From the NCBI GenBank assembly GCA_014843695.1, contig CM026401.1, positions 48,310,405 to 48,374,404 on the forward strand: a stretch of 64,000 nucleotides of DNA. Reading direction: 5' to 3'. The notes under the pieces are model-generated. The model saw nothing but the letters and a program-made list of their open reading frames with translations, ran no database searches and was not told where the DNA came from. The translations under genes were made by a program, and so were the position numbers. Below are positions 1-64,000 of the stretch, one piece after another (the stretch's first letter is position 1; each line of letters starts with the position of its first letter). The DNA comes from Archivesica marissinica (lineage: Eukaryota; Mollusca; Bivalvia; Venerida; Vesicomyidae).

Positions 1-115
1 GATCAGTTTCATTTTAAGCACTCGTAAATCAAGTTTAATGGCCATGGGCGTAGCTAGCCTTTCAAAATGTGTAGGCCTGGCTATAAATGTAAGCGTCTAT
101 GGTAAGGTGGTGCTC

Positions 116-369
116 ACAGACGGATCTGACCAGTGGTTAACACGCTGGACTGGTAACCCAGGGATTACAGGTTCGATCCCCCGTCTGACCCTAATAAAAT
201 TAACAGTCTTTCAGATCGAGGTCTCGTGTCGGTGCTGTACACCGTGCACGTAAAAACCACAGAGGAGACTCTGGAATGGGTCTCTGTCTGTTTCATTGCA
301 CTATCCTCCAAAAATCTAAAATTACTAATCTCTCATATGGGCAACCGGTAGCGACGATAAATATACGTA
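116..369 (+). mobile_element. SINE-A copy, tRNA-Thr-like head
   Basis: A tRNA-derived SINE read 5' to 3' on this strand. The head has A-box and B-box (GGTTCGATCCCCC) sequence. It is followed by a diverged core that lacks the middle of the family motif CAGATGGGACGTTAAACCG, then the family tail GGGCAACCGGTAGCGACG. Better copies fold an anticodon stem CTGGA/TCCAG around CTGGTAA, which puts GGT (Thr) in the anticodon position. The core resembles those of animal Nin/Meta-type SINEs, but that family assignment is from memory and unverified. Confidence 0.75.
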
Positions 370-504
370 AGACATTCAAAGGTGGTGCCGGAGGGATCTG
401 GTGGCAAAGTGATACCAAAATTATTGAGTTTATATACAGATGAATTGTCACGTTGACATCACACATATATGATCGCATCGTGAGATACACGTGACCTGTG
501 TGTG

Positions 505-795
505 TTTACGTTTATTTATCGTCGCTACCGGTTGCCCATATGAGCGACGCCACCTGAAGAGATTAGTCATTTTAGATTTTTGGAGGATAGTGCATAATAC
601 AGACAGAGACCCATTACAGAGTCTCCTCTGGTTCTTTTACGTGCACGGTGTAAGTGTAAAGCACCGACACGAGAGCTCGGTTTAACGTCCCATCTGAAAG
701 ACTGTTAATTTTATTAGGGTCAGACGGGGGATCGAACCTGCGATCCCTGGATTACCAGTCCAGCGTTTTACCACTGGGCTACAGATCCGTCTGTG
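505..795 (-). mobile_element. SINE-A copy, near full length
   Basis: An inverted SINE-A copy: tail at the left (GTTTATTTATCGTCGC), core CAGATGGGACGTTAAACCG on the minus strand, and tRNA-like head at the right ending in ACAGACGGATCTGTAG on the minus strand. It lies tail-to-tail with the + strand copy at 116-369, with about 135 bp of unrecognised sequence between them. Confidence 0.8.
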
Positions 796-1280
796 ATACA
801 CGTGACCGCTGGTCTACATTCTATGCCATACAGACATGCTAATATTCGCGCACGTTTTATTGCATTTTTGGGGCTTATTTTGGAGTTTTCATTTCCTGTG
901 ACAATGTGCAGGCCAGGGCCTTCAGTGCCGTATAGTAGCTACGCCGCTGATGACCTAGTTAGGTTAGGTTTAAAGATGTGCAGTTTCCGTATACTTAGGT
1001 TATTATAGTTATCCATATATTGGACATCAGAACGAATTATGATATGTTTGTTTATTATAGTGTCACCCCTATTTAAAGAACCAGCCATTTTTATATATTT
1101 TGGAAATAAACAACGAACCTAACACCTTTTTATATCATATACATGTATTTGAATACTAATAACCTATAATTATGCTCTTTTGTAAAATTCCATGTCACTG
1201 CCTGTTTCTACTGTTTAATTGCTATAAACATGTGTCTGTTTTATGCAATAAACTTATTGTATTGTATTGTATTGTATGAC
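796..1280. other. Unassigned AT-rich stretch ending in an (ATTGT)n tail
   Basis: No supportable gene. The segment ends in AATAAACTT followed by about four ATTGT units (1257-1276). A polyadenylation-like signal followed by a short pentamer run is typical of the 3' end of a non-LTR retroelement, so this may be a LINE or SINE 3' end. No coding similarity is visible. Confidence 0.3.
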
Positions 1281-1342
1281 AGGCATCAGTCTGGTAGGCA
1301 ATCGGTAGCCCTTATTTAACTAGCTGGCGGCTCACCAACCGG

Positions 1343-1426
1343 CCATATCAGAACGAACCCCCAACGCGGTTCGATCCTTCGACCTCCCGCTCCGTAGGCG
1401 GACGCCTTAACCATTAGACTGATATG
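1343..1426 (-). pseudogene. tRNA-Arg-like sequence, probably a pseudogene or SINE head
   Basis: The minus strand has a tRNA-like D arm (TCTAATGGTTAAGGC) and a good 5 bp anticodon stem TCCGC/GCGGG around CTACGGA, giving ACG (Arg). The T arm does not pair well and extra bases separate it from the putative acceptor strand. CATATCA/TGATATG could form the acceptor stem. A functional tRNA gene is therefore unlikely. Confidence 0.4.
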
Positions 1427-1653
1427 TCTATTACTAAGCACCAATAACTAATTATTAAACCAAAGGGAATAGTCATTACGCACAGCACTACGGAGGCACA
1501 CGCGAGACATGCACGGTTTGTTTTATAAATTATCGTGTGGCCACGAGATACAATAAAAGAAAAAGCGAAACACAAATAGGCAATCTCGCAGCAACGAGGT
1601 ATAAAGGAAATATACAAAAAATAATGGTTATCTCGTGCCTACATGACAACGCG

Positions 1654-1935
1654 TTTTACGTTTATTTATCGTCGCTACCGGTTACCCATATGAGCGACGC
1701 CTCCTGAAGAGATTAGTTATTTTAGATTTTGGAGGATAGTGCATGATACAGACAGAGACCAATTCCAGAATCTCCTCTGGTTCTTTTACGTGCACGGTGT
1801 AAAGCACCGACACGAGACCTCGGTTTAACGTCCCATCTGAAAGACTGTTAATTTTATTAGGGTCAGACGGGGGATCGAACCTGCGATCCCTGGATTACCA
1901 GTCCAGCGTTACCACTGGACTACAGATCCGTCTGT
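1654..1935 (-). mobile_element. SINE-A copy
   Basis: Full-length inverted SINE-A with tail, core and tRNA-like head. It closely matches the copy at 505-795, which allows the element ends to be placed. Confidence 0.8.
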
Positions 1936-2213
1936 ACCCGTTTTCTTCTTATTTTTATATCTCGCTGCCACGAGATAATGTGCTCGTCTCCTCTACGCTT
2001 CCGTACCGAACTGTTGTAACGATTTTTCAAATAGTCATGACATAGCTTAGTTGTAAACTAAATGCAACTCATTGTTGTCGACTTGCCAAAATCAACATGG
2101 ATTGGATTGTTTCGCGGACTTTAAGCATTAGAATTTCCACCACATTTGACCCGTTACAACAATTCTACTTTACTGTGAAGCGTTGCTACAAGGAAATACG
2201 AAAATAGATTTAG
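1936..2213. other. No recognisable feature
   Basis: Unique-looking sequence between two SINEs. No open frame, hairpin or repeat that I can support. Confidence 0.4.
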
Positions 2214-2440
2214 TGGAAGTCGTGATAGCGCAGTGGATGGATGCACGTTCGCTTCAGGTGCGGGATTCGAACCCCGCTGGAGCCGTTACGGTTGTGCCAT
2301 TAGGCAAGGCATTCAATTTCCACGTTGCCTTTTCGCTCTCCCTCGTGGCGATGGATTCCATCAGGAATGAGGTCTCGAGAGTGATTAATATAAGTTATAA
2401 GAACTTTCGCAATTGAGCTAACATAAATTTGTATAAACTA
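2214..2440 (+). mobile_element. SINE-B copy
   Basis: A tRNA-derived head (GATAGCGCAGTGGATG with B-box GGATTCGAACCCC) is followed by a core equivalent to TGCCCTTAGGCAAGGCA (here with CCATTAGG), a GGCGATGGATTCCATCAGGA segment and the tail GAGAGTGATTAATATAAGTT. In intact copies the stem TTCGC/GCGAA encloses TTCAGGT, placing CAG (Leu) at the anticodon. Part of the anticodon region is deleted here. Confidence 0.8.
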
Positions 2441-2570
2441 ACTCCTCTTCACAGATTTCAATCGATTTGTTTTTCGTCTTTCATTGCATTTTCCAAATAA
2501 AGACAATGCGTTGTAAATGATTTACATACGTATGATGGACATGGAACATACGACCAATGAGATACATTAA
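2441..2570. other. Short spacer
   Basis: Spacer between SINE-B and the 115 bp array; nothing recognised. Confidence 0.4.
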
Positions 2571-3160
2571 TCAGTCACTGTCCCTTAATACTCCTTAAAA
2601 GTAGATTGGTCCTCTTAATTGGTTCCTTTGTTTTTATCGTTGTTTCCTTTGCAGCACATGCTATCCTACAGTAATCAGTCACTGCCCCTTAATACTCCTT
2701 AAAAGTAGATTGGTCCTCTTAATTGGTTCCTTTGTTTTTATCGTTGTTTCCTTTGCAGCACATGCTATCCTACATTAATCAGTTACTGCTCCTTAAAAGT
2801 AGATTGGTCCTTTTAATTGGTTCCTTTGTTTTTATCGTTGTTTCCTTTGCAGCGCATGCTATCCTACATTAATCAGTTACTGCTCCTTAAAAGTAGATTG
2901 GTCCTCTTAATTGGTTCCTTTGTTTTTATCGTTGTTTCCTTTGCAGCACATGCTATCCTACATTAATCAGTCACTGCCCCTTAATACTCCTTAAAAGTAG
3001 ATTGGTCCTCTTAATTGGTTCCTTTGTTTTTATCGTTGTTTCCTTTGCAGCACATGCTATCCTACATTAATCAGTTACTGCTCCTTAAAAGTAGATTGGT
3101 CCTTTTAATTGGTTCCTTTGTTTTTATCGTTGTTTCCTTTGCAGCGCATGCTATCCAGGT
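2571..3160. repeat. Tandem array of about 115 bp units (F-type)
   Basis: About five to six copies of a unit containing AAAAGTAGATTGGTCCTCTT and GTTGTTTCCTTTGCAGC; some units are about 15-20 bp shorter because ACTCCTTAA is missing. The same unit occurs three times at 16037-16370 and once inverted near 22880-22985. All copies end near a TTTTCTCAT(C/G)TTATAATTA motif, so the array sits inside a dispersed element rather than being a local satellite. Confidence 0.85.
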
Positions 3161-3204
3161 TCATCCGTTTTCTCATCTTATAATTAGTAAATATACAAAG
3201 GACA

Positions 3205-5010
3205 CCATGTGGATTCCCCATATATCGCTATGGTTTCCCTACGCCATCCTGTGGTTTCCATATACCATAATGTAGTTTCCCTACGCCACCCTGTGGTTTC
3301 CATATACCATAATGTAGTTTCCCTACGCCACCCTGTGGTTTCCATATACCATAATGTAGTTTCCCTACGCCATCCTGTGGTTTCCATATACCATAATGTA
3401 GTTTCCCTACGCCACCCTGTGGTTTCCATATACCATAATGTAGTTTCCCTACGCCACCCTGTGGTTTCCATATACCATAATGTAGTTTCCCTACGCCATC
3501 CTGTGGTTTCCATATACCATAATGTAGTTTCCCTACGCCACCCTGTGGTTTCCATATACCATAATGTAGTTTCCCTACGCCACCCTGTGGTTTCCATATA
3601 CCATAATGTAGTTTCCCTACGCCACTCCGTGGATTCCCTATGTCCTAATGTAGTTTCCCTACGCCACTCCCTGGATTCCCTATGTCCTAATGTAGTTTCC
3701 CTACGCCACTCCCTGGATTCCATGTCCTAATGTAGTTTCCCTACGCCACCCCGTGGATTCCCTATCCCTCGCTATGGTTTCCCTATGACATAATGTACTT
3801 TCCCTACGCCACTCCCTGGATTCCATATGTCCTAATGTAGTTTCCCTACGCCACTCCCTGGATTCCCTATGTCCTAATGTAGTTTCCCTACGCCACTCCC
3901 TGGATTCCCTATGTCCTAATGTAGTTTCCCTACGCCACTCCCTGGATTCCCTATGTCCTAATGTAGTTTCCCTACGCCACTCCCTGGATTCCATGTCCTA
4001 ATGTAGTTTCCCTACGCCACCCCGTGGATTCCCTATCCCTCGCTATGGTTTCCCTATGACATAATGTACTTTCCCTACGCCACTCCCTGGATTCCCTATG
4101 TCCTAATGTAGTTTCCCTACGCCACTCCCTGGATTCCATGTCCTAATGTAGTTTCCCTACGCCACTCCCTGGATTCCATATGTCCTAATGTACTTTCCCT
4201 ACGCCACTCCCTGGATTCCCTAATGTAGTTTCCCTACGCCACTCCCTGGATTCCATATGTCCTAATGTAGTTTCCCTACGCCACTCCCTGGATTCCCTAT
4301 GTCCTAATGTAGTTTCCCTACGCCACTCCCTGGATTCCCTATGTCCTAATGTAGTTTCCCTACGCCACTCCCTGGATTCCATGTCCTAATGTAGTTTCCC
4401 TACGCCACCCCGTGGATTCCCTATCCCTCGCTATGGTTTCCCTATGACATAATGTACTTTCCCTACGCCACTCCCTGGATTCCCTATGTCCTAATGTAGT
4501 TTCCCTACGCCACTCCCTGGATTCCATGTCCTAATGTAGTTTCCCTACGCCACTCCCTGGATTCCATATGTCCTAATGTAGTTTCCCTACGCCACTCCCT
4601 GGATTCCATATGTCCTAATGTAGTTTCCCTACGCCACTCCCTGGATTCCATATGTCCTAATGTAGTTTCCCTACGCCACTCCCTGGATTCCATATGTCCT
4701 AATGTAGTTTCCCTACGCCACTCCCTGGATTCCATATGTCCTAATGTAGTTTCCCTACGCCACTCCCTGGATTCCCTATACCTCGCTATGATTTCCATAT
4801 GTCCTAATGTAGTTTCCCTACGTCACCCCGTGGATTCCCTATCCCTCGCTATGGTTTCCCTATGACATAATGTAGTTTCCCTACGCCACTCTCTGGATTA
4901 CCTATGTCCTAATGTAGTTTCCCTACGCCACTCTCTGGATTACCTATGTCCTAATGTAGTTTCCATACGCCACTCTCTGGATTCCCTATGTCCTAATGTA
5001 GGAAGAACGT
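3205..5010. repeat. 42 bp minisatellite
   Basis: About 42 copies of a 42 bp unit around TAATGTAGTTTCCCTACGCC. The first nine or so (to 3620) carry GTGGTTTCCATATACC; later units carry CTGGATTCCCTATGTCC. A variant block with CCCTCGCTATGGTTTCCC recurs near 3765, 4035, 4425 and 4845, which shows higher-order duplication. The period is 14 codons, so both strands are open by default; I do not regard this as coding. Confidence 0.95.
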
Positions 5011-5382
5011 TGGCATACATACTATTATACAAGAGCTGGCGAAAGACCGGGTTTGTTTGCACAGAGTTACATATATTGTAATCACAGCGGTTCCGGTAAA
5101 TCAATATGTCCATAGCTATATGGTAATTGTGCTTTGAACACATACAATGACGTAAACTATTCAGATGAGACTTACGAGGCTGTGCCCTACCATGTTCCCT
5201 ATGCCACCCTGTGGTTTCACTATGAAATACACATGGTGTCACTAGGGAAGCCAAAGGGTGTCCCTAGGGAATACACATGGTGTCCGTAGGGAATCCACAG
5301 GGTGTCACTAGGGAAGCCACATTGTAATTGGGATCGAAACTGTAATTAACTATTTTGTTTTGTTGGCACGTTTTTTTTAAAT
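5011..5382. other. Array flank with degenerate units
   Basis: Unique sequence to about 5195. Then 5195-5320 holds short degenerate, partly inverted units (TCACTAGGGAAGCCA, CCGTAGGGAATCCACAGGG) related to the 42 bp array. Confidence 0.5.
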
Positions 5383-5649
5383 GTTTATTTATCGTCGCTA
5401 TATGAGCGACGCCTCCTGAAGAGATTAATCATTTTATATGTTTGGAGGATAGTGCAATGATACAGACAAAGACCCTTACCAGGGTCTCTTCTGGTTCTTT
5501 TACGTGCACAGTGTACAGCACCAACGTGAGACCTCGGTTTAAAGTCCCATTTGAAACTTTTAATTTTATTAGGGTCAGACAGGGGATCGAACCTGCGATC
5601 CCTGGATTACCAGTCCAGCGTGTTACCACTGGACTACAAATCCGTCTGT
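5383..5649 (-). mobile_element. SINE-A copy with small deletion
   Basis: Inverted SINE-A. The CCGGTTGCCCAT part of the tail is missing and the core is diverged; the head at 5570-5649 is well preserved. Confidence 0.75.
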
Positions 5650-5869
5650 TAGTAAGTAATTAATATAATATATAATCGGAGTATATAGGTCAGGTGGTCA
5701 ATTATGTATACACATGTCTCGTATGTAACTGGACAATACTTCCTGGATTATTTCCCTTGGACTACAAATAAATACATGTATATTAAAGGGAGGTAATGAA
5801 ATGAAGAAAAACCACACTAGATATCTTTATTATATATACTTGTAATAATAAAGGCTACGATATTTAGAC

Positions 5870-7140
5870 ATCACTGAATCACTACACGTCTCCCCTCCCC
5901 GGGTAGATTGATGTATAGACGGCACTGAATCACTACCTGTCTCCCATCCCCGGACAGTTTGATATATACACAGCACTGAATCACTACACTCCGTTCCCCG
6001 GACAGTTTGATGCATAGACAGCACTGAATCACTACACTCCTTCCCCGGACAGTTTGATGTATATACATCACTGAATCACTACACTCCCTCCCCGGACAGT
6101 TTGATGCATAGACAGCACTGAATCACTACACTCCTTCCCCGGACAGTTTGATGTATAGACATCACTGAATCACTACACTCCTTCCCCGGACAGTTTGATG
6201 TATAGACAGCACTGAATCACTACACTCCTTCCCCGGACAGTTTGATGTATAGACAGCACTGAATCACTACACTTCTCTACTTCCCCGGACAGTTTGATGT
6301 ATAGACAGCACTGAATCACTACACTTCTCTACTTCCCCGGACAGTTTGATGTATAGACAGCACTGACTCACTACACTCCTTCCCCGGACAGTTTGATGTA
6401 TAGACAGCACTGACTCACTACACTCCGTTCCCCGGACATTTTGATGTATAGACAGCACTGAATCACTACACTCCTTCCCCGGACAGTCTGATGTATAGAC
6501 AGCACTGAATCACTACACTCCTTCCCCGGACAGTCTGATGTATAGACAACACTGAATCACTACACTCCTTCCCCGGACAGTTTGATGTATAGACAGCACT
6601 GACTCACTACACTCCTTCCCCGGACAGTGTGATGTATAGACAGCACTGAATCACTACACTCCTTCCCCGGACAGTGTGATGTATATACATCACTGAATCA
6701 CTACACTCCTTCCCCGGACAGTTTGATGTATAGACAGCACTGAATAACTACACTTCTCTACTTCCCCGGACAGTTTGGTGTATAGACAGCACTGAATCAC
6801 TACACTCCTTCCCCGGACAGTTTGATGTATAGACAGCACTGAATCACTACACTCCTTCCCCGGACAGTTTGATGTATAGACAGCACTGAATCACTACACT
6901 TCTCTCCTTCCCCGGACAGTTTGATGTATAGACAGCACTGAATCACCTACTCCTTCCCCGGACAGTTTGATGCATAGACAACACTGAATCACTACACTCC
7001 TGCCCCGGACAGTTTGATGTATAGACAGCACTGAATCACTACACCTCTCCCCTCCCCGGGCAGTTTGGTGTATAGACAGCACTGATTCACTACACTCCTT
7101 CCCCGGACAGTTTGATGCATAGACAGCACTGAATCACTAA
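5870..7140. repeat. 47 bp minisatellite
   Basis: About 27 copies of a unit containing TCCCCGGACAGTTTGATGTA and CACTGAATCACTACAC (period measured as 47 between 6131 and 6178). Some units are 3-6 bp longer because of CTTCTCTA or CTCCCCT insertions. No coding signal is supported. Confidence 0.95.
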
Positions 7141-7299
7141 ATCTGATTAATACAGCACACCACCAGTTGCACGTTATTTTGCATGTATCCAACCATATGA
7201 TTTTAAGTGCCATGAAATTGCACGCATTGCTAACTTGGCTCTGGATGGATGTACGGACGCACACACAGACCTACAATGCCAAAATAATATCCCTCACCA

Positions 7300-7404
7300 T
7301 TTCATTATATAATTGTGTTGTAACAAATTATCACTGAATTGTCGTCTGGTACAATTATTTGAGCTATTTATAGCCTTTATTTTACCCAGCATGCAAAGAG
7401 TTAA
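7300..7404 (-). mobile_element. MITE-G fragment
   Basis: Partial G-family MITE ending GCATGCAAAGAGTTAA at 7389-7404. It contains the recurrent segment TCGTCTGGTACAATTATTTG. The other end is not present. Confidence 0.6.
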
Positions 7405-7459
7405 TGCCACAAAATGTAGTGTGTGTATCTATATGCACATAACACAAATCAATGAAGTC

Positions 7460-8150
7460 GCCCAGCATGATGTAACGACTGATGTGTGTCCCAGCGTGAC
7501 GTAGTGACTGATGTGTGTCCCAGCGTGATGTAGTGACTGATGTGTGTCCCAGCATGACGTAGTGACTGATGTTTACCAGCGTTACGCAGCGACTGTGTCC
7601 CAGCGTGATGTAGTGACTGATGTGTGTCCCAGCATGACGTAGTGACTGATGTTTACCAGCGTTACGCAGCGACTGTGTCCCAGCGTGATGTAGTGACTGA
7701 TGTGTGTCCCAGCATGACGTAGTGACTGATGTTTACCAGCGTTACGCAGCGACTGTGTCCCAGCGTGATGTAGTGACTGATGTGTGTCCCAGCATGACGT
7801 AGTGACTGATGTTTACCAGCGTTACGCAGCGACTGTGTCCCAGCGTGATGTAGTGACTGATGTGTGTCCCAGCATGACGTAGTGACTGATGTTTTACCAG
7901 CATTACGCAGTGACTGTGTCCCAGCGTGACTGATGTGTGTCCCAGCGTGACATAGTAACTGATGTGTGTCCCAGCGTGACAGTAACTGATGTGTGTCCCA
8001 GTGTGACATAGTAACGTATGTGTGTCCCAGTGTGACATAGTAACATATGCGTGTCCCAGCGTGACGTAGCGACTGATGTATCCAATCGTGATGCATTGAT
8101 GTGTCTAAGCGTGACGTAGCGATTAATTAGTCCCATTATGACGCAGCAAC
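7460..8150. repeat. Minisatellite with 80 bp higher-order unit
   Basis: Units of about 27-28 bp (GTCCCAGCGTGATGTAGTGA) are organised into 80 bp higher-order repeats at 7571, 7651, 7731 and 7811, each marked by GTTTACCAGCGTTACGCAGC. From 7910 the units become irregular and grade into the next array. Confidence 0.9.
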
Positions 8151-8960
8151 TGATGTATCCAAGAGTGACATAGCGATTGATGTGTCCCAGCATGACATAG
8201 CGATTGATGTGTCCCAGCATGACATAGCCAATGATGTGTCCCAGCATGACATAGCGACTGATGTGTCCCAGCATGACATAGCCAATGATGTGTCCCAGCA
8301 TGACATAGCCAATGATGTGTCCAGCATGACATAGCCAATGATGTGTCCAGCATGACATAGCCAATGATGTGTCCAGCATGACATAGCCAATGATGTGTCC
8401 AGCATGACATAGCCAATGATGTGTCCAGCATGACATAGCCAATGATGTGTCCAGCATGACATAGCCAATGATGTGTCCCAGCATGACATAGCCAATGATG
8501 TGTCCAGCATGACATAGCCAATGATGTGTCCAGCATGACATAGCCAATGATGTGTCCAGCATGACATAGCCAATGATGTGTCCAGCATGACATAGCCAAT
8601 GATGTGTCCCAGCATGACATAGCCAATGATGTGTCCAGCATGACATAGCCAATGATGTGTCCAGCATGACATAGCCAATGATGTGTCCAGCATGACATAG
8701 CCAATGATGTGTCCAGCATGACATAGCCAATGATGTGTCCAGCATGACATAGCCAATGATGTGTCCAGCATGACATAGCCAATGATGTGTCCAGCATGAC
8801 ATAGCCAATGATGTGTCCAGCATGACATAGCCAATGATGTGTCCAGCATGACATAGCCAATGATGTGTCCCTGCATGACATAGCCAATGATGTGTCCAGC
8901 ATGACATAGCCAATGATGTGTCCCTGCATGACATAGCCAATGATGTGTCCATGAGTGACG
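8151..8960. repeat. 26-27 bp minisatellite, homogeneous block
   Basis: About 30 nearly identical copies of GTCCAGCATGACATAGCCAA + TGATGT, with occasional one-base expansion to GTCCCAGC. It is clearly related to both neighbouring blocks but carries the private variant TAGCCAATG. Confidence 0.95.
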
Positions 8961-10345
8961 TAGCGACTGATGTGTCCAGCATGACTGATGTGTCCCAGTG
9001 TGACTGATGTGTCCCAGTGTGACTGATGTGTCCCAGCATGACTGATGTGTCCCAGTGTGACTGATATGTCCCAGCATGACATAGTGACTGATGTGTCCCA
9101 GTGTGACTGATATGTCCCAGCATGACATAGTGACTGATGTGTCCCAGCATGACTGATGTGTCCCAGCATGACTGATGTGTCCAAGCGTGATTGATGTGTC
9201 CAAGCGTGACATAGCGACTGATGTGTCCAAGCATGACTGACGTGTTCAAGCGTGACATAGCGACTGATGTGTCCAAGCGTGACTGATGTGTTCAAGCATG
9301 ACTGATGTGTTCAAGCATGACATAGCGACTGATGTGTCCAAGCATGACTGATGTGTGCAAGCGTGACTGATGTGTGCAAGCATGACTGATGTGTGCAAGC
9401 ATGACTGATGTGTGCAAGCATGACATAGCGACTGATGTGTCCAAGCATGACTGATGTGTCCAAGCGTGACTGATGTGTGCAAGCATGACATAGCGACTGA
9501 TGTGTCCAAGCGTGACTGATGTGTGCAAGCATGACATAGCGACTGATGTGTCCCAGCATGACTGATGTGTCCCAGCATGACATAGTGACTGATGTGTCCA
9601 AGCGTGACTGATGTGTGCAAGCATGACATAGCGACTGATGTGTCCCAGCATGACATAGTGACTGATGTGTCCCAACATGACTGATGTGTCCAAGCATGAC
9701 ATAGCGACTGATGTGTCCCAGCATGACATAGTGACTGATGTGTCCCAGCGTGACTGATGTGTCCAAGCATGACATAGCGACTGATGTGTCCCAGCATGAC
9801 TGATGTGTCCCAGCATAACTGATGTGTCCAAGCATGACATAGTGACTGATGTGTCCCAGCATGACTGATGTGTCCAAGCATGACCTAGTGACTGATGTGT
9901 CCCAGCATGACATAGTGACTGATGTGTCCCAGCATGACTGATGTGTCCAAGCATGACATAGTGACTGATGTGTCCAAGCGTGACTGATGTGTGCAAGCAT
10001 GACATAGCGACTGATGTGTCCCAGCATGACTGATGTGTCCAAGCATGACATAGTGACTGATGTGTCCCAGCATGACTGATGTGTCCCAGCATGACATAGT
10101 GACTGATGTGTCCCAGCATGACTGATGTGTCCAAGCATGACATATTGACTGATGTGTCCCTGCATGACTGATGTGTCTCAGCATAACTGATGTGTCCAAG
10201 CGTGACATAGTGACTGATGTGTCCAAGCCTGACATAGTGACTGATGTGTCCAAGCATGACTGATGTGTCCCAGCATGACTGATGTGTCCCAGCATGACTG
10301 ATGTGTCCCAGCATGACTGATGTGTCCCAGCGTGACGTAGCGAAT
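8961..10345. repeat. Composite 19/27 bp minisatellite
   Basis: A mixture of a short 19 bp unit (AGCATGACTGATGTGTCCC) and a 27 bp unit with an extra ATAGTGACT or ATAGCGACT. Several strings of short and long units recur, so duplication is multi-unit. The CCCAGC, CCAAGC and GCAAGC variants segregate regionally. Confidence 0.95.
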
Positions 10346-10518
10346 GACGTTATACTGTATGCATTAGCGCTCCGTGATCGTTTTGTGGGGAAAACTCCAT
10401 GCCGGCTTCATGAACAACATGTACTACGATATCAACTCTTAATTAATCTTAACGTTTAGAATGTCTTGGCGTGCAAACACATAAACCCACACACGAGACA
10501 AGATTCTCAACCAGCAAG

Positions 10519-10759
10519 TGGAAGTCGTGATAGCGCAGTGGATGCGCGTTCGATTCAGGTGCGAAAAGTCCGGAGTTCGAGCCCCGCTGGAGCCGTTACG
10601 ATTGTGCCCTTAGGCAAGGCATTTAAATTCCACGTTGCCTCTTCTATCTCCCTCTTGGCAATGGATTACATCAGGAATGAGGTCTCGAGAGTGATTAACA
10701 TAAGTTGTAAGAACTTGTTTCGCAATCGAGCTAAAATAAATTTGTATAAACTAAAAACT
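10519..10759 (+). mobile_element. SINE-B, complete with target-site duplication
   Basis: Full-length SINE-B with head, core CCCTTAGGCAAGGCATTTAA and tail. The direct repeat AACCAGCAAG occurs immediately before (10509-10518) and after (10760-10769). This is a clean 10 bp target-site duplication and fixes the element ends. Confidence 0.9.
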
Positions 10760-10769
10760 AACCAGCAAG

Positions 10770-11195
10770 GTCTATCTGCCATTACATTACATTATACCCC
10801 TAACAAACCGTTCAACTATCCTAACATAATGACGACAATCAGATCGTTACATCATATGTATTGAAAATGAGAAGACCCGGAAGCTATTGTTTTGTTCTCG
10901 AGCATTTTAATCGCCCAATTTTCGGATTGTTTCAAGTATTTTTTCGTCTTCGCTATCGTTTCCGATAATAGATTTCTCATATTCATTAACTGTCATCCAG
11001 TCCTCACGTGGAGAGGGGGGGGGATTGTCTGCTACATATTTCTATGGTTCATTTTACCGATCGCTTGTAATGCAATTTCTCCATTCTCAGTGGAATGTGA
11101 AATACTTCCTGCTTTCTCAAAATATCAGAATTAAACTCGATATGGTATCATCAACTTTCTTGCTGCTAGCACGAGATAATTGAACGTCTTTGAAA
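10770..11195. other. No recognisable gene
   Basis: AT-rich sequence with a short G run at 11016-11024. The short open frames show no recognisable domain. Confidence 0.4.
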
Positions 11196-11400
11196 ATCTC
11201 CAAATTTATTTCAGCATGATTGCGAAACAAGTTTTTGCAAAATTACATTAATCGCTCTCGATATCTTACTACTGATGGAATCGAGTGTCATGAGGGAGCG
11301 AGAAGTGGCAATGTGGATGTCTTTAAGGTTCAGTCGGGGCTCAAACTCACAACAGTTCGGTTACATGGCGGACAACATATATCTATTACACCATGGAGGC
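11196..11400 (-). mobile_element. Diverged SINE-B-like copy
   Basis: Minus-strand SINE-B tail (GATTGCGAAACAAGTTTTTG on the + strand) and central part, then a diverged head with a B-box-like GGGGCTCAAACTC. The core is partly deleted. A sister of this subtype is at 44993-45440. Confidence 0.6.
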
Positions 11401-11440
11401 TCTTGCTTGAAATATTTTAACTTCAGCGTAGATCTAATGG

Positions 11441-11852
11441 AATTCCAGGACATATTTCCAGAGTTTCCAGTTACAAATAAGAAAAACATATTGGTGTATT
11501 GTCATCTACTACAATGTAACTATTCATATAATTTATTTTTGTGTGTGTGTTTACGTTTATTTATCGCCGCTACCGGTTGCCCATATGAGCGACGCCTCCT
11601 GAAGAGATTAGTCATTTTAGATTTTTGGAGGATAGTGCAATGATACAGACAGATACCCACTCCAGAGTCTCCTCTGGTTCTTGTAAAGAACCGACACGAG
11701 ACCTCGGTTTAACGTCCCATCTGAAAGACTGTTCATTTTATTAGGGTCAGACAGTGGATCGAACCTGCGATCCCTGGATTACAAGTCCAGCGTGTTACCA
11801 CTGGACTAAATTAATTAATTTTCCCCAGAATGCAAAGAATTAATAGTTTGTT
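11441..11852 (-). mobile_element. MITE-G copy split by a SINE-A
   Basis: G-family sequence (GACATATTTCCAGAGTTTCC at 11451 onward) is interrupted at about 11549 and resumes after 11808 with CCAGAATGCAAAGAATTAA. The intervening SINE-A (11550-11808) inserted into the MITE. Confidence 0.6.
11550..11808 (-). mobile_element. SINE-A copy
   Basis: Inverted SINE-A with good tail and head. Part of the core (the GTGCACGGTGTA region) is deleted. The head variant ACTTGTAA would put TGT, again Thr, at the anticodon. It is nested in MITE-G. Confidence 0.8.
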
Positions 11853-12077
11853 TGGGTTTTACGCCTGCATCAGCACCATTTTGGGCTATATCGCCGGCAG
11901 GCAGTTTACCTAACAACACCTTTCCTGGGCAGGCTCCAGCGGTTAACCAGTACTGCAAGAAACCACCAACTTTTTTCATATAAATGAGAGACGGCCTGGG
12001 TGGGGCTCCAACCCACAACCATCACCATTACAGTGGTATACAAGTCAGCAACCTTAACCACTCGACCACGGAGGTGG
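11853..12077 (-). mobile_element. SINE-D copy, tRNA-Ser-like head
   Basis: The minus strand starts with a head CCTCCGTGGTCGAGTGGTTA, which matches the A-box region of eukaryotic tRNA-Ser, then a degenerate B-box. A conserved body (CCGCTGGAGCCTGCCCAGGA) and a tail GATGCAGGCGTAAAACCC follow. Confidence 0.7.
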
Positions 12078-12153
12078 TCTCAAGGATATTAACAGACAGT
12101 CAAACAAACCAATAGCTGAACTAGAATCATCATCCACAAGAAGGCATATATTT

Positions 12154-12398
12154 GTGGAAGTCGTGCTAGTGCAATGGTAGCGCGGTGGTAGCGCGGCTGC
12201 TTCAGGTGCCAAAGCCCCCCCACCCCGAGTTTGCGCCCAGCTGTAGCCATTACGATTGTGCCCTTTAGGCAAGGCATTTAAATTCTAAATTGCCTCTTCT
12301 CTCTCCCTCGTGGGTGATGGAATGAGGTCTCGAGAGTGATTAATATAAGTTGTAAGAACTTGTTTCGCAATCGAGCTCAAATAAATTTGTAAAACTAA
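12154..12398 (+). mobile_element. SINE-B copy with duplicated A-box
   Basis: SINE-B in which part of the A-box (GGTAGCGC) is tandemly duplicated at 12176-12198. The CCATTACGATTGTGCCCTTT core and the tail are intact. Confidence 0.8.
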
Positions 12399-12464
12399 GA
12401 CATATTTCCTGTTCTTGTTTCTGAATACTCGATTACCCGTTGCCATCCCTAGTAAATATATTAA

Positions 12465-13616
12465 TCTCTTCAGACATTGCACTAACTATAGACCTCCGCG
12501 GTCGACCATTAATCTCTTCAGACATTGCACTAACTATAGGCCTCCGCGGTCGACCATTAATCTCATCAGACATTGCACTAACAATAGGCCTCCGCGGTTG
12601 ACCATTAATCTCTTCAGACATTGCACTAACTATAGGCCTCCGTGGTCGACCATTAATCGCTTCAGACATTGCATTAACTATAGGCCTCCGCGGTCGACCA
12701 TTAATCTCTTCAGACATTGCACTAACTATCGGCCTCCGCGGTCGACCATTAATCTCTTCAGACATTGCACTAACTATAGGCCTCCGCGGTCGACCATTAA
12801 TCTCTTCAGACATTGCATTAACTATAGGCCTCCGCGGTCGACCATTAATCTCTTCAGACATTGCACTAACTATAGGCCTCCGCGGTCGACCATTAATCTC
12901 TTCAGACATTGCACTAACTATAGGCCTCCGCGGTCGACCATTAATCTCATCAGACATTGCACTAACTATAGGCCTCCGCGGTCGACCATTAATCTCTTCA
13001 GACATTGCACTAACTATAAGCCTCCGCGGTCGACCATTAATCTCTTCAGACATTGCACTAACTATAGGCCTCCGCGGTCGACCATTAATCTCTTCAGACA
13101 TTGCACTAACTATAGGCCTCCGCGGTCGTCCATTAATCTCTTCAGACATTGCACTAACTATAGGCCTCCGCGGTCGACCATTAATCTCTTCAGACATTGC
13201 ACTAACTATAGGCCTCCGCGGTCGTCCATTAATCTCTTCAGACATTGCACTAACTATAGGCCTCCGCGGTCGACCATTAATCTCTTCAGACATTGCACTA
13301 ACTATAGGCCTCCGCGGTCGACCATTAATCTCTTCAGACATTGCACTAACTATAGGCCTCCGCGGTCGTCCATTAATCTCTTCAGACATTGCACTAACTA
13401 TAGGCCTCCGCGGTCGTCCATTAATCTCTTCAGACATTGCACTAACTATAGGCCTCCGCGGTCGACCATTAATCTCTTCAGACATTGCACTAACTATAGG
13501 CCTCCGCGGTCGACCATTAATCTCTTCAGACATTGCACTAACTATAGGCCTCCGCGGTCGACCATTAATCTCTTCAGACATTGCACTAACTATAGGCCTC
13601 CGCGATCGACCATTAA
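12465..13616. repeat. 48 bp minisatellite, 24 units
   Basis: Exactly 24 units of 48 bp (1152 bp between flanking ATTAA motifs at 12460-12464 and 13612-13616), nearly identical. Each unit holds GGCCTCCGCGGTCGACCATT and TCTTCAGACATTGCACTAAC. The first part resembles the Ser-like head of SINE-D/E; the second looks like the pre-insertion flank. The period is 16 codons and both strands stay open (about 380-410 codons), which is a periodicity artefact. Confidence 0.95.
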
Positions 13617-13765
13617 GGTCGTTTACTTCAATTCACTTGGCCCTTACTGATGTAGGTTTCTAATCCTATGAGGAAGCTAACCATCTGGCTTGTGGAATGT
13701 CGGTGGTTCAACCCAAGTGTCTGTCAGTCAATGCCTGAAGTTCTGCTCTGATGGACACCCATGGT
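13595..13765 (+). mobile_element. SINE-E body between two minisatellites
   Basis: Aligned by eye with the two other E copies (minus strand of 40730-40955 and 47893-48085). Shared blocks include TTCACTTGGCCCT, TGATGTAGGTT, ATGAGGAAGCTAACCATCTGG, and GTCGGTGGTTCAACCC followed by ATGCCTGAAGTTCTGCTC. Its head is the last 48 bp unit; its 3' part runs into the 18 bp array and reappears as CCAATAACAGCTGG at 15966-15979. Confidence 0.75.
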
Positions 13766-15965
13766 CCTTCCTCCACCCAGGGTCCTTCCTCCACCCCCTT
13801 CCTCCACCCAGGGTCCTTCCTCCACCCCATTCCTCCACTCAGGGTCCTTCCTCCACCCAGGGTCCTTCCTCCACTGTGTCCTTCCTCCACCCAGGGTCCT
13901 TCCTCCACCCAGGGTCCTTCCTCCACCCAGGGTCCTTCTTCCACCCAGTGTCCTTCCTACACCCAGTGTCCTTCCTCCACCCCCTTTCCTCCACCCAGGG
14001 TCCTTCCTCCACCCAAGGTCCTTCCTCCACCCAGGGTCCTTCTTCCACCAAGGGTCCTTCCTCCACCCAGGGTCCTTCCTACACCCAGGGTCCTTCCTCC
14101 ACCCACCCAGGGTCCTTCCTCCACCCAGGGTCCTTCCTCCACCCAGGGTCCTTCCTCCACCCAGGGTCCTTCCTCCACCCAGGGTCCTTCCTCCACCCAG
14201 GGTCCTTCCTCCACCCAGGGTCCTTCCTCCACCCAGGGTCCTTCCTCCACCCAGGGTCCTTCCTCCACCCCCTTCCTCCACCCAGGGTCCTTCCTCCACC
14301 CAGGGTCCTTCTCCACCCAGGGTCCCTTCCTCCACCCAGTGTCCACCCCGGGTCCTTCTCCACCCAGGGTCCCTTCCTCCACCCAGTGTCCCTTCCTTTA
14401 CCCAGTGTCCCTTCCTCCACTCAGGGTCCTTCCTCCACCCAGGGTCCCTTCCTCCACCCAGGGTCCCTTCCTCCACTCAGGGTCCTTCCTCCACCCAGGG
14501 TCCCTTCCTCCACCCAGGGTCCTTCCTCCACACAGGGTCCCTTCCTCAACCCAGGGTCCTTCCTCCACCCAGGGTCCCTTCCTCCACCCAGTGTCCCTTC
14601 CTCCACCCAGGGTCCTCACCCAGGGTCCTTCCTCACCCAGGGTCCCTTCCTCCACCCAGTGTCCCTTCCTCCACCCAGGGTCCTTCCTCCAACTAGTGTC
14701 CTTCCTCTACCCAGTGTCCTTCCTCCACCCAGGGTCCTTCCTTCACCCAGGGTCCTTCCTCCACCCAGTGTCCTTCCTCCACCCGGGTCCTTCCTCCACC
14801 CCGGGTCCTTCCTCCACCCAGGATCCTTCCTCCACCTAAGGTCCTTCCTCCACCCAGGGTCCTTCCTCCACCCAGGGTCCTTCCTCCACCCAGGATCCTT
14901 CCTCCACCTAAGGTCCTTCCTCCACCCAGGGTCCTTCCTCCACACAGGGTCATTCCTCCACCCAGGGTCCTTCCTCCACCCAGGGTCCTTCCTCCACCAT
15001 ATGTCCTTCCTTCACCCCCTTCCTCCACCCAGGGTCCTTCCTCCACCCAGGGTCCTTCCTCCACCCAGGGTCCCTTCCTCCACCCAGGGTTCTTCCTCCA
15101 CCCAAGGTCCTTCCTTCACCCCCTTCCTCCACCCAGGGTCCTTCCTCCACCCAGGGTCCTTCCTCCACCCAGGGTCCTTCCTCCACCCAGGGTCCTTCCT
15201 CCACCCAAGGTCCTTCTTTCACCCCCTTCCTCCACCCAGGGTCCTTGCTCCACCCAGGGTCCTTGCTCCACCCAGGGTCCTTCCTCCACCCAGGGTCCTT
15301 CCTCCACCCAGGGTCCTTGCTCCACCCAGGGTCCCTTCCTCCACCCAGGGTCCCTTCTCCACCCGGGTCCTTCCTCCACCCAGTGTCCTTCCCACCCAGG
15401 GTCCTTCCTCCACCCAGTGTCCATCCTCTACCCAGTGTCCAGGGTCCTTCCTCCACCCAGGGTCCCTTCCTCCACCCAGGGTCCTTCCTCCACCCAGAGT
15501 CCCTTCCTCTACCCAGGGTCCTTCCTTCACCCAGGGTCCTTCCTCCACCCAGTGTCCTTCCTTCACACAGGGTCCCTTCCTCCACCCTGGGTCCTTCCTC
15601 CACTCAGGGTCCTTCCTCCACCCAGTGTCCCTTCCTCCACCCAGGATCCTTCCTCCACCCAAGGTCCTTCCTTCACCCCCTTCCTCCACCCAGGGTCCTT
15701 CCTCCAACCAGGGTCCTTCCTCCACCCAGGGTCCCTTCCTCCACCCAGGGTCCTTTCCTCCATCCAGGGTCCCTTCCTCCACCCAGGGTCCTCCACCCAC
15801 CCAGGGTCCTTCCTCCACCCAAGGTGCTTCCTCCACCCAGGGTCCTTCCTCCACCCAGGGTCCCTTCCTCCACCCAGGGTCCTTCCTCCACCAAGGGTCC
15901 TTCCTCCACCCAGTGTCCTTCCTCCACCCAGGGTCCTTCCTCCACCCAGGGTCCTTCCTCCACCA
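13766..15965. repeat. 18 bp pyrimidine-rich minisatellite
   Basis: About 120 copies of CTTCCTCCACCCAGGGTC and variants, including one-base gains (GGGTCCCTTCC) that shift frame and a recurrent short form (TCCACCCCCTTCC). The minus strand is G-rich (GGGTGGAGGAAGGACCC). All frames are largely open, with one frame of about 760 codons rich in Pro and Ser. This follows from an 18 bp unit without stops and is not evidence of a gene. Confidence 0.95.
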
Positions 15966-16000
15966 CCAATAACAGCTGGAAAATCAACATATAAACTACC
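15966..16000 (+). mobile_element. 3' remainder of SINE-E
   Basis: CCAATAACAGCTGGAA matches CCAATAATAGCTGCAA of the E copy at about 40.76 kb (minus strand). It directly follows the 18 bp array and closes the split SINE. Confidence 0.65.
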
Positions 16001-16036
16001 GTAAGCATACAAACAAACTTAACAATTTAAAAATTA

Positions 16037-16400
16037 TAAGTCATAATGAGAAACATTAGTTACTTCCCCTGAATTCTTCTAAAAGTAGAATGGTCATCTA
16101 AACTGGTTTCCTCTGTTTTTATCGTTGTTTCCTTTGCACAGCATGCTGTCAATGAGAAACATTAGTCAGTTACTTCCTCTGAATTCTTCTAATAGTAGAT
16201 TGGTCATCTCCACTGGTTTCCTCTGTTTTTATCGTTGTTTCCTTTGCACAGCATGCTGTCAATGAGAAACATTAGTCAGTTACTTCCCCTGAATAATTCT
16301 AAAAGTAGATTGGTCATCTAAACTGGTTTCCTCTGTTTTTATCGCTGCTTCCTTTGCATAATATGCTATCAATTTTCATCTGTTTTCTCATGTTATAATT
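16037..16400. repeat. F-type tandem repeat, three units
   Basis: Three copies, about 112-116 bp apart, of a unit with AATGAGAAACATTAGTCAGT and GTTGTTTCCTTTGCACAGCA. It is homologous to the array at 2571-3160, including the right-hand exit sequence TTTTCTCATGTTATAATTA. Confidence 0.85.
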
Positions 16401-16635
16401 ACTAAATCTCGAGAGATATCCTACAGCATATCCAATGGATGCTTTACTGTACAAATTGGTTATCAATTAATAAATATGATTTTGATAAAATTACATAAAT
16501 ACCGCAACACCTGGTTAGGGAACAGTAAAAACAAAGGATTCCAACTGAAAGGACCAATATATAGTTCTGGTTAAATCAGACTTTATCTGTCAAGGGAGGT
16601 AATAGAAAAGCCAGTAATGTCTCTCATAGTATGAG
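16401..16635. other. No recognisable feature
   Basis: AT-rich spacer; nothing supported. Confidence 0.4.
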
Positions 16636-18125
16636 ACTTCCAAACACCTGTGGATAATGCAACGATTGAACTTCCAAGCACCTGTGGATAATGTAACAAT
16701 TGACATTCAAGCACCTGTGGATAATGCAACGATTGAACTTCCAAGTACCTGTGGATAATACAATGATTGAACTTCCAAGCACCTGTGGTTAATGTAACAG
16801 TTGAACTTTCAAGCACCTGTGGATAATGTAACAATTGAACTTCCAAACACCTGTGGATAATGTAACAATTGAACTTCCAAACACCTGTGGATAATGTAAC
16901 AATTGAACTTCCAAGCACCTGTGGATAATGTAACAATGAGAACTTCCAAGCACCTGTGGATAATGTAACAATTGACATTCCAAGCACCTGTGTATAATGT
17001 AACAATTGACATTCCAAGCACCTGTGGATAATGTAACAATTGACATTCCAAGCATCTGTGGATAATGCAACGATTGAACTTCCAAGTACCTGTGGATAAT
17101 GCAATGATTGAACTTCCAAGCACCTGTGGTTAATGTAACAGTTGAACTTTCAAGCACCTGTGGATAATGTAACAATTGAACTTCCAAACACCTGTGGATA
17201 ATGTAACAATTGAACTTCCAAGTACCTGTGGATAATGTAACAATTGAACTTCCAAGCACCTGTGGATAATGTAACAATGAGAACTTCCAAGCACCTGTGG
17301 ATAATGTGACAATTGACATTCCAAGCACCTGTGGATAATGTAACAATTGAACTTCCAAGCACCTGTGGATAATGTAACAATTGACCTTCCAAGCACCTGT
17401 GGATAATGTGACAATGAGAACTTCCAAGCACCTGTTTATAATGTAACAATGAGAACTTCCAAGCACCTGTGGATAATGTAACAATTGACATTCCAAGCAC
17501 CTGTGAATAATGTAACAATTGACATTCCAAGCACCTGTGGATAATGTAACAATTGACATTCCAAGCACATGTGGATAATGTAACAATTGACATTCCAAGC
17601 ACCTGTGGATAATGTAACAATTGACATTCCAAGCACCTGTGGATAATGTAACAATTGACATTCCAAGCACCTGTGGATAATGTAACAATTGACATTCCAA
17701 GCACCTGTGGATAATGTAACAATTGACATTCCAAGCACCTGTGGATAATGTAACAATTGACATTCCAAGCACCTGTGGATAATGTAACAATTGACATTCC
17801 AAGCACCTGTGGATAATGTAACAATTGACATTCCAAGCACCTGTGGATAATGTAACAATTGACATTCCAAGCACCTGTGGATAATGTAACAATTGACATT
17901 CCAAGCACCTGTGGATAATGTAACAATTGACATTCCAAGCACCTGTGGATAATGTAACAATTGACATTCCAAGCACCTGTGGATAATGTAACAATTGACA
18001 TTCCAAGCACCTGTGGATAATGTAACAATTGACATTCCAAGCACCTGCGGTTAATGTAACAATTGACCTTCCAAGCACCTGTGGATAATGTAACAATTGA
18101 CCTTCCAAGCACCTGTGGTTAATGT
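16636..18125. repeat. 34 bp minisatellite
   Basis: About 44 copies of a 34 bp unit with TTCCAAGCACCTGTGGATAA and TGTAACAATTGACA. The right block (about 17460-18040) is highly uniform with GACATTCC. The left block mixes GAACTTCC, GAGAACTTCC and GACATTCC, and a string around 16660-16925 recurs around 17040-17290, so a block of about 370 bp was duplicated. Confidence 0.95.
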
Positions 18126-18370
18126 AACAATGTAACTATTCTTATTGTGTTTATGTACCCAGATTACTGTTATCTTCAAGAGGTTATTTTAAAAGTCAGT
18201 TAAAATGAAATCGTTTTCTCAAGTGTTTTCCGTCTGTCCGTATGGTACAGAGTGATACAGTGCAAATATAGGGCTGAACATCTTATCAGGGGCTCTTGCT
18301 GTGGATTTATTTTATGCTTTCCAGCGAAATATAGAACAGGGGTTTTTGTTTGGTTTTTTAAAAATTACTA

Positions 18371-18500
18371 CTATATCTCCATACATTTAGCTATCATGCA
18401 GTGGATAAGTAGTCGCCATAGTTGCCATATCTATCCCACCTACATAGATATTACTGGGACTACATGAGATTCTGGCCTTAATATATGAGCATTGGTTTGG
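18371..18500 (-). mobile_element. MITE-K fragment
   Basis: TACATTTAGCTATCATGCAG and ATCCCACCTACATAGATATT match the inverted K unit seen at 36345-36700. No terminal repeats remain. Confidence 0.6.
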
Positions 18501-18510
18501 CAACTACATT

Positions 18511-18643
18511 GTACCCGGAGAAAACCCACCTGTCCGATCTGGCGGCCACCGCACCATCTCACATACTTCTTGGTCCGAGGATCGAACCCGGGTAGCATTG
18601 GTGAGAAGCGAGCGAGCTAACCACTGCGCTAATCGGACAGCCC
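18511..18643 (-). mobile_element. SINE-C (V-type) copy, 3' truncated
   Basis: The minus strand reads a tRNA-derived head (GCGCAGTGGTTAGC, B-box GGGTTCGATCC), then TGTGAGATGGTGCGGTGG and the start of the V-type core. The tail is missing. Confidence 0.75.
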
Positions 18644-18710
18644 CAGGTTTGATAGGTTCTTTTGTAACATTATCCAGAATCAGGAGTGTAGCTAGTCATG
18701 TGTGTGTGTT

Positions 18711-18972
18711 TTTACGTTTATTTATCGTCGCTACCGGTTGCCCATATGAGCGACGCCTCCTGAAGAGATTAGTCATTTTAGATTTTTGGAGGATAGTGCA
18801 ATGGTACAGACAGAGACCCATTCCAGAGTCTCCTCTGGTTCTTTTACGTGCACAGTGTACAGCACTGACACGAGACCTCGGTTTAAAGTGCCATCTGAAA
18901 AACTGTTAATTTTATTAGGGTCAGACGGGGGATCGAACCTGCGATCCCTGGATTACAAGTCCAACATGTTAT
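18711..18972 (-). mobile_element. SINE-A copy, 5' truncated head
   Basis: Tail and core are intact. The head stops after the anticodon stem, so the A-box is missing. Confidence 0.75.
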
Positions 18973-18989
18973 ACGGGCAACCATGGTCT

Positions 18990-19260
18990 ACTATCGTTAG
19001 CTTAAACAATATTTTATTCAAGAATGGTACATAGCACAGGAGGAGTAGTTGCAACAGCACAGTTAGGATTATGAAAAAATACTCTACTATCGTTGGAAAG
19101 GCACCCCTCTTTGGTCAGCCTGGAAAGATATCAAAAAGTGAAATAACAAAATTATATATAACAACCCGAACCAAATCCCATATTCAAAATAATACCAATA
19201 TTCAATCTACTATCGTTAGCTTAAATAATATTTTATTCAAGACAGGGATTCCCTCTGTCT
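18990..19260 (-). mobile_element. Retroelement 3'-tail-like fragments
   Basis: Two short copies of a sequence ending, on the minus strand, in TTGAATAAAATATTGTTTAA (at about 19003-19022 and 19216-19236), both next to CTACTATCGTTAGCTTAAA. A third copy is near 25605. It looks like a retroelement 3' end with a polyadenylation-like AATAAA; no coding part is seen. Confidence 0.35.
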
Positions 19261-19965
19261 GAATGTTTGTCTGCGCCACTTCTGTCGCCAATTGAAAAAC
19301 ACTGGAGCCAATTTAAAAAACTAAGAGCCACACAAATAAATATTTGAAGCCATGTAATTCGACAAAACATGTGCCCCAAAAATTTTTTTACTGCCATTAT
19401 TTGTTTTTTGTCGCAATTGGCAAAGTTATAACATATAACAACCCAAAACAAAACCCATATTGTCTTCCCAAGATGTATGCAACATCACAAGACTGATTAA
19501 CATAAAATACAGGAAACCAATCCTTCGGTAACTTTCAAAAATCATAATCTGACTTTTGTTATCAGAAAACCCGGATCAAAATTAGAGCAATAAAACTTTG
19601 AGCTCGGCAAGTAATGGTTGCGCTATTAAAGTATACCTACTGTCGGGTTATTCAAGTTATCATTAAATAGTGTTACTTACAATTCTTAACACTACTGTAT
19701 TTGTCTATCCAGGGCTTTATCTCCCTTCTCTCAAAATCTCGTAAAAATGACGCGTAACAATGGATTAAAATGGTGATGGGGGTGATGTGAAATATGACCA
19801 TGTGCTCGAGGAAATATCTAAATATGGACAGGTGATTCTAGAAGAGGTAAGTTATTTGTTTGTTTGTTTGTGATATGTATATGGGTATGTTTGTTTTGTT
19901 TTGTTTGTTACATAATAATCTTGTTTTGTTTGACACATACAGAAAGAGCATCATTTATTTAGATT
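19261..19965. other. No recognisable gene
   Basis: AT-rich sequence with a TGTTTGTTTG run at 19857-19905. No open frame resembles a known domain. Confidence 0.4.
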
Positions 19966-20198
19966 ATACAAATTTATTTGAGCATGATTGCGAAACAAGT
20001 TCTTACAACTTATAGTAATCACTCTCAAGACTGAATTCCTGATAGAATCCATCGCCACGAGGGAGAGAGAAGAGGCAACGTGGAATTTAAATGCCTTGCC
20101 TAAGGGCACAACCGTAATGGCTCCAGCGGGGCTTGAACTCCATGTACCTTTCGCACCTGAAGCGAACGCGCTACCACTGCGCTATCACAACTTCCACA
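19966..20198 (-). mobile_element. SINE-B copy
   Basis: Complete inverted SINE-B: tail, CTAAGGGCACAACCGTAATG core and head with B-box GGGGCTTGAACTCC. Confidence 0.8.
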
Positions 20199-20278
20199 AA
20201 GTATCATAAAATACATTTAAAAATATTTTTTTTACGACAAATCATTTGAGAGAGTGTAATTTATGTTATATGTTATAT

Positions 20279-20499
20279 TTTGGGTTTTACGCCTGCATCA
20301 GCACCATTTTGGGCTATATCGCCGGCGGGCAGTTTACCTAACAACACCTTTCCTGGGCAGGCTCCAGCGGTTAACCAGTACTTGGGTGCACCAACCTCCG
20401 TAAGTAACTGCCAACTTTTTCATATAAATGAGACACAGCCTGAGCGGGGCTCGAACCCTGTGACCATCAGTGATGATAGGTTACAGTGGTATACAAGTC
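20279..20499 (-). mobile_element. SINE-D copy, head truncated
   Basis: Begins with GGGTTTTACGCCTGCATCAG (the tail in reverse) and includes CTCCAGCGGTTAACCAGTAC and GCGGGGCTCGAACCC (B-box). The A-box end is replaced by other sequence after 20500. Confidence 0.7.
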
Positions 20500-20829
20500 A
20501 AAGAGAGTGTAATTTAATGCCATTTAAAAAAATTAGGCAAATCAAAGAGAACAAACTAGCCTGGGTTCCGGTCTGTCGATTTTTCACTTTTTAACTTCTA
20601 GCCAAATGACATTTGTTCAGAAACTCAATACGGCCCAATTAATAATCTCAATTAATAGTCTTGGTGTTAAAATATATTTCTTTGACTGACCAGGCAAAAT
20701 ATATCGACGCCTGTTCCCCGGCTAAGAACATACTATAACACATTGAAAACATTAGACAAATTAATGAGAGCCCAATATAATACACTACAATACTTAATTG
20801 AATCTACTACACACAGTATTCTAAAGCTA

Positions 20830-21076
20830 TTAACCTATTTCATTCTGGATACATTTAAAGACTTTTGCAAACAACATAGATCCAGATCAGCCGCAGCGTG
20901 ACATTGCATGCTGATCAGGATCTATGTTGTTTGCTACACAGCCCAGTGTCTTAGCAAGATCATCTGAATAGCAAACAGCATAGAGCCTGATTAGACAGCA
21001 TGTTCCGTGACGGCTGATCTGGCTCTATGTTCCTTGCAAATATTGTTTGAACGGTATCCAGAATCAAATGGGTTAA
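20830..21076. mobile_element. MITE-H2, TTAA-bounded, twin hairpin
   Basis: A 247 bp element flanked by TTAA with inverted ends TTAACCTATTTCATTCTGGA and CCAGAATCAAATGGGTTAA. Inside are two successive palindromes, one built on GCAAACAACATAGATCCAGA and one on GCAAACAGCATAGAGCCTGA. TTAA target duplication and CCC-type ends are typical of piggyBac-mobilised non-autonomous elements; that assignment is inference. Confidence 0.8.
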
Positions 21077-21179
21077 AAGCTAACTGAGAGGAACATAAAG
21101 TTTGTTTAAAGTTTGTATGAAAAACAACCTGCCCACATTGCCAAAATAACCGATCGTACACTAATACTTGAAGATGCTG

Positions 21180-21416
21180 AATAAATTAGACGGAATGTGC
21201 AAACAACATAGATCCAGATCAGCCGCAGCATAATCACAATAATGCCGCATCTAATCAGGATCTATGTTGTTTGCTATTCATCCAAGTGTATTAGCTCCAC
21301 TATCCGAATAGCAAACAGCAAAGAGCCTGATCTGATGACACGTTCTGTATCGTCTGTTCTGGCTCTACGCTATTTGCAAAAGCGACCTTAGTCGTGATTA
21401 GCAGGTTACGGGTTAA
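21180..21416. mobile_element. MITE-H4, left end decayed
   Basis: Same twin hairpins as H2 (GCAAACAACATAGATCC, then GCAAACAGCAAAGAGCC). It ends GGTTACGGGTTAA at 21404-21416. The left TTAA end cannot be found. Confidence 0.6.
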
Positions 21417-21684
21417 TAATTAACCTGTACAAATCCCAACAATATGCTGTGGTTTTTTTGGTTGAAAATAACAAGAAATGTGAGTTTTTCAGTTATCAGC
21501 ATTAGTCACAAGGGCCAGAAAAACTGACAAAAACACCGTAAACCCCGCTAACTTCAAATCCTGGATCCGCCCTTGATTTAATACATCATAGAATTGAAAC
21601 TGTTTTGCCTTCATGGTGAAAATATAAAAATATGTTAGTTCAAGATGCAATTGCATCGTACTGTTAACTTTAGCATTGTGTGTG

Positions 21685-21970
21685 TTTTACGTTTATTTAT
21701 CGTCGCTACCGGTTGCCCATATGAGCGTCGCCTCCTGAAGAGATTAGTCATTTTAGATTTTTGGAGGATAGTGCAATGATATAGACAGAGACTCATTCCA
21801 GGGTCTCCTCTGGTTCTTTTACGTGCACGATGTAAACACCGATACGAGACCTCGGTTTAAAGTCCCATCTGAAAGACTGTTAATTTTATTAGGGTCAGGC
21901 GGAGGGATCGAACCTGCGATCCCTGGATTACCAGTCCAGCGTGTTACCACTGGACTACAGATCTGTCTGT
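21685..21970 (-). mobile_element. SINE-A with target-site duplication
   Basis: Full-length inverted SINE-A. TAACTTTAGCA occurs at 21665-21675 and again at 21972-21982, a plausible 11 bp target-site duplication slightly offset by tail and head bases. Confidence 0.85.
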
Positions 21971-22080
21971 GTAACTTTAGCAACCACCATTTACAATATA
22001 TATATATATAAATAATTACACATAAAGGGAGGTAATTTTAATAAAAATCATTTTTGGACCAATCTGATGAACCATTTCCC

Positions 22081-22584
22081 TCATAGAAGCACCTCTTGAC
22101 GCCATTACCAATACAACATACATTGACAATGTAGTAGCCAAACCAATGTTCATACCCCTTTCCCTCATAGAAGCACCTCTTGATGCCATTACCAATACGA
22201 CATACATTGACAATGTAGTAGCCAAACCAATGTTCATAACCCTTTCCCTCATAGAAGCACCTCTTGACGCCATTACCAATACGACATACATTGACAATGT
22301 AGTAGCCAAACCAATGTTCATAACCCTTTCCCTCATAGAAGCACCTCTTGACGCCATTACCAATACGACATACATTGACAATGTAGTAGCCAAACCAATG
22401 TTCATAACCCTTTCCCTCATAGAAGCACCTCTTGACGCCATTACCAATACGACATACATTGACAATGTAGTAGCCAAACCAATGTTCATAACCCTTTCCC
22501 TCATAGAAGCACCTCTTGACGCCATTACCAATACGACATACATTGACAATGTAGTAGCCAAACCAATGTTCATAATAAAGGCCA
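22081..22584. repeat. 84 bp tandem repeat, six units (MITE-K derived)
   Basis: TCATAGAAGCACCTCTTGA starts at 22081, 22165, 22249, 22333, 22417 and 22501, giving an exact 84 bp period. The unit is the left part of MITE-K (compare 36253-36340). The period is 28 codons and several frames remain open; not considered coding. Confidence 0.95.
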
Positions 22585-22589
22585 GACTC

Positions 22590-22875
22590 GCATGTAGTCC
22601 CAGTAATATCTATGGAGGTGCGATAGATATGGCGACTACTTATCCGCTGCACGATAGCTAAATGGCTGTCGTTTGTATGGAGATATCATAGTATATTAAC
22701 CTAAATCTCTGTAGTCCCAGTAATATCTATGGAGGTGGGATAGATATGGCGACTACTTATCCACTGCATGATAGCTAAATGGCTGTCGTTTGTATGGAGA
22801 TATCATAGTATATTAACCTAAATCTCTATGTAGTCCCAGTAATATCTATGGAAGTGGGAGAGATATGGCTACTAC
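22590..22875. repeat. About 119 bp K-unit tandem repeat
   Basis: About 2.3 copies of the unit with GTAGTCCCAGTAATATCTAT and GGCGACTACTTATCC, the same unit present three times at 36345-36700. Together with the 84 bp array this is one expanded MITE-K. Confidence 0.9.
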
Positions 22876-23060
22876 CTACTTAGCATGTTGTGCAAAGGAA
22901 GCAATGATAAAAACAGAGGAAACACTTAATAAGACCTATCTACTTTTAGGGAGTATTCAGGGGCAGTAACTGACCAAATCTCTCATTATAGATATTATAC
23001 CACACAGGATTACCACCCATACTTGCATATAACACCCCCCCCCATACATTGGTCCTGAAA
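22876..23060 (-). repeat. Inverted F unit and composite-repeat flank
   Basis: A single inverted F-type unit (TGCAAAGGAAGCAATGATAA) is followed by a segment (AGATATTATACCACA, CCCATACTTGCATATAACA and a C run at 23034-23043). The latter is the reverse complement of 34255-34320. Confidence 0.7.
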
Positions 23061-23081
23061 TCTGTGAGTGGAATAATGTAC

Positions 23082-23125
23082 TTAACCCTTTGAACACCAC
23101 AGACCTCTAAATAGGCTTACAAAAT
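23082..23125. mobile_element. MITE-H1 left-end fragment
   Basis: TTAACCCTTTGAACACCACA and CCTCTAAATAGGCTTAC match the left end of H1 elements. The rest is replaced by MITE-G sequence. Confidence 0.6.
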
Positions 23126-23480
23126 GTGTGAAATTTCATGACATATTTCCAGAGTTTACATCGGCCAATTAGCGCAGTGGTTGGCGCACTCGCTTTTCAC
23201 CATTGCAACCCGGTTCGATTCGATGGTCGTCAGAGCGGACAGGTGGGTTTTCTCCGTGTACTCCGTTTCCTCCCACACGAATAACCACATATACGCTTTC
23301 ATCCGCGCCAACGAGAGTGATTAATATAAGTTGTTTAAACTTGCGTCGCAATCGTTGCAAAATAAATTTAAAGTTAATTTAAAAAAGAGTTTACAGTTAC
23401 AAACAAGAATTAATGATTTGTCGTCTGCTACAATTATTTGAACTATCTATAGCCGTTATTTTACCCAGCATGCAAAGTAT
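23126..23480 (-). mobile_element. MITE-G copy hosting a SINE-C
   Basis: CATGACATATTTCCAGAGTT before the SINE and GTTACAAACAAG...CAGCATGCAAAG after it are consecutive G-family segments. The element is split by the SINE-C at 23161-23385. Confidence 0.7.
23161..23385 (+). mobile_element. SINE-C (V-type) with target-site duplication
   Basis: Head with AATTAGCGCAGTGGTT, a shortened B-box region, V-type core GTGGGTTTTCTCCGTGTACT, and the B/C tail GAGAGTGATTAATATAAGTT. AGAGTTTACA is duplicated at 23151-23160 and 23386-23395. The core matches vertebrate V-SINEs and the molluscan RUDI family as I remember them. Confidence 0.9.
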
Positions 23481-24000
23481 CCAAATCAGTAAAACCTAAA
23501 CAATATCTGCACATTATAGCTTCATATATCAGATGTGTTGAACAAATAAAAACTCAACTACAACAATGAAGCATATAATTCTCTGGATGACCTTGCACCC
23601 ACTTCCCCGAAAACACCCGTTATAATATACATCTTTAAGATTAACTCCAGCGTCAAGTCTATTATTTCCCCTATCAAATTCATCGTATAATTTTCAATTT
23701 AGCATAAAATGGCACATCAAATTACTTATCCATGACTCTATTAATTTCAGATGCTCCGTTAGGTCTAGTACGTGAAAACTGAAAAAAGTCAAATTTCATC
23801 AGTTTTCAAAATTATTGGATAATGTTAAGGAGTAATAAATTATAGGATTTATCGTCTGTAAGTAGCTACCTGGTATATTGTCTTATATATATATATATTT
23901 ATTTACCTTTACCCCGTTGGCAAATCATGGGTGAGCAATTTGTATAAATGTATATTGGTACCCGATTTGGACTTGTAATTTATTTATAAGCAACCTGTGG
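23481..24000. other. No recognisable gene
   Basis: AT-rich sequence with a short (TA)n at about 23887-23900. Confidence 0.4.
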
Positions 24001-24004
24001 AGCT

Positions 24005-25595
24005 TTGCAATTGTTTAGGAGACCAAGGGATGCTAAAGCCCCTTTATGCAGTTGTCAAGGAGATTAGGGAATTTTAAAGTCCCGATGAAACCTTGAAGTT
24101 GTCAAGGAGATCAGGGGATTTTAAAGTCCTGATAGAACAAACAAGATCAGGGGATTTTAAAGTCCCGATGAAACCTTGAAGTTGTCAAGGAGTTCAGGGG
24201 ATTTTAAAGTCCCATATGAACCTTGAAGTTGTCAAGGAGATCAGGGGATTTTAAAGTCCCGATGAAACCTTGAAGTTGTCAAGGAGATCAGGGGATTTTA
24301 ATGTCCCATTTGAACCTTGAAGTTGTCAAGGAGATCAGGGGATTTTAATGTTTCATTTGAACCTTGAAGTTGTCAAGGAGATCAGGGGATTTTAAAGTCC
24401 TGATAGAACAAACAAGATCAGGGGATTTTAAAGTCCTGATGAAACCTTGAAGTTGTCAAGGAGATCAGGGGATTTTAAAGTCCCAAATGAACCTTGAAGT
24501 TGTCAAGGAGTTCAGGGGATTTTAAAGTCCCGATGAAACCTTGAAGTTGTCAAGGAGATCAGGGGATTTTAAAGTCCCGATGAAACCTTGAAGTTGTCAA
24601 GGAGATCAGGGGATTTTAATGTCCCATTTGAACCTTGAAGTTGTCAAGGAGTTCAGGGGATTTTAATGTCCCAATTGAACCTTGAAGTTGTCAAGGAGAT
24701 CAGGGGATTTTAATGTCCCATTTGAACCTTGAAGTTGTCAAGGAGATCAGGGGATTTTAATGTCCCATTTGAACCTTGAAGTTGTCAAGGAGATCAGGGG
24801 ATTTTAAAGTCCTGATGAAACCTTGAAGTTGTCAAGGAGATCAGGGGATTTTAATGTCTCAATTGAACCATGAAGTTGTCAAGGAGATCAGGGGATTTTA
24901 AAGTCCTGATAGAACAAACAAGATCAGGGGATTTTAAAGTCCCAATTGAACCTTGAAGTTGTATAGGAGATCAGGGAATTTTAAAGTCCCAATAGAACCT
25001 TGAAGTTGTCAAGGAGTTCAGGGAATTTTAAAGTCCCAATTGAACCTTGAAGTTGTCAACAAGATCAGGGGATTTTAAAGTCCCGATTAAACCTTGAAGT
25101 TGTCAAGGAGCTCAGGGGATTTTAAAGTCCCAAATGAACCTTGAAGTTGTATAGGAGATCAGGGAATTTTAAAGTCCCATTGAACCTTGAAGTTGTCAAC
25201 AAGATCAGGGGATTTTAAAGTCCCGATGAAACCTTGAAGTTGTCAAGGAGATCAGGGGATTTTAAAGTCCCAGATGAACCTTGAAGTTGTATAGATCAGG
25301 GAATTTTAAAGTCCCATTGAACCTTGAAGTTGTCAACAAGATCAGGGGATTTTAAAGTCCCGATGAAACCTTGAAGTTGTCAAGGAGATCAGGGGATTTT
25401 AAAGTCCCAGATGAACCTTGAAGTTGTATAGGAGATCAGGGAATTTTAAAGTCCCAGTTGAACCTTGAAGTTGTCAACAAGATCAAGGGATTTTAAAGTC
25501 CCGATGAAACCTTGAAGTTGTCAAGGAGATCAGGGAATTTTAATGTCCCAATTGAACCATGAAGTTGTCAACGAGATCAAGAGATTTCTGATTGA
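24005..25595. repeat. 47 bp minisatellite
   Basis: About 34 copies of a unit with GTTGTCAAGGAGATCAGGGG and ATTTTAAAGTCCC. Strings carrying CCTGATAGAACAAACAAGATC recur at 24127, 24402 and 24903, and ones with TCAACAAGATC or GTATAGGAGATC occur late, so several-unit blocks were duplicated. It is unrelated to the 47 bp array at 5.9 kb. Confidence 0.95.
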
Positions 25596-25599
25596 ACCT

Positions 25600-25735
25600 T
25601 AATTTAAACAATATTTTATTCAATAATGGTACATAACATAGGAAAAGTTGCAACAGGACAGATAGGAGATCAGGGAAAGTCCTGATGGAACCTTGAAGTT
25701 GTCAAGGAGACCAGGAAGTCATTGACTAAATGCAC
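25600..25735. other. Retroelement-tail fragment and degenerate array units
   Basis: AACAATATTTTATTCAATAA (25608-25627) matches the tail-like copies at 19.0 and 19.2 kb. Remnants of the 47 bp unit follow (25660-25712). Confidence 0.4.
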
Positions 25736-25737
25736 TC

Positions 25738-25924
25738 CAGCAGTGAAAACAGTCAAATATGTCACGGAATTTCATTAGAATTGTGTCTTCTAATGAAATT
25801 CCATGACATATTTCCAGAGTTTTCAGCTACAAATAAGAAAAACACATAAATAAATTGTCGTCTGCTACAATTATTTGAACCATTTATATTCATTCCTTCA
25901 CTTACCCAGCATGCAAAGAGTTAA
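25738..25924 (-). mobile_element. MITE-G copy with internal palindrome
   Basis: AAATATGTCACGGAATTTCA faces TCTAATGAAATTCCATGACA as a palindrome, followed by the G body TTGTCGTCTGCTACAATTAT and the terminus GCATGCAAAGAGTTAA at 25909-25924. Confidence 0.75.
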
Positions 25925-25978
25925 TACCCCAATATGTGTATTGCAGTAATGTTCATGCACGGAGATTATGAAAATGTT

Positions 25979-26118
25979 GGCAGCTTCTTACGGAGGTTGG
26001 TGCACCCAAGTACTGGTTAACCGCTGGAGCCTGCCCAGGAAAGGTGTTGTTAAGTAAACTGCCCGTCGGCGATATAGCCCGAAATGGTGCTGATGCAGGC
26101 GTAAAACCCGAAATATAA
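25979..26118 (+). mobile_element. SINE-D copy, 5' truncated
   Basis: Sense-oriented D body CCGCTGGAGCCTGCCCAGGA, followed by GGCGATATAGCCC and the tail GATGCAGGCGTAAAACCC. The tRNA-like head is absent. Confidence 0.75.
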
Positions 26119-26219
26119 CATAAATAACATGCACAGAGATTAAGACGATATATGTTTGTTAAATTCACTTAAACAATAACATTTTCTTTTTATTTTCGGC
26201 GGGGAGTGTTTTTATGATA

Positions 26220-26935
26220 GAAAACTATGCAACTGTGTGCTAAATGGTGCTAGAGCATCATATTTACAACTGTGTGCTAAATGGCGCTAGAATGTCATAT
26301 TTACAACTGTGTCCTAAATGGCGCTAGAACATCATATTTACAACTGTGTGCTAAATGGCGTTAGAACGTCATATTTACAACTCTGTGCTAAATGGCACTA
26401 GAACATCATATTTACAACTGTGTGCTAAATGGCGCTAGAATGTCATATTTACAACTGTGTGCTAAATGGCGCTAGAACATCATATTTACAACTGTGTGCT
26501 AAATGGTGTTAGAACATCATATTTACAACTGTGTGCTAAATGGCACTAGAACATCATATTTACAACTGTGTGCTAAATGGCGTTAGAATGTCATATTTAC
26601 AACTATGTGCTAAATGGCGCTAGAACATCATATTTACAACTGTGTGCTAAATGGCGCTAGAATGTCATATTTACAACTGTGTGCTAAATGGCACTAGAAC
26701 ATCATATTTACAACTGTGTGCTAAATGGCGCTAGAACATCATATTTACAACTGTGTGCTAAATGGCGCTAGAACATCATATTTACAACTATGTGCTAAAT
26801 GGCGCTAAAATGTCATATTTACAACTGTGTGCTAAATAGCGCTAGAACATCATATTTACAACTGTGTGCTAAATGGCGCTAAAACGTCATATTTACAACT
26901 GTGTGCTAAATGGCGCTAGAACATCATATTTAGAT
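26220..26935. repeat. 37 bp minisatellite
   Basis: About 19 copies of a unit with ACAACTGTGTGCTAAATGGC and GCTAGAACATCATATTT. Variation is mostly GCGC/GCAC/GCGT and ACATC/ATGTC. Confidence 0.95.
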
Positions 26936-27265
26936 GACCATAAGTGACATCATAAAAGACCTACCTGACAGCTTGAGTCCGAAAACGTAATGATTAGCGT
27001 TGACAACAGGTACCACATGTGCAAAGCAGTGCTTTTAACCAGTGGAATAACACATTTTTATGTCACTGATAAATTTTGATATTTCATTGGAAAGCATAAA
27101 ATGACAGGAAATATTTTCTAAGAATGCATGGGAGATATTCTAAGAAGTGGCTAATTGGAAAGATCTGCCACAAATGAACTGTTATATGCGAAATTATAAC
27201 TACAACTTCCTGTTCAGAGGTGTTTATTTACAACATCATCAATCATTTTATAGACGGACTGATGT
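26936..27265. other. No recognisable gene
   Basis: Spacer between two arrays; nothing supported. Confidence 0.4.
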
Positions 27266-27267
27266 CA

Positions 27268-28255
27268 AGCCAACACTGAGGTCAATGAGCATACGATTTA
27301 TAGTTTTATGTACCAACACTGAGGTCAATAAGCATACGATTTATAGTTTTATAGACCAACACTGAGGTCAATAAGCATACGATTTATAGTTTTATATACC
27401 AACACTGAGGTCAATAACCATACGATTTATAGTTTTATAGACCAACACTGAGGTCAATAAGCATACGATTTATAGTTTTATATACCAACACTGAGGTCAA
27501 TAAGCATACGATTTATAGTTTTATATACCAACACTGAGGTCAATAACCATACGATTTATAGTTTTATAGACCAACACTGAGGTCAATAACCATACGATTT
27601 ATAGTTTTATATACCAACACTGAGGTCAATAAGCATACGATTTATAGTTTTATATACCAACACTGAGGTCAATAACCATACGATTTATAGTTTTATATAC
27701 CAACACTGAGGTCAATAACCATACGATTTATAGTTTTATAGACCAACACTGAGGTCAATAACCATACGATTTATAGTTTTATATACCAACACTGAGGTCA
27801 ATAACCATACGATTTATAGTTTTATAGACCAACACTGAGGTCAATAACCATACGATTTATAGTTTTATATACCAACACTGAGGTCAATAACCATACGATT
27901 TATAGTTTTATATACCAACACTGAGGTCAATAACCATACGATTTATAGTTTTATATACCAACACTGAGGTCAATAACCATACGATTTATAGTTTTATATA
28001 CCAACACTGAGGTCAATAACCATACGATTTATAGTTTTATATACCAACACTGAGGTCAATAACCATACGATTTATAGTTTTATATACCAACACTGAGGTC
28101 AATAACCATACGATTTATAGTTTTATATACCAACACTGAGGTCAATAACCATACGATTTATAGTTTTATATACCAACACTGAGGTCAATAACCATACGAT
28201 TTATAGTTTTATAGACCAACACTGAGGTCAATAACCATACGATTTATAGTTTTAT
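27268..28255. repeat. 43 bp minisatellite
   Basis: About 23 copies of a unit with CCAACACTGAGGTCAATAAC and CATACGATTTATAGTTTTAT. Variants TATACC/TAGACC and AACC/AAGC alternate, suggesting two- to three-unit duplication steps. Confidence 0.95.
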
Positions 28256-28295
28256 ATTTTCTTTGAAGAAAGAAACATATTACCTATAACTTGTG

Positions 28296-28470
28296 GTGAA
28301 AATAACAGTCAAATATGTCAGGAAATGTCATAAAAACACAATTTTAATGAAATTCCGAGGCATGACATATTTGCAGAGTTTTTAGTTACAAATAAGAAAA
28401 ACACATAAACTGAATTTTCATCCGCTACAATTATTTGAACTATTTATAGCCTTTATTTTACCCAGTTAAA
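28296..28470 (-). mobile_element. MITE-G copy, end missing
   Basis: Contains CAGTCAAATATGTCAGGAA, GGCATGACATATTTGCAGAG, and CATCCGCTACAATTATTTGA up to TTTTACCCAG. The terminal GCATGCAAAGAGTTAA is lost. Confidence 0.65.
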
Positions 28471-28588
28471 GATGAAATACTAGCTTCATTAATATTGGTG
28501 ACATTTTGAACATTTGGAAAACAGTCGTTATTTGTTTAGTTAAAAGTGGTCAGGTGGATGAAATGATAAGACATGGGATAATGACCCT

Positions 28589-28807
28589 GAGGTTATAAAA
28601 CTTTTCTCAGATCTCAAACTCAAGCTCAAGTAATCTGATTGGTTGAGTGTTACTGTCAATTGATCCAATCAGACGATTGAGAACTTTTCTCAGATCTCAA
28701 ACTCAAGCTCAAGTGATCTGATTGGTTGATTCTGAGTGTTACTGTCAATTGATCCAATTAGACGATTGAGACTGAGTTTTGAGATTGGTGAAAAGTTTTA
28801 TAACCTC
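28589..28807. mobile_element. MITE-N with about 34 bp inverted ends
   Basis: Left end GAGGTTATAAAACTTTTCTC and right end GAAAAGTTTTATAACCTC are inverted repeats extending about 34 bp with a few mismatches. The inside contains an internal direct duplication of CTCAGATCTCAAACTCAAGC. Superfamily not assigned. Confidence 0.7.
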
Positions 28808-28874
28808 CAGGCATATGGACCAAATACATAATATTTTACCCACTTTTCACCTTTGAAATTTGCAATTTCATGAT

Positions 28875-29067
28875 ATCCTCGGACCGGGAAGTATGTGAGA
28901 TGGTACGATGGTCGCCAGATCGGACAAGTGGGTTTTCTCCAGGTACTACGGTTTCCTCCCACACGAATGATCACATTTAAGCTTTCATCCGTGCCAACGA
29001 GAGTGATTAATACAAGTTGTTAAAACTTGTTCACAATCGTTGTAAAATAAATAAAAGTTTAAACTTT
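28875..29067 (+). mobile_element. SINE-C copy, 5' truncated
   Basis: Starts at the B-box (TCCTCGGACCGGG), then V-type core, GTGCCAACGAGAGTGATTAA and the B/C tail. Confidence 0.8.
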
Positions 29068-29139
29068 AAACCAGTCTACCATCGGAAGCATTGGTATATT
29101 TGGTGTCATTTGTCCATGTACTTCTGTCATCTGCTCTCT

Positions 29140-29240
29140 AGTGTGTGAGGTGTCTTGCTCAAGGACATTTCATATGGGTATGGAATCAGGGACGACCCAC
29201 AATCTCTAATTCGATGCTCTGCCATGGACCACGGATGCCT
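29140..29240. mobile_element. Possible SINE fragment
   Basis: GGTGTCTTGCTCAAGGACAT resembles the core found in several animal SINEs, and CATGGACCACGGATGCCTCA follows. No clear head or tail, so this is tentative. Confidence 0.25.
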
Positions 29241-29317
29241 CAATGGACACAATGTCAAAACCTACCATACACAGCCAGACAGATGGATAAAAAATGACAA
29301 CATTCCATATAAGTCAA

Positions 29318-30158
29318 AATCTAGAGTATTCAGCTCTCTAATAATTGTAGCAGACGACAAATCGAGAGTATTCAGCTCTCTAATAATTGTAGCAGACAAC
29401 AACTCGAGAGTATTCAGCTCTCTAATAATTGTAGCAGATGACAAATCGAGAGTATTCAGCTCTCTAATAATTGTAGCAGACAACAAATCAAGAGTATTCA
29501 GCTCTCTAATAATTGTAGCAGACAACAAATCGAGAGTATTCAGCTCTCTAATAATTGTAGCAGACAACAAATCGAGAGTATTCAGCTCTCTAATAATTGT
29601 AGCAGACAACAAATTGAGAGTATTCAGCTCTCTAATAATTGTAGCAGACGACATATAGAGAGTATTCAGCTCTCTAATAATTGTAGCAGACAACACATCG
29701 AGAGTATTCAGCTCTCTAATAATTGTAGCAGACGACACATAGAGAGTATTCAGCACTCTAATAATTGTAGCAGACAACAAATCGAGAGTATTCAGCTCTC
29801 TAATAATTGTAGCAGACGACAAATTGAGAGTATTCAGCTCTCTAATAATTGTAGCAGACGACAAATCAAGAGTATTCAGCTCTCTAATAATTGTAGCAGA
29901 CAACAAATCGAGAGTATTCAGCGCTCTAATAATTGTAGCAGACGACAAATCAAGAGTATTCAGCTCTCTAATAATTGTAGCAGACGACAACTCGAGAGTA
30001 TTCAGCTCTCTAATAATTGTAGCAGATGAAAAATCGAGAGTATTCAGCTCTCTAATAATTGTAGCAGACAACACATCGATAGTATTCAGCTCTCTAATAA
30101 TTGTAGCAGACGACAAATCGAGAGTATTCAGCTCTCTAATAATTGTAGCAGATGACAA
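29318..30158. repeat. 42 bp minisatellite inside MITE-G
   Basis: About 20 copies of a 42 bp unit with AGAGTATTCAGCTCTCTAAT and AATTGTAGCAGACGACAAAT. The second half is the MITE-G internal segment AATAATTGTAGCAGACGACA, single copy at 43780-43800. The array exits to the right into normal MITE-G sequence (CAATTCACTAATC, TTATTTGTAACTAAAA). The period is 14 codons and both strands are open; not coding. Confidence 0.95.
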
Positions 30159-30576
30159 TTCACTAATCTATTTTTATTATTTGTAACTAAAACCTCTGGA
30201 AATAATTTTAAACTTTATTTATTTTACAACGATTGCGAAGCAAGTTTTAACAACTTATATTAATCACTCTCGTTGGCGCGGATGAAAGCGTATATATGGT
30301 CGTTCGTGTGGGAGGAAACCGGAGTACCCGGAGAAAACCCACCTGTCCGATCTGGCGACCACCGTACCGTCTCACATACTTCCCAGGTCGAGGATCGAAC
30401 CTGAGTTGCATTGGTGAGAAGCCAGCGCGCTAACCACTGCGCTAATTGGACAGCCCTCTGGAAATACAACTATATGGAATGCAATTTCATCAGAATTGAG
30501 GCGTTATGACACAATTCTAACAAACTTCCATGACATATTTGACTGATATAATCATCCTTAGCATGCAAAGAGTTAA
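30159..30576 (-). mobile_element. MITE-G right part, split by SINE-C
   Basis: G sequence continues from the 42 bp array, is broken by SINE-C (30205-30454) and resumes to the terminus GCATGCAAAGAGTTAA at 30561-30576. Confidence 0.75.
30205..30454 (-). mobile_element. SINE-C, full length with target-site duplication
   Basis: Inverted full-length copy. CCTCTGGAAATA is present at 30193-30204 and 30455-30466, a 12 bp duplication of MITE-G sequence. Head and V-type core (GAGTACCCGGAGAAAACCCA in reverse) are intact. Confidence 0.9.
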
Positions 30577-30579
30577 GAC

Positions 30580-31400
30580 ATTCCCAGTAACCTCTATGGA
30601 GGTGGGGTAGAGATGTTAACCTCTATGGAGGTGGGGTAGAGATGTTAACCTCTATGGAGGTGGGGTAGAGATGTTAACCTCTATGGAGGTGGGGTAGAGA
30701 TGTTAACCTCTATGGAGGTGGGGTAGAGATGTTAATCTCTATGGAGGTGGGGTAGAGATGTTAACCTCTATGGAGGTGGGGTAGAGATGTTAACCTCTAT
30801 GGAGGTGGGGTAGAGATGTTAACCTCTATGGAGGCGGGGTAGAGATGTTAATCTCTATGGATGTGGGGTAGAGGTGTTAATCTCTATGGAGGTGGGGTAG
30901 AGATGTTAACCTCTATGGAGGTGGGGTAGAGATGTTAACCTCTATGGAGGTGGGGTAGAGATGTCAACCTCTATGGAGGTGGGGTAGAGATGTTAACCTC
31001 TATGGAGGTGGGGTAGAGTAGTCAATCTCTATGGAGGTGGGGTAGAGATGTTAATCTCTATGGAGGTGGGGTAGAGATGTCAACCTCTATGGAGGTGGGG
31101 TAGAGATGTTAATCTCTATGGAGGTGGGGTAGAGATGTTAATCTCTATGGAGGTGGGGTAGAGATGTTAATCTCTATGGAGGTGGGGTAGAGATGTTAAT
31201 CTCTATGTAGGTGGGGTAGAGATGTTAATCTCTATGTAGGTGGGGTAGAGATGTTAATCTCTATGGAGGTGGGGTAGAGATGTTAATTTCTATGGAGGTG
31301 GGGTAGAGATGTTAATCTCTATGGAGGTGGGGTAGAGATGTCATCTTCTATGGAGGTGGGATAGAGATGTTAACCTCCATGGAGGTGGGGTAGAGAGATG
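30580..31400. repeat. 29 bp minisatellite (MITE-K derived)
   Basis: About 28 copies of CTCTATGGAGGTGGGGTAGA + GATGTTAAC. The first unit is preceded by TCCCAGTAAC, exactly as in MITE-K (TCCCAGTAATATCTATGGAG at 36350; CTAGTAACCTCCATGAAGG at 47572). The strand is G-rich (GGAGGTGGGG in every unit). Confidence 0.95.
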
Positions 31401-31483
31401 TTCTTCCACTTGGTCACAGTGTATAAACAGAGAATCTAAATCTTACATGGCTAAAGAGTACCCATAATGGTTTTTCTTAAATT

Positions 31484-31728
31484 TAAGTTATTTAACGTCG
31501 CTACTGGCTGCCCATTTGAGCAACGGGGCAGTTTACCTAACAACACATTTCCTGAGCATGCTTTAGCGATTAACCAGTACTTGGGTGCACCAACCTCCGT
31601 AAGAAGCTGTCAACTTTTTCATATAAAAGAGACACGGTCTGAGCGGGGCTCGAACCCATGACCATCAGTGATGATAGGTTACAGTGGTATACAAGCTAGC
31701 GACCTAAACCACTCGACCACGGAGACAG
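31484..31728 (-). mobile_element. SINE-D body with SINE-A-type tail
   Basis: On the minus strand: Ser-like head (CCGTGGTCGAGTGGTTTAGG), B-box GGGTTCGAGCCCC, the D body, then TTGCTCAAATGGGCAGCCAG and TAGCGACG. The end is the SINE-A tail, not the usual D tail. A second copy of this arrangement is at 41303-41383. Confidence 0.7.
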
Positions 31729-31729
31729 A

Positions 31730-32070
31730 CCCCCCTAATGGTAAATTCAAATTGCTCTTAATGTATTTGTCCTACAGTGGATGTACTAAATTACAATACC
31801 CAATACCCATATTCAAATTAAACTTAAAATTACTATTATCGAATGAAATATAATCATTATATCCCGTCATTTTGCATGGTTAATTAAATTTATACATTTT
31901 CCTATCAGAACTGGCTCATATTGAATATCCATACAGTGAATTATTATGTGATACGCGGTGTTCTCTTTCCAATTTTAAAACTGTATATGCCAAATAAATA
32001 GTGTACATTACGAGCTTGAATAGTCATTGATTCTCTTTGTCCGTTTCTGGATTTACAGCCCGTAACCCTT
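31730..32070. other. No recognisable gene
   Basis: AT-rich spacer; nothing supported. Confidence 0.4.
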
Positions 32071-32362
32071 TCCTTTATAGAGATTCAGGTTAATATACTA
32101 CTATATCTCCATACATTTAGCTATCATGCAGTGGATAAGTAGTCGCCATAGTTGCCATATCTATCCCACCTACATAGATATTACTGGGACTACATGAGAT
32201 TCTGGTAAACCTCTTGACGCCATTACCAATACGACATACATTAACCCTTTCCCTCATAGAGGCATCTCATGACGCCATTACCAATACAACATACATTAAC
32301 CCTTTCCTCATAAAAGCACCTCTTGATGCCATTACCAATACGACATACATTAACCGTTATGA
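32071..32362 (-). mobile_element. MITE-K, rearranged
   Basis: GTAACCCTTTCCTTTATAGA (mutated end), then the inverted K unit (GGATAAGTAGTCGCCATAGT). Three short repeats of CTCTTGACGCCATTACCAAT / ACATACATTAACC follow. Several TTAACCCTTTCC ends are internal, as if ends were duplicated. Confidence 0.65.
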
Positions 32363-33028
32363 TCATTGTTTGTTAACAGGCATTAAATTTGTAATAAATG
32401 TGAGAACCAGATACGAAATTGCTACATTTTCCATAAAAAAAAAGACCTTTTTTTTCAAACGAAACGCCGATGTGCCAAGCTCTTTTAAATACTGAAAATA
32501 CAGAAAGGTAGATGGAAATTTAATACAAACTGTCTAACCAATAATGTATCAGTATGATATTGTCAATTTAACATGTGACAAAACATTTTAATATAAACGT
32601 CAAGTTAAAATGACATAATGGAAATTCCTTATAAAAACTTCTAGTATTAAAGGGGTAGTTATTGTTGAAATGTTGTGCAAAATCTAAATGCCATTTAACA
32701 GATTAATTTCTACTTATTTTCAATTACAAAACATTTATTTTGGCATTAGCATATTTAATTGCATTTCTTAAAATGTCGAATTAAACTAGATTGCCCCAAT
32801 AGAAGCCAGGTGCTAGAGTGTGTTTTACTTTACACATCTACAAGTGTTGGATTAGTGTCATGTCTTCCTATGTAAATATTGCATCGGGATTATCCATACC
32901 AGAAGATATTTTAATTAATACATATACATGCAAAGTATCCCCTTCTTGAGAGGGGTCTCGTATAATTGTACAAACCCCGTTAAATCTTTATTACAATTAC
33001 ACATGTAGTGTATCACACAAGGGATCTG
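32363..33028. other. No recognisable gene
   Basis: AT-rich sequence without coding or repeat signals that I can support. Confidence 0.4.
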
Positions 33029-33029
33029 C

Positions 33030-33243
33030 CCGTAACCCTTTGTATGCTAGCGGCAGATAAAATCACTTTTTACAAACAGCATAGAGCCAGATCAGACGCC
33101 ACCGAACATGCCGTCTGATCAGGCTCTATGCTGTTAGCTAAAACAATTGGCTGAATAGCAAACAACATAGATCCTGATCAGACGTGGCGGATATATGTTG
33201 TTTGCAAATGTGATTTCATTTACTCAGCAGGCAAAGGGTAACT
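33030..33243. mobile_element. MITE-H5, twin hairpin
   Basis: Ends GTAACCCTTTGTATGCTAGC and AGCAGGCAAAGGGTAAC form imperfect inverted repeats. Inside are the palindromes ACAGCATAGAGCCAGATCAG / GGCTCTATGCTGTT and AACAACATAGATCC / ATATGTTGTTTGC. The module order is reversed relative to H2. Confidence 0.7.
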
Positions 33244-33245
33244 AA

Positions 33246-33420
33246 TTGGAAAACCTTAGAGCAAGGACGAAAACACGCCTCATCGGTTTTAAAACTAAGA
33301 AATAGTAGCAGTCATAATTGGAAATCCTTAGAGCAAGGACGAAAACAAGCCTCATTGGTTTTAAAACTAAGAAATAGTAGCAGTCACAATTGGAAATCCT
33401 TAGAGCAAGGACACAAGACA
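33246..33420. repeat. 72 bp tandem repeat, about 2.4 units
   Basis: TTGGAAATCCTTAGAGCAAG starts at 33246 (variant), 33318 and 33390, a 72 bp period, with AAACTAAGAAATAGTAGCAG inside each full unit. Confidence 0.9.
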
Positions 33421-33427
33421 CAAATTT

Positions 33428-33605
33428 TTTATATGACCATAGGGCAAACACAAATAATTTGTGTCTTGTGCCTGTAAACATTACTTACTATATGACCATA
33501 GGGCAAACACAAATAATTTGTGTCTTGTGCCTGTAAACATTACTTACTATATGACCATAGGGCAAACACAAATAATTTGTGTCTTGTGCCTGTGGTCAGT
33601 GGTTC
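33428..33605. repeat. 59 bp tandem repeat, three units, palindromic
   Basis: ATATGACCATAGGGCAAACA recurs at about 59 bp intervals (33431, 33490, 33549), each unit holding ACACAAATAATTTGTGT, a near-perfect palindrome. Confidence 0.9.
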
Positions 33606-33627
33606 ACAATCGCATACCACAGAAACA

Positions 33628-33833
33628 TTAACCCTTAACCTTTCGCATAAATTGGATGAAATGTGCAAACAACAGAGATCCAGATCAGCGTCTGATCAGG
33701 ATCTATGTTGTTTGCCAATCAGACAAGTGATTTAGCTTCACTAGCAGAATAGCAAACAGCATAGCGCCGTCTGATCTGGCTCTATGCTGTTTGCAAAATC
33801 GACTCAAGTCGTGGTTGGCAGGTTACGGGTTAA
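33628..33833. mobile_element. MITE-H4, complete
   Basis: TTAA-bounded, with ends TTAACCCTTAACCT and AGGTTACGGGTTAA (one mismatch). Contains both palindromes (GCAAACAACAGAGATCC, GCAAACAGCATAGCGCC). Confidence 0.8.
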
Positions 33834-33925
33834 TTACCTAATTCCACAGTTTACCAAAATCTAAGAAATGTTCATAAATACCGTATGCATTAATGGAAAG
33901 CAGAATGATGTTCTTTATTGTGTTA

Positions 33926-34171
33926 TTAACCCTTTCAACCCCACAGGCCTCTAAATAGGCTTATGAAAAGTGTAGATCCAGATGAGCCGGCTCATGACGA
34001 GCCGTCTCATCAGGATCTGCACTTTTTTGCCAGTAATAATTATTACTATTTTTAGATAAAACTACCCATTTTGATAAATGAACTGGTCCAAAGGTAATTT
34101 TCTTATTAATTTATTGGTCTGAAAATATCACGCACCAGTCCATGGCAGTTACTTGGGGTTGAATGGGTTAA
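33926..34171. mobile_element. MITE-H1, complete
   Basis: TTAA-bounded: TTAACCCTTTCAACCCCACA ... GGTTGAATGGGTTAA. A central palindrome pairs AAAGTGTAGATCCAGATGAG with CTCATCAGGATCTGCACTTT. Confidence 0.85.
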
Positions 34172-34195
34172 ATTCAGTATAAAAACATTATCTAC

Positions 34196-34235
34196 AGCAA
34201 TCCAGGGATCACAGGTTCGATCCCCCGTCCCCCAT
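34196..34235 (+). mobile_element. SINE-A head fragment
   Basis: CAATCCAGGGATCACAGGTT and CGATCCCCCGTC are the anticodon-to-B-box part of a SINE-A head, truncated on both sides. Confidence 0.6.
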
Positions 34236-34249
34236 TTCAGGACAACTGT

Positions 34250-34513
34250 ATTGGGGGGGGGGGTCTTATATGCAAGTATGGGTGTTAATCACATGTGGTA
34301 TAATATCTATAATTACATTATTACTGGGAAATCCTATCAATGACCCCTATTTGGCGGAGGATATCATTTCAAGGAATTCCTTGTTCAGTCTTAATCAGAT
34401 TGGAAGTTTGATTTATAACATCTGTCCAAATATTATTTTTATTAGAATTACCTCCCTTTATGTGTAATTATTTATATATATATATTGTAAATGGTGGTTG
34501 CTAAAAATACATG
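34250..34513 (+). repeat. Inverted copy of the composite repeat at 21.97-23.05 kb
   Basis: TATGCAAGTATGGGTGTTAA, TGTGGTATAATATCTATAAT, ATTACCTCCCTTTATGTGTA and GTAAATGGTGGTTGCTAAA are the reverse complements of parts of 21975-22040 and 22990-23045. A G run lies at 34253-34263. The tandem blocks of the other copy are absent. Confidence 0.75.
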
Positions 34514-34798
34514 GACAGATATGTAGTCCAGTGGTAACACGCTGGATTGGTAATCCAGGGATCGCAGGTTTTATACCCCGTCTGACCCTAATAAAATTAA
34601 CAGTCTTTCAGATGGGACGTTAAACCGAGGTCTCGTGTCGGTGCTTTACACCGTGCACGTAAAAGAACCAAAGGAGACTCTGGAATGGGTCTCTATCTGT
34701 ATCACTGCACTATCCTCCAAAAATCTAAAAATGACTAATCTCTTCAGGAGGCGTCGTTCAAATGGGCAACAGGTAGCGACGATAAATAAACGTAAAAC
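34514..34798 (+). mobile_element. SINE-A, full length, sense
   Basis: Best sense copy: A-box GTAGTCCAGTGGTAACACGC, core CAGATGGGACGTTAAACCG, tail GGGCAACAGGTAGCGACG followed by ATAAATAAACGTAAAACAC. The B-box is mutated (GGTTTTATACC). Confidence 0.85.
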
Positions 34799-34859
34799 AC
34801 ACACTCTTAATTGACACTCATTAAGAAATTGTAGATTAATTTTATTGAATTTATTACAA

Positions 34860-34965
34860 TACAGTCAAACCTGTGTTAGTGATCCTTCCATTAAGCAGAC
34901 ACCTGTGCTAAGCAGCCACTTTCTTTGACTCCCTTGGCTGGCTGCTTAAGACAGGTTTGACTGTA
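34860..34965. mobile_element. MITE-P, Tigger/pogo-like
   Basis: A 106 bp element with TA at both ends: TACAGTCAAACCTGTG and ACAGGTTTGACTGTA, with AAGCAGCCACTTTCTTTGAC inside. TA flanks and CAGTCAAACC ends fit the Tigger/pogo branch of Tc1-mariner (inference). Confidence 0.8.
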
Positions 34966-35212
34966 TATCTAATGAGTGATAAAAACTATATAAATATAAA
35001 ACTATTGCTTTTTGTACGATACTGATGGCCAGGCTATTGTGTGTACAGTAAAATAAAATGGTTCATGAATAAAATCAATCAATACTCAATGACTATTGAT
35101 GTCATTGGGAAAAGTACCGATCAAATTATTGATCAACTCATTCACTCACGGAACCTAATGATGTCATTAACTCCTCAATCAAGGGAAGTAAGTCAGCATA
35201 GAATGTGTTCAA
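34966..35212. other. No recognisable feature
   Basis: Contains a short inverted TTGATC-rich stretch near 35115-35130; nothing else supported. Confidence 0.35.
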
Positions 35213-35407
35213 GTCATTATAGTGCAGTGGTAGCGCGTTAGCTGTAGCCCTAACGATAGTGCCCCTAGGCAAGGTAGTTAAATTCCACATTGCCACTTCT
35301 CTCCCTTGTGGCGATGGATTCCATCAGGAATGAGGTCTCGAGGGTGATTAATACAAGTTGTAAGAACTTGTTTCGCAATCAAGCTAAACTAAATTTGTAT
35401 AAACTAA
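35213..35407 (+). mobile_element. SINE-B with internal deletion
   Basis: The A-box (ATAGTGCAGTGGTAGCGCGT) is joined directly to AGCTGTAGCCCTAACGATAG, so the anticodon and B-box part is deleted; the core and tail are normal. Confidence 0.75.
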
Positions 35408-35756
35408 TTCTGGCACTGCCTCAACAAAGGGGTAATAAATCACACAATCATTACAAACCATAAAGATGCCAGCAATAAGATGCTATGCCAGCTAACAATA
35501 AAGATGCCAGCAATCAGATGCTATGCCAGCTAACATTTATACCATAGACAAGAATATATTTTGCAAACTATTCACCCTTACCTCTCAATTTTATTCTCCA
35601 CTGACCAAGAAAGGACTCCCTGGAATTGTAATGCAAATATACTGTATAATCCTGCAGCAGCATAATAATGCTCTGTTACAATCATTTATCTTTATTGCCT
35701 CCGCGGTGTAATATATATGGTGCCTATATCGTAATAGAGAGGTTGTAAGTTTAGTT
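35408..35756. other. Short direct repeats, no gene
   Basis: AAGATGCCAGCAAT(A/C)AGATG / CTATGCCAGCTAACA is duplicated at 35464-35534; otherwise AT-rich. Confidence 0.5.
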
Positions 35757-35890
35757 TATACAACTTTATTTTAGCTTGATTGTGAAACAAGTTCTTACAA
35801 CTTATATTAATCACCTCTCGAGACCTCATTCCTGATGGAATCCATCGCCACGAGGGAGAGAGAAGAGGCAATGTGGAATTTAATTTTGTG
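35757..35890 (-). mobile_element. SINE-B 3' half, truncated
   Basis: Inverted SINE-B tail and GATGGAATCCATCGCCACGA segment, ending at TGGAATTTAA where a SINE-A begins. Confidence 0.75.
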
Positions 35891-36137
35891 TATTTTACGC
35901 TTATTTATCGTCGCTACCGGTGCCCATATGAGCGACGCCTACTGAAGAGATTAGCCAGTTTAGATGCTTGGAGGGTAGTGCAATGATACAGACAGAGACC
36001 CATTCCAGAGTCTCCTCTGGTTCTTTTATGTGCACGGTGTACAGCACCGACACGAGACCTCGGTTTAACGTCCCATCTGAAAGACTATTAATTTTTTTAT
36101 TAGGGTCAGACGGGGGATCGAACCTGCGATCCATGGA
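35891..36137 (-). mobile_element. SINE-A, head truncated
   Basis: Tail and core are complete; the head stops at GAACCTGCGATCCATGG. A B-like core fragment (GTCCTTAGGCAAGGGACATA, + orientation) follows at 36185-36230. Confidence 0.75.
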
Positions 36138-36239
36138 AATTAATTTATGTTGTGAGCTTGAACCCCACAAGAACCATGGTGGTATTGTCCTTAGGCAAGG
36201 GACATAAATTCCACATTACCTTAAACCATCATTAGTTAC

Positions 36240-36722
36240 TTAACCCTTTCCCTCATAGAAACACCTCTTGACGACATTACCAATACAACATACATTGACA
36301 ATGTAGTAACCAAACCAATGTTCATAATAAAGGTCAGAATCTCATGTAGTCCCAGTAATATCTATGGAGGTGGGATAGATATGGCGACTACTTATCCACT
36401 GCATGATAGCTAAATGGCTGTCGTTTGTATGGAGATATAATAATATATTAACCTAAATCTCTATGTAGTCCCAGTAATATCTATGGAGGTGGGATAGATA
36501 TGGCGACTACTTATCCATTGCATGATCGCTAAATGGCTGTCGTTTGTATGGAGATATAATAATATATTAACCTAAATCTCTATGTAGTCCCAGTAATATC
36601 TATGGAGGTGGGATAGATATGGCAACTACTTATCCACTGCATGATGGCTAAATGGCTGTGCTGTCGTTTGTATGGAGATATAATAATATATTAACCTAAA
36701 TCTCTATGAAGGAAAGGGTTAA
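36240..36722. mobile_element. MITE-K, complete, with internal 119 bp tandem repeat
   Basis: TTAA-bounded, 483 bp. Left end TTAACCCTTTCCCTCATAGA; right end TCTCTATGAAGGAAAGGGTT + AA. A 119 bp unit starts at 36345, 36464 and 36583. The basic form at 47475-47688 has one such segment, so this copy grew by internal duplication. Confidence 0.85.
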
Positions 36723-36830
36723 TTGATTAGCTGTTGTCAAAACAAAAACAATAGAAAATATTCAACTACCGTTAGCAGAAGAATATTGTACTGTCCTATA
36801 GAATGAAATTTCACCCGACTGGAAATGCCC
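36723..36830. other. Spacer
   Basis: Nothing recognised. Confidence 0.3.
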
Positions 36831-36831
36831 G

Positions 36832-38092
36832 ATAGTTATGAGAAAGTGTCTGCATGATACAGATAGTTATGAGAAAGCATCTGCATGATACAGGTAGTTA
36901 TGATAAAGCATCTGCGTGATACAGATATATATGAGAAAGCATCTACGTGATACAGATATATATGAGAAAGCGTCTGCGTGATACAGATAGTTATGAGAAA
37001 GTGTCTGCGTGATACAGATAGTTATGAGAATGCATCTACGTGATACAGATATATATGAGAAAGCGTCTGCGTGATACAGATAGTTATGAGAAAGCGTCTG
37101 CGTGAGACAGATACTTATGAGAAAGCATCTATGTGATACAGATAGTTATGAGAAAGCGTCTGCATGATACAGATATTTCTGAGAAAGTGTCTACGTGATA
37201 CTTATGATAAAGCATCTGCGTGATACAGATAGTTATGAGAAAGTGTCTGTGTGATACAGATCGTTATGAGAAAGCGTCTGCATGATACAGATACTTATGA
37301 GATAGCGTCTACGTGATACAGATAGCTATGAGAAAGCGTCTGCGTGAGACAGATACTTATGAGAAAGCATCTATGTGATACAGATAGTTATGAGAAAGCG
37401 TCTGCATGATACAGATATTTCTGAGAAAGTGTCTACGTGATACTTATGATAAAGCATCTGCGTGATACAGATAGTTATGAGAAAGTGTCTGTGTGATACA
37501 GATCGTTATGAGAAAGCGTCTGCGTGATACAGATAGTTATGAGAAAGTGTCTGCATGATACAGATAGCTATGAGAAAGCGTCTGCATGATACAGATAGTT
37601 ATGAGAAAGCGTCTGCGTGATACAGATAGTTATGAGAAAGTGTCTGCATGATACAGATAGTTATGAGAAAGCGTCTGCGTGATACAGATAGTTATGAGAA
37701 AGTGTCTGCATGATACAGATAGCTATGAGAAAGCGTCTGCGTGATACAGATAGTTATGAGAAAGTGTCTGCATGATACAGATAGTTATGAGAATGCGTCT
37801 GCGTGATACAGATAGTTATGAGAAAGTGTCTGCATGATACAGATAGCTATGAGAAAGCGTCTGCGTGATACAGATAGTTATGAGAAAGCATCTGCGTGAT
37901 ACAGATAGTTATGAGAAAGCGTCTGCGTGATACAGATACTTATGAGAAAGCGTCTACGTGATACAGATCGTTATGAGAAAGCGTCTACGTGATACAGATA
38001 GTTATGAGAAAGCGTCTGCATGATACAGATACTTATGAGAAAGCGTCTGCGTGATACAGATAGCTATGAGAAAGCGTCTGCGTGATACAGAG
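36832..38092. repeat. 31 bp minisatellite
   Basis: About 40 copies of GATACAGATAGTTATGAGAA + AGCGTCTGCGT. A rearranged block with ATTTCTGAGAAAGTG and TGATACTTATGATAAAGCAT occurs at about 37170-37220 and again at about 37410-37460, 240 bp apart, so a block of about eight units was duplicated. Confidence 0.95.
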
Positions 38093-38340
38093 CATGAGGG
38101 TTAGCTTTTATAATGTCAAAAATAATATAAACACAGGATATTTGTTTTTGAATTTTTGAATATTACAGGTTAAAATAGAAGGTTTTGTTTAATTAATTAA
38201 GACAAAAAGAACAATTTTACGATTTCAATTGTATCGCTGATCGTCATTTTTCGCCGTTAGATTCCCGATAATATGAGCAAACAGGATAGTTTGTGAAAGC
38301 AAGGACCATAACCCTGCATGGAATGTATTCAGATATAAAG

Positions 38341-38552
38341 TTAACCCTTTCAACACCACAGACCTCTAAATAGGCTTACAAAAAGTGTAGATCCAGATGT
38401 ATCAGGATCTGAACTTTTTGCCAGTGATATTGCTATTTTTAGACAAAATTACCCATTTTGATCAATGAACTTGTCCAAATGTAATTTTCTTTTATTGGTC
38501 TAAAAATATCATGGATCAGTCCATGTCAGTTACTTGATGTTGAATGGGTTAA
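38341..38552. mobile_element. MITE-H1, hairpin loop deleted
   Basis: TTAACCCTTTCAACACCACA ... GTTGAATGGGTTAA. The central palindrome is shortened (GTGTAGATCCAGATG + TATCAGGATCTGAAC). Confidence 0.85.
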
Positions 38553-38819
38553 TTGAGATCGGCTGGCATACAAGCGGTGAAAAGCTATTATCTGCAAAAA
38601 TTGTTGAGATCACAACCCTGCAGCAAACACACACACCATCTTCAAATCAGCATGCACAGTCATGGACCAGTATTTCTTTTTTTAAGTTGATACTGTACGA
38701 GGTTACGATAGGTCATTTCAATAAATATAACGTTTCGCCATTGACCCAACTCTAGCAGTTAATTTAAAATGTCAGTGTAACTGAACAAAATGAATATGAA
38801 CAAAAAACGGAAACGGATA

Positions 38820-39172
38820 TTTTATGCTTGGCTATTTATTTATGGATATTTCATGTATGGATATTTTATGTTTGGACATTTTTGTTTGGATATTTTCATG
38901 TTTGGATATTTCATGTTTGGATATTTCATGTATGGATATTTCATGTTTGCATATTTTTGTTTGCATATTTCATGTTCGGATATTTCATGTTCAGATATTT
39001 TATGTTTGGATATTTCATGTTCGGATATTTCATGTATGGATATTTCATGTTTGGATATTTCATGTTGGATATTTTTGTTTGCATATTTCATGTTCGGATA
39101 TTTCATGTTCGGATATATCATGTATGGATATTTCATGTTCGGATATTTCCTGTTCAGATATTTTTGTATTGT
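38820..39172. repeat. 15 bp minisatellite
   Basis: About 23 copies of GGATATTTCATGTTT with C/T variants (TTCATGTTCGGATAT, TTTTTGTTTGCATAT). All three forward frames are open for about 130-146 codons because 15 is divisible by three and the unit contains no stop; not coding. Confidence 0.95.
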
Positions 39173-39286
39173 CGGATAGCAAACTTAGATCATTACTCTA
39201 TACACAGGAGCCGGTCACAAGGTTTACGAGAGACTATAATATAATGTTCTATATACAACATTAAACGTGTGACGACTAGTAATATA

Positions 39287-39395
39287 TATAGGATCTTGTG
39301 GTGATTTCATATCATACCATACTCGTTTTGAAATTCCAAAACTTGATTCATAAAACATGGTGTGAAACCATCACGACTGTAAGATCCTTTTTTAT
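39287..39395. mobile_element. Fold-back element
   Basis: AGGATCTTGTGGTGATTTCA and TGAAACCATCACGACTGTAA + GATCCT form long imperfect inverted arms around TTTTGAAATTCCAAAAC. Half of the same element recurs at about 54175-54235 (TTCATAAAATATGGTCTGAA). Confidence 0.55.
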
Positions 39396-39970
39396 CACAT
39401 TACCATAGTGCGCTCGTTTCATATAATGGTCATTCTGGACCAGAAAAGTTGTTATTGGCGATACATGTGTTGTATTTGCTCATGGATGTCGACCCGACCC
39501 TATTTACATTATTTTGTTATGTCAACAAACGTTGTCGCTTATTAGGTCAAATACTCAGAGTCTGTGTATAATATTTGGAACAAAACTATACCCTTTATTT
39601 TAGGATTTTGTTTCAATCAAAAATATTTCAGCAGAGACAGGAGGAATGGCATCATGAATTTGCATTAGCAGGGATCATTTTAGATGTGGGCGAAATAGTC
39701 GCCCTAGGGACCCTGACTTCGCCCTCTGGGGGCCCACTTTTCCCTAAAAAAAATTAATTATTTTTTGGTTTTTACGATTTTCAAACAAAATTATGTCTAG
39801 TAAGACCCATTATAAAGCACTCCTTCTATTCAAATGTTGTATTTAATGGTTGTTTACTGTGCATTTTAACCCTATTTTGCAGAAGTATATTAAAGAACAC
39901 CATTTAAGGAAGCGATCACGCGCTTTCTCACTTCTCCCAAAAATTCTGACCTTGAATGAACCCTGCTAGC
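39396..39970. other. No recognisable gene
   Basis: Mostly AT-rich. A short G/C-rich part (39688-39745, GGCGAAATAGTCGCCCTAGG, CTCTGGGGGCCCAC) has local dyad symmetry but no clear identity. Confidence 0.35.
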
Positions 39971-39974
39971 AGAG

Positions 39975-40080
39975 AAAATAACGATAAAATATGTCGTGGA
40001 ATTTGATTAGAAGTGTGTTGTAGCGGCAAAGTTATAATTTAATTCCATGACATATTTCCAGAGTTATCAGCTACAATTCT
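39975..40080 (-). mobile_element. MITE-G central fragment
   Basis: AAAATATGTCGTGGAATTTG and TTCCATGACATATTTCCAGA face each other as in other G copies; both outer ends are lost. A (GTT)5 run follows at 40091-40108. Confidence 0.5.
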
Positions 40081-40148
40081 TTTAAAGGCCCGTTGTTGTT
40101 GTTGTTGTTGGTGCGTGCCAATTTACATTGATGATTTTAACAAATGCT

Positions 40149-40396
40149 TAAACTTGATTTATTTTACAACGATTGCGAAGCAAGTTCAAACAACTTATAT
40201 CAATCACTCTCGTTGGCGCGGATGAAAGCGTAAATGTGGTCATTCGTGTGGGACGAAACTCGAGTACCAGGAGAAAACCCACCTGTCCAATCTGGCGACC
40301 ATCGTACCATCTCACATACTTTCCCGGTCTGAGGATCGAACCTGGGTCGCATTGGTGAGCAGCGAGCACGCTAAACACTGCGCTAATCGGACAGCC
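40149..40396 (-). mobile_element. SINE-C, full length
   Basis: Inverted V-type SINE: B/C tail, V-type core (GTACCAGGAGAAAACCCACC in reverse), head with AGCGCAGTGTTTAGCGTGCT on the minus strand. Confidence 0.85.
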
Positions 40397-40725
40397 ATTA
40401 GCTTGACATTTAATGGGAGTGTGTTACCAGAGGTTTTCTTTGTTTGTTTTGGGAGTTTAAAGGGTCAGCAACAACTGTCCAGCTTAGTACCGTAGCCAGA
40501 GGTAAATTTCAACTGATGCAATCTAGGGGGTCCAGGGGCATGTTCCCCCGTAAAATTATTGGGGTATAGAAGCGGTTTCCTGCGTTTTCTGATTTAATGC
40601 TTTTAGACGTATAATTATGTACTGACCATTCAGCTCTATAGCAGTCAACATTTTATACAGCAAAGGGATATTGTTTGCATTTTATTTATTTAATTTTTTC
40701 TTTTTTTTTGCTTTGGACATTTTAA
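40397..40725. other. Unassigned, with G-run dyad
   Basis: TAGGGGGTCCAGGGGCATGT + TCCCCCG at 40526-40552 is a small dyad often seen in dispersed animal repeats (from memory); nothing further supported. Confidence 0.35.
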
Positions 40726-40729
40726 ACCG

Positions 40730-40956
40730 AGGCAGCTGCCACGGTGTGGCTACGGGCTTGCAGCTATTATTGGGGGAGGAAGACCCTGGGTGCCCCTCCG
40801 AGCAGTATTTCAGGCACGGACAGGCACACGGGTAGAACCACCGACCTTCCGCAGGCCAGCTGAAAGAATCCGAGGGGCTAAATTTGAACCTGCAGCAGTG
40901 AGGGGCACAGAGATTTAAAGTAAATGACATTAACCAATCAGCCTCGGAGGCCTCGT
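40730..40956 (-). mobile_element. SINE-E copy
   Basis: The minus strand reads GAGGCCTCCGAGGCTGATTG + GTTAA (tRNA-Ser-like head), a B-box-like AGGTTCAAATTT, then AGGTCGGTGGTTCTACCC, TGCCTGAAATACTGCTC, CCCAGGGTCTTCCTCCCCCA and ATAATAGCTGCAA. It is the reference for recognising the split copy at 13.6 kb. Confidence 0.7.
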
Positions 40957-40989
40957 GCTACCAGAGTAGACCTGCTTATGAACAATAAG

Positions 40990-41229
40990 TGGAAGTCGCG
41001 ATAGCGCTGTGGTAGTGCATTCGCTTCAGGTGCAAAAGGCCCGGAGTTCGAGTCCCTGCTGGAGCCGTTACGATTGTGCCCTTAGGCAAGGCATTTAAAT
41101 TCCATATTGCCTCTTCTCTCTCTTCCTCGTGGCGCTGGATCCCATCAGGAATGAGGTCTCGAGAGTGATTAATCTATGTTGTAAAAACATGTTTCGCAAT
41201 CAAGCTAAAATAAATGCCTATAAACTAAA
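40990..41229 (+). mobile_element. SINE-B, full length
   Basis: Head, B-box GGAGTTCGAGTCC, core TGCCCTTAGGCAAGGCA and tail are all present. Confidence 0.85.
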
Positions 41230-41302
41230 CTAATTGACATGATTTACAACAATTTGTTTATCGTCATAACGTTAACTATTTCTTGCCCTTAATGTTTTTA
41301 TT

Positions 41303-41440
41303 ATTTAAGTATATTTATCGTTGCTACCGGTTGCCCATTTGAGCGATGTGCAGTTTCCCTAACAACACATTTCCTGGGCATGCTCCAAGTTGTAAGAACT
41401 TGTTTCGCAATCGAGCTAAAATAAATTTGTATAAACTAAA
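41303..41440. mobile_element. Chimera of SINE-A tail, SINE-D body and SINE-B tail
   Basis: TATTTATCGTTGCTACCGGT (A tail, inverted), then AACAACACATTTCCTGGGCA (D body, inverted), then AAGTTGTAAGAACTTGTTTC (B tail, sense). The first junction also occurs at 31.5 kb; the second looks like local recombination or template switching. Confidence 0.65.
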
Positions 41441-42000
41441 CTAACCAAAGATGATTAGCACCTATCATGCAGTTGACAAAATGTAGGCATTCTAGAAAAT
41501 AATTATTTGAAGCTGACAACTTAACATGCATCAGCAACTTATTAGAACAAATGTGGCATATTAGTTATTCACTAGATTATTTAAATCAGCATTACATCAT
41601 ATGAAATAAAAGATATTTGGAAAATTCAATTTTTACCTATGGGTAGGAATGCTGCTACATATTCTAACATTATACTTTGTATGCTTATGTTCATTTGGTA
41701 AACAGTGTTTTTTTGCGATAAAACAAACTTGAAACCAAAAGTAGGACTTTCCGAGTCGATCGGTCACGCACTTGTTTACAACCGGAACGCATTGTCCGCA
41801 CTTGTTTACATTCGGAATGCATCGTCCCCATTTGTCCCACGTTTGTCCCAAATTATTTGAGATGTTACTTGAGATGTTGATTCATACCTCTGTTAGCTAA
41901 GTCTTTTAGGGACATTTCTACATCCCCGCGAGGGGTTCGACATTAGAGGAAGATAGATAGTATTTCATGTTCAAAATATATACGTTGTTTTCTACACCCT
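41441..42000. other. Candidate upstream region, no repeat recognised
   Basis: Unique-looking sequence with a short duplication (GCACTTGTTTACA at 41769 and 41799). It lies upstream of the candidate gene start. Confidence 0.35.
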
Positions 42001-42009
42001 CTGTTGTTT

Positions 42010-42021
42010 CACGCATGCGCG
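42010..42021 (+). promoter_or_regulatory. NRF1-like site
   Basis: CACGCATGCGCG matches the palindromic NRF1 consensus (YGCGCAYGCGCR) at 11 of 12 positions, followed by CTGTGCGTG. NRF1 sites are common in CpG-rich metazoan promoters. It lies about 350 bp before the first candidate exon. Confidence 0.35.
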
Positions 42022-42366
42022 CTGTGCGTGTTTATATTTCGTGTGTTGATAAACAAATTCGCGTAGACGACGGTTTAAATTTATTGGAATTTTATCGTTT
42101 CTGAGTGACTATTTCGATTTTTGTAAACACACACGCAGTAGTATTTATATTTTACCCAAAACCTTTTAACTAGAAAAATAAAAAAAATTAATTCAATTAA
42201 AATTAAATTTTTTACTAATACATGATTGTAGTAATGTGAATTTCGTTTTTTACTCTTAATTTAAAAATTTAAAATTCATTTAATATTATATGATCTAAAC
42301 ATGGACATGCCTTTGTATATGCAGGTAAGATTAATTAAGTTGTATGCTACAATATTATAAGGCGAA

Positions 42367-42480
42367 ATGGATGTCGCTCTGATGTCTATTGTCGGCGAAG
42401 TCACGGAAAACAAAGCGACCATTTTGCCCTCTAGCGTGAGCCCTGGGTATAGTTACAAAAACAATGCCACCCAAATCCAG
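42367..42480 (+). CDS. Candidate first coding exon of an unrecognised gene
   Basis: An ATG opens 38 codons starting MDVALMSIVGEVTENKATIL and ending NNATQIQ, followed directly by a donor-like CAG|GTATTG at 42480/42481 (phase 0). Codon usage looks mixed and protein-like, unlike the array-derived frames around it. The next candidate exon (42894-43072) is in matching phase. I do not recognise the protein: no zinc finger, homeodomain, kinase or membrane segment is visible. The 5' end could be further upstream; a short ATG frame at 42301-42324 also ends at an AG|GTAAGA donor but would not read on in frame. Alternatively the whole block is non-coding. Confidence 0.35.
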
Positions 42481-42565
42481 GTATTGAGCATCATGTATAT
42501 TTATATATTTCAGAATTTTGAGATGAAAAGAAGCAAGGGATACTATCACCACTGAATGTGGTCAA

Positions 42566-42810
42566 TTTTTCATTTTTCACCGGACCGCCAGATATTCCAT
42601 TTTTCACCGGACCGCCAGATATTCCATTTTTCACCGGACCGCCAGATATTTCATTTGTCACCAGACCGTCAGATATTTCATTTTTCACCTGACCACCCGA
42701 TATTTCGATTTTCACCGGACCACCCGATATTTATTTTTCACCAGACCACCCGATATTTCATTTTTCACCGGACCACCCGATATTTCATTTTTCACCGGAC
42801 CACCCGAGTA
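42566..42810. repeat. 27 bp minisatellite in candidate intron
   Basis: About nine copies of TTTTTCACCGGACCGCCAGA + TATTCCA, with CCACCCGATATTTCA variants to the right. It sits between the two candidate exons. Confidence 0.9.
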
Positions 42811-42893
42811 AATTAGTGCCATTAAACCAGATATACATCTATGTTCAAAATTAAGCACGTCAGTTTTTACATACATAAACAGTCTCTCCAAAG

Positions 42894-43072
42894 ACATACC
42901 ACCTCTACGGAGGTAACGAACCTCAACTAGGAATGCCATCCCAGCAGAATGATCTCTCACCACCGGTGCCACAAGTTCCGGTCAATTCACCGATTCCGAT
43001 ATTCCGTCCTCCACTACCGAAGTCCCTACCACTCCAAAGGATGAAGTCATGGGCATTTAACCCTGCATGCAG
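42894..43072 (+). CDS. Candidate second coding exon of the same gene
   Basis: Acceptor-like TCTCTCCAAAG| before 42894 and donor CAG|GTACGT after 43072. In phase 0 it encodes about 59 residues, including YGGNEPQLGMPSQQND, a proline-rich stretch (PPVPQVPVNSPIPIFRPPLP) and KSWAFNPACR, ending in phase 2. Proline-rich low-complexity followed by a basic, aromatic segment suggests a regulatory or adaptor protein, but no family is recognised. No third exon could be placed before 64 kb. Phase agreement with the preceding exon is the main support. Confidence 0.35.
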
Positions 43073-43173
43073 GTACGTTTGTGTTATTCTTTACTCAAAA
43101 AATTCTTTTGGCTATTGTGAATTAACCGCAAGGTTCCCATATCCCACCCGTCACTAAGTTTGACCACATGAGT

Positions 43174-43693
43174 TACAGTCAACCCTGTGTTAGTGGTCAC
43201 CTCTACTCAGTAGCCAGTTTTCATCAGATTACCAATACAGTCAACCATGTGTTAGTGGTCACCTCTACTCAGCAGCCAGTTTTCATCAGATTACCAATAC
43301 AGTCAACCATGTGTTAGTGGTCACCTCTATTCAGCAGCCAGTTTTCATCAGATTACCAATACAGTCAACCATGTGTTAGTAGTCACCTCTACTCAGCAGC
43401 CAGTTTTCATCAGAGTATCAATACAGTCAACAATGTGTTAGTGGTCACCTGTATTAAGCAGCCAACCTGTATTAAGCAGCCAGTTTCCAGATTCCCAATA
43501 TGCTGCTATATTATACATTTGCCCTCTATTAAGCAGCCACTGTCTGTGATTCCCTTGGCTGGCTACTCAAGGCAGGTTTGACTGTATATTACTTTGCTAT
43601 ACATTAAATGTTGACCTATATTAAGCAGCCACCTGTGCTAAGCAGCCACTTTGTGATTTCCATGGCTGGCTGCTTAAGACAGGTGTGACTGTA
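43174..43693. mobile_element. MITE-P expanded by 62 bp tandem repeat
   Basis: TA-bounded ends TACAGTCAACCCTGTG and ACAGGTGTGACTGTA. The left half is duplicated about five times with a 62 bp period (CAGTCAACCATGTGTTAGTG at 43238 and 43300, and so on). The right part holds two element right ends (GGCAGGTTTGACTGTATA near 43572 and the terminal one), so two P copies may be adjacent. Confidence 0.8.
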
Positions 43694-43735
43694 ATTTCAT
43701 CAGTTTAAAATGACAAATGATGTTTCATTTTATGC

Positions 43736-43860
43736 TAACTCTTTGCATGCTGGGTAAAATAAAGGCTATAAATAGTTCAAATAATTGTAGCAGACGACAA
43801 TTCATTAATGTGTTTTTCTAATTTGTAACTGAATACTCTGCAAATATGTCAGGGTCTTTA
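43736..43860 (+). mobile_element. MITE-G, truncated
   Basis: TAACTCTTTGCATGCTGGGT ... AATAATTGTAGCAGACGACA ... ACTCTGCAAATATGTCAGG. It is useful as the single-copy reference for the 42 bp array seed. Confidence 0.75.
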
Positions 43861-43916
43861 TCACAAGGCCACGCCCCAAGGGTGTCACGCCACAATCGAT
43901 TGGCTGTATAAGTGCT

Positions 43917-44149
43917 TTTATACAAATTTATTTTAGCTCGATTGCCAAACAAGTTCTTATAACTTATATTAATCACTCTCGAGACCTCATTCCTGATGGA
44001 CTCCATCGCCACGAGGTAGAAAGAAGAGGCAATGTGGAATTTAAATGCCTTGCCTAAGGGCACAATCGTAATGGCTCCAGCGGGGCTCGAACTCCGGACC
44101 TTTCGCACCTGAAGCGAACACGCATCCACTGCGCTATCACGACTTCCAC
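43917..44149 (-). mobile_element. SINE-B with target-site duplication
   Basis: Inverted full-length copy; GTATAAGTGCT is present at 43906-43916 and 44150-44160 (11 bp). Confidence 0.9.
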
Positions 44150-44160
44150 GTATAAGTGCT

Positions 44161-44544
44161 GGTTCAGCAATGTAAAAATTGTCTTTTAAACTGTCCAATG
44201 AATAGCCAAAATTCAAGTTCAAGGTCACTCTTAGGGGTAGTGACTTACTGTAATTATACATAATTAATCCTCAAAGCAATAAATTTTAACGGTTTTTGAG
44301 AAATGATAAATGAGGGTTTTTTAAGCATAAATAATTTCTGATATTGGACTATTTTTGGCCAAAATACAAGTCCTTAGGGGGGGGAGGACTTACTGTGGGT
44401 GTAGAAGATTAGTCTTCCGATGTGTCCAGGTTTCAAACCAATAACTTGGACGATGTTTGAGAAATGATGTTTGAGAGGTTTTTTAATAATAAATAATTTC
44501 TGAAATCAGTCTATTTTTGGGCAAAGATTCAAGTTCAAGGTCAC
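44161..44544. other. No recognisable gene
   Basis: Two diverged copies of a segment (AGTTCAAGGTCACTCTT; GAGAAATGAT; TTTTTTAA...AATAAATAATTTCTGA) about 150-180 bp apart, i.e. an old tandem duplication. Nothing else. Confidence 0.45.
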
Positions 44545-44618
44545 TCTTGGAGGGTGGGTCTCTCTTGGAGGGTGGGTCACTCTTGGAGGGTGGGTCACTC
44601 TTGGAGGGTGGGATTTGT
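44545..44618. repeat. 18 bp tandem repeat, four units
   Basis: CACTCTTGGAGGGTGGGT repeated; seeded by the single AGGTCACTCTTGGAGGG of the flanking duplicated segment. Confidence 0.85.
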
Positions 44619-44698
44619 AGGGGGGCAGAGAGTAGCCCCCAGAAATAGTAGTATGCAAGTTATCAAAGTATTATATTTGAAGGGTTTTTTAGTTATTG

Positions 44699-44808
44699 TT
44701 ATATTTCGGGTTTTACGCCTGCATCAGCACCATTTTGGGCTATATCGCCGGTGGGCAGTTTACCTAACAACACCTTTCCTGAACAGGCTCCAGCGGTTAA
44801 CCAGTACT
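44699..44808 (-). mobile_element. SINE-D 3' part
   Basis: GGGTTTTACGCCTGCATCAG through GGTTAACCAGTACT, then a T-rich run; the head is missing. Confidence 0.7.
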
Positions 44809-44992
44809 ATTTTTTTTGTTTTTGTTTTTTTTTAGTTATATAGATATAATGTAAATGTTATAAATGTTATTAATGTTAGCAGATATGTAATTGTTGATGG
44901 TGGCATTGCTCCGTGGCTGTTGTCGGTAAGTCTATGTCGGCTTAGTCTTGCTTTCCACTAATGTAGGTGAGACAAAAATAGTTCAAATATTT

Positions 44993-45440
44993 ATTTTAGC
45001 TTGATTGCGAAACAAGTTTTACAACATTAGATTAATCGCTGTTGAGATATCATTCTTGATATAATCCATCGCCATCAGGAATAGAGAAGGGTCAATGTGG
45101 ATTTAACCCTTTCAACACCACAGACCTCTATATAGGCTTACAAAAAGTGTAGATCCAGATGAGCCGGCTCGTGACGAGCCATCTCCTCAGGATCTGCACT
45201 TTTTGCAAGTAGTATTACTAATTTTAGACAAAATTACCCATCTTGATAAATGAACTGGTACGAATGTAATTTTCTTATTCATTTATTGGTCTAAGAATAT
45301 CATGGACCAGTCCATGTCAGTTACTTGGGGTTGAATGGGTTAAGTGTCTTGCCTAAGGACACCACCAACCCGGTTCTGGCGCAGCTCAAACTCAGAACTC
45401 CTCGGTTATGGGCCACACACTGTATCCACTACACCACCCC
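44993..45440 (-). mobile_element. SINE-B-like copy interrupted by a MITE
   Basis: Tail and middle (GATTGCGAAACAAGTTTTAC, ATAATCCATCGCCATCAGGA, CAATGTGGAT) lie left of the MITE. The core and head (GTGTCTTGCCTAAGGACACC, B-box CAGCTCAAACTC, GTGTATCCACTACACC) lie right of it. It is the same subtype as the 11.2 kb copy. Confidence 0.7.
45103..45343. mobile_element. MITE-H1 inserted into a SINE-B-like element
   Basis: TTAACCCTTTCAACACCACA ... GTTGAATGGGTTAA, 241 bp. The TTAA is present at both ends and equals the TTTAA target in the SINE core, showing insertion at TTAA. Confidence 0.85.
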
Positions 45441-45770
45441 AATAAATACGATGTGTTCAAATGGGTTACATGGGGTGTACAATGCTAAATTCAGTGTACC
45501 CCGCAAGCCCATTTTGAGGCGTACATTCAAGAGAACACAACTGAGAGAAATGACTGCCTCATTTCAATGTTTCCTACTTAAAAATTCTGTTTATATTAAA
45601 GAAGACTTTTCGATAAGAGCTTCTTCAAAGAGCACCTTGAATCAAATAACTGTATGTGTCAAAAACGTATTCATTACCATTAATAATTAAATTAAAGGTA
45701 GGATGGAATATTAATAAACTGAAAACTGATGATTCTATTTCTACACGATTCTAATTGAAATATTTACGGT
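45441..45770. other. No supported gene
   Basis: A 121-codon frame begins inside the MITE end (45325), crosses the SINE head and runs on to 45690. It has no recognisable domain and a composite origin, so I do not call it. Confidence 0.4.
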
Positions 45771-45774
45771 AGGG

Positions 45775-46300
45775 TGTCCTTTTAAATATTTAAGCAAGAG
45801 GGTCATATGGGGTAATCGTTTTAATATTTAAGTATGAGGTTCATAATGGGTAATCGTTTAAAATATTTAACTAAAAGGGTCAATGGGTATCCGTTTAAAT
45901 ATTTAAGCAAGAGGGTCATATGGGGTATCCATTTAAATATTTAAATAACAGTGGGGTGTCCGGTTAAATATTTAAGCAAGAGGATCATATGGGGTGTCTG
46001 GTTAAATATTTAAGCAAGAGGTTCATATGGGGTGTCCGGTTAAATATTTAAGCAAGAGGTTCATATGGGGTGTCCGGTTAAATATTTAAGCAAGAGGATT
46101 ATATGGGGTGTCCGGTTAAATATTTAAGCAAGAGGTTCATATGGGGTGTCCGGTTAAATATTTAAGCAAGAGGGTCATATGGGGTGTCCGGTTAAATATT
46201 TAAGCAAGAGGGTCATATGGGGTGTCCGGTTAAATATTTAAGCAAGAGGGTCATATGGGGTGTCCGGTTAAATATTTAAGCAAGAGGGTCATACGGGTGA
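45775..46300. repeat. 38 bp minisatellite
   Basis: About 14 copies of GTTAAATATTTAAGCAAGAG + GGTCATATGGGGTGTCCG. The left three to four units are diverged; the right ones are nearly identical, consistent with growth toward the right. Confidence 0.95.
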
Positions 46301-46344
46301 ATATAATATCCAATCAAAATCCATTCAAATAAAACTGACAGTGA

Positions 46345-46352
46345 GGGTAAAT

Positions 46353-46390
<38 letters not shown>

Positions 46391-46680
46391 ACCTTTATTG
46401 CATTAAACATTCATACAATGTCAATAGCAGGTACATGTATACATGTAGGCAATGACATGGATTTACAAAAGAGCAAGATGTTAATATACTCTCTGCTTAT
46501 ACTAATTTTAGTTTCTATATACATTTGTGAAATATATGTATTTTGCTAAATTTCTACCAATAGTATTTGATTTTTCTGACATCAAATTGGCCATGTATAG
46601 TAACAATGTTTTAAATATTTCTGTCTAAGATCTCTAAATTTCGGACATATAAGAAGGAAATGCTATTCAGAGTAGTTTGG
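46345..46680 (-). pseudogene. LINE 3' end with C-terminal coding remnant
   Basis: Read on the minus strand: a frame with HFLLICPKFRDLRQKYL, then after a one-base shift NLAKYIYFTNVYRN and a TAA (46508-46510). About 115 bp of untranslated sequence, AATAAAGG and a (TTG)n tail follow (46350-46390 as CAA on +). The motif pattern matches C-terminal ends of animal non-LTR retrotransposon ORF2 proteins as I know them. An in-frame TAG just before HFLL and the frameshift show it is dead; the 5' part is missing. Confidence 0.6.
46350..46390. repeat. (CAA)n microsatellite
   Basis: About 13 CAA units; the tail repeat of the adjacent LINE. Confidence 0.9.
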
Positions 46681-46924
46681 GTGTTATCTGGGCTCAAGAT
46701 TGGCAAATCAATGCAAGGGAGAGTACAAGAACTCTCAGTGCAATAAAGTATGATTTACCTCCCTTACAATGTGTAAAAAAAAAATTCTATCTATTATATT
46801 CTGGACTATATCGGCACTTTAAGAGGGTATTGGTGAAAATAAGGTGCTCTCAAAACAAAGAGAAAGTGAAACCTGTGTGTAAAGGTCACCCATGGATAGA
46901 GAAAAGTGGGTGGTATTTATGATA

Positions 46925-47420
46925 TTGATTGATAGGTGGTATTTATTGAAGGGTGATATTTATATTTAAGGATGGTATATATTCAAGGTTGATATTTATT
47001 CAAGGGTGATATATATATTTAAGGGTGGTATATATTCAAGGTTGATATTTATTCAAGGGTGATATATATATATATTTAAGGGTGGTATATATTCAAGGTT
47101 GGCATTTATTGAAGGGTGATATATATATTTAAGGGTGGTATATATTTAAGGTTCATATTTATTCAAGGGTGATATATATATTTAAGGGTGATATATATAT
47201 ATTGAAGGGTGATATATATTTAAGGGTGATATATATTTAAGGGTGATATATATTGAAGGGTGATATATATTTAAGGGTGATATATATTTAAGGGTGATAT
47301 ATATATTTAAGGGTGATATATATTTAAGGGTGATATATATATATATATTTAAGGGTGATATATATCGAAGGGTGATATATATATTTATTCAAGGTTGGTA
47401 TTTATTCAAGGGTGATCTTT
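46925..47420. repeat. AT-rich 18-30 bp irregular minisatellite
   Basis: Irregular copies of AAGGGTGATATATATATTT and AAGGTTGATATTTATTC with variable TA expansions. Confidence 0.85.
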
Positions 47421-47474
47421 AGCACAAGTCAGACCGCATGTACATTGTAATCATTGCTTGCTTGATTTTGGGGT

Positions 47475-47688
47475 TTAACCCTTTCCCCCTTAGAAGCACC
47501 TCTCAACGCCACATTAGCAATCAAACAAGCTATAATCGGAATAACGTAGTGTATACAACACTTAATAATTCCTAGTAACCTCCATGAAGGTGGAGTAGGC
47601 AAGTTCACAGCTTATCCATTGTGTATGATTGGTAAATTACAGCCAAATGTATGAAATAAAACTACATCTCTATGGGGGAATGGGTTAA
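47475..47688. mobile_element. MITE-K, basic complete form
   Basis: TTAACCCTTTCCCCCTTAGA ... ATCTCTATGGGGGAATGGGT + TAA, 214 bp. It contains a single CTAGTAACCTCCATGAAGGT segment, the likely ancestor of the 29 bp and 119 bp arrays elsewhere. Confidence 0.8.
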
Positions 47689-47889
47689 CTCTTTTGCATG
47701 CTGGGTAAAATGCTAATAAATTTAGTAGTTCAAATAATTGTAGCAGCCGGCAATTCATTAATGTGGTTTTCTTATTTGTAGCTGTAAACTCTGGAAATGA
47801 ATCTTGGAATTTCATAAGTAACTACAACTCAATTCTAATAAAATTCCATATTGGACTGTTAATTTCACCGTTTGCAGGCAAAGAGTTAA
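47685..47889. mobile_element. MITE-G, complete, sharing TTAA with MITE-K
   Basis: TTAACTCTTTTGCATGCTGG ... GTTTGCAGGCAAAGAGTTAA, 205 bp. The left TTAA (47685-47688) is also the right end of the K element. Confidence 0.8.
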
Positions 47890-47892
47890 AGT

Positions 47893-48085
47893 CGCACCAA
47901 CAGCGTAGGTCATACTCTCCAAGCAATATTTCAGACATTGACGGGCACCCGGGTAAAACCACATTGACTTTCCACAAGCCAGCTGGATAGCTTCCTCACA
48001 TGAAGGAATTCGGCACCCACACTGGTATTCGAACCTACAGCGGCGAGAGCCAAGTGATTTGAAGTGACCGGACGTAAAACAGAGA
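47893..48085 (-). mobile_element. SINE-E copy
   Basis: On the minus strand: CACTTCAAATCACTTGGCTC, GCTGTAGGTTCGAATACC (B-box), ATGTGAGGAAGCTATCCAGC, TGGCTTGTGGAAAGTC, AATGTCTGAAATATTGCTTG. It closely matches the split copy at 13.6 kb; the 3' part with the TCTTCCTCC segment is missing. Confidence 0.65.
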
Positions 48086-48650
48086 CACCTTTGGTGCCTC
48101 TAGATGGAGCAAAAACTGAACAGACTCATTTTTGGTCAGATGATGTGAGAAACTAAAATAATATTGTTGGCCTATCGAGGTTAAATCTGACATAAAACTT
48201 GACCTTATCACAAACTGACTGCCAAAATATCATCTACCAACACATCAAGGCCGAAAGACAACCTTTAATCTTCATTGTAACAGGAACCTTTGAACCTTTC
48301 ATATAAAATCTCATTATTTTGCATGATATTTTGCAATGAATTACACCCAATAAATAAATAGGTATTCTATAAGCCTTTACATTCATATTCATTATATTCA
48401 ACTTGTATCATTCCTTGTTCATAAAATACTTGTTCATAAAAAACAGAATTACTGAAGGACACCACACTTATGAATATTTAAACGGTTTGAAATAGACTGT
48501 TCAATAGCTCATCGATATCATATTGAAATACAGTAGTATGTTTCATTTCATTCCATTCCATTCAACATCGAAACATTCAACAATCATGGTAAGTGAGTTT
48601 TATGATTGTTTTCCGGCTATAGATCTAACTCGGTGTGAGGTACTTTTTAC
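48086..48650. other. No recognisable gene
   Basis: AT-rich; nothing supported. Confidence 0.4.
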
Positions 48651-48652
48651 GT

Positions 48653-48792
48653 TTAGTTTATACAAAATTTATCTCAGCTCGATTGCAAAACACGTTCCTA
48701 CAACATTAGTTTAATCACTCTCGAGACCTCATTCCTGGTGGAATCCATTGTCATGAGGGGGAGAGAGAAGAGGAAATGTAGAATTTAAGTGC
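48653..48792 (-). mobile_element. SINE-B 3' half
   Basis: Inverted tail and the GGAATCCATTGTCATGAGG segment; truncated before the core. Confidence 0.7.
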
Positions 48793-48876
48793 CTTCCGTA
48801 TTAAACTATGATAATATGGTACTTGGAGCCTGCGATTCGAAGCTGTACAGACTAATAAACACGGTAATATTAGAAA

Positions 48877-49125
48877 CAAAGTGGATTATTTGGACATATC
48901 GAAATAAGTTTAAGCACTCGCGTATGATTCCGAACATAAATCAATTTATATACATGCTGAACTATGACGTAAAAATTTGAATTGAAGGGTAAAAAGATAA
49001 ACAAAGTGGATTATTTGGACATATCGAAATAAATTTAAGCACTCGCGTATGATTCCGAACATAAATCAATTTATATACATGCTGAACTATGACTGTCTTT
49101 GAATTGAAGGGTAAAAAAATCAAAA
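48877..49125. repeat. About 124 bp tandem duplication
   Basis: ACAAAGTGGATTATTTGGAC begins at about 48878 and again at about 49002; both copies continue through GATTCCGAACATAAATCAAT and a TTGAATTGAAGGGTAAAAA end. Confidence 0.9.
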
Positions 49126-49213
49126 CTATACTTTCCAAATGGTATAGATGAAAACTTTTGGAATATGTAATACCTACATTCGTCCTTGTTATCTTTTATA
49201 TTTCGTTTCGCAT

Positions 49214-49460
49214 TTAACCCATTTCATTCTGGATACATTTAAAGGCTTTTGCAAACAACATAGATCCTCATCAGCCACAGCATAACGCTGCATGCTGATG
49301 AGGATCTATGTTGTTTGCTACATAGCCAAGTGTCTTAGCAAGATCATTTGAATAGCAAACAGCATAGAGCCTGATCAGACGGAACATTCCGTGGCGGTTG
49401 ATCTGGCTCTATGTTCTTTGCAAATACTGTTTGAACGGTATCCAGAATGAAATGGGTTAA
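49214..49460. mobile_element. MITE-H2, complete
   Basis: 247 bp, the same length as the copy at 20830-21076. Ends TTAACCCATTTCATTCTGGA / TCCAGAATGAAATGGGTTAA are nearly perfect. Both palindromes are intact, the first pairing CAACATAGATCCTCATCAGC with GATGAGGATCTATGTTG. Confidence 0.9.
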
Positions 49461-49526
49461 GGCAACATAATGTGGCGAACAAGGAACCAAACTTTGAACA
49501 GATGATATGTATTGTTATCTTGTGTT

Positions 49527-49791
49527 TTTCTTTATCGTCGCTACCGGTTGCCCATATAAGCGACGCCTCCTGAAGAGATTAGTCATTTTAGATTTTGGGA
49601 CGATAGTGCAATGATACAGACAGAGACCCATTCCAGAATCTCCTCCGGTTCTTTTACGTGTGCGGTGTAAAGACTCAGTTTAAAATCCCATCAGAAAGAC
49701 TGTTAATTTTATTAAGGTCAGACGGGTGATCGAACCTGCGATCCCTGGATTACCAGTCCAACGTGTTAACCACTGGACTACAGATCCATCA
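49527..49791 (-). mobile_element. SINE-A copy
   Basis: Inverted copy with a deletion in the core (the CACCGACACGAGACC segment is missing); head and tail good. Confidence 0.8.
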
Positions 49792-49797
49792 TTGTTT

Positions 49798-50790
49798 TGA
49801 TGAAATTGAGTTTATTTACATTGAATATATTTACTGGCTGCATATCTAAACACTTTTGAATCCAGCAATCTACATTTGATGAATTTGAGTTTATTTACAT
49901 TGAATAAGTTTACTGGCTGCATATCTAACCATGTTTGACTATAGCAATCTACATTTGATGAATTGAGTTTATTTACATTGAATAAGTTTACTGACAGCAT
50001 ATCTAACCACATTTGACAATAGCAATATACATTTGATGAATTGAGTTTATTTACATTGAATATGTTTACTGGCTGCATATCTAACCACGTTTGACTATAG
50101 CAATCTACATTTGATGAATTGAGTTTATTTACATTGAATATGTTTACTGGCTGCATATCTAACCATGTTTGACAATAGCAATCTACATTTGATGAATTGA
50201 GTTTATTTACATTGAATAAGTTTACTGGCTGCATATCTAACCACGTTTGACTATAGCAATCTACATTTGATGAATTGAGTTTATTTACATTGAATATGTT
50301 TACTGGCTGCATATCTAACCATGTTTGACAATAGCAATCTACATTTGATGAATTGAGTTTATTTACATTGAATAAGTTTACTGGCTGCATATCTAACCAC
50401 ATTTGACTATAGCAATCTACATTTGATGAATTTGAGTTTATTTACATTGAATAAGTTTACTGGCTGCATATCTAACCACGTTTGACAATAGCAATCTACA
50501 TTTGATGAATTGAGTTTATTTACATTGAATATGTTTACTGGCTGCATATCTAACCATGTTTGACAATAGCAATCTACATTTGAAGAATTGCGTTTATATA
50601 CATTGAATTTATTTACTGGCTGTATATCTAACCTCTTTTGAATCCAGCAATCTACATTTGACGAATTGAGTTTATATACATTGATTTTGCCCACTGGCTG
50701 CAGAGATCTAACCACTTTTGAATCTAGCAATCTACATTAAATTTGTGTTTGATGAATTGAGTTTATATACATTGATTTTGTTTACTTTCA
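49798..50790. repeat. 78 bp minisatellite with 156 bp dimer structure
   Basis: About 12 copies of a unit with TTTACTGGCTGCATATCTAA and AGCAATCTACATTTGATGAA. AATAAG/GACTATAG and AATATG/GACAATAG types alternate in the middle, giving a 156 bp dimer. The right-hand units (50580 onward) are diverged. The period is 26 codons; the open minus-strand frame is an artefact. Confidence 0.95.
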
Positions 50791-51232
50791 ACAACAAACA
50801 ACAGAAAGCTGTTCAATAAACACCAAGTTTGTCTCTTTGATGACATATATAAGATATATAGAGTTTTCTTTCTTGTTTTTAGAATTTCTATACCAGTTTT
50901 TGTAAAGTTTTTTATCAGTCAAAATCTACTGTTCAAACAAAAACATGAACTTGGCTGAGTTGCCCTTTACAACTGAAATGTCTAGCACTGTTATCTTCAA
51001 ATATAAAATATGTAAAATTACATTAAAGGGGTTTTGTTTGCAGTCTGCTCAGTCATTTTGTTGATTTTGTACCTTATGGAGAATGAGTGAAACTCTAACT
51101 AGCTGTAAAAAGTCCACCGAAACATTTTTTTTTAATGAAAAATATGTGTGCTTTTGGTCAAAGGAAAAAAACAAACTTTGGCAGATTGTTTTTGCCTATT
51201 TATGCCACGCCCTGTCTAATAGTAAATGTGAG
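50791..51232. other. No recognisable gene
   Basis: AT-rich; nothing supported. Confidence 0.4.
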
Positions 51233-51245
51233 TTTAATACTGAAA

Positions 51246-51499
51246 CACAGGCTGTCCGATTAGCGCAGTGGTTAGCGCACCAGTTTCTCACCAATGCAAC
51301 CCGGGTTCGATCCTCGGACCGGGAAGTATGTGAGATGGTACGGTGGTCGCCAGATCGGACAGGTTGGATTTCTCCGGGTACTCCGGTTTCCTCCCGCACG
51401 AATGACCACATTCACGCTTTCATCCGCGTCAACGAGAGTGATTAATGTAAGTTGCTAAAACTTGTTTCGCAATCGTTGTAAAATAAATAAAGTTTAAAC
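51246..51499 (+). mobile_element. SINE-C, full length with target-site duplication
   Basis: GGCTGTCCGATTAGCGCAGT head, B-box CCCGGGTTCGATCC, V-type core CTCCGGGTACTCCGGTTTCC and the B/C tail. TTTAATACTGAAA is at 51233-51245 and 51500-51512 (13 bp). Best C copy in the window. Confidence 0.95.
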
Positions 51500-51589
51500 T
51501 TTAATACTGAAAAATTACCTCAAAACTACATAAAATTTGACTTCCTGTAAACCAAAATATTGAAAACATAATTCTGCAACTATTAAATT

Positions 51590-52800
51590 ATCAGTCACAA
51601 AGTTACTTTTATCAGTCACCAAGTTACCTTTATCAGTCACCAAGTTACCTATATCAGTCAACAAGTTACCTTTATCAGTCACCAAGTTACCTATATCAGT
51701 CAACAAACTACCTATATCAGTCAACAAGTTACCTATATCAGTCAACAAGTTACCTATATCAGTCACCAAGTTACCTATATCAGTCACCAAGTTACCTATA
51801 TCAGTCAACAAGTTACCTATATCAGTCACCAAGTTACCTATATCAGTCAACAAGTTACCTTTATCAGTCAACAAGTTACCTATATCAGTCACCAAGTTAC
51901 CTATATCAGTCACCAAGTTACCTATATCAGTCAACAAGTTACCTATATCAGTCAACAAGTTACCTATATCAGTCACCAAGTTACCTATATCAGTCAACAA
52001 GTTACCTATATCAGTCAACAAGTTACCTATATCAGTCAACAAGTTACCTTTATCAGTCACCAAGTTACCTTTATCAGTCACCAAGTTACCTATATCAGTC
52101 AACAAGTTACCTTTATCAGTCAACAAGTTACCTATATCAGTCACCAAGTTACCTATATCAGTCACCAAGTTACCTTTATCAGTCAACAAGTTACCTTTAT
52201 CAGTCAACAAGTTACCTTTATCAGTCACCAAGTTACCTTTATCAGTCACCAAGTTACCTATATCAGTCAACAAACTACCTTTATCAGTCAACAAGTTACC
52301 TATATCAGTCACCAAGTTACCTTTATCAGTCACCAAGTTACCTTTATCAGTCACCAAGTTACCTTTATCAGTCACCAAGTTACCTTTATCAGTCAACAAG
52401 TTACCTATATCAGTCAACAAGTTACCTATATCAGTCACCAAGTTACCTTTATCAGTCACCAAGTTACCGTTATCAGTCACCAAGTTACCGTTATCACTCA
52501 ACAAACTACCTTTATCAGTCAACAAGTTACCTATATCAGTCACCAAGTTACCTTTATCAGTCACCACGTTACCTTTATCATTCACCAAGTTACCTTTATC
52601 AGTCACCAAGTTACCTTTATCAGTCAACAAGTTACCTATATCAGTCAACAAGTTACCTATATCAGTCACCAAGTTACCTTTATCAGTCACCAAGTTACCT
52701 TTATCAGTCACCAAGTTACCTTTATCAGTCACCAAGTTACCTTTATCAGTCACCAAGTTACCGTTATCAGTCACCAAGTTACCTTTATCAGTCAACAAAT
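51590..52800. repeat. 21 bp minisatellite
   Basis: About 57 copies of ACCAAGTTACCTATATCAGT + C. Binary variants (ACCAAG/AACAAG and TATATC/TTTATC) give it a barcode-like order. There are no length changes for over 1.1 kb. The minus strand has a 427-codon frame with a seven-residue NLVTDIG-type repeat, expected from a 21 bp stop-free unit. Confidence 0.95.
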
Positions 52801-52867
52801 TAAGTTACTTTTATCACTCACCAAGTTAGTTTCAAATCAGTCATCAAGTTACTTTTTCAGTAACAAT

Positions 52868-53335
52868 GTTACCTCAGGAATGCTTAGAGAGGTGTGCGAG
52901 GTGAGTGGGGGTGGACAGGGGTTCCAAGACAAAGCCAACCCACAGGATTCCACAGATTGTAATCAGTTAGCAGGCCCTAGAATTGTGAGAAATCTTTCAG
53001 AAATGTTATGCCAACTCTAAAGGAATCTCAAGGAATGCCCAGAGAGGTGTGCGAGGTGAGTGGGGGTGGACGGAGGTTCCAAGATGAAGCCAACCCACAG
53101 GATTCCACAGATTGTAATCTGCAGTTAGCAGGCCCTAGAATTGTGAGAAATCTTTCAGAAATGTTATGCCAACTCTAAAGGAATCTCAAGGAATGCCCAG
53201 AGAGGTGTGCGAGGTGGAGTGGGGGTGGACGGAGGTTCCAAGATGAAGCCAACCCACAGGATTCCACAGATTGTAATCTGCAGTTAGCAGGCCCTAGAAT
53301 TGTGAGAAATCTTTCAGAAATGCCAACTCTAATGG
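52868..53335. repeat. About 157 bp tandem repeat, three units
   Basis: GAGAGGTGTGCGAGGTGAGT and CAACCCACAGGATTCCACAG recur at about 158 bp spacing (near 52888, 53042 and 53201). The last unit is shortened near its end. Confidence 0.9.
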
Positions 53336-53754
53336 AATCTCACATTTTCAAAATAGTTAAAGTCATCCACTCTACAATAATGTCATTGTTATGTGAGACA
53401 ATGTTGTGACTAATTCTGCAATAATTAACACTACAAAACTAAACTGAAATACACAGATACAAGTCAATCTCCTCTTTGTCAATCATTTTTGAAAATAAAT
53501 TGGCAGAAACCAGTCAATTTGTGCACAGGTGCTTGAAGTCTGAACATTGTGAATATATAAAACATCAAATAAATATTAGTATTCAGTCTCGTACAGCCAT
53601 CACATATTTTCTTATATGTACACATGTGTAATACGACCTGGAAGGATTATGATTGGTTGAGAGAATAATCCTTAAAATTTGTAAATTAAACTTTAAATTA
53701 TGAATATTTCTCAGTGAATTGGTACGTAACGTTAACGATAAGACACATGACCAT
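53336..53754. other. No recognisable gene
   Basis: AT-rich; nothing supported. Confidence 0.4.
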
Positions 53755-53983
53755 TGAACTCTTTCACTGCCAAATTGTTTAAATCGCTTTTGCAAACAAC
53801 TTAGATCCAGACCAGCCTGATCAGGATCTAAGTTGTTTGCTTCTCTGCCCAGTGCTTTAGCACTCCTATCCTAGTAGCAAATAGCACAGAGCCTGATCAG
53901 CACGCAGCGTTACGCTGCGGCTGATCTGGCTCTATGCTGTTTGCAAATGTGTATTTATGCGACTTCGGCAGTGAAAGAGTTAA
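53755..53983. mobile_element. MITE-H3, twin hairpin
   Basis: Ends GAACTCTTTCACTGCC (left TTAA mutated) and GGCAGTGAAAGAGTTAA. Palindromes GCAAACAACTTAGATCC / GGATCTAAGTTGTTTGC and ATAGCACAGAGCC / GGCTCTATGCTGTTTGC. Different ends but the same core as H2, H4 and H5. Confidence 0.8.
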
Positions 53984-54282
53984 AGAAGTCTTGACATAAT
54001 TATAACGCTGTTTAAAACGTAAATATAATCGTTGTTTGGCGTAGTGACGTCATAACAATTTAGTGACATCATAGCAATTTGTGCCAACACTGGGTACCAA
54101 AATGAATGTAGCAACGTTATTTTGTGCACAAATATTATTAAAACGAGCACTACATGGTAAGAGGCTTGTTTAATAGCAAAATTCCGAAACTCGTTTCATA
54201 AAATATGGTCTGAAATCGCCACTCTTGTACGATCCTATATGAAGAAGTGATTCAATTTTAGGATAAATCGATTATAGTCCGT

Positions 54283-57200
54283 GGTCAGGGCAGTCAGCGA
54301 GATGTCCACTCTCATTAGGGCAGTCAGTGAGGTGTTCTCTCTCATTAGGGCAGTCAGTGAGGTGTCCACTCTCCTTAGGGCAGTCAGTGAGGTGTTCTCT
54401 CTCATTAGGGCAGTCAGCTGGATGTCCACTCTCATTAGGGCAGTCAGTGAGGTGTTCTCTCTCATTAGGGTAGTCAGTGAGGTGTCCACTCTCCTTAGGG
54501 CAGTCAGTGAGGTGTTCTCTCTCATTAGGGCAGTCAGCTGGATGTCCACTCTCATTAGGGCAGTCAGTGAGGTGTTCTCTCTCATTAGGGCAGTCAGCTG
54601 GATGTCCACTCTCATTAGGGCAGTCAGCGAGATGTTCACTCTCATTAGGGCAGTCAGCGAGATGTCCACTCTCATTAGGGATGTCCACTCTCATTAGGGC
54701 AGTCAGTGAGGTGTTCACTCTCATTAGGACAGTCAGTGAGGTGTTCACTCTCATTAGGGCAGTCAGCAAGGTGTCCACTCTCATTAGGGAAGTCAGCAAG
54801 GTGTCCACTCTCATTAGGGCAGTCAGTGAGGTGTTCTCTCTCATTAGGGCAGTCAGCAAGATGTCCACTCTCATTAGGGCAGTCAGCGAGGTGTTCTCTT
54901 TCATTAGGGAAGTCAGCGAGGTGTCCACTCTCATTAGGGAAGTCAGCGAGGTGTCCACTATCATTAGGGCAGTCAGTGAGGTGTTCACTCTCATTAGGGC
55001 AGTCAGCGAGGTGTCCACTCTCATTAGGGAAGTCAGCTAGGTGTCCACTCTCATTAGGGCAGTCAGCGAGGTGTCCACTATTATTAGGGCAGTCAGTGAG
55101 GTGTCCACTATCATTACGGCAGTCAGCGAGGTGTCCACTCTCATTAGGGCAGTCAGCGAAGTGTCCACTATCATTAGGGCAATCAGTGAGGTGTCCACTC
55201 TCATTAGGGAAGTCAGTGAAGTGTCTACTCTCATTAGTGCAGTCAGTGAGGTGTCCACTCTCAATAGGGAAGTCAGTGAGGTGTCCACTCTCATTAGGGC
55301 AGTCAGTGAGGTGTTCTCTCTCATTAGGGCAGTCAGCGAGATGTCCACTCTCATTAGGGCAGTCAGTGAGGTGTTCTCTTTCATTAGGGAAGTCAGTGAG
55401 GTGTTCACTCTCATTAGGGCAGTCAGTGAGGTGTTCACTCTCATTAGGGCAGTCAGTGAGGTGTTAACTCTCATTAGGGAAGTCAGTGAGGTGTTCACTC
55501 TCATTAGGGCAGTCAATGAGGTGTCCACTCTCATTAGGGCAGTCAGTGAGGTGTCCACTCTTATTAGGGAAGTCAGTGAGGGGTTCACTCTTATTAGGGC
55601 AGTCAGTGAGGTGTTCACTCTCATTAGGGCAGTCAGTGAGGTGTTCTCTCTCATTAGGGCAGTCAGTGAGGTGTCCACTCTCATTAGGGCAGTCAGCGAT
55701 GTGTCCACTCTCATTAGGGTAGACAACGAGGTGTTCACTCTCATTAGGGTAGACAGAGAGGTTTCCACTCACATTAGGGTAGACAGCGAGGTGTTCACTC
55801 TCATTAGGGCAGTCAGTGAGGTGTCCACTCTCATTAGGGCAGTCAGTGAGGTGTCCACTCTCATTAGGGTAGTCAGTGACGTGTCCACTCTCATTAGGGA
55901 AGCCAGTGTGGTCTCCACTCTCATTATGGCAGTCAGTGCAGTCTCCACTCTCATTAGGGCAGTCAGTGAGGTGTTCACTCTCATTATGGCAGTCAGGGAG
56001 GTGTTCACTATCATTAGGGCAGTCAGTGAGGTGTTCACTCTCATTAGGGAAATCAGTGAGGTGTTCACTCTCACTAGGGCAGTCAATGAGGTGTCCACTC
56101 TCATTAGGGCAGTCAGTGAGGGGTTCACTCTTATTAGGGCAGTCAGTGAGGTGTTCACTCTCATTAGGGCAGTCAGTGAGGTGTTCACTCTCATTATGGC
56201 AGTCAGCGAGGTGTCCACTCTCATTAGGGCAGTCAGTGAGGTGTTCACTCTCCTTAGGACAGTCAGTCAGTGAGGTGTTCACTCTCATTAGGGAAGTCAG
56301 CGAGATGTCCACTCTCATTAGGTAAGTCAGCATGGTGTCCACTCTCATTAGGGCAGTCAGTGAGGTGTCCACTATCATTAGGACAGTCAGTGAGGTGTCC
56401 ACTTTCATTAGGTCAGTCAGCGAGGTGTCCACTCACATTAGGGCAGTCAGCGAGGTGTTCACTCTCATTAAGGCAGTCAGCGAGATGTCCACTCTCATTA
56501 GGGCAGTCAGCGTGGTGTCCACTCTCATTAGGGCAGTCAGCGAGGTGTCCTTTATCATTAGGACAGTCAGTGAGGTGTCCACTTTCATTAGGGCAGTCAG
56601 CGAGGTGTCCACTCACATTAGGGCAGTCAGCGAGGTGTTCACTCTCATTAGGGCAGTCAGCGAGATGTCCACTCTCATTAGGGAAGTCAGCTAGGTGTCC
56701 ACTCTCATTAGGGCAGTCAGCGAGGTGTCCACTATCATTAGGGCAGTCAGCGAGGTGTCCACTATCATTAGGGCAGTCAGCGAGGTGTCCACTCTCATTA
56801 GGACAGTCAGCGAAGTGTCCACTATCATTAGGGCAATCAGTGAGGTGTCTACTCTCATTAGGGAAGTCAGTGAAGTGTCTACTCTCATTAGGGAAGTCAG
56901 CTAGGTGTCCACTCTCATTAGGGCAGTCAGCGAGGTGTCCACTATCATTAGGGCAGTCAGCGAGGTGTCCACTATCATTAGGGCAGTCAGCGAGGTGTCC
57001 ACTCTCATTAGGGCAGTCAGCGAAGTGTCCACTATCATTAGGGCAATCAGTGAGGTGTCCACTCTCATTAGGGAAGTCAGTGAAGTGTCTACTCTCATTA
57101 ATGCAGTCAGTGAGGTGTCCACTCTCAATAGGGAAGTCAGTGAGGTGTCCACTCTCATTAGGGGAGTCAATGAGGTGTCCACTCTCATTAGGGCAGTCAG

Positions 57201-57555
57201 TGAGGTGTTCACTCTCATTAGGGCAGTCAATGAGGTGTTCACTCTCATTAGGGAAGTCAGCGAGGTGTTCACTCTCAATAGGGCAGTCAGTGAGGTTTCC
57301 ACTCTCATTAGGGCAGTTAGTGCAGTCTCCACTCTCATTAGGGAAGTCAGTGAGGTGTCCACTCTCATTAGGGCAGTCAGTGTGGTCTCCACTCTCATTA
57401 GGGCAGTCAGTGCGGTCTCCACTCTCATTAGGGCAGTCAGTGTGGTCTCCACTCTCATTAGGGCAGTCAGTGCGGTCTCCACTCTCATTAGGGCAGTCAG
57501 TGTGGTCGCCACTCTCATTAGGGCAGTCAGTGCGGTCTCCACTCTCACACTCTCA
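54283..57555. repeat. 30 bp minisatellite, about 109 units
   Basis: Largest single array: GTCAGTGAGGTGTCCACTCT + CATTAGGGCA. Several levels of order are visible: a 60 bp dimer at 54.28-54.66 and 57.30-57.54, a 180 bp block (56333 and 56513), and a 210 bp block (55032, 56692 and 56902). The period is ten codons, so five frames are open for hundreds of codons; not coding. Confidence 0.95.
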
Positions 57556-57559
57556 TTGA

Positions 57560-57965
57560 CTATTTGTTCCTGTATGAAATACCAGTGCGGGGTTTTGTAT
57601 GATCTCCGAGAGCTATTGTCTATTTTAAAAAAAATGGCTGCTGATCATTCAAATCCCTGTGAGTTCTGCAACCCACACAGTACATAGGTCAATCTTGGTT
57701 TTGTCTGTTACATATACTGCCAAATTAAAAAAAAAAAATTTAAATACCTATTTTATATTGTTGGAGTAGTAATTATCTAGTCAATAAATCCGAAAAATCA
57801 CAACGAGCACTTGACCCAATTCCTGTGGAATCATCACAATAGTGTCATCACAATACATCACAATAGTATCGTAGAATGAATGATGAGGCATAATCATTCC
57901 AAAAAATACCCAATTAGCAATAATTAGGAATTCTTTTCATATTGTGTATAATAATGAAACAAGTA
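57560..57965. other. No supported gene
   Basis: A short frame (57570-57687) ends in CEFCNPHST but has no partner or splice context. The rest is AT-rich with short CATCACAATAGT repeats at about 57830-57870. Confidence 0.35.
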
Positions 57966-58120
57966 TACAGTCAAACCTGTCTTAAGCAGCCAGCCAAGTG
58001 AGTCAGAGAAAGTGGCTGTTTAGCACAGGTGGCTGCTTAATACAGGTCAATATATTTGGAATCTTGAAACTGGCTGCTTAATATAGGTTGGAGGTGACCA
58101 CTAACACAGGTTTGACTGTA
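57966..58120. mobile_element. MITE-P, complete
   Basis: TACAGTCAAACCTGTCTTAA ... AACACAGGTTTGACTGTA, TA-bounded, 155 bp; AAGCAGCCAG-type interior. Confidence 0.85.
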
Positions 58121-58157
58121 CCTAATAACGGAGCTGATAGAGGAAGCAATGATATTG

Positions 58158-58352
58158 AGCGTACGTTTCAGGTGTGATAGGTCCGGAGTTCGAGCCCCGT
58201 TGGAGCCTTTACGATTGTGTTCTTAGGCAAGGCATTTAAATTCCACATTGCCTCTTCTCTCTCCCTCGTGGCGATGGATTCCATCAGGCATGAGGTCTTA
58301 AGAGTGATTAATATAAGTTGTAGCAATTTGTTTCGCAATCGAGCTAAATTAG
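58158..58352 (+). mobile_element. SINE-B, 5' truncated
   Basis: Starts at the anticodon arm (CGTTTCAGGTGTGATAGG), B-box GAGTTCGAGCCCCG, core with TTCTTAGGCAAGGCA, tail. Confidence 0.8.
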
Positions 58353-58435
58353 CAGAGGCAAAGTGGAATTTAAATGGCTTAGGTTGTCTTAGTCGGCCCA
58401 GGAAAACAAACAAGGATAACATACACGCCACCAGT

Positions 58436-58464
58436 GGGCAGTCAGCGAGGTGTTCTCTTTCATT
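58436..58464. repeat. Isolated unit of the 30 bp array
   Basis: A 29-base segment (GGGCAGTCAGCGAGGTGTTC followed by TCTTTCATT) is identical to array positions 54877-54905, but stands alone about 0.9 kb beyond the array. Confidence 0.8.
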
Positions 58465-58577
58465 CACCTGTCCTCCTTTAATGGGATGAATACAACAAAG
58501 ATACATGTTACACAACATTCTTCAATAGACCTTTCTAACTAAGCCAAGCATATGATACAATACAGTTGTAATACAAT

Positions 58578-58830
58578 GGCTGTCCTATTAGCGCAGTGGT
58601 TAGTACGCTCGCTTCTCACCAATGCAACCCGGGTTCGATCCTCGGACCGGGAAGTATGTGAGATGGTACGGTGGTCGCTAAATCGGACAGGTGAGTTATC
58701 TCCGGGTATTCCGGCTTCCTCCCACGCGAATTACCACATATATGCTTTCACCCGAGCCAACAAGAGTGATTAATATAAGTTGCTAAAACTTGTTTCGCAA
58801 TTGTTGTAAAATAAATAACGTTTAAACTTT
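58578..58830 (+). mobile_element. SINE-C, full length
   Basis: GGCTGTCCTATTAGCGCAGT head, B-box CCCGGGTTCGATCC, V-type core and B/C tail ending TTTAAACTTT. No clear target duplication. Confidence 0.9.
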
Positions 58831-58914
58831 ATTACATATTTTAAATACAGACAATGAGATATTCCCCCCCCCCTGGAAAATCTCGAAAAACAAAAACATA
58901 TAATATATATTATA

Positions 58915-59000
58915 TAAAAATAGACAGACAGACAGACATTTTATTCAAAACCATTAGGCTAAAAAGCCCATGAGGTCAAAACATATGCATGATAGAGATA
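58915..59000 (-). mobile_element. Retroelement 3' tail with (TGTC)n
   Basis: The minus strand reads GGCTTTTTAGCCTAATGGTT + TTGAATAAAATG, then TCTGTCTGTCTGTC (58922-58937). This is a polyadenylation-like signal followed by a tetramer run, typical of a LINE 3' end. No coding part is recognised upstream. Confidence 0.45.
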
Positions 59001-60105
59001 GCGAACAGTGAAACTACATTTTGTAGTGATAATCTACACAACACACATAATAAAACAGATCATCGTACAAAACAAAGAGAAGGCCCTGTAATTTTATACC
59101 CCAACATCATTTGAGCTTTATGCAATTTTATTTATTTCATTTTATACGAAAATATAAAAATTTAGTGCAATAGTCTTTCCAATATGATTTAATTATTTGC
59201 ATGTATAATATAATGTACATGCATATATACCTTACCCGATAGTATATATGTATACGCATATATGTCATACATGCATGGTAAGTAAATGTATAAACGAAAT
59301 ATTATCCTTAAGTTTTTTATTTATTTAAGTAAATAATTAAATGTTTTATTTTAGTGCATTTTGTACAGACGTCAAATTATAATACAATAAATTTACATTA
59401 TATACATTGATCTATAACACACAATCAACTGTATCTATATAACCATCAGTTCATAATATTATATGGTTTAAAAATGAACAAAATATAGCAATAATAGCAA
59501 TATTTATTAAAACTCAATACAAAAAAACCTATTCCTTTTTTTTTTCAAAAACCAAAGTATTTATTTAACTCACTAAAAACATTAACATACACAAATTCCT
59601 TATCATATTGGGAGTTTTCACTCTGTTTGCTCTATGTAAATACACAAGAGCCACAAAGTCAATAACCATTCAGGGGTTGAGTGAGCACTGAGGGATTATT
59701 GTAGCCTACATTCAGGGGACGCTAAAACCCCTATTCATCTGAAATCTGCTTAGTCGGTAATACCCTATACATGTACCTCGCCTTTGTCAATCAATACACA
59801 AGCAGCAAATCATTATAGGACAAGATTGAAAATATTAAAGACTTAAAAATCAAAATGTGTGTTGGAAATTTATAAATACACAAAATGACACCAATCATGG
59901 CTGTCACCAATTAACTTATTTAATCAACAAGCTACTGGTGTATTAGGACAAATCTTCACATGAAATGGAAGGTAAGAGATTTTAAATTTGCATTTTTAGA
60001 ATTTTGTTTTAATTATAAATTGGGTGGTGTGTCAGTTGATTTTCTGTTTTAACATTAACATAGCAACGGGATAGTACTATTGTACCTAGATAGATAACTA
60101 GAACA
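59001..60105. other. No recognisable gene
   Basis: AT-rich; (TA)-rich patches near 59215-59280. Nothing supported. Confidence 0.4.
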
Positions 60106-60109
60106 TTCT

Positions 60110-61130
60110 GTTGCTCCAGGGTCTCACTATGAGGTGTAGCTTAGTGCTCCGGTGCCTCACTATGAGGTGTAGCTTAGTGCTCCGGGGCCTCACTATGAGG
60201 TGTAGCTAAGTGCTCCGGTGCCTCACTATGAGGTGTAGCTAAGTGCTCCGGTGTCTCACTATGAGGTGTAGCTAAGTGCTCCGGTGCCTCACTATGAGGT
60301 GTAGCTTAGTGCTCCGGTGCCTCACTATTAGGTGTTGTTTAGTGCTCCGGGGTCTCACTATGAGGTGTAGCTTAGTTGTTCCAGGGCCTCACTATGAGGT
60401 GTTGTTTAGTATTTCTGAGCACTATGAGGTCTAATTTAGTGCTCCGGGGCCTCACTATGAGGTGTAGCTTAGTGTTCCAGGGCCTCACTATGAGGTGTTG
60501 TTTAGTATTTCTGAGCACTATGAGGTCTAATTTAGTGCTCCGGGGCCTCACTATGAGGTGTAGCTTAGTGTTCCAGGGCCTCACTATGAGGTGTTGTTTA
60601 GTATTTCTGAGCACTATGAGGTCTAATTTAGTGCTCCGGGGCCTCACTATGAGGTGTAGCTTAGTGTTCCAGGGCCTCACTATGAGGTGTTGTTTAGTAT
60701 TTCTGAGCACTATGAGGTCTAATTTAGTGCTCCGGGGCCTCACTATGAGGTGTAGCTTAGTGTTCCAGGGCCTCACTATGAGGTGTTGTTTAGTATTTCT
60801 GAGCACTATGAGGTCTAATTTAGTGCTCCGGGGCCTCACTATGAGGTGTAGCTTAGTGTTCCAGGGCCTCACTATGAGGTGTTGTTTAGTATTTCTGAGC
60901 ACTATGAGGTCTAATTTAGTGCTCCGGGGCCTCACTATGAGGTGTAGCTTAGCATTCCGGGGCCTCACTATGAGGTGTAGCTTAGCATTCCGGGGCCTCA
61001 CTATGAGGTGTAGCTTAGCATTCCGGGGCCTCACTATGAGGTGTAGCTTAGCATTCCGGGGCCTCACTATGAGGTGTAGCTTAGCATTCCGGGGCCTCAC
61101 CATGAGGTGTAATTTAGTCCTTTGGTGACG
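60110..61130. repeat. 33 bp minisatellite with 96 bp higher-order unit
   Basis: Basic unit GCCTCACTATGAGGTGTAGC + TTAGTGCTCCGGG. From about 60441 a three-part unit (33+33+30 bp, marked by GTATTTCTGAGCACTATGAG) repeats every 96 bp about five to six times, then the array returns to monomers with GCATTCCGGG. Confidence 0.95.
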
Positions 61131-61194
61131 CATTAGCTGTAATTTATTGTTGTCTGCATCAATATTAAATATAATTTAGTATTTTGGGGATTAA

Positions 61195-61660
61195 TTATTA
61201 TGTATAATTTAGTGGTGTGATGACCTCATTATGAGGTGCAATTTAGTGGTGTGATGACCTCATTATGAGGTGCAATTTAGTGGTGTGATGACCTCATTAT
61301 GAGGTGCAATTTAGTGGTGTGATGACCTCATTATGAGGTGCAATTTAGTGGTGTGATGACCTCATTATGAGGTGCAATTTAGTGGTGTGATGACCTCATT
61401 ATGAGGTGCAATTTAGTGGTGTGATGACCTCATTATGAGGTGCAATTTAGTGGTGTGATGACCTCATTATGAGGTGCAATTTAGTGGTGTGATGACCTCA
61501 TTATGAGGTGCAATTTAGTGGTGTGATGACCTCATTATGAGGTGCAATTTAGTGGTGTGATGACCTCATTATGAGGTGCAATTTAGTGGTGTGATTACCT
61601 CATTATGAGGTGCAATTTAGTGGTGTGATTACCTCATTATGAGGTGCAATTTAATGGTGT
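61195..61660. repeat. 34 bp minisatellite, highly homogeneous
   Basis: About 13 nearly identical copies of GGTGTGATGACCTCATTATG + AGGTGCAATTTAGT (starts at 61211, 61245, 61279). Related to the flanking 33 bp arrays through TCA(C/T)TATGAGGTG. Confidence 0.95.
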
Positions 61661-61995
61661 GTGGCATCACGATGAGATGTTATTTAGTGCTTTGGGACAT
61701 CATTATGAGATGTAATTTAGTGCTTTGGGACATCATTATGAGGTGTAATTTAGTGCTTTGGGACATCATTATGAGGTGTAATTTAGTGCTTTGTGACATC
61801 ATTATGAGGTGTAATTTAGTGCTTTGGGACATCATTATGAGGTGTAATTTAGTGCTTTGGGACATCATTATGAGGTGTAATTTAGTGCTTTGTGACATCA
61901 TTATGAGGTGTAATTTAGTTCTTTGTGACATCATTATGAGGTGTAATTTAGTGCTTTGTGACATCATTATGAGGTGTAATTTAGTGTTTACGAGC
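61661..61995. repeat. 33 bp minisatellite, third subfamily
   Basis: About ten copies of GACATCATTATGAGGTGTAA + TTTAGTGCTTTGG; GGGACATC and GTGACATC types alternate in short runs. Confidence 0.95.
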
Positions 61996-62049
61996 ACCAT
62001 TACACACTATTGTACATCCATACATATGGCTGAGAATTTCCAATCATAA

Positions 62050-63070
62050 TAAATGGATATGCAGCCAACTTCAATAACCGCCTCTATCGAGGTTACTGGC
62101 AATTAATATGGGATGGTGGCCGCCAAATCAGATGGGTGGCTCGTCTGAGGTGACTCCGATTTAAAATACAAAATACATCTGTATTGTATAACATATGTTG
62201 TAAACAAAAGCAAATGGGTTGGGCCCACAATTTATACTACCGTTAGATGTGACCCTGTCATTTCTCGTATTTCACATTCATCTCGCACAACCTGCATCAC
62301 ATTACAGTATCGGTTGCTACCTATGACCACAGACCGACTCATGTGGTTTTTTTCTAAACAATGTCATTAATAAAATGCAGGATATTAAATTGTGTTTGTC
62401 TGGGTTCAGCGATGATGGAATTATATTTCGTGGAATGAACGTTGAAAGTAGTGATAAACCGATTATCGCTAAGTCGCCGACAATCGTTCGCCGACATGTA
62501 CATCGGCGATAATCGATTGTGAAAATGTGTAATCGATTATAATTGACGAGTCTTTTTGTCTCTTACTTTTATGTTTGTTTATAGTTCAAATAAAACCACG
62601 ATTTACTATTGGCTGTATTTGATTAGCATTGCACGTTTGCAACAAACATTCTAACTAACATCTAGTACTAGACTTTTCACTAGTATGTCATTAAGCGCTT
62701 TGTCCCTTATTAACATAAAACCTAATGTTATATCAGGTGACAGTCTACTAACTTAAAAGTCTAGTACTCAGATGTAGTAACTTTTGTAACTAATTTGTCG
62801 AAACTAGTAACTTGTAAGTAATTTATTAGTACTAATTAGATTGTTAAACTCACAAATTTAATGGATTGATTTTGATTTATAACTATATCAATTGCCCAAT
62901 TAATAATCAATTATCTAATCGGTTTACCTGTCCGATTATTCCGATCATAGATATTGAAACCGATGCACATCACTAGTTGACAGCATTATTTATCACGAGT
63001 GACACTGGCGTTCTTTTTATGATAGGCTAGAATTTTGTTTATATTTTCCTATAGTGCTTTTCAAACTCCT
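62050..63070. other. No recognised gene; possible SINE-C remnant
   Basis: GGTGGCCGCCAAATCAGATG + GGTGGCTCGTCTGAGG (62114-62150) resembles a decayed V-type SINE core. The rest contains a short CGATTATCG-type dyad at about 62458-62520 and nothing else I can support. Confidence 0.35.
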
Positions 63071-63072
63071 GA

Positions 63073-63300
63073 GTGGAAGTTGTGATAGCGCGTTTGATTC
63101 AGGTGCGAAAGGCCCGGATTTAGAGCCACTCTGGAGTTGTTACCTTTGTACCCGTAGCTAAGGCATTTAAATTCCACATGCCTCCTCTCTCTCCCTCGTG
63201 ACGATGGATTCTATCAGGAATGAGGTCTCGAGAGTGATTGATATAAGTTGTAGGAACTTGTTTCGCAATCTGGCTAAAATAAATTTGTATATAAACTAAA
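63073..63300 (+). mobile_element. SINE-B copy
   Basis: Head with an internal deletion at the A-box/anticodon, diverged core (CCCGTAGCTAAGGCATTTAA) and tail. Confidence 0.8.
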
Positions 63301-63399
63301 TAAATTGATATTCTTTTAAATTATGATTTTAATTGTGGCAGAAAAACGATGCTACAATACTATAATTGGTGGTAGAACGTCACGTTTAGACGTTCAACT

Positions 63400-63580
63400 T
63401 TAATAATTTACAACGATTCCGAAACAAGCTTCAACAACTTTCATTGGCCAGTACTGGGTAAAAGCGTTTTTATTGTCACTCGTGTGAGAGGAAACGGGAA
63501 AACCCGTAGAAAACCTATCTGCCCGATTTACCGACCACAGTACCATCTCACATACATTACATCCCAGTCCGAGTATTTTA
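63400..63580 (-). mobile_element. SINE-C, decayed
   Basis: Inverted tail (TTTACAACGATTCCGAAACA), core remnants (ACCCGTAGAAAACCTATCTG), and CATCTCACATAC; the head is lost. Confidence 0.65.
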
Positions 63581-64000
63581 AATTGTGTACTTGCTGGGAA
63601 CCATTACGCATATCTAATTACTTCTAGCCTGATGAATTTCATTGGAAATCATAAAATGGAACAATTTCATTTCAACAACAGTAAGCATTGACATAAATCT
63701 CTTTCACAACAACATTAAAATAAATATGCTTCTTTCATACATGAAGTCACCAACAAACTGTAAGCTTTCATCAGTAATTGCTTTCATTGTTATCTCAAAT
63801 TTCCCACTTTTCCCCATTTTTGAAGTTGCATAAACAAGGCCACAACCATGAACACAGCCCTTTTGATTTGTTTGTAAATATTTTCGGTAAGGTTATGCAG
63901 AATTGACCTTGCAGAAATCCTGCATATCAACACGAGATAAGCTTCTGTAGATACGAAATAATTGAGCAACTGTAACATTATGCAATAGATTTCATCCTGA
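63581..64000. other. No recognisable gene
   Basis: Only short frames without recognisable domains. Confidence 0.4.

Follow-up and report, generated by a model that had tools for sequence, protein, structure and literature searches.

Tandem DNA derived from SINEs has been described in squamates (PMC10702118), in a limpet (PMC11121367) and in humans (PMC3389668), and it has been reviewed (PMC6947457). In humans, Alu-derived minisatellites arose from seeds that short direct repeats flank (Jurka and Gentles 2006, cited in both PMC6947457 and PMC3389668), and in the model of Haber and Louis (1998, as cited in PMC6947457) minisatellites are born between short direct repeats of 5-10 bp. The SINE copy examined here, which we call E1, resembles the Alu-derived minisatellites in that a SINE segment has been multiplied in place and the unit is bounded by short direct repeats. 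It differs from them in that a single SINE bears two distinct arrays, of which one crosses into the flank, and in that one of its two repeats (4 bp) falls just under the cited range. The squamate sSats (PMC10702118) likewise consist of tandem repeats made from SINE parts; they have many independent origins, one end usually carries a SINE-like unit of greater length, and arrays that terminate in SINE sequence on either side are mentioned as minor variants. In the genomes richer in them these repeats are spread over many loci, with homogenisation from locus to locus, whereas each E1 unit was found at one locus and one of the two is mostly flank. The tandem repeats derived from transposable elements in the human survey are, like those of E1, mostly confined to a single locus (5,747 of 5,932 clusters in PMC3389668); the mechanisms named there explain only 6% of them, whereas at E1 a bounding direct repeat is found at both seeds. 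Finally, PcH-sat of the limpet Patella caerulea shares with E1 its origin from a SINE (Nin-SINE) but is a 179-bp, mainly pericentromeric satellite making up about 10% of the genome (PMC11121367), whereas the E1 arrays are local minisatellites. One SINE with two different arrays was not named in the titles or abstract openings returned by our literature searches.

E1 lies in a stretch of 64,000 nucleotides (C16:48310405-48374404; hereafter the window), which was analysed together with the whole genome as search space (1,537,303,305 bases in 2808 contigs). On the plus strand, the order at the locus is flank, 48-bp array, SINE body, 18-bp array and SINE remainder. The left-hand array, minisatellite 1 (12460-13611), comprises 24 units of 48 bp, each of which we read as about 31 bp of 5' flank followed by the opening 17 bp of the SINE (GGCCTCCGCGGTCGACC); Tandem Repeats Finder calls it at 12460-13616 as 48 bp x 24.1, and a unit-by-unit listing gives exactly 24 units and five bases. 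The units are nearly identical, with 0-3 differences each. E1 itself spans 13595-13755 and consists of a head (13595-13611), which is contained in the last 48-bp unit, and a body, so that about 140 bp of unique-looking sequence separates the two arrays. Minisatellite 2 (13756-15964; 18 bp x 124.2 by Tandem Repeats Finder, checked unit by unit) is built of 18-bp units (CACCCAGGGTCCTTCCTC) with 13-, 17- and 19-bp variants and is more diverged than the 48-bp array (85% matches). The text directly after it reads CACCAATAACAGCTGG, and the 3' remainder of E1 occupies 15964-15998, corresponding to consensus positions of about 195-230, the final part of the SINE being unrecognisable. This 35-nt match scores 42; the best of 1000 shuffles reached 34. 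An earlier note on this DNA had claimed that an E sequence is bounded by 48 bp x 24 on the left and 18 bp x about 120 on the right, that its 3' remainder reappears past the 18-bp array, and that two different minisatellites have grown on one SINE copy, one at either end; all of this was borne out, the repeat calls and the alignment of E1 with a second copy in the window, E2 (over 40772-40933), being in agreement.

That E is a SINE family is indicated by the number and the character of its copies. The query 13595-13775 matched itself and at least 39 further genomic places (the 40 scored of 707 candidates), a second genome search for the family gave at least 41 matches (40 scored of 6288 candidates), and a 264-kb sample held 17 hits, or 13 copies once hits were merged; the copies are thus many, dispersed and diverged, as is characteristic of SINEs. 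Because one of the five loci searched exceeds the gathering threshold of the Rfam tRNA model (L015, 32.8 bits against a threshold of 29), we consider the family to be tRNA-derived, the tRNA-like 5' part attested by this score being a further mark of a SINE; another locus (L006) reached 26.5 bits, under the threshold, and three of the five gave no hit. At E1 no target-site duplication was seen by eye, and the last 30 bp or so of the consensus cannot be recognised there. Searches with SINE patterns in viral and prokaryote contig collections gave 0 matches in each. Presumably the family resembles mollusc SINEs and the MetaSINE and V-SINE (RUDI) superfamilies of that phylum, for which the sequence of a central conserved domain is diagnostic.

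The window also contains other dispersed sequences. A SINE-like family, X, is found at 12156-12410 and at 21 other places in the window (76-96% alike), with 48 hits in 264 kb and an array edge inside 0 of the 48, where 3 would be expected. A third family (11951-12095, 20402-20500 and 31611-31724), which comes near the 48-bp array, has an apparent tRNA-like head on the reverse strand as judged by eye. On the minus strand, ARAGORN reports two tRNA-Thr (ggt), at 716-788 and 5571-5643, which may be genes, SINE heads or pseudogenes.

What the E sequence looked like before the arrays arose can be read from the other copies. We built a family consensus from 22 of them, namely E2 and 21 of 30 loci read side by side (L001-L030); the nine loci omitted were E1, near-duplicates, and broken or array-bearing copies (L017, L020, L026 and L028 among them). 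E1 can be followed along the consensus from the very start up to about position 199, with 74% identity over positions 20-196, and after the array positions 195-230 recur. A consensus without the seeds was sought as a refuting result and was not found: the 22-copy consensus holds both the head and CACCCGGGGTCTTCCTCCACC. The suggestion that two further copies in the window display the uninterrupted order holds for E2 (40696-40953, minus strand), in which head and 18-bp segment are both present, single and unexpanded, but not for E3 (47871-48078, minus strand), in which the 18-bp segment is missing (0 of 22 positions). The surviving text of E3 reads GGAGAG-TATGACC and the consensus has two GGAG words, between which the segment was apparently deleted, in a mirror image of a duplication.

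The 18-bp unit matches the E consensus at about 178-199, with 0 of 1000 shuffles as good, and among the 122 arrays in 264 kb no other comes near it as an E match (z 8.6, 60 shuffles). The same segment is present in unexpanded form (at least 15 of 22 positions) in 32 of 40 other E copies, a set made up of 29 loci (near-duplicates counted) and 11 additional copies, with E1 left aside. The consensus has CACC on either side of the segment, and at E1 the 18-bp seed is bounded by this 4-bp direct repeat, its two members lying 18 bp apart. Such homology of the unit to a SINE segment is what defines a SINE-derived minisatellite, and the 18-bp array, about 2.2 kb in length, is on this sequence evidence SINE-derived, the proposed correspondence of its unit to an E segment having stood up to the shuffles and to the other copies alike.

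The case for the 48-bp array rests on position. Only 17 of its 48 bp are homologous to the SINE, which is not significant by itself, and the whole unit alone matches E no better than chance (z 2.4; 424 of 1000 shuffles as good). The last unit, however, continues into the SINE body unbroken, and a match to the SINE head is given by the 18 nt that immediately precede this body, a score equalled by 44 of 42,656 window 18-mers taken at every third position on both strands. Since the last unit abuts the body and the nucleotides before the body match the head, the unit is best understood as about 31 bp of flank plus 17 bp of head, i.e. about one third SINE and two thirds 5' flank, and would therefore have been seeded at the insertion junction. 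A single head is present in 12 of the 40 other E copies, many of which are 5'-truncated. The seed is bounded by the 5-bp direct repeat ATTAA, one member in the flank (12460-12464) and the other in the SINE head (13612-13616), which would have stood 48 bp apart before the array grew. We therefore regard the 1.16-kb array as a probable junction-derived hybrid of 5' flank and SINE head, and a junction-spanning unit of this kind is a useful twist on a known process. The head's resemblance to part of the 48-bp unit, as it was put earlier, thus applies to the last 17 bp and by virtue of their position, the unit as a whole giving no significant match; similarly, of the roughly 3.4 kb of tandem DNA that had been attributed to one retroelement, 2.2 kb can be credited to the SINE and 1.16 kb to the junction.

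Both arrays appear to be private to this locus. A 29-nt pattern of the 48-bp unit, with at most 3 mismatches allowed, had all 24 of its 24 genome hits in this array, and a 36-nt dimer pattern of the 18-bp unit had 57 of 57 in its own, counts that are possibly lower bounds. In these pattern searches of 1.54 Gb neither unit was matched elsewhere, unlike a multi-locus satellite of the sSat type, and since all hits fall at E1, neither array shows any sign of having come from elsewhere or of having spread. The units moreover share with E1 changes that have no counterpart in the consensus, an extra C in GGTCCTTCC and CGACCATTAA at the head; because they carry these changes, the arrays would have grown from E1 after it had diverged.

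We consider it very probable that an old E SINE inserted here and diverged, and that two local duplications between direct repeats then grew into the arrays. According to this model, a tRNA-derived SINE E would have inserted at the locus long ago and then diverged, whereupon two later and independent local tandem duplications would each have arisen between two short direct repeats, the 48-bp one pairing ATTAA in the 5' flank with ATTAA in the SINE head and the 18-bp one pairing CACC with CACC in the 3' part of the SINE. Rounds of slippage or of unequal exchange would then have enlarged each duplication into an array specific to this locus. The seeds with their boundaries and direct repeats, the confinement of the units to this locus and the recurrence of arrays in other E copies are directly seen; from them we infer that slippage or microhomology was involved, in what order the events took place and that later exchange made the arrays grow. 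Direct repeats bound both seeds as the Haber and Louis model would have it, ATTAA with 5 bp and CACC with 4 bp, the latter just under the cited 5-10 bp, and they fit the model in the literature whereby slippage or unequal exchange takes place between such repeats. At the six seeds that were measured, two at E1 and four at other E-linked arrays or dimers (L026, L049 and L050 lying outside this set), the direct repeats are 5, 4, 3, 2, 10 and 0 bp long with registers set by eye, so that five of six reach at least 2 bp, as do about 19% of random pairs of window positions. The 0-bp case is L017, at a place where the family consensus has 3 bp, and if L050, a seventh case with a degraded edge and a 1-bp repeat, is counted, the tally becomes five of seven. 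It is a point against the slippage account that direct repeats of 4-5 bp, as at the E1 seeds, are short. In addition, the residual beyond whole units ranges from 0 to 71 bp, with 22 of 50 at 10 bp or less (the 50 measurable of 122 arrays in 264 kb, the 48-bp array of E1 included), and because these residuals scatter so widely, direct-repeat seeding is not established as a general rule.

Arrays of their own sequence are also borne by some other E copies, which is why we consider array birth on E copies to recur. Of the 29 loci besides E1, L017 bears an array of 25 bp x 5 within its SINE tail; L026 and L028 have internal arrays (63 bp x 7.7 or more and 45 bp x 5.7, respectively), and L020 has a 62-bp dimer. 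An array of about 38 bp at L029, composed of 5' flank and SINE head with a 10-bp direct repeat, follows the same design as the 48-bp array. In the evenly placed sample, L049 probably has a flank-plus-head array as well, judging by eye from a weak match, and a tail-plus-flank array (L050) and a dimer (L041) come from this sample too. L027 (C14:19222268) and L028 (C14:19212616) are near-identical neighbours about 9.65 kb apart on C14 (99.6% over 508 bp and 96.4% over 192 bp), and L027 is without the 45-bp array; since it carries a poly-A-ended insert at that very place, the two do not form a clean before-and-after pair.

The genome at large has to be considered in judging how unusual E1 is. The first 20 of 60 stretches of 10 kb, positioned by set fractions of the length of their contigs (13% in 15 contigs, 37% in five), contained 86 arrays covering 45.5% of bases; together with the window (264 kb) there are 122 arrays in 104 unit clusters, covering 45.3% of bases at 0.86 arrays per kb of non-array DNA. 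The sampled arrays (period at least 9 bp) have a median period of 42 bp and a median length of 530 bp, and the genome looks like a minisatellite genome. Within the window itself, the arrays at 16058-16373 and 2563-3156 (110 and 198 bp) resemble each other in sequence (about 77% alike), and each is matched at five loci, as a dispersed element in tandem. By permutation, the chance that at least one of 13 E copies has two array edges is 2.1%, or about 0.17% per copy, and therefore ten to a hundred-odd such copies would be expected genome-wide, if either the 6288 candidates or the density of 13 copies in 264 kb is taken as the basis for extrapolation. One case like E1 is thus expected in so array-rich a genome, and the exceptional standing that the earlier note implied for it is not supported, given the other array-bearing copies and a sampled genome full of minisatellites.

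It might further be asked whether the ends of SINE E are preferred nurseries of minisatellites, the element or its insertion promoting tandem growth, a proposition that we regard as unlikely. Across 26 of the 29 loci resembling E1 (the near-duplicates L010, L014 and L028 were dropped, which lowers the observed count because L028 bears an array), an array edge lay within 20, 40, 60 and 100 bp in 7, 9, 12 and 13 cases, with 3.5, 4.1, 4.7 and 5.8 expected (P 0.057, 0.02, 0.0013 and 0.004), whereas in SINE-like family X just 1 of 48 copies had an edge within 20 bp, with 4.3 expected. An earlier count, in which E1 itself was included, had given 4 of 13 E copies against 1.1 expected (P 0.02). However, several distances were tried, and when the window was taken together with the evenly placed sample, an edge lay within 20 bp of 3 of 15 E hits against 1.67 expected (P 0.23), none of five distances giving a significant excess for E, and family X showing none either; the 15 are what remained after a filter had removed two of 17 hits lying more than 35% inside an array, probably including the array-bearing L050. 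Array units, moreover, match dispersed DNA in 25 of 122 cases, compared with 239 of 600 random non-array fragments. The evidence from these four tests on SINEs as preferred seeds is mixed. We would rate as somewhat less likely still, and put forward as speculation, the idea that built-in pairs of direct repeats in E (e.g. CACC...CACC in the 3' part) make its ends recurrent birth sites, so that SINE insertion would feed a process by which nearly half of this genome has become locus-specific minisatellites.

Two other explanations seem to us highly improbable. If the SINE had moved together with pre-existing arrays, or the arrays had been born at integration (by template jumping at the 5' junction), one would understand why the 48-bp unit, and likewise the L029 array, spans the 5' junction; however, in the pattern searches both units are matched solely at the E1 locus, and they carry E1 changes that are not in the consensus, which puts their growth later than insertion and divergence. 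Coincidence, i.e. a SINE that merely happens to sit between two unrelated arrays in a genome that is about 45% minisatellite, may draw on the density of array edges (1.1 of 13 E copies are expected by permutation to have one within 20 bp) but is at odds with an 18-bp unit that is SINE sequence, a last 48-bp unit that runs unbroken into the SINE body and a 3' remainder that resumes the SINE beyond the 18-bp array.

Taken together, we argue that E1, with insertion and divergence of the SINE followed by two local duplications as its most probable history, is a good instance of a known process and a clear example of minisatellite birth. The origin of a minisatellite is usually hidden because the starting sequence has been overwritten. 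Where the seed lies within a SINE, other copies of the family show the prior sequence, so that the initial duplication can be located with single-base precision, and the present case is of value because the ancestral state of its seeds can be taken from the SINE family. Should there be tens of thousands of E copies, as extrapolated from 13 in 264 kb, the birth step, for which the human survey explains only 6% of its cases (PMC3389668), could be studied statistically in this genome.
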